Source: a virus. From it: a stretch of 26,640 nt of DNA. Under the pieces are notes generated by a model. That model was not told the origin of the DNA, ran no database searches, and saw only the letters and a list, made by a program, of their open reading frames with translations. Shown here piece after piece: positions 1-26,640 of this stretch. The DNA lies in the IMG/VR virus record IMGVR_UViG_3300025828_000156, positions 1 through 26,640 of that record. One strand, written 5' to 3'. The position numbers and the translations under genes were made by a program. Within the stretch, counting starts at the first letter, position 1; each line of letters opens with the position of its first letter.

Positions 1-2
1 GT

Positions 3-2657
3 GTCGCTGATCCTATTAACCTGATACCAATTGGCGGAGCGATTGCTAAGACGTATAAGGCGGGCAACTCGATTCTTGATGCGGCAGTCGTTACAGGTAG
101 TGTTGCAACAGCCTCCACAGCCGTCATAGAGGCCGCTCTGCACCAATCACAGCTAACCCGTACTTATGGCGAGTCTGCGATCAACTTAGGCGCGGCGGCG
201 CTTCTAGGTGGCGTACTGGGCGCAGGCGGTAAGGTTCTCGCTAACTCACTCGATGCGTCTGCCATTGGCGGCATTGTTGATTCAATGGATGTTGAGCCAA
301 AGGTGAAGACAGGCGATGACAGTGTTTTGTCCCCTGAGTACCGGGCGACTCCACAAGAAAAGAGCGTGGGCGCGGCACAGCGCGTGGCAGATGTTGAGGT
401 AAGTGGTAAGGCGGCAAAAGGTTTGGTCAAGACTCTGGGCTTTGATCCGCTGTCTCGCACACTAACCAGTGATAACCCATTCACCCGGATCGTTTCTAAC
501 CGATTGGCAGAGAATCCCATCAAGATGGATGGCGATATCGTCACGGCTGTTGAGTCACGCGCCAAGATACATGACGGCAAGTATGCGACAGCACTCCAAA
601 ATCATTTAGATATTTATAGACAGTACCGAAAAAACGGCGGTCGTCTGCGTAAGCGTCAATTCAACGAGGAAGTGGCAAGGGCAATGCGGAATGATGAATC
701 TGCAATACCCGAAGCTATGCAATCTGCAAATAGCTGGCGCACAGAGCTATACAACCCGATCAAGAATGACTTGGTTGAGCTTGGCTTACTACCCGAAGAC
801 GTAAGTGTTGGCACTGCTGTTGGCTATCTGAACCGACGCTGGAATAAAGGTAAGGTATCAGCAAACCTTCCCAAGTTTATTGACACTACTGCGAAGTGGT
901 TGCGCGATGAAGATGTCCGTTTGCGCGATGAAGCGACAAAAGCCGAGGCGGATATTGCTGAAGCTACTGGCGCAGAGCGTACACGATTACAAGAAATCAT
1001 CGACCGGGCAGAGCGTAAAGAGGCCAAAGACTTAACCGATGAGGATTATCAGCGCATTGCGGAGCAGATCGCACAGCGCATCCAAGGCACTCCAGATGGT
1101 CGGCTCCCCTATGATTGGAAGATCGGCGAAGGCTCTGCAAACAACAATCTGAATGGCACTGTTGGATTGCGTGGGCCGCTTAAATCTCGAACATTCCAGA
1201 TTCCCGACAACATGGTTGAGGAGTTTTTGGATAACGACATCGAAGACTTAGGGCGTTACTACCTACGCAACACAGCAACAGACATGGAGCTAGTGCGAGA
1301 GTTTGGTGATCTTGACCTAACCATTCAGAAGAAAGAAATATTGGATTGGTATACAGAAAAGCAACGTACTGCTAAGACTGAAAAAGAACGCATCAAGCTA
1401 AAGAACCAAGCTGATGCAGATATACGCGATATTACTGCAATGCGTGACCGTATGCGTGGCATCTATGCTCAACCCGACCCTGATAATGTATGGGTTCGTG
1501 CTGGTCGTGTATCTCGAAACCTTAACTATATGCGATTTATGGGTGGCGTCGTAGCGTCGTCAGTTCCCGATGTGGCTCGTATCTTCATGGCTGAGGGCAT
1601 TGGCAAGACTTTCTCGAAGGGCTTATTGCCGCTCGCTAGAAATATCAATTCGTTCAAGGTGTCATCGGCAGAAGCAAAGCGTTATGGCGTTGGCGTTGAT
1701 GCGTTGATGGGCGGTCGCTCGCAGATCATTTCAGACGTGGCTGATTACACACAGCCCAACACAGCGTTTGAGCGTGGCATCCAGTATGCCACTGATAACT
1801 TTGGCCGTGTAAACCTCATGGACTACTGGACAACTGGAGTAAAGCAGCTTCACGCCGTAACCATGCAGAACAGCGTCATTGATGGACTGCTGAAAGGTCA
1901 GGTCGATAAGCGTCTGGCTCGCTTGGGTATTGATGCCGGTAACGCACAGGCAATGGCGGCAGAGCTAAAGAAACACGCGACCAAGGTTGATGGCGTATGG
2001 CTCTCCAATGCTCGCAACTGGGACTCACCCGAGCTTGAAAGACTTTGGGGCGCGGCAATTCGTAAAGAGTCTGACCGCGTGATCGTAGTCCCCGGCCAAG
2101 AAAAACCCCTGTTTATGTCTACTGAGTTGGGCAAGACTATCTTCCAGTTCCGCTCGTTCATGTTCGCATCGACTCAGCGCATGACTATCGCGGCGCTACA
2201 GGCTCAGGATCACAATGCTCTGGCTGGCGTATTGATGCTGACTACCTTGGGCATGATGTCCTATTCGTTCAAGCAATGGGATGCGAAGCGAGAGATTGCG
2301 GAAGACCCTGTTGAGCTAGTGATTGAGGGCATTGATAGATCAGGTGCGCTTGGCGGCATCATGGAGATCAACAACACGCTTGAGAAGCTATCGAGCAACA
2401 ACTTTGGAATGCGCCCGTTGTTGGGTGTAGACATCCCGGCGGCACGATTTGCCTCACGTAGTATGTCGGAAAACTTACTTGGCCCCACATTCGGGAGCTT
2501 TTTGGACACGTCTCTAAGGGTGGCAAACGCTGGTCTGGCAGAAGACGGATGGAATGAATCAGACACCCGCGCATTGCGGAGACTTATCCCCTATCAAAAT
2601 CTTACGTTTATTCGTCAAGCCTTTGATAGAATAGAGGAAGAGGTTGGAGACTTATGA
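3..2657 (+). CDS. Large internal virion protein, C-terminal part (5' end outside window)
   Basis: The reading frame is open from base 3, so the gene begins upstream; 884 residues are visible. The first residues (ADPINLIPIGGAIAK, then Ala/Gly-rich) look like a membrane-active or hydrophobic segment. The middle is highly charged and helical, and near residues 690-760 there is a conserved-looking stretch with FQFRSFMFASTQR followed by the hydrophobic LAGVLMLTTLGMMSYS. Very large proteins placed just upstream of the tail spike in podoviruses are ejected internal core proteins of the T7 gp16 type, which help carry DNA across the envelope. Any N-terminal lytic transglycosylase domain would lie outside the window. 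It overlaps the tail-spike gene by 4 bases (ATGA). Function is inferred from size, composition and position. Confidence 0.7.
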   Translation, partial: VADPINLIPIGGAIAKTYKAGNSILDAAVVTGSVATASTAVIEAALHQSQLTRTYGESAINLGAAALLGGVLGAGGKVLANSLDASAIGGIVDSMDVEPKVKTGDDSVLSPEYRATPQEKSVGAAQRVADVEVSGKAAKGLVKTLGFDPLSRTLTSDNPFTRIVSNRLAENPIKMDGDIVTAVESRAKIHDGKYATALQNHLDIYRQYRKNGGRLRKRQFNEEVARAMRNDESAIPEAMQSANSWRTELYNPIKNDLVELGLLPEDVSVGTAVGYLNRRWNKGKVSANLPKFIDTTAKWLRDEDVRLRDEATKAEADIAEATGAERTRLQEIIDRAERKEAKDLTDEDYQRIAEQIAQRIQGTPDGRLPYDWKIGEGSANNNLNGTVGLRGPLKSRTFQIPDNMVEEFLDNDIEDLGRYYLRNTATDMELVREFGDLDLTIQKKEILDWYTEKQRTAKTEKERIKLKNQADADIRDITAMRDRMRGIYAQPDPDNVWVRAGRVSRNLNYMRFMGGVVASSVPDVARIFMAEGIGKTFSKGLLPLARNINSFKVSSAEAKRYGVGVDALMGGRSQIISDVADYTQPNTAFERGIQYATDNFGRVNLMDYWTTGVKQLHAVTMQNSVIDGLLKGQVDKRLARLGIDAGNAQAMAAELKKHATKVDGVWLSNARNWDSPELERLWGAAIRKESDRVIVVPGQEKPLFMSTELGKTIFQFRSFMFASTQRMTIAALQAQDHNALAGVLMLTTLGMMSYSFKQWDAKREIAEDPVELVIEGIDRSGALGGIMEINNTLEKLSSNNFGMRPLLGVDIPAARFASRSMSENLLGPTFGSFLDTSLRVANAGLAEDGWNESDTRALRRLIPYQNLTFIRQAFDRIEEEVGDL

Positions 2658-4648
2658 CAGTAGCAGACAACACAAGCCGTAACCAATATACCGCGACTTC
2701 TGGTCAGACGGTCTTTGCGTATACGTTCGAGATCGTAGACAAGGACGATATTGTCGTATTGAAGAACGGCACTACCCTCTCAGAGGGCACTAATTACACT
2801 GTGTCGAACGTGGGCAATGATAGCGGGGGTAACGTAACCCTTACCGTTGGCGCTACAGCAGGCGACATTCTGACCCTGTATCGGGATATGCCCTACGCTC
2901 GCACCCAGAACTATACAAACTCTGGTGACTTCCTTGCCTCTGAGGTAAACAGCGACTTCGATAATCTATGGCTGGCAGGCGAGCAGACTAACCGATCATT
3001 CTCACAGTCTATCCGTAAGCCTATTACCGACTCTGACTCTATCTCGATGGAGCTACCTGCGGCGGCTGATCGTGCTGGGAAGTTATTATCTTTTACCTCA
3101 TCTGGTGCAGTATCAACAGCAACATCTGCAACAAACGGAACAGTCTCCAATCTTGTTACATATACTCCCGCTGGTACTGGTGCAGTAGATACCACAGTAC
3201 AGGCCAAGCTACGCGAAAGCATTAGCGTCAAGGATTTTGGTGCTGTTGGTGATGGCACGACTGATGATACTGCGGCTATACAGGCTGGGATTGATTATGC
3301 TTCCACTAGCAAAGCCATTTTAAAAATTCCAAACGGCACGTATCTATGCCAAAGCGTTTTGATTTTGAAGTCAAATTGCGTTGTTGAGTGTGATGGAAGA
3401 ATTGAAACAACCGCAACAACTGATTTCATAACGGGTACAACCATTACAAATGCGGAATGGAGAGGCGGAGAAATAGTAGCCAATACCCCAACAAATGCTC
3501 AAAGTTGCTTTGTCATTAAAACAGACTCAAACAACAACTTAATTGCAGATGTAAGTTTGACTAATTTTAGAAACAAGGGCGTTGATATTCAGACTGGTAG
3601 TTATGAGAACACAGTTCAGCGTGTAAAAGTATCAGGGGCCTCTGGAACTTCTGGCTCTGGCGTTAGCATTTTTGGAACTGGATCAGACAGACCGGATCAT
3701 AACAAAATTATAGATTGCCAAGTATCAAACAGTCGCGGCGGAATATCGGTTCAAGGTGGCTATTACAATCAGATTGTCAATCCTGTAATTTATGATTGCA
3801 CTCTATGGGGCGTTGGCCTAGATGGAGTTGTTACGGCGGCAGGTGATGGAGCTAGATACACACAAATTTCCAATGCAAATTGCAATCGAGTCTCAAGCAC
3901 TACCTATGGCGGCATTTATCTTGGCAATGGATCATCATTCAATATCATTGATTCGCCAGTTCTTATTGATTGCTATACAGGAATAAGAGGATCAGGCGGA
4001 TCAGGCTATGAGCCTTCAAACAATGTAATTACCAATCCGATCATTGATGGCAATGTTAGTAGCGCTCTAGGCAATACAGGCATAAATCTATCTGAATGTG
4101 ATTATGCAAAAATTATTTCCCCGACTATTAGAAATATGTCATCGAGAGGCTTGTATTTATTTTCAAGCCCATACTCTCAAGTTACTGGCGGGGAGATAAG
4201 TAACTGCACTGCTGAAGGTTTATATCTTCAAACAAAAGAGTGTTTAGTATCTGGCGTTTATTCACACGACAACAATTATGGGATTCGCATAGAGTTTGGC
4301 GGAGATGCCAATGGTACGAATAGATTTACTGACTGCAAAGTAGAAAGCAACACAACTGAAGATTTACGAAGAGGAATATCCACAACTTATGTAAAAGACT
4401 GCAAGGGATTTGTTAATAGCAATGCAGGAACAGCAACACTATCTAGTGGCACCAACGTAAAAACGGTCACTCATGGTCTGGATTACACTCCAACCGCTCA
4501 AGATATAAATTTGACACCGTATTCAAACCCAAACAATTTAGGTGCGTATTGGGTTTCTGGAATAGGTGCTACAACTTTTAATATATCGTCGTCAAACACA
4601 GCCACAGCAGACGTTGATTTTGCGTGGCAAGTTGAAGAAAGGCAATAA
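2654..4648 (+). CDS. Tail spike/fibre with T7-fibre-like N-terminus and pectate-lyase beta-helix
   Basis: 664 residues. Residues 1 to about 120 resemble the virion-attachment domain of T7-type tail fibres: it begins with NQYTATSGQTVFAYTFEI and includes LYRDMPYARTQNY. From about residue 190 the sequence SVKDFGAVGDGTTDDTAAIQ is the classic entry into a pectate-lyase-type right-handed beta-helix. Repeating Asn/Ile/Gly rungs continue to about residue 580, followed by a small C-terminal domain. It probably forms a trimeric receptor-binding spike that binds or cleaves host surface polysaccharide. The helix-coding part (from about 3295) is visibly richer in A+T than the N-terminal part, suggesting module exchange. 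The family call is strong; enzymatic activity is unknown. Confidence 0.85.
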   Translation: MTVADNTSRNQYTATSGQTVFAYTFEIVDKDDIVVLKNGTTLSEGTNYTVSNVGNDSGGNVTLTVGATAGDILTLYRDMPYARTQNYTNSGDFLASEVNSDFDNLWLAGEQTNRSFSQSIRKPITDSDSISMELPAAADRAGKLLSFTSSGAVSTATSATNGTVSNLVTYTPAGTGAVDTTVQAKLRESISVKDFGAVGDGTTDDTAAIQAGIDYASTSKAILKIPNGTYLCQSVLILKSNCVVECDGRIETTATTDFITGTTITNAEWRGGEIVANTPTNAQSCFVIKTDSNNNLIADVSLTNFRNKGVDIQTGSYENTVQRVKVSGASGTSGSGVSIFGTGSDRPDHNKIIDCQVSNSRGGISVQGGYYNQIVNPVIYDCTLWGVGLDGVVTAAGDGARYTQISNANCNRVSSTTYGGIYLGNGSSFNIIDSPVLIDCYTGIRGSGGSGYEPSNNVITNPIIDGNVSSALGNTGINLSECDYAKIISPTIRNMSSRGLYLFSSPYSQVTGGEISNCTAEGLYLQTKECLVSGVYSHDNNYGIRIEFGGDANGTNRFTDCKVESNTTEDLRRGISTTYVKDCKGFVNSNAGTATLSSGTNVKTVTHGLDYTPTAQDINLTPYSNPNNLGAYWVSGIGATTFNISSSNTATADVDFAWQVEERQ

Positions 4649-5044
4649 ATGACCCTAACTGACTTCAACAATCTATACAGCTACAAGTTCGATCCAAAGG
4701 GTCGGGACCAGTGGCGCGTGTTGAAGCCTAATGCACTGGATCAGTACCACGGCGATTGCGAAGACTACTCACTATCCGTCCTGTACTACGTGATCTGTCA
4801 GGAGTCATGGCTTAAGTTCTGGTGGCTACTAACTACCTTCCAAGCTGAGTTATGCGGCTGTGACACTAACGGCGGAGGCCATGCTGTACTTCGCTATGGC
4901 GATCAGTACATAGACAACTGGACAAAAGAATGGGTTGACCGTGAACACATGGAAGGCTTAGGTCATAAGTTCTGGCCTTGGCACAAAACTATTATTCCCA
5001 CTACTGTCGCCATTAAGATGGTAATGGCAAAACTGAGAGGCTGA
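4649..5044 (+). CDS. BTLCP/transglutaminase-like cysteine peptidase
   Basis: 131 residues, starting directly after the spike stop codon, with AAAGGCAATAA as a weak ribosome site. The motif GDCEDYSLSVLYYV (Cys37) with GGHAVLRYGDQYIDN (His78, Asp89) matches the Cys-His-Asp layout of bacterial transglutaminase-like cysteine proteinases (BTLCP, papain-like fold), including the family pattern DCEDY...GHAVL...DN. The length is short but covers the core. Lying between spike and fibre-like genes, it may be a virion-associated peptidase or amidase or process a tail protein. It could also act on a host target. Catalysis is inferred from motifs only. Confidence 0.6.
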   Translation: MTLTDFNNLYSYKFDPKGRDQWRVLKPNALDQYHGDCEDYSLSVLYYVICQESWLKFWWLLTTFQAELCGCDTNGGGHAVLRYGDQYIDNWTKEWVDREHMEGLGHKFWPWHKTIIPTTVAIKMVMAKLRG

Positions 5045-5045
5045 T

Positions 5046-5666
5046 ATGACTATCAAACATTTAGGCGGCATTTTTGGTCGCAACCCAACATTTGAAGACG
5101 TTACCGTTGATAATCGCGTCGGTATCGGCACTAGCAGTCCGTCTGAGGCGCTCACCGTTTCTGGCAATATTCAAATAGAAGATAACGACGCATACTTGCA
5201 GTTTAAAGATACTAATGCCGGTGCTGACGACAAGTTTAGACGCATATATCACTCAGATCAGAATTTATATATTTCCCGTAGAAATGACAATGGAACTTTA
5301 CAGGCCAATGATTTGGTTATAGATGCCAGCGGCAACTTGCTGTTGGGTGGCATTACTACTCCAGCATCGTCCGATGGTAACTTGGTGATGTTTAACGGAA
5401 CAGCCCCCACTGGTAGCGTAACAAACGGCATTGTTCTTTATGCTGAAGATGTATCAGCAAGCTCTGAGTTAAAAGTAAGGGACGAGGCAGGTAACGTAAC
5501 TACGCTTTCACCTCACAACTTTGAGTTAATACCAGAAGGCCCGTCCGAAGATATGGCGTGGTCGTATTATTCAGAAAAAGATGGCAAGCGCATTAACGTA
5601 GATATGTTGAAGGCCATACGTGTGCTTGAGAAAATGAGCGGCGAACAATTAGTTTACGAGGATTAA
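5046..5666 (+). CDS. Tail fibre-like/accessory structural protein
   Basis: 206 residues with a good ribosome site (GAGAGG, 5 bases before ATG). The N-terminal half has beta-rich fibre repeats such as VGIGTSSPSEALTVSGNI and LVIDASGNLLLGG, which recur in phage fibre proteins that often end in an S74 chaperone. Here no endosialidase catalytic tail is visible. The C-terminus (DMAWSYYSEKDGKRINVDML, then a short helix) is a charged cap instead. It lies in the tail gene cluster right after the spike and peptidase, so it is probably an accessory fibre or a host-recognition adaptor. Specific function unknown. Confidence 0.6.
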   Translation: MTIKHLGGIFGRNPTFEDVTVDNRVGIGTSSPSEALTVSGNIQIEDNDAYLQFKDTNAGADDKFRRIYHSDQNLYISRRNDNGTLQANDLVIDASGNLLLGGITTPASSDGNLVMFNGTAPTGSVTNGIVLYAEDVSASSELKVRDEAGNVTTLSPHNFELIPEGPSEDMAWSYYSEKDGKRINVDMLKAIRVLEKMSGEQLVYED

Positions 5667-5669
5667 ACC

Positions 5670-5975
5670 ATGTCAGGCGAAGTAACAAAGAGCATTACAG
5701 CTCAGAACACATTTAGCGATGAGATCAAAATACAGGGCTACTTCAACTTGTCTGTCTCTGGCATTGCTGGCGGCACTGTCGTTACAGTACAGAAGCAGTC
5801 AGGTGTTGATGGCACTAACTGGACCGACGTTGATGACTTCTCATCCGATATCGAAACATACGGCTTTGAGGCAGAGCGTCAGAACTATCGCGTAGGCGTT
5901 AAAACTGGCGACTTCGGATCAGGTACGTGCAAGGTCCGACTCGGTTGTAAGTGGATTGATTACCTGTCGTCGTGA
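5670..5975 (+). CDS. Small beta-rich structural protein, hypothetical
   Basis: 101 residues with a GAGG ribosome site 8 bases before ATG. The sequence alternates short beta strands (VTKSITAQNTFSDEIKIQG, then VTVQKQSGVDGTNWTDVDDF) and looks like an Ig-like or jelly-roll sandwich domain of the kind found in decoration and tail proteins. It ends with GTCKVRLGCKWIDYLSS. It sits between a fibre-like gene and the tiny basic genes. The last two bases of its stop codon region form a GTGA junction with the next start. Function unknown; a virion surface role is inferred from context. Confidence 0.55.
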   Translation: MSGEVTKSITAQNTFSDEIKIQGYFNLSVSGIAGGTVVTVQKQSGVDGTNWTDVDDFSSDIETYGFEAERQNYRVGVKTGDFGSGTCKVRLGCKWIDYLSS

Positions 5976-6271
5976 AGACACCAGCATGGCAACGTAAGGC
6001 TGGGAAGAATCCCAAGGGCGGCTTGAACGAGGCGGGTAGACGTTCAGCCAAGGCCCAAGGGATGAACCTCAAGCGGCCAGTGAAGAGCGGTGACAACCCT
6101 AGACGGGCATCATTCCTTGCTCGTATGGGTAACATGCCGGGGCCAGAACGCAAGAACGGCGAACCCACACGTTTATTGTTATCATTGAACGCATGGGGTG
6201 CTAGCTCAAAGGCAGATGCTAGAAGGAAAGCGGCGGCAATCTCTCGACGTAACAAGGCGCGGAAGGCATGA
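5972..6271 (+). CDS. Basic protein of the DUF6321 type
   Basis: 99 residues starting at GTG that overlaps the previous stop (GTGA), so translation is probably coupled; no strong ribosome site is seen. The sequence starts with TPAWQRKAGKNPKGGLNEAG and contains RPVKSGDNPRRASFLARMGN and LLLSLNAWGASSKADARRKA. I recall this very conserved arrangement from small phage proteins filed as DUF6321. It is strongly basic, with no membrane segment or signal peptide. First of a run of four tiny Lys/Arg-rich genes between tail and lysis genes. DNA or RNA binding, or packaging into the virion, is possible but unproven. Confidence 0.6.
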   Translation: MKTPAWQRKAGKNPKGGLNEAGRRSAKAQGMNLKRPVKSGDNPRRASFLARMGNMPGPERKNGEPTRLLLSLNAWGASSKADARRKAAAISRRNKARKA

Positions 6272-6444
6272 GAAAGTCTACTGTTAACAAGGCTGGCAAC
6301 TACACAAAGCCCACGATGAGAAAGAACCTGTTTGACCGTATCAAGGCAGGTGGTAAGGGCGGCGCACCCGGTCAATGGTCGGCACGTAAAGCCCAGATGT
6401 TAGCCAAGCAGTACAAGGCCAAAGGCGGTGGATATCGTGATTAA
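6268..6444 (+). CDS. Tiny basic hypothetical protein (58 aa)
   Basis: 58 residues starting MRKSTVNKAGNYTKPTMRKN and ending AKQYKAKGGGYRD. The ATG overlaps the preceding stop codon as ATGA, with GGAAGG just upstream. The mid-region IKAGGKGGAPGQWSARKAQM has the Gly/Lys-rich loop plus QWSARKAQ motif that I associate with small conserved proteins of marine phages. It is highly basic with no cysteines. Its tight coupling to the neighbouring basic genes suggests a shared role. Function unknown. Confidence 0.6.
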   Translation: MRKSTVNKAGNYTKPTMRKNLFDRIKAGGKGGAPGQWSARKAQMLAKQYKAKGGGYRD

Positions 6445-6688
6445 GAAGTCACAGCGATCCTTGATGGACTGGACCAAGCAGAAGTGGCGCACCAAGTCAG
6501 GCAAGCCATCGACGCAGGGACCAAAGGCCACAGGCGAGCGTTATCTACCTGAGAAGGCTATCAAGAGTTTAAGTTCGGCAGAGTATGCGGCTACGACTAG
6601 AGCCAAGCGCCGAGCCAAGAAGAAGGGCGAACAGTATGCCGCACAGCCAGCAGGCGTGGCACGTAAGACTAGGAGATTCAGAACATGA
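6437..6688 (+). CDS. Basic protein of the DUF5872 type
   Basis: 83 residues from GTG 6437; an earlier in-frame GTG at 6428 would add three residues. The later start is preferred because it gives the family-like beginning (M)IKKSQRSLMDWTKQKWRT. The core KSGKPSTQGPKATGERYLPE followed by KAIKSLSSAEYAATTRAKRR is distinctive and matches my memory of DUF5872. The C-terminus is a basic tail (VARKTRRFRT). It overlaps the previous gene by 8 bases. Function is unknown; a nucleic-acid contact role is plausible from the charge. Confidence 0.6.
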   Translation: MIKKSQRSLMDWTKQKWRTKSGKPSTQGPKATGERYLPEKAIKSLSSAEYAATTRAKRRAKKKGEQYAAQPAGVARKTRRFRT

Positions 6689-6789
6689 AGTACGGCAAGA
6701 AAAAGAAAAGTCTTTACGACGGCATGATGAAGCGTATGCGTAGCAAGCCTGTAAAGGTTAACGCTTATGCGAAGCCTAAGAAGAGATAA
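6685..6789 (+). CDS. Tiny Lys/Arg-rich peptide (34 aa)
   Basis: 34 residues, MKYGKKKKSLYDGMMKRMRS followed by KPVKVNAYAKPKKR; 14 of 34 residues are Lys or Arg. ATG overlaps the upstream stop (ATGA). The peptide resembles a protamine or a nuclear-localisation-like polycation more than a folded domain. The exact coupling to the genes on both sides supports its being translated. Function unknown. Confidence 0.45.
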   Translation: MKYGKKKKSLYDGMMKRMRSKPVKVNAYAKPKKR

Positions 6790-6791
6790 CC

Positions 6792-7124
6792 ATGAGCATA
6801 GAGCGGTCAGTAGCGAAGCTCGAAGCCCAGCAAGAAGCTATGGCGCAAGACGTTAGTGAGATGAAGTCTGCTCTCACAAGTATTGCCCAAACTCTTCAAG
6901 ACTTATCAAGCATGGAGCAGAGGCAGGTTCACTTGACCGAGACTGTAACCCGCGCACATAAGCGCATTGATGAGATCCAAGCTATCGTGAAGGATGAGGT
7001 AAAGAACCACGAGAAGCGCATCCAAGCTATCGAGATTAGCATCGCCAAGAATCAGTGGATCGAGCGCATTATCATGGCTGGCGTCATGGCTGTTATCGGT
7101 ATGTGGATCAAGAGCGGCATCTGA
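6792..7124 (+). CDS. Coiled-coil protein with C-terminal membrane anchor (XhlA-like, lysis module)
   Basis: 110 residues. Residues 1-90 form a heptad-rich coiled coil (SVAKLEAQQEAMAQDVSEMK and onward, almost no Pro or Gly). Residues about 93-108 are a single membrane helix (IIMAGVMAVIGMWI). The layout is that of haemolysin XhlA-like proteins that accompany phage holins. The stop codon shares one base with the holin start (TGATG), so the two are translationally coupled. Likely a holin partner at the inner membrane. A cytoplasmic coiled-coil adaptor for another lysis component is the alternative. Confidence 0.55.
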   Translation: MSIERSVAKLEAQQEAMAQDVSEMKSALTSIAQTLQDLSSMEQRQVHLTETVTRAHKRIDEIQAIVKDEVKNHEKRIQAIEISIAKNQWIERIIMAGVMAVIGMWIKSGI

Positions 7125-7519
7125 TGCTTGACCTACTTGTCGGTCCTATCGCCAAGCTGTTGGACAAGGTTATTCCCGATGCGGATGAGCGCGGTCGGTT
7201 AGCCCATGAGATCGCAACACTAGCGGAGCGGCAGGCCCATGAAATCGCCAAGGCTCAGATTGAAGTCAACAAGGCAGAGGCAAGCAACCATTCAATGTTT
7301 GTTAGCGGCTGGCGTCCGGCTGTGGGATGGGTGTGTACTATTGGCCTTGCGACTAACTACCTGTTTGTTCCTGTTTGCAATTTTATACTTACTATCAATA
7401 AGCATCCCATTACTGTCCCGCCTTTGGACCTGAGCGAGATGATGCCCGTCCTCTTGGGAATGCTCGGGCTTGGCGGTCTGCGTACCTACGAAAAGACAAA
7501 GAACGTGGCGAGGAAATAA
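7124..7519 (+). CDS. Holin of the GTA/3TM type
   Basis: 131 residues from the ATG that shares a base with the upstream stop; longer starts in this frame would read through the coiled-coil gene. The N-terminal amphipathic part (MLDLLVGPIAKLLDKVIPDA) is followed by a charged helix. Then come SMFVSGWRPAVGWV, a membrane helix at about 66-90, and a final hydrophobic segment at about 106-120 (MPVLLGMLGLGGLR). The pattern ending in GWRPAVGW plus the LG-rich last segment is characteristic of the 3TM holin family first described in gene-transfer-agent release. It makes the membrane lesion that lets the M15 enzyme reach the wall. Confidence 0.75.
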   Translation: MLDLLVGPIAKLLDKVIPDADERGRLAHEIATLAERQAHEIAKAQIEVNKAEASNHSMFVSGWRPAVGWVCTIGLATNYLFVPVCNFILTINKHPITVPPLDLSEMMPVLLGMLGLGGLRTYEKTKNVARK

Positions 7520-7562
7520 TACACTTGATGTACGATAAGATACATTCGCGCGAGGTAAAGGA

Positions 7563-7688
7563 ATGCCATTGAAGAAAGGTAGAAGCCGCAAGACCATCGG
7601 CAAGAACATAAGCCTGTTACGTGGCGAAGGTTATCCAGAGAAACAGGCTATCGCTATCGCGCTGTCAAAGGCCAAGAAGAAGAAATGA
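7563..7688 (+). CDS. Tiny basic protein (DUF6496-like, 41 aa)
   Basis: 41 residues: [20 protein letters not shown] then [21 protein letters not shown] good ribosome site (GAGGTAAAGGA) precedes ATG. The motif [25 protein letters not shown] is one I recall from many phage and bacterial mini-proteins filed as DUF6496. It overlaps the endopeptidase start by 4 bases (ATGA). Its position between holin and endolysin may only reflect co-transcription. Function unknown. Confidence 0.65.
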
Positions 7689-8044
7689 AATACTTCCATA
7701 TCAGGGAGTTCGATTGCACCCATACAGGAACCGGTGGCGACAATATGGACCCCGAGTTTCTGGAAAATCTTGACCGCTTGCGTGAGATATGCGGCTTCCC
7801 GTTCCGCATAACATCCGGCTGGAGAGATGCGACCCATCCCGTTGAGGCCCGAAAGGAAAAGCCCGGCACCCATCACCAAGGGATCGCGGCTGACATAGCC
7901 GTCTCTGGTAGCCTTGATCGGCTAACCCTTGTGCGTGAGGCTATAAAGATGGATTGCTTTTTTGGAATAGGTATCGGAAAAGACTTCGTACATCTTGATG
8001 GACGCACAACCACGCCAGTCATGTGGACGTACTATCCCAAATAA
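7685..8044 (+). CDS. M15-family D-Ala-D-Ala peptidase (endolysin)
   Basis: 119 residues. Zinc peptidase M15 signatures are complete: SGWR (44-47), H63-x2-G-x3-D70 within [10 protein letters not shown], and FVHLD with H103 and D105. The zinc ligands are therefore H63, D70 and H103. The enzyme should cleave the peptide stems of peptidoglycan. No signal peptide or membrane anchor is seen, so access to the wall needs the holin a few hundred bases upstream. The length is typical of the small catalytic-domain-only M15_3 enzymes. Last gene of the late block before the early promoter. Confidence 0.85.
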
Positions 8045-8057
8045 CAACATAAAGTGT

Positions 8058-8086
8058 TTGCATTCCCCTAAAACATAACCTAATAT
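8058..8086 (+). promoter_or_regulatory. Predicted sigma-70 early promoter
   Basis: TTGCAT (8058-8063), exactly 17 bases, then TAATAT (8081-8086); predicted start near 8093. It lies in the 82-base gap after the endolysin and directly before the early operon. It is one of the few clear consensus promoters in the window. Confidence 0.65.
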
Positions 8087-8093
8087 GTTTATT

Positions 8094-8107
8094 GTTCCAT
8101 GTGGAAC
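8094..8107. promoter_or_regulatory. Perfect palindrome GTTCCA-TG-TGGAAC at the early start site (operator; parS-like)
   Basis: Six-base arms are perfect around a 2-base centre and begin at the predicted transcription start, so a bound protein would block initiation or early elongation. The extended 16-mer TGTTCCATGTGGAACT agrees closely with the general ParB-site pattern TGTTNCACGTGNAACA, except for the central C and the last base. The site could be an operator for a phage repressor or a degenerate parS. Confidence 0.5.
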
Positions 8108-8126
8108 TAACCAAGGGAGATGACAA

Positions 8127-8441
8127 ATGGCACGTTTTGATTTCTATGAAATCCTGATCAACCACCCTTCATGGGAGGAAAACTATCACGACATCACTGA
8201 CCCTGAGATCCGTCGCGAACTCATGTGTGATGTTGAAGAAATCTCATCCGAGATTGCACCAACCGCAATGCAACAAACTGGCAGTGAGATCGAGTGGGTA
8301 GACCTGATCTTTAATGATGAGGTTGACCCGGCTGTCGTCGTTCAGAAAACCCGCGAGCTTCTGTGGAACTATTCGGAGTCAATGATTGTTGACTTGATCG
8401 AGAGCGAAGCCGCCAAACACGCGGAGGCTTACGATGATTGA
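8127..8441 (+). CDS. Hypothetical acidic protein, first gene of early operon
   Basis: 104 residues with a strong ribosome site (AAGGGAG, 7 bases before ATG). Sequence starts ARFDFYEILINHPSWEENYH. It is acidic throughout, helical by composition, and has a single Cys and no membrane segment. I do not recognise a domain. As the first gene behind the early promoter and operator it would be among the first proteins made, so host-takeover or antirestriction roles are possible. It overlaps the next gene by 8 bases. Confidence 0.6.
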   Translation: MARFDFYEILINHPSWEENYHDITDPEIRRELMCDVEEISSEIAPTAMQQTGSEIEWVDLIFNDEVDPAVVVQKTRELLWNYSESMIVDLIESEAAKHAEAYDD

Positions 8442-8652
8442 TTTATCTAGGTCTGATGAGGACTTTCTCACCGAGCGCTACAAAGACTGGCTACAGGTCG
8501 CAAGCCGTGAGTTCCGCAAGGGATTCATGGATGGCATGGCTTGTAACTGCCAGAAGTATCCAGCAACGGATATGTACCTATCAGGCTATGCCGATGGCTA
8601 TGCCTTAACCCAGATGCGAGACGCATCACAACACGCAGGAGAAACGCTATGA
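8434..8652 (+). CDS. Hypothetical protein (72 aa)
   Basis: 72 residues; the ATG overlaps the previous gene's end by 8 bases. The central part (FRKGFMDGMACNCQKYPATD and YLSGYADGYALTQM) has two aromatic/glycine motifs of the type GxxDGxA and GYADGYA and two close cysteines (CNC). No family is recognised. It is coupled to the next gene by ATGA and so probably belongs functionally with the recombination genes. Confidence 0.55.
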   Translation: MIDLSRSDEDFLTERYKDWLQVASREFRKGFMDGMACNCQKYPATDMYLSGYADGYALTQMRDASQHAGETL

Positions 8653-9236
8653 ATGGCGTCGTAAAAATCCACGGCAAAGAATATAAAACCGTGGCACTAA
8701 GGGTCGCAGAGTTTAGACAGGCCCATCCCGACTACACGATATCGACTGAGTTAGTCGAAGCTAACGATGTGCTAGTCATTATGAAGGCAAGCATCTTGGA
8801 TAACGATGGCCGTCTCTTGGCTACTGGTTATTCAGAAGAGGTACGTGCCGCCAGCAAGATCAATGCCACCAGTGCGCTAGAGAACGCAGAGACTTCCGCT
8901 ATCGGTCGCTGTCTGTCGGCTCTGGGCTTTGGCGGTACTGAGTATGCGTCGGCAGATGAGGTAGCCAGTGCTATCAAACAGCAGAATGATGGCGAGTTTC
9001 TGACGTTTATGGAAACAGTTCGGGAAAACTTTGATTGGGTCTCATTTGCCAAGTGTGCCATCCACAATCAGGACTGGGATGAATTGGCCGCTATCTGGGG
9101 CGATATAAGCCACGACACTATGGCTACGTTGTTCAGAGCGCCGACTAAGGGCGGCATCTTTACCACCGAAGAGCGTGATGCTTGCAAAGGCAATGACGCA
9201 TTTAACAAAGCAAGAAAGGAGTTAGCTAATGGCTGA
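8649..9236 (+). CDS. Putative single-strand annealing recombinase (ERF/Rad52-like superfamily)
   Basis: 195 residues. The region at about 55-100 holds ATGYSEEVRAAS...INATSALENAETSAIGRCLS followed by ALGFGG, and the AE-T-SAIGR-L-ALG pattern resembles the conserved core of ERF-type phage annealing proteins. The N-terminal FRQAHPDYTISTELVEANDV fits a beta-strand-rich annealing fold. The C-terminal part (about 118-195) is separate and unrecognised. The very next gene encodes an SSB-like protein and NinB and an HNH nuclease follow, all recombination partners. The exact family cannot be settled by eye. Confidence 0.55.
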   Translation: MNGVVKIHGKEYKTVALRVAEFRQAHPDYTISTELVEANDVLVIMKASILDNDGRLLATGYSEEVRAASKINATSALENAETSAIGRCLSALGFGGTEYASADEVASAIKQQNDGEFLTFMETVRENFDWVSFAKCAIHNQDWDELAAIWGDISHDTMATLFRAPTKGGIFTTEERDACKGNDAFNKARKELANG

Positions 9237-9630
9237 TATTACTTTTGTAAATGGCATGAAGCCTAATCGCAAAGAAGATGCGCCAGATTGGGCTGTGCTA
9301 AAGCAGACGATTGATCGAGAAAAGTTTATTCCGTGGCTACAAGAACAGCCGGAAAATACCATCTATATCGAGACACTGATCGCCAAAAGCAGTGGCAATC
9401 TTTACACCAAGGTTGATGATGAAACCCGCGAGTATAAAGAGCGCGTCCGAAAAGAGGGAATAGACAAAGCTAAAGCGGCATTGTCTGAAGATCAATCAGC
9501 ATCACAGGAGATTCCAAGTGGCCAGTTCAACAACCCGGCAAAAGTTCATGAGGATGGCGTTCAGCAAGTCAGAAGCACCCTCGAAACCTCAACCGCAACC
9601 GAGCAGTTCGATGACGACATTCCATTTTGA
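9229..9630 (+). CDS. SSB-like single-stranded DNA-binding protein
   Basis: 133 residues. The N-terminal two thirds (ITFVNGMKPNRKEDAPDWAV ... LIAKSSGNLYTKVDDE) resembles phage ssDNA-binding domains that begin with a FVNGM-type strand. A disordered linker rich in Ser, Gln and Thr follows. The C-terminus is DDDIPF (128-133), the hallmark acidic tip with which bacterial SSB recruits partner proteins. It overlaps the annealing gene by 8 bases and should coat ssDNA during recombination-dependent replication. Binding itself is inferred. Confidence 0.7.
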   Translation: MADITFVNGMKPNRKEDAPDWAVLKQTIDREKFIPWLQEQPENTIYIETLIAKSSGNLYTKVDDETREYKERVRKEGIDKAKAALSEDQSASQEIPSGQFNNPAKVHEDGVQQVRSTLETSTATEQFDDDIPF

Positions 9631-9835
9631 TATTGGTCTGTCATTGCGGACAGCACAAAAGCAATTCCGTGTCAGTAACAAACAACTGGCGGAGGAATTT
9701 GGTGTGACTGAGATGACTATCGGCAGATGGCGCAAGAGCAAGGATGCAAGCCTTGGCCGGATAGTTGATTTCGCGGAGCGTTTCGATATGGACTTTGAGA
9801 CGTTCCTTGATCTGCCATACAAGGAGCAAGCATGA
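9611..9835 (+). CDS. XRE/Cro-like HTH regulator
   Basis: 74 residues from ATG 9611, which lies within the codons for the SSB acidic tail (20-base overlap); a longer frame exists but upstream codons do not look like a domain. VSNKQLAEEFGVTEMTIGRW is a clear lambda-repressor-type helix-turn-helix, followed by further helices (GRIVDFAERFDMDFETFLDL). Size fits a Cro-like DNA binder. It is a candidate to bind the palindrome at 8094 or the divergent region at 14519-14640. The ribosome site is weak, so expression may be coupled to SSB translation. Confidence 0.65.
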   Translation: MTTFHFDIGLSLRTAQKQFRVSNKQLAEEFGVTEMTIGRWRKSKDASLGRIVDFAERFDMDFETFLDLPYKEQA

Positions 9836-10038
9836 GCCATTCAGCGCAGATACTTGACCATTTAACCAAAGGCCCGATCACAGCCATGGACGCTCTGAAT
9901 AACTACGGGTGCTTCAGGCTGGCCGCACGTATCAATGACCTTCGCATGAGCGGTCACAAGATACACACGGAGATAGCCAAGAAAGATGGCAAGCGGTACG
10001 CCAGATATCACTTAGTCAAAAAAAGGGAGGAAACATGA
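9832..10038 (+). CDS. Winged-helix/HTH protein
   Basis: 68 residues, coupled to the preceding HTH gene by ATGA. SAQILDHLTKGPITAMDALN followed by YGCFRLAARINDLRMSGHKI is a typical small winged-helix domain, with a beta-wing at HTEIAKKDGKRYARYHL. I recall this layout from HTH_39-type phage proteins. It is basic and should bind DNA. It may be a second early regulator acting with its neighbour or help replication. The assignment to a fold is better supported than the function. Confidence 0.6.
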   Translation: MSHSAQILDHLTKGPITAMDALNNYGCFRLAARINDLRMSGHKIHTEIAKKDGKRYARYHLVKKREET

Positions 10039-10313
10039 AACAGTTTGTAATTCTATTGGCGATTGTACTAGCGGCCCCGGCATTTGCAGGGACCAAGGCT
10101 TACACCAAGAACGGGGAAGGCGGCCAGATCGTCCTAACCGATGAGCCTTGTGAAGCTGATCCAAAGATGCTTCGGGCTTACTTCTTCACTGAAGCTCACT
10201 ACACCGAGGAAGGTTGTTGGAAGGACGATGACACAACCATCTTTGCTGTATGGGATCAGCAGGGAAAGTACCGCTATCGCAAGTCGATCTTCAAGGTCGT
10301 CAATCAGTGGTAA
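10035..10313 (+). CDS. Small exported protein of the early operon
   Basis: 92 residues with an excellent ribosome site (GGGAGG). Residues 1-18 (MKQFVILLAIVLAAPAFA) are a textbook Sec signal peptide with an AFA cleavage site; the mature protein is about 74 residues with two cysteines (in DEPCEAD and EEGCWKD) that could form one disulfide. No lipobox. An early, exported phage protein suggests a periplasmic action such as superinfection exclusion or envelope modification, but no family is recognised. Confidence 0.65.
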   Translation: MKQFVILLAIVLAAPAFAGTKAYTKNGEGGQIVLTDEPCEADPKMLRAYFFTEAHYTEEGCWKDDDTTIFAVWDQQGKYRYRKSIFKVVNQW

Positions 10314-10337
10314 AAAAAAGGCCCTCGCGAGAGGGCC
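10312..10337 (-). terminator. Rho-independent terminator, leftward
   Basis: Read leftward: GGCCCTC, loop TCGC, GAGGGCC, then eight T. The plus strand has the matching A8 before the stem and no T-run after it, so the terminator works only on leftward transcripts, although all genes here run rightward. Confidence 0.75.
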
Positions 10338-10396
10338 ATGTCACTTGTCCAAGGGAGGGACTACGTGATATCTTCAAGGGGTCAAATCGTGAAGAT
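10312..10396 (-). ncRNA. Candidate leftward antisense small RNA (about 85 nt)
   Basis: A leftward TATAAT (plus-strand ATTATA at 10403-10408) lies about 90 bases before the strong leftward terminator ending near 10312. The predicted transcript would start near 10396. It would be antisense to the start of the gene at 10365 and contains GTCCCTCCCTTGGAC, complementary to the ribosome site there. No good -35 hexamer is seen (AAACAC at 17-base spacing), so expression is uncertain. The terminator is the firm part of the evidence. Confidence 0.35.
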
Positions 10397-10604
10397 GAAT
10401 GGATTATACACTACAAAACCATTCCGTGTTTCCTTTCATCCTCATTTTTGTCAGAGATTACTGGGCGTTAGGCCGACGAACCTAAGAACGTCGGAGACGG
10501 AGTTGACCCTCTCTATGATGCGCCCCGCTGGTCGAGAGCAGATCAAGCGGATAGATGTCAAGATTCGATACAGTAATCATAGCTCGTCATTATTAACTAA
10601 CTGA
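10365..10604 (+). CDS. Hypothetical protein (79 aa), GTG start
   Basis: 79 residues from GTG 10365, chosen because GGGAGGGA lies 4 bases upstream; an ATG at 10338 sits inside the terminator hairpin and is unlikely, while GTG 10389 with AAGGGG upstream is a rival. The sequence includes PFRVSFHPHFCQRLLGVRPT and ELTLSMMRPAGREQIKRIDV. It is basic with one cysteine and no recognised domain. The stop is followed directly by a 9-bp hairpin. It could be an unrecognised regulator; it is less certain than its neighbours because the leftward signals lie here. Confidence 0.45.
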   Translation: MISSRGQIVKMNGLYTTKPFRVSFHPHFCQRLLGVRPTNLRTSETELTLSMMRPAGREQIKRIDVKIRYSNHSSSLLTN

Positions 10605-10606
10605 TT

Positions 10607-10627
10607 TGCTGGAGCTTTGCTCCGGCA
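10607..10627. other. Stem-loop after the gene at 10365-10604
   Basis: TGCTGGAGC, loop TTT, GCTCCGGCA: nine pairs with one G-U wobble, three bases after the stop codon. No T-run follows, so it is more likely an RNA stability or processing element than an intrinsic terminator. Confidence 0.45.
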
Positions 10628-10647
10628 TTAAAAGGGAAGTGTGGATT

Positions 10648-11031
10648 ATGGAAAAGTTTGAAGAAAAGCTATGCGATTTGCAGATGAGTTTTCGGTGCAA
10701 GGTTTATTCTTCTGGCAAAAGAAAAATGAGCTTTAGTGCCAGCACTGGATATTTAGAAGCTGGAGACGATGCGGCGTTAAGTTTTAGGTATCAGGCAATG
10801 AAACTTATGTTTAAAAGTCTTGGCTATGATTTAGGTTCTGATTTTCTGTTTGAAGAAATTGAAAAGCGATACAGCCTAGATGTTTATGAGATTTTAGAAT
10901 GTAGATCTAACCCCGTAGTCGAAGAGGCTGAGTCTAAAGAAGAGATTGAACAAGAGGCCGAGGCTGAAGAAGAGGCTGAAGAAGATGAGGCTGAAGAGGA
11001 TGAGGTAGAATACTATTATGATCATTCTTAA
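10648..11031 (+). CDS. Protein with extreme acidic C-terminal tail
   Basis: 127 residues from ATG 10648, preceded by AAGGGAAG at 8 bases; an upstream start at 10606 would add residues from the hairpin region and is disfavoured. Residues 1-88 look folded (EKLCDLQMSFRCKVYSSGKR ... SLDVYEILECRS). Residues about 90-120 are almost all Glu/Asp/Ala, from imperfect GAGGCTGAAGAAGA-type repeats. Codon use is more A+T-rich than in neighbours. Such tails mimic DNA or recruit basic proteins, so an anti-restriction, anti-nucleoid or repressor-inhibitor role is conceivable. No family recognised. Confidence 0.6.
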   Translation: MEKFEEKLCDLQMSFRCKVYSSGKRKMSFSASTGYLEAGDDAALSFRYQAMKLMFKSLGYDLGSDFLFEEIEKRYSLDVYEILECRSNPVVEEAESKEEIEQEAEAEEEAEEDEAEEDEVEYYYDHS

Positions 11032-11395
11032 CGATGGTACTTACTACGAGCCAGACGATGAGCAGATCATCTATTGGCAGAATGCTTTTCCGAAGGTAGA
11101 TGTCTTTGCTGAGTTAAGCGCTATGGCCGCGTGGTGCGATGCTAACCCCAAGAAACGTAAGAAGGATGGCAAGCGCTTTGCACAAGCGTGGTTAAGCCGG
11201 GCATCCCAGCAGGAAAGGGGTGTGTCGCCATTTGCCGCCAAACTAACGGAAAATAGTGGTAAAATCGGCATAAAGCAATGGACGCAACTTGACGATCTCA
11301 CCCATGACTTCCTTAAATCCGAGAAGTATCGAGCGCACTGCCTTGAGAAATACGGCCAGTACGTCACCTTTGAAGGTGAGCGAGTAACCGCATGA
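11018..11395 (+). CDS. Putative replication-associated protein
   Basis: 125 residues, overlapping the acidic gene by 14 bases. IIYWQNAFPKVDVFAELSAM followed by AAWCDANPKKRKKDGKRFAQ and AWLSRA matches the C-terminal pattern I associate with phage replication-initiation and replisome-organiser proteins (W..aFP.vDV..EL..m..W...NP.kR...rF...WL.r). Those proteins usually carry an N-terminal origin-binding winged helix, which is missing here, so this may be a split or minimal version. The rest is helical and basic. Next gene is NinB. Assignment tentative. Confidence 0.45.
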   Translation: MIILNDGTYYEPDDEQIIYWQNAFPKVDVFAELSAMAAWCDANPKKRKKDGKRFAQAWLSRASQQERGVSPFAAKLTENSGKIGIKQWTQLDDLTHDFLKSEKYRAHCLEKYGQYVTFEGERVTA

Positions 11396-11787
11396 GCGAG
11401 CGCTGGTTCGTAAACAACAAGTTCCAAGCCGATCAGTTCTGTGAGTACATCCGGGCTAATCAGGACAAGGGCCATATCTACGAGATTATCCCTGTCACCC
11501 GTACCGGAAAGCAGAACGATGCTATCCACGCATATTGCCGTGAGGTCGCTAGTGTTATGGCGGCTCATGGTATGGACATGAAGACCGTCATCAAAGACGG
11601 CGTACCTATCGAACCCACTATGTACCTGATCAAAGATTACATGTGGCGACCTATCCAGAAAGCAGTAACCGGCGTTGAGTCCACGAGGAAGATCAATCCC
11701 ATGGAGGTCAACGACATTTACGAGGTTTTGAGTAGGCTATTAGTCGAAAAATACTCGATCAACGTGCCATTTGGGAGGCGCATTTAG
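11392..11787 (+). CDS. ninB: NinB-like recombination protein
   Basis: 131 residues, close to lambda NinB in size. NKFQADQFCEYIRANQDKGH, TRTGKQNDAIHAYCREVASV and MAAHGMDMKTV are characteristic of NinB (Orf), a ssDNA-binding recombination mediator that replaces host RecFOR functions. It ends with LSRLLVEKYSINVPFGRRI. It is coupled to the previous gene by ATGA. With the annealing protein, SSB and an HNH/NinG-like nuclease it completes a lambda-Red-like recombination set. Confidence 0.75.
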   Translation: MSERWFVNNKFQADQFCEYIRANQDKGHIYEIIPVTRTGKQNDAIHAYCREVASVMAAHGMDMKTVIKDGVPIEPTMYLIKDYMWRPIQKAVTGVESTRKINPMEVNDIYEVLSRLLVEKYSINVPFGRRI

Positions 11788-11805
11788 CATCAATCCGAGG
11801 GGGAG

Positions 11806-12972
11806 ATGATGAGCTTAATTGAGTATTGCAACACTGAAAGACAGGCGGAGATAGTCAGACTGTTTGAGTCTGGCATGAACAAAACTGAAATCGGGCGGTC
11901 ACTAGGCATTACCCGAGAGACGGTAAAGAGTGCCTTAAAGGTTATCAGTGATCGCGCCGCAACTCAGGGCTATTCGCCTGATCACGATATGATCCATACG
12001 GTCCCGGATGTCTTCAGAGTCCGTGGTGTCTCAACGCTGTACAATGATGAAGGGAAACCCGTTAACCAGTGGGTGAAGTCTGTCGCTGATAAAGAGGCAA
12101 TGCTTGAGGCCGCGCTTGAGGCATTCAAGGCTGGATTCCTTGAAGAGATAGATGGCCTTTACAAGCCCGTACAAGCCCCAGAAGCGTCGAAGGAAGCAGA
12201 TAGGCTATCGGCTTACCTCATTGGAGATCATCACCTGAACGCCCTCTGCTGGTCCCCTGAGACGGGTGGCGATGATTGGGATACAAACATTGCTCAGGAC
12301 GTACTGATCAAAGCCGTCGATAAGCTGGTATCAGTTGCGGGTGATTCGGAAGTAGGCGCACTGATTAACTTGGGTGACTTCCTCCATGCCAATACGTCGG
12401 ATAACAAGACGGGCAAGGGAACCCCCCAAGATGTTGATGGAAGGCTAGGCCGGACTATCCGCATTGTCGGCAATCTCTTTAGAGTCTTGATCACTCGTAT
12501 GCTAGAGACGCACAAGGAAGTGTGGTTGATCAACGTGCGAGGCAATCACGATCCTGATGCCAGTCTTTGGCTGAATGAAATGATGCGCTTGTACTTTGCA
12601 AGCGAGCCACGGGTGAGGGTCTTTGACAACTTTTCTAAATGGATACACTTCGAATGGGGCGAGACTCTCGTGGTCCTACATCATGGCGACCGAATGAAGA
12701 CTCAGGCGCTTTATGAGGCTGTTACGCGAGACTACGCGGAGGAATGGGGCCGCAGTAAATACCGATACCTGTATCACGGTCATATCCATCACCGGACTGT
12801 GACAGAGATGGGCGGGTTGCACCTCGAATCGTTTGGCGTCCTGTGTCCACCAGATGCCTACCATTCAGCTTCAGGCTACGGTTCAGCGAGGTCCATGTCC
12901 TGCGTTATACTCGATAAGAAGTATGGCGAGCATAGCCGATTCAAGGTCGGCATTGATGAGGTAAAAGCATGA
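11806..12972 (+). CDS. HTH-metallophosphoesterase fusion protein
   Basis: 388 residues; ATG 11806 or 11809 both fit the GAGGGGGAG ribosome site. Residues about 8-45 (RQAEIVRLFESGMNKTEIGR then SLGITRETVKSAL) form a resolvase-type helix-turn-helix. From about residue 138 a calcineurin-like phosphoesterase shows all motifs in order: GDHH, GDFLH, GNHD, HHGD and GHIHH, giving a two-metal site. Related SbcD/Mre11-type enzymes cut DNA ends and hairpins, so a DNA nuclease with sequence-specific docking is plausible. It may act in replication or recombination. Enzyme fold is certain; substrate is inferred. Confidence 0.8.
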   Translation: MMSLIEYCNTERQAEIVRLFESGMNKTEIGRSLGITRETVKSALKVISDRAATQGYSPDHDMIHTVPDVFRVRGVSTLYNDEGKPVNQWVKSVADKEAMLEAALEAFKAGFLEEIDGLYKPVQAPEASKEADRLSAYLIGDHHLNALCWSPETGGDDWDTNIAQDVLIKAVDKLVSVAGDSEVGALINLGDFLHANTSDNKTGKGTPQDVDGRLGRTIRIVGNLFRVLITRMLETHKEVWLINVRGNHDPDASLWLNEMMRLYFASEPRVRVFDNFSKWIHFEWGETLVVLHHGDRMKTQALYEAVTRDYAEEWGRSKYRYLYHGHIHHRTVTEMGGLHLESFGVLCPPDAYHSASGYGSARSMSCVILDKKYGEHSRFKVGIDEVKA

Positions 12973-13214
12973 TCCCGATTATCAGTTGTCCGTTACCGGG
13001 TGGAGGTCAAGCGCTCATCAAGACACAGGACATTGGCGGCGCAACAACTGGCAAGAACCCGAAGCACTGTGACGTGTACGTGCTAGGCTGGGCGGCTAAC
13101 GGGATCACAGTCGATCTGAGTTTGGATGACTTCGCGGAGATATGGGTTTCCGCTTTATTTGATGAGGGATCAAATGACATTGAAATCGTATTTACCCCAG
13201 ATGACTTGCACTGA
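12969..13214 (+). CDS. Hypothetical protein (81 aa)
   Basis: 81 residues, coupled by ATGA to the phosphoesterase. It begins IPIISCPLPGGGQALIKTQD and ends with an acidic helix (VDLSLDDFAEIWVSALFDEG). It has two cysteines far apart and no recognised domain. The 3' end overlaps the zinc-ribbon gene by 41 bases. No function can be given. Confidence 0.5.
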   Translation: MIPIISCPLPGGGQALIKTQDIGGATTGKNPKHCDVYVLGWAANGITVDLSLDDFAEIWVSALFDEGSNDIEIVFTPDDLH

Positions 13215-13365
13215 GTGTCACAAGATCATGGTGCCGCAGTTCAAGAAAGAGTATCCCCATAAGCTGGATGGCTGGTCGTGCGATTGCGGCAACTGCGAGA
13301 AGGCTATTCTACGAGAGCGCCAATACACGAGGGCCGATGATGGCAGTCAAGCGCGAGCAGTGTGA
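13174..13365 (+). CDS. Small zinc-ribbon-like protein
   Basis: 63 residues from ATG 13174, chosen because GAGGGA lies 5 bases upstream. A CxxC pair (CTECHK) near residue 12 and CDCGNCEKA near residue 40 supply five cysteines in a zinc-ribbon or small treble-clef pattern, with basic loops between. It overlaps the previous gene by 41 bases and the following nuclease gene by 29 bases, each in another frame. Possibly a nucleic-acid-binding accessory to the HNH protein. Zinc binding is inferred from cysteine spacing. Confidence 0.5.
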   Translation: MTLKSYLPQMTCTECHKIMVPQFKKEYPHKLDGWSCDCGNCEKAILRERQYTRADDGSQARAV

Positions 13366-13723
13366 TATCTGGTTTTCAAAGGCGGTAAGGTTACGAGACG
13401 GGAAGTGCCTACACTGTCACAAGACTGATCGGCTAGAGTGCGCCCATATCTACGGGAGAGCCAACAAGCGAGTGCGCTGGGCTATGTCAAACGCTACCGC
13501 CTTGTGCCATGCCTGCCATCGATACTTTACGTCCAACCCTATAGCATTCCACGACTGGCTGAATGTCGAGCTTGGCGAGGCGCACATGGATAAGTTGCGG
13601 CAGGATCGGAACGAGATTTACAAAACCAACAAGCTGTTGAGAAAGGATATCTCTGATCACTACCGCGATGAGGTCAGGCGTAAAGAAATAGATCCCGAGT
13701 ACGAGATTCAGAGTTGGAACTAA
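13337..13723 (+). CDS. HNH-type/NinG-like endonuclease
   Basis: 128 residues from ATG 13337 (or 13340) with GAGGG just upstream. Cys24-x2-Cys27 (CLHCHKTD), the ECAHIYGRANKRVRW segment with His37, Asn52, and Cys57-x2-Cys60-His61 (CHACHRYF) form the zinc-stabilised HNH fold seen in NinG/Rap-type phage recombination nucleases. The C-terminal helix is highly charged. NinG-type enzymes resolve branched DNA, fitting the NinB, SSB and annealing genes upstream. It ends the rightward early operon and overlaps the convergent leftward gene by 50 bases. Confidence 0.7.
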   Translation: MMAVKREQCDIWFSKAVRLRDGKCLHCHKTDRLECAHIYGRANKRVRWAMSNATALCHACHRYFTSNPIAFHDWLNVELGEAHMDKLRQDRNEIYKTNKLLRKDISDHYRDEVRRKEIDPEYEIQSWN

Positions 13724-13874
13724 CGTAGTCCAGATAGTATTGGTGTAGGGCCATACGCTTGCGGAGCTTCTTCAATGCGCTGGCCTCTAGCTGGCGAACC
13801 CTTACCCGGCTAATGCCTAACTGATCCGCAATCTCTTGATGGGTCATGTGGTACGGGTAGTCGATAGGTCTCAT
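13674..13874 (-). CDS. Stand-alone sigma-70 region-4-like HTH protein
   Basis: 66 residues, leftward, ATG overlapping the upstream ORF's stop and preceded by GAGGGAG. YHMTHQEIADQLGISRVRVR followed by QLEASALKKLRKRM reproduces the sigma-70 region 4.2 pattern (L..EIA..LG.SR.RVRQ.E..AL.KLR), which in sigma factors binds the -35 element. No region 2 or other sigma domain is present. It might compete with or modify host sigma, activate late promoters, or act as a plain HTH regulator. The C-terminal tail (YLDYVSSNSESRTRDLFLY) is unlike sigma factors. Confidence 0.65.
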   Translation of the reverse strand: MRPIDYPYHMTHQEIADQLGISRVRVRQLEASALKKLRKRMALHQYYLDYVSSNSESRTRDLFLYA

Positions 13875-14018
13875 GCTTCTCCCTCATACGGATCATGTAT
13901 GCCGGGATACTTCATCAACCAAGTGCCCTGCACATTCTCAATGTACCTAGTGCTAACGTCGTGACTCTTACACCAGCGCAAAGCACTCTCCAAGCTGTTG
14001 AATACGATTGTAGTCATT
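13871..14018 (-). pseudogene. Small leftward ORF broken by a one-base shift in an A4/T4 run
   Basis: Leftward ATG at 14018 has a strong GGGGGAAG ribosome site but ends after 16 residues (TTIVFNSLESA then a stop at 13970-13968). Skipping one base in the four-base run at 13980-13983 restores a 48-residue frame continuing LRWCKSHDVSTRYIENVQG and ending HDPYEGEA, whose stop overlaps the next start. Either a real frameshift, a sequencing indel, programmed +1 slippage, or a separate short ORF from TTG 13981 or GTG 13987. Confidence 0.4.
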
Positions 14019-14030
14019 GCTTCCCCCAAA

Positions 14031-14053
14031 AAGAAAAGGCCGCTTATGCGACC
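14031..14053 (-). terminator. Leftward intrinsic terminator containing a stop codon
   Basis: Read leftward, a GC-rich stem (GGTCGC, loop ATAA, GC-rich return arm with one imperfect pair) is followed by a T-rich run (TTTTCTTT). The TAA of the 57-residue gene forms part of the loop. It would end or attenuate transcription before the frameshifted and sigma-4-like genes. Confidence 0.6.
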
Positions 14054-14217
14054 TTGACTTGATCTAAGGCTTTCTTTGCGGCGTTCATTGCCTCGTCAAA
14101 AGTCACTTCCTCTGCGATTGTTTTTAGCACCTTCCACTTATCGCCAGCCAAAACTGTATAAGTGCCAGTGCCGCCTGCTGTTGTTGAAACTTCAAAAATT
14201 TGCATTTCAAAACCCAT
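14044..14217 (-). CDS. Small hypothetical protein (57 aa), leftward
   Basis: 57 residues, leftward, with GGGAG 7 bases before ATG. It begins GFEMQIFEVSTTAGGTGTYT (two beta strands) and ends in an amphipathic helix DEAMNAAKKALDQVKVA; the aromatic/Val pattern suggests a small beta-beta-alpha fold. The TAA stop lies in the loop of a terminator-like hairpin. No family recognised. It belongs to the leftward operon from the divergent promoter. Confidence 0.6.
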   Translation of the reverse strand: MGFEMQIFEVSTTAGGTGTYTVLAGDKWKVLKTIAEEVTFDEAMNAAKKALDQVKVA

Positions 14218-14237
14218 TTCCTTTCTCCCTTGGTAAA

Positions 14238-14253
14238 GGCCGCTTATGCGGCC
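14238..14253 (-). terminator. Perfect hairpin GGCCGC-ATAA-GCGGCC over a stop codon
   Basis: Perfect 6-bp stem with loop ATAA; the loop includes the TAA stop of the 75-residue leftward gene. Only a short TTTA follows, so it may be a weak attenuator or RNA processing site. The loop and arm design is nearly the same as that at 14031-14053. Confidence 0.5.
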
Positions 14254-14471
14254 AACTGTGATGCGATTGCTTCGAAGATGTTGCGTCGATACTGAACTTC
14301 GTTTTCTTGACGAGAGATTGATACAAAGGCACCAACAGCCGCGTCACCAAACGCATATGCTTCGCCGCGAGCTTCGCTCTTTATCTCGTGTAACTGCTCT
14401 TGCGCATCTTCAAGTGCAATTTCAGCTTTAGTCAAAGTTGCCCAAAAATCGTTGTTGATTGCGTCTTTCAT
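14244..14471 (-). CDS. Hypothetical helical protein (75 aa), first leftward gene
   Basis: 75 residues with an AAGGGAAG ribosome site. It starts KDAINNDFWATLTKAEIALE and is mostly helical with charged heptads (DAQEQLHEIKSEARGEAYAF), a short Gly/Ala-rich turn, and a final helix rich in Ala. No known domain. As the first gene behind the leftward promoter it might be a regulator or a small binding protein. The gene is well supported by its ribosome site and its promoter. Confidence 0.6.
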   Translation of the reverse strand: MKDAINNDFWATLTKAEIALEDAQEQLHEIKSEARGEAYAFGDAAVGAFVSISRQENEVQYRRNIFEAIASQLAA

Positions 14472-14518
14472 GTCTTTTCTTCCCTTGGTTAGTGGCTGTG
14501 TCCCCAGCCGATGAACAC

Positions 14519-14547
14519 ATTAAATCACATCTAAAATCAAAAAGCAA
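14519..14547 (-). promoter_or_regulatory. Predicted leftward sigma-70 promoter
   Basis: On the leftward strand TTGCTT (plus 14547-14542), 17 bases, then TTTAAT (14524-14519). The predicted RNA starts near 14512. Its roughly 40-base leader holds a small GGCTG/CAGCC hairpin (14494-14509) before the ribosome site of the 75-residue gene. Confidence 0.55.
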
Positions 14548-14594
14548 CATTTTTTGTTAGTTTTTTTTAGAGGGGTAAATCTGGGGCAGAACAT

Positions 14595-14626
14595 AAATTG
14601 TTGCAAAACCACAAATTGTGTATAAT
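14595..14626 (+). promoter_or_regulatory. Predicted rightward sigma-70 promoter with operator-like repeats
   Basis: TTGTTG (14598-14603), 17 bases, TATAAT (14621-14626). The spacer contains the perfect palindrome CACAA-A-TTGTG (14610-14620), and AAATTGT is repeated at 14595-14601 and 14613-14619. The start is predicted at about 14633, the A of the next gene's ATG. Divergent from the promoter at 14519-14547. Confidence 0.6.
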
Positions 14627-14632
14627 GGGGGC

Positions 14633-14827
14633 ATGTGTACTACAGTGAAGCGAGCCATGTTCTGCACTCGTAACGGCTATAAGCACATTGAGAACCTCGA
14701 TAAAGTATGTGTACTCATCGGGCGTTTGAAAGGACTCACGGAGTCCGAGTATCTCGATCTATGTGCAATCAACAAGCTAGAGAATGCACGAGCGTTAGAG
14801 ATGGCGAAACATTACCCCAGTCACTAG
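14633..14827 (+). CDS. Small protein, probably translated from a leaderless mRNA
   Basis: 64 residues from ATG 14633. The frame is open further upstream, but those codons lie in the promoter. The ATG sits 7 bases after the TATAAT box, so the RNA probably begins at or next to the start codon, and no ribosome site can be present. Sequence CTTVKRAMFCTRNGYKHIEN ... LKGLTESEYLDLCAINKLEN has three cysteines and a helical C-terminal half. No family recognised. It is the first gene of the rightward late block and might be a regulator of it. Confidence 0.55.
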   Translation: MCTTVKRAMFCTRNGYKHIENLDKVCVLIGRLKGLTESEYLDLCAINKLENARALEMAKHYPSH

Positions 14828-14858
14828 GCATGGGGATATAACAGGCCGAAAAGGTCGC

Positions 14859-14873
14859 GGGGCTTCTTGCCCC
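14859..14873. other. Intergenic hairpin GGGGC-TTCTT-GCCCC
   Basis: Perfect 5-bp GC stem in the 65-base gap before the membrane-peptide gene, followed on the plus strand by TCAAAAAA and the ribosome site, not a T-run. Likely an RNA structural element rather than a terminator. Confidence 0.35.
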
Positions 14874-14892
14874 TCAAAAAAGGGAAAGGGAT

Positions 14893-15096
14893 ATGAAAGA
14901 GCATTTAAGTGATAACTGTTTGGCGATAGGAATAATCGCGGTCATTCTGATTCTGTTCGGCTTTGCAGGAAGTGCGGACATGGAAGACAGAATTAACGAT
15001 GAGCTATTTTACTGTGAGATGGTTCAGATATTCGAAGACTCCAAAGGTGAAAACGGCTGGCCCAACTTCAAAGGCATCGACTGTGAAGGTTCTTGA
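14893..15096 (+). CDS. Single-pass membrane peptide (67 aa)
   Basis: 67 residues with a strong AAAGGG ribosome site. A charged N-terminus is followed by a hydrophobic segment (CLAIGIIAVILILFGFAG, residues 9-26), then a polar tail with three cysteines (MVQIFEDSKGENGWPNFKGI). The N-terminal segment could be an anchor or signal; no lipobox is clear. It overlaps the methyltransferase start by 14 bases. Function unknown; a membrane-located accessory is likely. Confidence 0.55.
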   Translation: MKEHLSDNCLAIGIIAVILILFGFAGSADMEDRINDELFYCEMVQIFEDSKGENGWPNFKGIDCEGS

Positions 15097-15934
15097 TCTA
15101 TTCGCTGGAATAGGCGGATTCACGTTAGGACTGGAACGGGCGGGATTTGAAACAGTAGCATTCTGTGAGATAGATCCATACGCTCAGAAGGTCTTGAAAA
15201 AGAACTGGCCCGGAGTACCGATTTATGACGATGTACGAACAATCACAGCAGAGCGACTGGCTTCAGACGGAGTTGGAGTCGATGTCATTACAGGCGGCTT
15301 CCCCTGCCAAGACATATCAGTCTCAGGAAACCGAGCAGGAATACAAGACGGAACGCGAAGCGGACTATGGACAGAGTGCGCCCGTCTTATTGGGGAGCTT
15401 CAGCCCCGATACGCCATCTTTGAAAACGTCACAAACTTGCTTAATGGAGAACGGGGAGCTTGGTTTAAGCGAGTTCTCTGGGACATTTCCCAGATCGGGT
15501 ATGATGCGGAGTGGCACTGTATACCAGCTTCCGAACTTGGCGCGCACCATCACAGAGATCGGATCTGGATTATTGCCTACCCCAGTGGCGTCGGACATGG
15601 GCAGTGCATCGCAGAAACGAATCAATCAAACGGGGCATCCGAAGGCGGCGTTAAGGGAAGCAGTTTTTTGGCCGACACCCAATGCCAGCCAAGGCGGCAC
15701 AACGGGGAACTGGAAGCCAGTACGCGACAGTGGCCACACAGTCCAATTAAGTCTCGCCCAATCTGTCAGAAACTTACGGATACAACAGGGCAAGCCTTTT
15801 GGCGGACTGAACCCGACGTGGGTAGAGTGGCTAATGGGATTCCCAATCGGTCACACAGACTTAAATGCTTAGGCAATGCAGTAGTTCCGCCAATACCAGA
15901 ACTGATTGGGAGATCTATCAATGGACATGGATGA
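15083..15934 (+). CDS. C5-cytosine DNA methyltransferase (Dcm family)
   Basis: 283 residues from GTG 15083, chosen because family members begin (M)KVLDLFAGIGGF; ATG 14999 is also in frame. All catalytic motifs are present: DLFAGIGGF (SAM binding, residues 5-13), GGFPCQDIS with catalytic Cys near 75, ENV near 114, HHRDRIWI near 155-163, and GNAVVPP near 264-270. The target-recognition stretch between is short. No restriction partner is seen, so it probably protects phage DNA from host restriction or marks packaged DNA. A second long ORF lies inside it in the +1 frame. Confidence 0.9.
   Translation: MKVLDLFAGIGGFTLGLERAGFETVAFCEIDPYAQKVLKKNWPGVPIYDDVRTITAERLASDGVGVDVITGGFPCQDISVSGNRAGIQDGTRSGLWTECARLIGELQPRYAIFENVTNLLNGERGAWFKRVLWDISQIGYDAEWHCIPASELGAHHHRDRIWIIAYPSGVGHGQCIAETNQSNGASEGGVKGSSFLADTQCQPRRHNGELEASTRQWPHSPIKSRPICQKLTDTTGQAFWRTEPDVGRVANGIPNRSHRLKCLGNAVVPPIPELIGRSINGHG
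15225..15872 (+). CDS. Overprinted ORF inside the methyltransferase gene (215 aa)
   Basis: 215 residues in the +1 frame, wholly within the methyltransferase gene. GGAG lies 9 bases before ATG 15225. The sequence carries features I recall from a protein family seen with phage C5 methyltransferases: PVLLGSFSPDTPSLKTSQTC, SGTFPRSGMMRSGTVYQLPN, GSGLLPTPVASD, a WPTPNAS repeat, and the C-terminal LNPTWVEWLMGFPIGHTDL. The absence of stops for 648 bases and these conserved motifs in a frame where the methyltransferase is also conserved argue that both are translated. Function unknown. Confidence 0.65.
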   Translation: MTMYEQSQQSDWLQTELESMSLQAASPAKTYQSQETEQEYKTEREADYGQSAPVLLGSFSPDTPSLKTSQTCLMENGELGLSEFSGTFPRSGMMRSGTVYQLPNLARTITEIGSGLLPTPVASDMGSASQKRINQTGHPKAALREAVFWPTPNASQGGTTGNWKPVRDSGHTVQLSLAQSVRNLRIQQGKPFGGLNPTWVEWLMGFPIGHTDLNA

Positions 15935-16073
15935 GTACATCATTGCAGTGCGGGCGGCAGACTCTATGGCTAAGGCTTGGAGATCGGACGTAGCTATACT
16001 GTCTAACCTAAAGATCGTAAGACTGGAGAACGCTAGAGGGCCGATACTAGAGGTTGTGAGGTGGGATCTCTGA
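15921..16073 (+). CDS. Small hypothetical protein (50 aa)
   Basis: 50 residues; ATG overlaps the end of the methyltransferase gene, with GGGAG 8 bases upstream. DMDEYIIAVRAADSMAKAWR then SDVAILSNLKIVRLENARGP is a short helical-then-strand sequence. Its stop shares a base with the next ATG (TGATG). No family recognised. Confidence 0.5.
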   Translation: MDMDEYIIAVRAADSMAKAWRSDVAILSNLKIVRLENARGPILEVVRWDL

Positions 16074-16240
16074 TGAAAGATCAACGTGGTAAACTAGACA
16101 AGGAAACGCGGGACAGACACTTTCCAGAGACCAATGGCGGGAAAGGATCATTGCCACGTAAATCCACAAAGAGCAGTAGACAAGCATACGCTGATAACTG
16201 GGATAGGATATTCGGTGGCAAAGACAAGAGCGCAACTTAA
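16073..16240 (+). CDS. Small basic hypothetical protein (55 aa)
   Basis: 55 residues: KDQRGKLDKETRDRHFPETN followed by GGKGSLPRKSTKSSRQAYAD and NWDRIFGGKDKSAT. TGATG coupling to the previous gene. Highly charged, probably disordered, ending in a pattern NWDxIFGG+ that I associate with tiny phage proteins beside terminase genes. Its 3' end overlaps the small terminase start by 26 bases. Function unknown. Confidence 0.55.
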   Translation: MKDQRGKLDKETRDRHFPETNGGKGSLPRKSTKSSRQAYADNWDRIFGGKDKSAT

Positions 16241-16505
16241 CAGAGAGACACGCCAAGCCGAGATGCGAAAGAAGATTGAAGCGTCTGGGTATGAAACGCA
16301 TGTTCATGAAGTTGTTAAGAAATTGCTAGATCCTGAGCAGGAATACGACTCTATTGAAGTCCAGCGTATGAAGTCTGCGGCTGATCTGTCTATCAAGATG
16401 ATGGCTAAGTTCATGCCAGACCTTAAATCAACGGAGATATCCGGCCCGAATGGTGGCGATCTAGTCATTGCGGTACAGCGTAAGCGCTTCGATGGCGAAG
16501 ATTGA
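16215..16505 (+). CDS. terS: Small terminase subunit (putative)
   Basis: 96 residues from GTG 16215, with AGGA 6 bases upstream; an earlier ATG at 16134 in the same frame would read codons of the overlapping gene. Helical N-terminus (KTRAQLNRETRQAEMRKKIE), helix-rich middle (DSIEVQRMKSAADLSIKMMA), and a C-terminus KSTEISGPNGGDLVIAVQ that matches the tail of phage small terminases. It overlaps the large terminase by 14 bases. It should recognise phage DNA for packaging. Confidence 0.65.
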   Translation: MAKTRAQLNRETRQAEMRKKIEASGYETHVHEVVKKLLDPEQEYDSIEVQRMKSAADLSIKMMAKFMPDLKSTEISGPNGGDLVIAVQRKRFDGED

Positions 16506-17955
16506 ATATATAACTAAACCACCGGGTAAAGTTCTCGAAGAGTTTGCCGATTGTCGGGCGCGTAACTCTTTCATCATGGGGCCGCTAGGCTCTGGCAAGA
16601 CCGTCCAAGTCATCCTGAAGTTTCTAGAGTTGATGTGCGAACAGGCACCAGTCACTCGTGAGACCCATCCCAACTACGGCGTGAGACTCTCAAGGATCAT
16701 TGCGGCACGTAACACCTACAGCGAACTATTCTCCACAACGATTAAAGACTGGATCGAAGTACACGGCGAGCTTGGGGAGTTTAAGCAGGGCAACAAGGAA
16801 CCGCCCACGCACAAGATTGAGTTCAAGTTAGAGGATGGCACGACTGTACGCAGTGAGGTCATCTTTATCGCCTTTGATCGACCTGATCACGTCAAGAAGG
16901 CACGAGGCATACAGACTACATGGGTATGGCTGAACGAGGCCAAGGAGCATTCCAAGAGCGTTGTGGACATGCTGGATCTACGTTGTGGTCGTTACCCGTC
17001 GATGAAGGAAGGTGTGCGCCCTACTCACTACGGAATGATAGGTGACTCTAATGCCCCAGATGAAGATCACTGGTATTACCGATTGGCTGAAGAGGAAAGG
17101 CCGGAGGATTGGAAGTTCCATCGTCAACCCGGTGGTGTATATCGGGAAGGAGACGGCTGGTATCTCAACGAGAAAGCCGAGAACATTCAAAACCTACCTG
17201 AAGACTATTATCGACGTGGCTTGCAGGGTAAGTCGGACGATTGGATTAAGGTCAATCTGGCGAACGAGTATGGATTTGTCTCAGCAGGTAAGCCAGTGCA
17301 TCCGCTATACACTGACTCTATTCATTGCTTGCCTGATCTTTACGAGCCTAGTCCTGATCAGCCTATCGTATTGGGCTTTGATTTCGGTCGGACACCAGCT
17401 TGCGCGTTTCTTCAGAGAGATGCGGTTGGCCGCTGGATTTGTTTTGATGAGTTTTGTATGACTGATTCTGGGGCTGTGGACTTTGCTCCCAGTCTCAAGC
17501 GGTATATCGAGGCGAACTATCCGAAGGCGAGGTTCCGTGGCTGGGGCGATCCCTCTGGCGACAACAAGAACCAAGCGAATGCTGATACACCATTCAAGAT
17601 CATGCGGGCGGCTGGCATACCCTGTACACCTACGCTAACGAATGACCCGGCATTGCGACGTGCGGCCCTTGAACTACCCATGAAAGAGTTGTGCATGGAT
17701 GGCAAGCCTCGATTCTTAATCAGCCCGAAGGCAAAGATGATTCGCAAGGGCTTACAAGGCGGCTTCTGTTATCGACGTGTGCAAGTGTCGGGAGAGAAGT
17801 ACACCGATGAACCCGACAAGAATGAATACTCGCACCCAGTTGAGGCGCTTGAGTACGCATTACAGGGCGAAGGTGAAGGCCGTCAGGCATTGACTAACCT
17901 ACATACGCAACAGAGACAGCCAAGGCAAGCGCAGGTCAAGTTTAGTGTCTTCTGA
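16492..17955 (+). CDS. terL: Large terminase subunit
   Basis: 487 residues from ATG 16492; the longer frame to 16468 lies inside terS. The packaging ATPase shows Walker A GPLGSGKT (30-37), a Walker B-like TWVWLNEA (143-150), and a C-terminal RNase-H-like nuclease with GFDFGR (about 294) and GWGDPSGD (about 350) carrying acidic metal ligands. It ends with a Gln-rich tail. The order terS-terL-portal is the usual packaging module. It drives DNA into the prohead and cuts it. Confidence 0.9.
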   Translation: MAKIEYITKPPGKVLEEFADCRARNSFIMGPLGSGKTVQVILKFLELMCEQAPVTRETHPNYGVRLSRIIAARNTYSELFSTTIKDWIEVHGELGEFKQGNKEPPTHKIEFKLEDGTTVRSEVIFIAFDRPDHVKKARGIQTTWVWLNEAKEHSKSVVDMLDLRCGRYPSMKEGVRPTHYGMIGDSNAPDEDHWYYRLAEEERPEDWKFHRQPGGVYREGDGWYLNEKAENIQNLPEDYYRRGLQGKSDDWIKVNLANEYGFVSAGKPVHPLYTDSIHCLPDLYEPSPDQPIVLGFDFGRTPACAFLQRDAVGRWICFDEFCMTDSGAVDFAPSLKRYIEANYPKARFRGWGDPSGDNKNQANADTPFKIMRAAGIPCTPTLTNDPALRRAALELPMKELCMDGKPRFLISPKAKMIRKGLQGGFCYRRVQVSGEKYTDEPDKNEYSHPVEALEYALQGEGEGRQALTNLHTQQRQPRQAQVKFSVF

Positions 17956-18295
17956 TTGCTATGTCGTGTTTTGTGATGACAGCAAACACTGGTGGAGTCC
18001 GATACTCCATCCGACGATTAGACATTGCTATGTGATCAAGCCTGAGAACGGGAAATGGATCGTGCATTCCAAGACGACAAAGGGCGTTGAAATGTACACC
18101 ACAGATGATGTGACCCATGTGGTTGAAAATGATATCATCGTGAAGGCTGTAATTAGAGAACCCCGACGTGGGCTGTTCATGTTGAACACTTGCGTTGGGC
18201 ATACGAAACAAGTGTTAGGGATAACCAAGCCATTTATCTGGACCCCTTATCAACTGTATAGGTATCTGAAACATGAAATCACCGAAAGCACCTAA
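17945..18295 (+). CDS. Conserved phage protein with C-terminal TPYQLYRYL motif
   Basis: 116 residues from GTG, overlapping terL by 11 bases. SSDCYVVFCDDSKHWWSPIL opens the protein; the C-terminal LNTCVGHTKQVLGITKPFIW then TPYQLYRYLKHE is a pattern I recall between terminase and portal in many short-tailed phages. The conserved Cys with His two residues on hints at a peptidase-like or metal site but nothing proves it. It probably has a head or packaging role from position. Specific function unknown. Confidence 0.55.
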   Translation: MSSDCYVVFCDDSKHWWSPILHPTIRHCYVIKPENGKWIVHSKTTKGVEMYTTDDVTHVVENDIIVKAVIREPRRGLFMLNTCVGHTKQVLGITKPFIWTPYQLYRYLKHEITEST

Positions 18296-18587
18296 GCCCA
18301 CAGCACAGCAAATCGCTGTTGAGCGTCGTCAAGCGGCGGCATTGGATGAAGAGATCCGAGAGCAGGAAGAGCGCTTTGCGGCAATGGCTCGCGGCAAGCT
18401 AGGAGTCAAGTCACTCTTGGGTGGCGTACCTCGTACTCGTGCTGAGGCCGCAGGTACAGGCGCAGGACGTGCCGCTCCCGCTCGTACCATGTTGGGTATG
18501 GGTGGAATGGGCGGAGCCGCTCCCCGTCGTGCTGGTGGCGCTCCACGCACTGGCACCTACAATGGCACTATGCCTCAACTCCGATAG
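18273..18587 (+). CDS. Small protein preceding portal, coiled N-terminus and Gly/Ala/Arg tail
   Basis: 104 residues, overlapping the previous gene by 23 bases. SPKAPKPTAQQIAVERRQAA and LDEEIREQEERFAAMARGK form a charged helix; LGVKSLLGGVP follows; the last half is low-complexity Gly/Ala/Arg/Met (MLGMGGMGGAAPRRAGGAP). The helix plus KSLLGG pattern is common in small proteins just upstream of T7-like connectors. Probably a minor head or assembly protein. Function inferred from position. Confidence 0.55.
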   Translation: MKSPKAPKPTAQQIAVERRQAAALDEEIREQEERFAAMARGKLGVKSLLGGVPRTRAEAAGTGAGRAAPARTMLGMGGMGGAAPRRAGGAPRTGTYNGTMPQLR

Positions 18588-18597
18588 GTAAAACCCT

Positions 18598-20163
18598 ATG
18601 AGCTTGCCCCCGCATCTAGGCTCGATCCAAGATATCAAGGAACGAGAAGCCAAGGCGTTCAACACTCAGGCAATGTGGCATGACCAATTGCAAGACGTGT
18701 ATGAATATTTTCTACCTCAGCGCAACTTGTTCGACCGTGAAGACAAAGGACAGAAGAAGATGGATAAAATCTTCGACTCGACTGCGTTGACGGCTATCCA
18801 GCAGGGTGCGAGCAAGCTACAAGAGAACATTGCTCCGATCTGGTCGCGCTGGGCTACCTTCCAACCGACCGATGAGATTGTCCGATTGGTCGAGACTGGG
18901 CAGTTCGATGTGTCTGAAGAGGACATCCGGGCGAACCTTGACCAGCAATGCAATCTGGTATTCGACTACATCAACCGATCCAACTTCCATACGCAGTTTT
19001 ATGAGGCCGCACTTGATCTATTGGTAGGCACTGCCACCATGAAGATCGAGGAAACGGACGATGAGACCAACCCTATCTGCTTCAACACGATCCCACAGAA
19101 GGGCATTGCGTTTGAAGAGGGTCCATATGGTGGCGTTGAGACGCATTGGCGACGGTTTGAGGTCAAGGCTCGCTTGTTAGAGCGTATGTGGAAGGGCTTT
19201 GAGGCGTCGGAGAAGATCAGAAACCTCATAGAGAACAGTCCGAACAGTGAAGTACGGGTGTCTGAAGGCGTCATCTTTGACCCTAAGAACAAGCGGTACT
19301 ACGGATGTCTATGGGTTGCAGAGGAAAGCAGGTTCTCATGGACTGAAGACTTCGGAGAATCAAGCCCTTGGGTCACTGGTCGGTACACGAAAGTGGCTGG
19401 CGAGGTACGTGGTCGCGGTCCAGCGATGCAGTCATTGCCCGATGTGCGCTCGTTGAACAAAGCCAAAGAGTTTGTATTGCAGAAGGCCGCAATTGACCTT
19501 GCAGGAATGTATACGGCTACTGACGACGGCGTGACAAACCCTTACAATATGGTCATTGCACCGGGTGTCGTGATTCCAGTCGGATCAAACAACACCAACA
19601 ACCCTTCAATTCAACGTCTCGATACAGGATCGAACCTTGCTCTCGCGCAATTTGAAATCATCGAGTTGCAAAACGCTATTAAACTGGCGATGTTCAACGA
19701 CCTGCGTGATCCTGCTGGTCCTGTTCGTAGCGCCACTGAAGTTGCTATTGAATCCAGAGAGCTTGCAAAGCGGATCGGGTCGGCTTTTGGGCGACTTCAG
19801 ACCGAGGTACTCATACCAATACTCAAGCGTGTCGTCGCAATACTAACTCGACGCGGCTTGATCGTACCTATCGAGCTTGATGGGCGCGATGTAAGGGTTA
19901 AATTCACGTCACCACTAGCACGAGCGCAGGATGGTGAGGATCTGTTAGCTGTTCAGCAGGCGGTTCAGTTCGTATTGGGTACGTCTGGCCCAGAACAGGT
20001 ACTCATGGCGTACAAAACCGAGGACTTCGGTACGTGGGCGGCAGAGAAAACAGGGATGCCAGCGGAATTGGTGCGATCTGAGATAGAAAAACAGCAGATT
20101 ATCCAAGCCGGGGCGCAAGCTCAGATGATGCAACAACAACCACAAGAAATGGAAGCTGAATGA
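18598..20163 (+). CDS. Head-tail connector (portal protein, T7 gp8-like)
   Basis: 521 residues, close to the T7 gp8 length. The conserved opening (WHDQLQDVYEYFLPQRNLFD then IFDSTALTAIQQGASKLQEN) and the C-terminal DVRVKFTSPLARAQDGEDL are characteristic of the head-tail connector family. It forms the dodecameric ring at the packaging vertex. The C-terminus ends with Gln-rich codons. It is coupled to the next gene by ATGA. Confidence 0.9.
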   Translation: MSLPPHLGSIQDIKEREAKAFNTQAMWHDQLQDVYEYFLPQRNLFDREDKGQKKMDKIFDSTALTAIQQGASKLQENIAPIWSRWATFQPTDEIVRLVETGQFDVSEEDIRANLDQQCNLVFDYINRSNFHTQFYEAALDLLVGTATMKIEETDDETNPICFNTIPQKGIAFEEGPYGGVETHWRRFEVKARLLERMWKGFEASEKIRNLIENSPNSEVRVSEGVIFDPKNKRYYGCLWVAEESRFSWTEDFGESSPWVTGRYTKVAGEVRGRGPAMQSLPDVRSLNKAKEFVLQKAAIDLAGMYTATDDGVTNPYNMVIAPGVVIPVGSNNTNNPSIQRLDTGSNLALAQFEIIELQNAIKLAMFNDLRDPAGPVRSATEVAIESRELAKRIGSAFGRLQTEVLIPILKRVVAILTRRGLIVPIELDGRDVRVKFTSPLARAQDGEDLLAVQQAVQFVLGTSGPEQVLMAYKTEDFGTWAAEKTGMPAELVRSEIEKQQIIQAGAQAQMMQQQPQEMEAE

Positions 20164-20435
20164 CTTGGGAAACGATTGAGGGCCAAGGCCCAGATGCCAA
20201 GAAACAACAAGCAGAAATAAGGGAAAAGCAGGCAGAGCTATCGAAAGCCTATGCCCGTTGCTTCAATACCGATGACGGGCAGAAGGTTTTAGAAGACCTC
20301 ACCCGTCGATTTCTCTTTGATAACGCTACTGCCCTATCTAGCCAGAACGTCGCGTATGAAGCGGCGTATCACAATGGCGAGGCTGGCGTGATTCGCATGA
20401 TCATCCACTACATACAACAAGCTGAACGACTATGA
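20160..20435 (+). CDS. Bbp19-like head protein
   Basis: 91 residues. AELSKAYARCFNTDDGQKVL then EDLTRRFLFDNATALSSQNV and a closing helical segment match the Bbp19 family described from Bordetella phage BPP-1, whose members sit beside the portal gene. It is all-helical by composition. Probably a minor capsid or assembly component. Coupled by ATGA on both sides. Confidence 0.6.
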   Translation: MTWETIEGQGPDAKKQQAEIREKQAELSKAYARCFNTDDGQKVLEDLTRRFLFDNATALSSQNVAYEAAYHNGEAGVIRMIIHYIQQAERL

Positions 20436-20749
20436 CTGAAGAAACCAAGAAGCGGGCTCGCAAAGCGAAGCCCAAGTACGAGGTTGTCTGCTCTGAACCC
20501 GATCACTTGAAGTCAGTAGGCTTCGACATGGATTGGCTTGGCGGACTAGCTGACCAGTATCAGTTCGATAAGTTCGAGTACCTGCATAAGTTTCGCGCAT
20601 TTCGATGCTACAAAGGCGGGCAACACGTTGATTGGATCGACATCAACGACTTGTCTCTGCTGAATGGCAAGCGAAGGCTTGAGGACATCAAACTCAGGCA
20701 CCAACCCATAAGCCCGAAGAGGGCTGTTATTAACTATCCTTGGAGATAA
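20432..20749 (+). CDS. Hypothetical protein between portal and scaffold
   Basis: 105 residues. Very basic N-terminus (TEETKKRARKAKPKYEVVCS), then DHLKSVGFDMDWLGGLADQY and a basic C-terminus. No domain recognised. Its position suggests a head-assembly role. Coupled by ATGA to the Bbp19-like gene. Confidence 0.5.
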   Translation: MTEETKKRARKAKPKYEVVCSEPDHLKSVGFDMDWLGGLADQYQFDKFEYLHKFRAFRCYKGGQHVDWIDINDLSLLNGKRRLEDIKLRHQPISPKRAVINYPWR

Positions 20750-20752
20750 ATC

Positions 20753-21487
20753 ATGGAAGAACAGGCCGTAGAAACAAACGATACCCTGACATCACTCGTT
20801 GATGCCGCTGAACCTACGTTGAGCGAGGGTGAATACTTCTTATCTGACAATGTAAAAGGCGTTGGCGAGATGCCCGAGTGGTACAAAGCCGACAAGTACA
20901 AGTCAGTCGCAGAGCAAGCCAAGGCATACACCGAGCTTGAGAAGAAGTTTGGTGGATTCACTGGCGCACCAAAGGACGGCTATCAGGTATACGATGGCGT
21001 CGAGTCGGACGATGCACTGTGGGGCGAGCTTGTAGAGTTTGGCAACAGCACCAATATGTCTCAGTCTGCGTTGAATCAGGCATGGGAACTATTGACAGCG
21101 CAAGAGCAAGCCATTGAGGAAGTGTCTGTTGAGGCAGAGATGGCAAAGCTGGGCGATAACGCTGTTGAGCGTATCAAGGTTGTTGAGCAGTACATGAAGA
21201 ACAATCTCGATGCCGATACATACGAAGAGCTTCGCTACGCTGTGAACAGTGCTGAGTCTGTGAAGCTGATCGAGGCGCTGGTCAAGTCAACAGCACCTGC
21301 AAAGCTACCGATTGACGGCTATGTCGAACCCGGTGGACTTGAGTGGGCAGACATCGAGGCAGAGATGTTCCGCAAGGATGAGAACGGCAATCTGCTTCGC
21401 TCTGTTGACATAAACCATGAGCGCAAGATTCAGCGCATGATGAAAGAGTTTGGTGGTGATAAGCCATATACGCAGACGTTTGGCTAA
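20753..21487 (+). CDS. Scaffolding/capsid assembly protein
   Basis: 244 residues with a good GGAG ribosome site. Highly acidic N-terminus, then MPEWYKADKYKSVAEQAKAY and TELEKKFGGFTGAPKDGYQV, which are typical of T7-gp9-like scaffolds. Helical middle and a basic C-terminus (NHERKIQRMMKEFGG), the end that contacts capsid protein. It precedes the capsid gene, as expected. Confidence 0.75.
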   Translation: MEEQAVETNDTLTSLVDAAEPTLSEGEYFLSDNVKGVGEMPEWYKADKYKSVAEQAKAYTELEKKFGGFTGAPKDGYQVYDGVESDDALWGELVEFGNSTNMSQSALNQAWELLTAQEQAIEEVSVEAEMAKLGDNAVERIKVVEQYMKNNLDADTYEELRYAVNSAESVKLIEALVKSTAPAKLPIDGYVEPGGLEWADIEAEMFRKDENGNLLRSVDINHERKIQRMMKEFGGDKPYTQTFG

Positions 21488-21501
21488 CACTAACAAATAG
21501 T

Positions 21502-21634
21502 GGTATCATCGGCGCATCGGATACCCCTTTCACAAGGCCCGGTAGTTTAGGTTGAACGACTGACCGGCTATCGGGTACTCAGTCCAAAACCTCTAAATCA
21601 TTGTTATCAACTTTGACAACGAGGAGACTGAATC
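21502..21634 (+). promoter_or_regulatory. Structured 5' leader of the capsid gene
   Basis: Inverted repeats: GGTATC/GATACC (21502-21525); CCCGGTAG/CTATCGGG (21538-21575, one G-U); GACTGA/TCAGTC (21558-21584); TTTAG/CTAAA (21546-21597). The second cannot form together with the last two, so two exclusive folds are possible. A near-palindrome GTTATCAACTTTGACAAC lies at 21603-21620, then GAGGAG before the ATG. Confidence 0.5.
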
Positions 21635-22468
21635 ATGTCAAAGAATCTTTCGGCAGTTGCCGTACAAGAGTTTGACAGCATGGTGAAACAGGCATACCAA
21701 GGTATGGGTGTGCTCAAGCCTGCTGTTACAGTTCGCAACAACGTTGTGGGCGACATCTACAAGTTCCGCCGTATGGGCAAGGGCTTGGCTAACCAAAAAT
21801 CTACTTCTGACCTAGTCACTCCAATGGACGTGACTCACGAGTTCAAGAATGCGACTCTCGCAAACTGGAACGCTCCTGAGTACACCGACATCTTTGACCA
21901 GCAGGAAGTAAACTTTGACGAGAAGCAAGAGCTTGCGAATACTATCGCTGGCGCTCTTGGCCGTCGTTGTGACCAGCTTGTCATTGACGCGATGGATGCC
22001 TCTACTCCGCTGACTACTACAGTTGCGGCTGGTGGCACCAACTTGACAATGGCTAAGGTCATCGACGCTCAGGTTGAGCTTCGCGATCAAGGTGTTCCAT
22101 CTTCTGAGTTGTTTGCTGTTATCGAAGCAGGCGGTTTGGGCGGATTGTTGAACGATGAGAAAGCAACTTCTAGCGACTATCAAAACATCAAGGCACTCGT
22201 ATCTGGCGAAGTCAACACACTTGTTGGTTTCCAGTTCATGGTGATCGAAACTCGTACTGAGGGTGGTTTGACTGAAGCGGCGAATATTGTTGACTCTTGG
22301 TTCTTCCAGCGTCCAGCTGTTGGCCTTGCTATCGGCATCGACATGAAGACAGAAATTAACTGGATTCCCGAGCGTACAGCTTGGCTTTCAAACGGTATGT
22401 TGAAGGCTGGCTCTGTTGTACGTGACGAGGGTGGTCTCGTTAAAGTTCAATACGACAAGACTGCGTAA
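21635..22468 (+). CDS. Major capsid protein
   Basis: 277 residues with GAGGAG 8 bases before ATG. Sequence features such as AVQEFDSMVKQAYQGMGVLK, GDIYKFRRMGKGLA and LGRRCDQLVIDAMDASTPLT look like short-tailed-phage HK97-fold capsid proteins, and codon usage and position (after scaffold, before tail tubular genes) agree. It should be the most abundant late product. Preceded by a structured leader. Confidence 0.8.
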   Translation: MSKNLSAVAVQEFDSMVKQAYQGMGVLKPAVTVRNNVVGDIYKFRRMGKGLANQKSTSDLVTPMDVTHEFKNATLANWNAPEYTDIFDQQEVNFDEKQELANTIAGALGRRCDQLVIDAMDASTPLTTTVAAGGTNLTMAKVIDAQVELRDQGVPSSELFAVIEAGGLGGLLNDEKATSSDYQNIKALVSGEVNTLVGFQFMVIETRTEGGLTEAANIVDSWFFQRPAVGLAIGIDMKTEINWIPERTAWLSNGMLKAGSVVRDEGGLVKVQYDKTA

Positions 22469-22481
22469 GGAGAACTAAGTC

Positions 22482-22739
22482 ATGGCATTTGATTACACTA
22501 AGCTCTCACGCATTGGCGGTATGGGCGATGCTCAGAAGGTTTACGCTTATGCGTCAACTGATTCAATCGCAACTGTTACTGGCGCGGATTACTTCCTGCC
22601 AGCAATCAATGAACTTGAAGTCAACGACATCATTTTCGTAAGCGACTCGGATGCGGCGGCTGTTACTATCACTTTTGTGAAGAGCAACACCGGCACTGCA
22701 ATCGACTGCGCGAGCGGAACTGCACTCGGCGACGCATAA
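22482..22739 (+). CDS. Small decoration-like protein (85 aa)
   Basis: 85 residues with AGGAG 9 bases before ATG. AFDYTKLSRIGGMGDAQKVY and YASTDSIATVTGADYF are followed by beta strands (VNDIIFVSDSDAAAVTITFV). The first 50 residues are clearly related to the start of the protein at 23343, pointing to a shared virion-surface domain. Directly after the capsid gene, a decoration or head-fibre base role fits. Followed by a terminator-like hairpin. Confidence 0.65.
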   Translation: MAFDYTKLSRIGGMGDAQKVYAYASTDSIATVTGADYFLPAINELEVNDIIFVSDSDAAAVTITFVKSNTGTAIDCASGTALGDA

Positions 22740-22746
22740 GTTCCAC

Positions 22747-22762
22747 GGCCCCTTCGGGGGCC
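22747..22762 (+). terminator. Hairpin GGCCCC-TTCG-GGGGCC after the decoration gene
   Basis: Perfect 6-bp stem with a stable TTCG loop, followed by ATTCTAATTCT (only moderately T-rich). It could let part of the capsid-level transcription end here, raising capsid and decoration output over tail genes. Confidence 0.6.
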
Positions 22763-22782
22763 ATTCTAATTCTGGGTGAGTT

Positions 22783-23343
22783 ATGGCGAGTAAGATCGAC
22801 TTAATTAGCAATGCGCTTATTCTGATCGGGGATACTCCGATTAACGCACTTACTGGCGGATCACGGCGCGAGACAGTTGCCAACAATCTTTACGACAACA
22901 TCGTCCAGAACGAGCTAACAAAGCATCGTTGGGGCTTTGCACGTAGGAAGGCACAGATATCTCTGTTGACGGATACCCCGGTTGACCCCAATGGCTGGAG
23001 AAGCATCTACCAGCTACCCACTGACATGCTGTTCTTGATCACTGTGACACCTGATTCCAACTATCAGATTTATGGTGACAAGGTATACAGCAACTCTACC
23101 CAAGCCCTATACGCTGACTACATTGCAAACGTCACTGAAGATGAGTGGCCTGTGTACTTCGCAAAGATGATCGAGTACGCATTGGCTATGGACTTCGCGG
23201 CGAGCATTAGAGACAGTTCTGCGGCACGAGGTGAGATGGCGGCGGCCTATGTGAATGCGTCCCGTATGGCGCGATATACGGACTCTCAGCAGTACCCAAC
23301 GGAGCAACTACGAAGCAACCCGTTCACTAATGTGAGGTTCTAA
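22783..23343 (+). CDS. Tail tubular protein A (T7 gp11-like)
   Basis: 186 residues, near gp11 length. SKIDLISNALILIGDTPINA and LYDNIVQNELTKHRWGFARR match the opening of tail tubular protein A, and EYALAMDFAASIRDS is the typical second half. It should form the adaptor ring below the connector. Its stop shares a base with the next ATG (TAATG). Confidence 0.85.
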   Translation: MASKIDLISNALILIGDTPINALTGGSRRETVANNLYDNIVQNELTKHRWGFARRKAQISLLTDTPVDPNGWRSIYQLPTDMLFLITVTPDSNYQIYGDKVYSNSTQALYADYIANVTEDEWPVYFAKMIEYALAMDFAASIRDSSAARGEMAAAYVNASRMARYTDSQQYPTEQLRSNPFTNVRF

Positions 23344-24053
23344 TGGCTTTTAATAACGAGACCCTTTCACACGTTGGCGGAGCCTCTCCAGCACCAAGGA
23401 TTTATACCTACTACACTGAGGACTCTCAGGCGACGGTTACTGCCGCAAACTATTTCGATGATGCGTCTACAAAGTTCCAAGTAAATGATGTGATCCACGT
23501 CATAAACACGACTGTGGTTTATAAACTATTGGTGACGGCTGTTAGCAAGAAATCTGTCACGGTAGGAAGAACCGGGATTACAAGTGCGGGCTATGCTGTA
23601 TATGACGACTCAAGAGCCTCAACACTAACTCTGACTGCCGACACTCTAACGGTAGTCCCCAATGACGCGCTGGGTACAGCTACCACTAACGCCTATCTTC
23701 CGTTGGGCGTGACCAATTTGTGGAACGCGGCAACAAGCTCGTTTGATTTTAGTCAGTTATCGGTAGGCGATACGGTTGAGATGCGGATTATTGTCCAGCC
23801 AACAACTACCAGCAACAATACAGAAATCGAATTGGATCTGTATCTTGGCTCTGGCGGCACTCAGTACAAAGTGCCTTTCATTACTACGCAGAATTTCCAA
23901 TTTTCTGGGTTGTATGAAGCTACCCGATACACCTCGTTTCCGATAAGAGATGAAGATACGAGAACGTCTCCCGCGCAGTTTAAAGCAATGGCAGATAAAA
24001 ACTGCACTCTTCAGACCGATGACTTCTTTGTAAAAGTGACGCGCAATGGCTAA
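23343..24053 (+). CDS. Structural protein with N-terminal decoration-like domain
   Basis: 236 residues. The N-terminal 60 (AFNNETLSHVGGASPAPRIY then TYYTEDSQATVTAANYF) parallel the small protein at 22482. The rest is beta-rich (LTADTLTVVPNDALGTATTN; VEMRIIVQPTTTSNNTEIEL) and looks like a virion appendage. Lying between tail tubular A and B, it may be a collar or head-fibre. Function unknown. Confidence 0.6.
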   Translation: MAFNNETLSHVGGASPAPRIYTYYTEDSQATVTAANYFDDASTKFQVNDVIHVINTTVVYKLLVTAVSKKSVTVGRTGITSAGYAVYDDSRASTLTLTADTLTVVPNDALGTATTNAYLPLGVTNLWNAATSSFDFSQLSVGDTVEMRIIVQPTTTSNNTEIELDLYLGSGGTQYKVPFITTQNFQFSGLYEATRYTSFPIRDEDTRTSPAQFKAMADKNCTLQTDDFFVKVTRNG

Positions 24054-26583
24054 GACTCGCTATATACAGTCTAACTTTGTAAGCGGTGAATTATCGCCAC
24101 TGCTGAAAGGCCGCATTGATATCAACCAGTATTATCAGGCGGCTGAGACAGCTAGTAATGTTGTGATTGTTCCTCAAGGCGGCTTGCGTCGTCGCCCCGG
24201 CACTGAGTTCATCGCTGAGACCACACGCAACTTGGTGTCTTTTGCTTACACAGGAACCATGCCGAATGGCGGCACAGCGTCGGTACTGTATGGCAATGAC
24301 GCAACAACCACATCAACTACGGTAGCGATTGGCACGACCAATGATTACGTCGTAGTCAAGGCCGATAAAGGCGCAAGCAACATAGCTGATATCGAGTTTA
24401 TTGATATCCGGCAAATTAGCTTGTCGTCTGGCACCTCAACTGAGTTCAAAGTTCAGTATTCCTCTGACGATGTGACGTATACCGACGCAGGTGACGTTCC
24501 ATTGATCGGCACAAGCCCACAGGACTTCCGCATCAAGATTGGCATATACGCTCGCTACTGGCGTCTGGTCCGTGTTGGCACGACTGATTTGGGGTCGGCG
24601 ACGATCACGGCGGCAGGATTTCAGCTAATCCAAGAAACCGGCGTTGATAGTGACTGTAAGTTGGAAGACTTCAGCGTTGAGGATGATCGGCATTACCTGA
24701 TCGAGTTTACGCGGGACAATATCGCTATCTTCCGCTCTCAGCTTGTTGGGCTAAACATCCAGACCACGCGAGTTGCGGACATCAAGCCGACTTATGATTC
24801 TACTGTTGACGTATCAACTGTGCGAACAGCGCAGATCGAGAACGTCATGCTGGTCTTCGGCAACTTCGAGCCTATTCGCTTGGTGAATCTTGGTACGGAT
24901 GCGGACTGGGTTATCGACAACATCCCGTTCATTAACGTCCCTCAGTACGATTTTGACGATGCACAAAGCCCTACTCCCGTTGATGACGTGCAAGTGCTGA
25001 CGCTGGGCGGCGGTAGCTTGGCAAAAGGCGATAGATTTCAAGTTGATATCGAGTCGATCCAGTCCAAGAACATTACATTCGCGGGTGACGGTACGGCAGA
25101 TGAGCAAGCCTCAACTGTTTTCAACATCCAAAAGAATCTGCAAGAGATGCCAGTCTTTGGCGAGACGGGTGTGGCCGTAGCAAGAACAGGCGCATTGCAG
25201 TACACGATCACAATATCAGGCGAATCCACAAAAAACTTCGAATTGTTTTCTGGCTACTTCACTGAAGGCGATGCAAGCAATACGGTTTCGTTTGTAAAGA
25301 CCGCCAACGGTACACCCAGAAAAGAGGATGTTTGGTCTGCTACCCGTGGATACCCTATCAGCGCGTGTTTCTACGAAGGCCGGTTGGTACTTGGTGGCAC
25401 TCAGTCCAAGCCTCAGTCGATCTTCATGTCTAAGACGGGCGCATTCTTTGACTTCGACATTGATGACGGCGATGACGATGAGGCGATCTTTGCCACCATC
25501 TCTTCACGCAAGTTGAATGACATTGTTGACGTATATCCCGGTCGTAACTTGCAGATATTTACGTCTGGCGCGGAGTTTGCTGTAACCAGCAGACCCGTCA
25601 CCCCGTCCAGTATCAACATTCAGCCACAGACTTCACACGGCGCAAACAGTGTTGAGGTCCAAGATGTGGATGGCTCGACCATATTTGTAGACCGCTTTGG
25701 TAAATCGCTCCTGAGCTTCCTGTATTCGTTCAACGAGGACGCTTACACCACAGACGATAGGTCGGTACTGGCCTCACATTTGATCAATCAGCCGGTCGAT
25801 ATGGCGCTCCTAGCGGGTACTGCGAGTGACGACGCTAACTGGCTATTTATCGTAAATAGTGACGGTACAGCGGCCATCCTGAACACCCTGAGAAGCCAAG
25901 ACATCAACGGCTTCACTAGCTGGAGTACGAGCGGCGACATCAAGAGCGTTTGCGTTGTAGACGATCAGTTGTTTATGACGGTTGAGCGCGAAGTAAATGG
26001 CACTGACAAACTGTTTATTGAGCGCTGGGACTTCACCTATCTCATGGATTGCTCGATCAAGAGCGTACAAGTGGCTGGTGTTATCGACGGACTAGATCAT
26101 TTGGACGGCGAATCGGTCAAGGCTATTACACGCGAAGGCTATTTGGACAAGAACGAGGGCTATGTGCTGTCGTCTTACACGGTAGCTAGTGGGCAGATCA
26201 CGCTTGATGCCAGTGAACAATACTCGCTAACCACGTATGAGGTTGGCTTGCCGTTTGTTCCTACTATTAAGCCGATGCCACTGAATACCAACATCGGATC
26301 AGGCCAAAACCAGATGCGTCTGAAGAAGATTGTCCGCATGAACCTGCGTGTCTACGAGTCTTCCGGTATCTATATCGACGGCATCCCTGTACCTATCCGC
26401 TCGTTTGGCGAGGCAGGTATCACGTCACCACTTACTAACGAGTCTATTGTCCCCACAAGTGGCATAATAGAGGATGTTTACGACATTAACGGCTGGGGTA
26501 GAGAGGTCATACCGACGATTACGTGTCCTGATCCAACACCCATGCACATACAAATGATTGAATACGAGATCGAGGGTAACTGA
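24046..26583 (+). CDS. Tail tubular protein B-like protein
   Basis: 845 residues, overlapping the previous gene by 8 bases. The opening RYIQSNFVSGELSPLLKGRI followed by DINQYYQAAETASNVVIVPQ and GGLRRRPGTEF is the conserved N-terminus of large podovirus nozzle proteins that replace T7 gp12. Residues about 80-200 look like an inserted F5/8C-type carbohydrate-binding-like domain (KVQYSSDDVTYTDAGDVP and YARYWRLVRV). Later repeats fit a beta-propeller or nozzle fold. Distal tail tube. Confidence 0.75.
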   Translation: MAKTRYIQSNFVSGELSPLLKGRIDINQYYQAAETASNVVIVPQGGLRRRPGTEFIAETTRNLVSFAYTGTMPNGGTASVLYGNDATTTSTTVAIGTTNDYVVVKADKGASNIADIEFIDIRQISLSSGTSTEFKVQYSSDDVTYTDAGDVPLIGTSPQDFRIKIGIYARYWRLVRVGTTDLGSATITAAGFQLIQETGVDSDCKLEDFSVEDDRHYLIEFTRDNIAIFRSQLVGLNIQTTRVADIKPTYDSTVDVSTVRTAQIENVMLVFGNFEPIRLVNLGTDADWVIDNIPFINVPQYDFDDAQSPTPVDDVQVLTLGGGSLAKGDRFQVDIESIQSKNITFAGDGTADEQASTVFNIQKNLQEMPVFGETGVAVARTGALQYTITISGESTKNFELFSGYFTEGDASNTVSFVKTANGTPRKEDVWSATRGYPISACFYEGRLVLGGTQSKPQSIFMSKTGAFFDFDIDDGDDDEAIFATISSRKLNDIVDVYPGRNLQIFTSGAEFAVTSRPVTPSSINIQPQTSHGANSVEVQDVDGSTIFVDRFGKSLLSFLYSFNEDAYTTDDRSVLASHLINQPVDMALLAGTASDDANWLFIVNSDGTAAILNTLRSQDINGFTSWSTSGDIKSVCVVDDQLFMTVEREVNGTDKLFIERWDFTYLMDCSIKSVQVAGVIDGLDHLDGESVKAITREGYLDKNEGYVLSSYTVASGQITLDASEQYSLTTYEVGLPFVPTIKPMPLNTNIGSGQNQMRLKKIVRMNLRVYESSGIYIDGIPVPIRSFGEAGITSPLTNESIVPTSGIIEDVYDINGWGREVIPTITCPDPTPMHIQMIEYEIEGN

Positions 26584-26640
26584 TGGCTCTCCCAATATTT
26601 GCAATATTAGCGGCAACAAGCGCGGCAGTGTCAGCCTACG
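26583..26640 (+). CDS. Start of next late gene (partial)
   Basis: ATG shares one base with the upstream stop (TGATG). The visible 19 residues, ALPIFAILAATSAAVSAY, are hydrophobic and Ala-rich. That would fit the start of an internal virion protein of the gp14 type, but too little is present to be sure. Confidence 0.5.
   Translation, partial: MALPIFAILAATSAAVSAY

Follow-up and report, generated by a model that had tools for sequence, protein, structure and literature searches.

We find that a podovirus-like phage probably encodes a small leftward RNA whose unpaired C-rich motif pairs with the Shine-Dalgarno (SD) sequences of a set of small phage genes, most likely blocking their translation. 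The architecture of this RNA is conserved among relatives, and its motif co-varies with the SDs of other genes in the same genomes. A single RNA seems to govern a varying set of small genes by way of one word common to their ribosome sites, and this word has been replaced several times, on both sides together. The phage is represented by a 26,640-base IMG/VR virus record, analysed over its whole length (the window); the large terminase nearest to its own is that of Burkholderia phage BcepC6B (51% identity).

DNA comparison among relatives delimited an intergenic block, about 335 nt long (10311-10646), that is conserved; it starts with the upstream gene's stop codon and runs as far as AAAAGGGAAG, the SD that serves gene 10648. 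The first relatives, 72 related contigs, were collected by tblastn with a reading frame overlapping the block. A neighbour-protein search also found the left ~100 nt of the block without its right-hand core, fused to a different conserved core. Because it is joined to two unrelated right-hand cores, we regard this left part as a module of its own. We fetched 187 loci that contain it, some being overlapping parts of a single contig, and these gave 92 distinct sequences. Regulators of HTH type lie upstream of the module, and a gene with a replisome-organizer-like domain lies near the structured leader to its right. The block had no match in cultured phages or plasmids, one of its 20-mers was absent from GTDB genomes, and neither 20-mer nor neighbour-protein searches of genome contigs gave host or prophage copies. 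No Rfam release 15 covariance model matched at its curated score, the best sub-threshold match of the element being RyhB (E=0.17), and a search limited to open-access papers found none describing the element. The features of the block are as follows.

10312-10396, minus strand: predicted small RNA of 85 nt with three hairpins, recognised by conserved -10/start spacing, hairpins and terminator
10403-10408, minus strand: -10 box TATAAT of the predicted leftward promoter, without a good -35, conserved across modules
10312-10337, minus strand: predicted intrinsic terminator, stem 10337-10320 followed by T8, with stem variants among representatives
10349-10357, minus strand: C-rich motif CUCCCUUGG, which matches the targets by complementarity and co-varies with their SDs
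10449-10644, plus strand: core of a rightward structured leader RNA, identified by covariation and distinct from the small RNA

From left to right the module consists of a T-tract, a GC-rich hairpin, a second hairpin, a first hairpin and a minus-strand -10. The original prediction had placed a leftward TATAAT ahead of a leftward terminator, with an RNA of about 85 nt between them and a poor -35; each of these elements was recovered. The box is present at 10408-10403 on the minus strand and is conserved in relatives (TATAAT in 36, TATACT in 32 and TACAAT in 7 of the 91 modules scored). In modules whose first hairpin could be identified, the base opening it was mostly A or G and lay 6 nt (66 modules) or 7 nt (13 modules) from the -10; this is where the RNA would be expected to start. 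The predicted ends, 10396 (5') and 10312 within the T-tract (3'), give a computed length of 85 nt. The -35 is weak across all relatives and near chance (mean best match 3.30/6, vs 2.85 for shuffled sequence). A G or TG stands immediately 5' of the -10, and lineage-specific repeats lie upstream; these sequence features may point to an activator. By eye, the hairpin at 10398-10446, like the same region in L029, L030 and L064, contains direct repeats with a period of about 10 bp, which vary by lineage (GTTACAACAA, GGACACCCTT) and overlap the -35 region of the leftward promoter.

The terminator stem (GGCCCTC/GAGGGCC) has seven pairs, six of them GC, a loop of four and then T8. Scanning the window gave 11 terminator-like sites against 11.3 expected, and because such a scan alone is at chance level the reality of the terminator rests on comparative evidence. 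The GC-rich stem and the T-run on its leftward side are kept in all 45 representatives, as are the three hairpins. Over the 45 sequences the first stem takes 21 forms and the terminator stem 18, with compensatory substitutions. These stems were checked sequence by sequence because cross-class sequences align poorly, which also accounts for the low yield of RNAalifold on the mixed small-RNA alignment (only 4 pairs). In an independent set of 38 previously unused contigs, fetched with a 17-mer of the second core, the module was present in 38/38 and the -10 stood at 6-7 nt in 32. With -10, start position, three hairpins and terminator conserved together, the prediction of a leftward small RNA at this locus is well supported.

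In the window CUCCCUUGG lies in the loop of the middle hairpin, its two G within the stem, and is the perfect complement of CCAAGGGAG. Across relatives the motif occupies the middle loop, the linker before the terminator or the terminator loop, and is unpaired in each. In L241, L249 and L257, which are of the TGGAGGG kind, the terminator loop holds the motif, either as its only copy or as a second one; these three were read by eye, their automatic type labels all being wrong, and they indicate that the motif can shift position while staying unpaired.

CCAAGGGAG occurs exactly at 8111 (plus), 10349 (plus) and 14225 (minus), and with one mismatch at 14480 (minus), which bears out the claim of a site shared by the genes at 8127, 14217 (minus) and 14471 (minus); CCAAGGGA(G) stands upstream of all three. 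The predicted targets in the window are these.

8111-8119, plus strand: predicted target SD CCAAGGGAG of gene 8127-8441, duplex -20.5 kcal/mol
14225-14233, minus strand: predicted target SD CCAAGGGAG of gene 14217-14044, duplex -19.3 kcal/mol
14480-14488, minus strand: predicted target SD CCAAGGGAA of gene 14471-14244, duplex -15.9 kcal/mol
10023-10030, plus strand: weaker candidate target AAGGGAGG before gene 10035-10313, duplex -15.4 kcal/mol

Over 41 genes the median energy of the duplex with the RNA loop was -10.0 kcal/mol; gene 11806 also reached -20.4 kcal/mol, through GGGGGAG. The three main predicted targets have no assigned function. The small genes at 14044-14471 (minus) and 8127 (plus) share a common leader, a 5' hairpin (CGGCTGGGGACACAGCC, TTCCATGTGGAA or GGCCGCATAAGCGGCC) followed by ACTAACCAAGGGAGA, and some such leaders lie behind a sigma70-like promoter. 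Leaders of this kind, with ACTAACCAAGGGAGA behind a hairpin, precede many different small genes in relatives.

The original prediction had also suggested action in trans on 8127, 14217 (minus) and 14471 (minus), and co-variation of motif and SDs across lineages supports this. We typed modules by their plus-strand motif and, for every other gene of the same loci, counted SDs containing GGGA, excluding the module and 330 nt beyond it. SDs matched the motif in own-type versus other loci as follows: CCAAGGG (CCAAGGGA) 52/261 vs 5/273; ACAAGGG 3/6 vs 8/528; GGAAGGG (GAAGGGA) 13/58 vs 2/476; CAAAGGG 6/49 vs 25/485, marginal at P=0.054 and mostly from one upstream gene; CTAAGGG 5/29 vs 17/505 (P 0.005); ACGGG (ACGGGA) 31/111 vs 8/423; and TGGAGGG 3/20 vs 3/514. 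The own-type excess has P<0.001 in five of the seven motif types, but these single-motif values overstate the case because the SD contexts are not independent, the genomes being related and the cassettes mobile. Permutation of the type labels is fairer, though with only seven groups: the true assignment was the best of 5040, and when each protein family was given a single vote, 2 assignments of 5040 reached the observed value.

Single gene families follow the same pattern. Homologs of gene 8127 carry CCAAGGG, ACGGG, CTAAGGG or ACAAGGG at the SD in genomes of the matching type, keeping the own-type motif in four of five lineages. The SD of the 14471 family switches with the genome between CCAAGGG, CAAAGGG and GGAAGGG, its homologs in other lineages having CCGAAGGG or CAAAGGGAG. 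One further family has three own types and five have two. Over all lineages 43 gene families bear the motif of their own genome, most of those tested being without known function; the winged-helix regulator adjoining the module is a predicted target in the ACGGG group and apparently also in L249 and L257. Independent contigs of the GGAAGGG type (class II) had GAAGGGA in 17/108 SD contexts and CCAAGGGA in 4/108, the complementarity being short in this class (6-7 nt). Foreign-type SDs occur in some genomes (L177, L162, L116). The motif of the predicted RNA is accessible, and its complementarity to several mRNAs from elsewhere in the genome is conserved. The word it would recognise marks otherwise uncharacterised small phage genes as one predicted regulon, and its replacement on both sides provides a natural series of compensatory changes, making RNA-RNA pairing directly testable.

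To the right of the start site, structured RNA is read rightward. The leader core (10449-10644) has at its end AAAAGGGAAG, the SD of the gene whose ATG is at 10648; about 70 viral contigs carry the core, and its end is the SD of the following gene, whatever that gene is. Its covariation comprises 13 pairs changed on both sides, with 0/500 shuffles as good; it scored 0.250, compared with 0.142 for shuffles and no more than 0.078 for slid versions, and no Rfam family matched it. For strand we used strand-neutral folds and counted internal mismatches that would be G.U on the plus or on the minus strand. Plus:minus counts were 7:0 in the hairpin at 10398-10446 and 22:1 in the core with its 3' hairpin, and we conclude that these helices are rightward because G.U is tolerated almost only in the plus sense. 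The same asymmetry right of 10398 rules out a single leftward RNA of 335 nt. In the module the ratio was 5:4, on small numbers, favouring no strand, which is what transcription of both an antisense RNA and its complement would produce; a strand-specific energy comparison folded the module's second hairpin somewhat better on plus. No promoter for the rightward leader was found inside the element.

The predicted RNA is antisense to the first ~85 nt of this long leader (10311-10647) preceding gene 10648, and not to the ribosome site of a gene at 10365. A protein-coding gene at 10365 (ORF 10338-10604), whose ribosome site the original prediction had blocked in cis, is not supported: its frame is broken by indels in relatives while the DNA itself is conserved, and many tblastn spans of the frame are not multiples of 3. 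That prediction is supported for the leftward RNA and its action in trans and fails for the cis block.

We suggest the following mechanism, in which production of the RNA, repression instead of activation, and titration are steps we infer. Transcription would run leftward from the -10 at 10408-10403 to the terminator at 10312. The unpaired C-rich motif, here in the middle hairpin loop, would pair with the SD regions of small phage genes, cover them and lower translation, in the window that of 8127, 14217 (minus), 14471 (minus) and perhaps 10035. Since the RNA is fully antisense to the start of the leader, leader transcription would probably titrate it, the rightward read-through leader serving as a perfect sponge and releasing the targets.

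This arrangement is reminiscent of several known antisense systems. Lambda OOP is a short leftward RNA located in the rightward early operon, with regulator genes on one side and a replication gene on the other; it is antisense to cII mRNA and promotes degradation of that mRNA through RNase III. The predicted RNA resembles it in length, direction, placement in a rightward early operon and regulator/replication gene neighbourhood, but has an SD motif common to several genes, which to our knowledge has not been described for OOP. ColE1 RNA I is a three-hairpin antisense RNA against the 5' part of the long structured RNA II, and CopA is antisense to the repA leader. The likeness to RNA I extends to the three hairpins and the long structured partner, but unlike RNA II the leader here ends in an SD and start codon, and we know of no motif co-variation with other genes in ColE1. 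RNA-based origins are known in phages (PMC7157519).

In phages P1 and P7 the antisense RNA c4, which takes part in their heteroimmunity, uses complementary stretches, believed to be in loops, to block ribosome-binding sites (PMC12197685). Our RNA would work likewise, with unpaired complementary sequence (loop or linker) against SDs, a likeness in working and not homology. Unlike c4, which has one described target, the ant mRNA, it matches a site common to many unrelated small genes and is predicted to form an independent unit that has a promoter and terminator of its own; its predicted targets are scattered small genes and not an ant antirepressor mRNA. In phage P22 the short antisense RNA sar hinders initiation of ant translation (PMC12197685); it too has one described target, in contrast to the several predicted in trans here. 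The Hfq-dependent trans-acting phage sRNAs PreS of lambda and VpdS of VP882 have been described on host RNAs (PMC12197685), whereas the co-varying predicted targets here are phage genes. The phage small RNAs in that review have one or a few RNAs as targets (PMC12197685).

The co-variation test cannot separate complementarity from plus-strand identity, the two being the same at the DNA level, so a translational repressor protein of the phage that binds the plus-strand motif in RNA, with the leader as a decoy or autoregulatory copy, remains a rival. We consider it unlikely. Motif and SDs would co-vary because both follow the specificity of the protein, and the permutation results fit equally; the motif also lies in a plus-strand hairpin loop, and the second hairpin folds somewhat better on plus. 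This explanation gives no account, however, of why a minus-strand -10 is conserved at the distance expected from a start site, or of the leftward terminator. We found no RNA-binding protein as a candidate; the regulators upstream are of HTH type.

Still less probable, in our judgement, is an RNA antisense to the leader alone, acting purely in cis on folding, attenuation or an RNA-primed origin, with SD similarity reflecting shared leader cassettes. Such a role would suit an antisense RNA of three hairpins that lies at the start of a long structured leader, close to a gene with a replisome-organizer-like domain, and the helices show no strand bias within the overlap and plus sense outside it. 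But a cis role gives no reason for SDs of many unrelated genes elsewhere to follow the motif type, and no leader promoter was found inside the element. Ordinary mosaicism, in which lineages share a favoured SD, the module drifts along and there is no leftward RNA, we regard as very improbable. The genomes are indeed related and cassettes with the same hairpin recur; yet the cassette hairpin GGCCGCATAAGCGGCC (or near copies of it) is followed by CCAAGGGAG, TACGGGAG, CTAAGGGAG or CTGGAGGGAG to match the module of its genome, 1 or 2 of 5040 permutations of the type labels reach the observed value, and some co-varying bases lie outside the usual SD.

If the small RNA acts through its SD word as we suggest, the motif types (at least seven) could be specificity groups, each phage lineage having its own RNA/SD code, although we doubt that this is so. 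Were it true, the RNA would control a phage's own small genes and those of superinfecting relatives of the same type, and of no other types, like the heteroimmunity of P1 and P7 but over a whole gene set.

Beside the leader described here, a second conserved core of about 280 nt (GCCTAGTCGAGCCTAGT...), unrelated to the first, takes the same place in 61 contig stretches (examples are L184:760-1010, L161, L174, L189 and L215-L274); it matched neither Rfam nor cultured phages. The gene behind the leader in the window (10648-11031, plus) encodes a protein with a very acidic tail, with runs of E, A and D, that matched no family. In relatives, unrelated genes stand behind the same SD and leader, as if cassettes had been inserted directly after it.

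Follow-up and report, generated by a model that had tools for sequence, protein, structure and literature searches.

A conserved leader RNA with two mutually exclusive folds lies before the major capsid gene of a marine phage

The capsid gene locus

The DNA analyzed here, referred to below as the window, is a stretch of 26,640 nucleotides (positions 1 to 26,640 of IMG/VR virus record IMGVR_UViG_3300025828_000156), and all of the leader features that we describe are on its plus strand. The major capsid gene (21635–22468) encodes a 277 amino acid protein that matches phrog_3437 with an E value of 1.2e-50, and relatives of this marine phage are present in many IMG/VR metagenome contigs. It is separated from the preceding gene by a gap of 147 bases (21488–21634). 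An earlier note, made from the sequence of the window, had called this the longest gap in the late block, and so it is among the 11 junctions examined, where the runner-up has 43 bases. The 244 amino acid product of the preceding gene has no match among the PHROGs or Pfam families, and the gene's position appears to be that of a scaffold gene. The plus strand of the gap, called the leader here, wholly contains no open reading frame of at least 20 amino acids; a TTG frame of 24 codons overlaps the start of the capsid gene.

A terminator-like hairpin (22747–22762) lies 3′ of the small gene just downstream of the capsid gene, a consensus match only, with two found where 1.5 are expected. Both such sites in the interval 21350–22860 are downstream of the leader, and there is no terminator-like hairpin with a T run within it, so that transcription attenuation, one way of reading the control of transcription or translation proposed by the earlier note, is unsupported. 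Elsewhere in the window there are weak matches, under the curated cut-off, to λ NinB (11392–11787) and NinG (13268–13723).

A promoter scan by consensus gave a sigma-70-like match at 21480–21509 (TTGGCT at 21480–21485, an 18 nt spacer, and TATCAT at 21504–21509), one of two found where 1.3 are expected. In all 55 of the distinct leaders described in the following section the –10 hexamer precedes the first base of the structure that we call hairpin 1 by 6 nt (52 leaders) or 7 nt (3 leaders). The hexamers are TATCAT (24), TATTAT (18), TATCTT (11), TAGTAT (1), and TATAAT (1), and the bases between hexamer and hairpin vary freely in sequence. From this fixed spacing we infer that the transcript begins with the element itself, at position 21516, the first base of hairpin 1.

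Related leaders in metagenome contigs

Among the matches listed in a capsid protein search, 78 of 80 capsid-similar IMG/VR loci have the leader, and the contigs of the other two (L001 and L038) end just upstream of the capsid gene; these capsid-selected loci, two of which lack upstream sequence, give the unbiased figure for its prevalence. Further relatives were added through a pattern search for hairpin 2. Of 78 distinct matches, two (L121 and L149) are clearly unrelated to the leader; two more (L100 and L136) are truncated or show no capsid match in the tested stretch. The alignment used below (A1) holds 55 leaders, related to one another and thus not independent, that were picked by a regular expression demanding parts of both hairpins, so some of its invariant columns are forced. 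The same expression matches 75 of 79 newly fetched loci; two of the four non-matches (L390 and L440) are diverged copies of the leader, and the other two (L396 and L437) are the contigs of L001 and L038 again, cut off upstream.

The element is single-copy: the 55 sources (425,259 bases) contain 55 strong matches to its model, and the five other matches score at most 16.8 bits. No DNA similarity was found in annotated phage records. The hairpin 2 pattern occurs in 24 stretches of bacterial genome contigs, none of which resembles the full element by eye. The covariance model of the leader (R1) gave two weak matches in 385 genomes, at chance level (E = 0.0065 and 0.048 per genome), and matched none of three in a further set. 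A compensated version of the pattern, CCGACCG...ACTCGG, occurs in 41 stretches, none of them on a locus with a capsid relative by tblastn, and the pattern CTGGCCR...ACCCAG in 79, one of which (L565, the contig of L390) is the capsid leader.

The window's leader considered alone

The earlier note had pointed to several complementary motifs in the leader, and all of them are present: CCCGGTAG at 21538–21545, CTATCGGG at 21568–21575, GACTGA at 21558, TCAGTC at 21579, TTTAG at 21546, and CTAAA at 21593. In the single sequence they do not stand out, since 32% of 300 dinucleotide shuffles contain an equally long helix and eight of 200 shuffles fold equally well (z-score –1.91). We therefore dropped significance arguments from the single sequence; the significance of the helices comes from the relatives rather than from the window alone.

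The same note had suggested that the leader might be an RNase processing site; such a site, for late transcripts, would suit its location before the capsid gene. RNase III sites are duplexes of roughly 20 bp, and conserved internal loops are not required for that enzyme. The longest helix in the leader with at most one G-U pair is 8 bp, no tool result favors processing, and a transcript with its own promoter would have no need of it. We consider this reading very improbable indeed.

Fold I: two hairpins with matching internal loops

One of the two conserved arrangements, Fold I, consists of two hairpins. Hairpin 1 (21516–21543) is formed by ATCGG (21516–21520) and CCGGT (21539–21543), an outer helix that is paired in 100% of alignment cells, and has a 5′ bulge ATAC (21521–21524), an unpaired C (21538), and an inner CCTT/AAGG hairpin that is 83.7% paired. 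Its general scheme is RTCRG, RNAC, the inner hairpin, Y, and the complement of the first strand; the A and C of the bulge are invariant in the alignment, in part because of how the regular expression was built. Inner pair 12-21 occurs as CG, AU, UA, GC, and GU, and is unpaired in 23 rows, where by eye the register is shifted. Hairpin 2 (21549–21592) stacks AGGTT/AACCT (21549–21553 with 21588–21592), then GACTGA/TCAGTC (21558–21563 with 21579–21584), then CCGR/YCGG (here CCG(G) at 21564–21567 with (T)CGG at 21571–21574), and carries GYAC on its 3′ side (GTAC, 21575–21578). Each hairpin thus has a GG-RNAC-YC strand opposite a short strand, on the 5′ side in one and the 3′ side in the other, so that the two internal loops match and are mirrored. 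The TTTAG/CTAAA pairing of the earlier note is not conserved in its outermost part, AGGTT/AACCT being the part that is; that helix is only 82.6% paired in A1 because the MAFFT alignment shifts AGGTT by one base in some sequences.

In the 47 distinct rows of the 55, 94.6% of Fold I cells are paired (short loop pairing included) against 90.5% in column shuffles, and none of 500 shuffles reaches either this value or the covariation score; by the tool's own warning such shuffle statistics, here and for the second fold, are inflated by the relatedness of the sequences. Changes were also placed on a capsid gene tree, which covers 54 of the 55 sources (L186 has no usable capsid), with expected values taken from the substitution spectrum of the unpaired columns. 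On it 37 of 41 single changes in Fold I preserve the pair where 19.3 are expected, a value not reached in 200000 simulations but one whose significance is removed if a transition share of 0.8 is assumed (p = 0.07), and double compensations are few, at five.

Fold II: an alternative long helix

The second arrangement is built on strand A (CCCGGTAG, 21538–21545), part of which (21539–21543) pairs with 21516–21520 in Fold I, and strand A′ (CTATCGGG, 21568–21575), which belongs to hairpin 2 in Fold I. In Fold II, A (columns 24–32 and 38) pairs with A′ (columns 60–69) in 99.5% of cells, and none of 500 column shuffles is as high in percentage paired or in covariation score. All 10 single changes in Fold II preserve the pair where 4.7 are expected (p = 0.0006, or 0.11 with the assumed transition share of 0.8), and no more than two double changes occur on the capsid gene tree. 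The informative part of the fold is the set of pairs outside the hairpins, 29-64 (C-G or U-A), 30-63, and 31-62. The pairing of CCCGGTAG with CTATCGGG does exclude GACTGA/TCAGTC, as the earlier note had it; GACTGA/TCAGTC and TTTAG/CTAAA, the latter extended to TTTAG(GTT)/(AACCT)CTAAA, are compatible and belong to the same hairpin.

Two other readings were considered. A compact pseudoknot with all helices together is unlikely, since hairpin 2 would have to remain closed with all 3–4 nt of its apical loop paired to A. A DNA-level operator, in which a motif would occur twice in direct and once in inverted orientation, is disfavored because the changes preserve RNA pairing, G-U pairs included.

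When each fold was forced in ViennaRNA, on sequence running from hairpin 1 to 15 nt beyond the start codon's first base, all 55 leaders were more stable in Fold II, by a mean of 5.9 kcal/mol in energy models that take no account of proteins or pseudoknots. This would fit a ligand-free, metastable timer, in which young RNA in Fold I is translated and then relaxes to Fold II and shuts off. Equilibrium folding of the growing chain speaks against it, since A is predicted to be paired with A′ once A′ is out in all 55 leaders, before hairpin 2 can form, and a timer leaves the invariant bulges unexplained; we give it a small probability.

Leaders not used to build the model

Three leaders (L390, L440, and L459) were not used in building R1, which scores L390 at 55 bits and the others at 84 and 91, and in all three every Fold I and Fold II pair listed is a standard pair. 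L440 has CCAA/TTGG in place of CCGA/TCGG, a change of the P3b pair from G-C to A-U. The most diverged copy seen is that of L390 (L390:1386–1500, contig IMGVR_UViG_3300017914_000909), which rebuilds both folds with new bases. Its hairpin 1 is ATCGG-ATAC-hairpin-C-CCGAT, the helix of which is kept there and in L440; GACTGG/CCAGTC changes a P3 pair from A-U to G-C, and A and A′ have become CCCGATGAT and ATCATCGGG, with nine of nine pairs Watson-Crick.

These comparisons bear on the possibility that Fold I alone matters, as a two-hairpin element that binds a protein or ligand or as a 5′ stabilizer of the capsid mRNA. The invariant bulges are meaningful only in Fold I, and a stem placed, as here, at the predicted first base would protect the 5′ end. 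Fold II would then be a by-product of the use of TCGG/CCGA by both hairpins, the sequence demands on A and A′ being common to hairpins 1 and 2. Against this, Fold I has no need of the linker that follows A or of the apical loop of hairpin 2, and still these two remain complementary (29-64, 30-63, and 31-62); in L390 their pairing is rebuilt as GAT/ATC. We regard a role for Fold I alone as unlikely, while giving it some weight. A conserved, single-copy RNA with two mutually exclusive folds is what the leader is, and as such it is very probably functional.

A predicted link to the ribosome-binding site

Because GACTGA recurs beside the ribosome-binding site, TCAGTC could pair with either copy: the strand freed in Fold II, TCAGTC...CCTC (21579–21593), is complementary to the region that holds the GAGG ribosome-binding site and the second GACTGA copy (21621–21631, with GACTGA at 21626–21631). 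For 54 of the 55 leaders the folding predicts a more open site in Fold I (unpaired 0.54, vs. 0.22 in Fold II), as it does for two of the three held-out leaders; among the latter three, L459 is nearly flat (0.37 in Fold I and 0.34 in Fold II) and L390 goes in the opposite direction (0.05 and 0.35). The freed strand and the ribosome-binding region are predicted to pair with a native mean of –11.39 kcal/mol over 35 distinct pairs; strands permuted among them have a mean of –9.65 (SD 0.27) and the lowest of 2000 permutations is –10.48, so the two are matched within genomes. This direct pairing is weak in L185, L093, and L098. Thus, what the earlier note had proposed stands as regards exclusive folds that evolution has kept before the capsid gene, and control of translation, judged by these folding models, appears to be the better-supported half of its claim.

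Capsid leaders in other phages

The MEP301-like phages have a different structured RNA directly before the capsid gene, with four hairpins (57 distinct leaders, L187:2856–2972 and 56 others, alignment A3; 14 loci were excluded by name as outliers, leaving 68 distinct leaders of which 57 were aligned). Its 24 pairs are formed in 94.1% of cells (79.3% in shuffles), and 20 of the 24 have changed on both sides (shuffled mean 12.1); none of 500 shuffles is as high in either respect. The first and last hairpins hold a GG-CNNA-CC-like strand facing GG-C-CC, and GG-NNA(C)-CC internal loops are the sole resemblance to window-type leaders. The MEP301-like model (R2) has no match in the window, in five window-type relatives tested, or in the 385 genomes, and R1 gives one weak match, on the minus strand (E = 0.95), in 50 loci. 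By eye, SI2-like phages have a third type of conserved capsid leader, AAGATGCAGACCC...ACGGCACCCGG...GGCCCG (L188:780–1018 and relatives among L294–L340), and the capsid leader of Vibrio phage CKB-S2 (L189:2888–2991) has two hairpins, each with a GG-ATAA-YC loop that lies on the 5′ side in one and the 3′ side in the other; a capsid search from the latter phage found two loci only.

A palindrome, TGTTTCAYRTGAAACA, occurs once per locus in 58 of 385 loci (for example, L037:2817–2832 and L065:2470–2485); where its position in the leader was read, it is 3′ of hairpin 2 and 5′ of the ribosome-binding site. It is one base off what we take to be the bacterial parS consensus, and might form a hairpin, serve as a ParB-type site, or do both. 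The palindrome is absent from the window, which has no match within three mismatches of TGTTTCACGTGAAACA.

Comparison with known RNA systems

Rfam at curated scores gives no matches in the window or in six loci including L187, L188, and L189, and a permissive scan of 21480–21660 gives a single chance-level match (E = 4.9). No hammerhead-like or other ribozyme core was seen by eye in the leader. No paper listed in our literature searches describes such a leader. A close likeness in design is to translational riboswitches, with which the leader shares its position, two mutually exclusive conserved folds, one strand common to both helices, a freed strand complementary to the ribosome-binding site, and conserved unpaired bases in one of the folds. 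It differs from them in preceding a structural virus gene, in its two matching, mirrored internal loops, and in having no Rfam match. At the MS2 replicase operator and the T4 gene 32 leader, a protein bound to the leader structure controls translation of a phage gene; the present leader differs in having two folds and two matching sites.

The put RNA of phage HK022 is about 70 nt long with two bulged stem-loops, putL being directly behind its promoter (PMC9378689). The present leader likewise has two bulged stem-loops close behind a predicted phage promoter, and with a terminator-like site downstream it could be a put-like element that binds RNA polymerase for read-through of terminators such as 22747–22762. 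HK022 put belongs to early operons, while here the gene is the late capsid gene and there is an alternative fold with pairing to the ribosome-binding site, neither of which a put-like role explains. R1 has no match in the HK022 genome at E values up to 10 (in this search direction), and the terminator is a consensus match near chance level, so we think a put-like role quite improbable. Regulatory RNA does occur in marine phages: in marine phage Melnitz a glutamine riboswitch controls a tmRNA gene (PMC9004378), but this is a known family and no capsid leader.

A possible switch on capsid translation

We propose that the leader could be a two-state RNA that opens the capsid mRNA at its 5′ end and controls capsid translation in cis. 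In the ON state, strand A would pair with the first bases of the transcript to make hairpin 1; with hairpin 1 formed, hairpin 2 would become possible, the anti-ribosome-binding-site strand would be held, and the ribosome-binding site would be more open. In the OFF state, A and A′ would form the longer Fold II helix, both hairpins would be destroyed, and the freed TCAGTC...CCTC would cover the ribosome-binding site. By predicted energy the default would be Fold II, and a factor recognizing Fold I would switch translation on; the likeliest candidate is a protein or a ligand, with two copies being employed. Such a factor is suggested by the invariant, unpaired bases of Fold I in its two matching GG-RNAC-YC loops. 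On the growing-chain prediction, in which A takes A′ as its partner once A′ is out, the leader would be OFF unless something held hairpin 1.

What we infer is where the transcript starts, that the folds bear on translation, and which of them is ON; the full proposal of a translational switch, off by default and turned on by a factor that binds Fold I, is the best of the readings considered and seems to us about evenly poised between right and wrong on these models. A more specific version is doubtful though worth stating, namely that the two internal loops are receptors for a signal of late infection, which might be scaffold or capsid protein in free form or a metabolite of the host, and thereby gate capsid production, that the leader represents a new class of phage RNA switch, and that related podovirus lineages have their own versions at that place. 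As judged from sequence comparison, the leader is probably a built-in switch on the amount of shell protein. To our knowledge, tailed phages that set their capsid amount with a leader RNA switch would be rare, and the trigger of the switch, once found, would show what the phage measures before committing to shell making.
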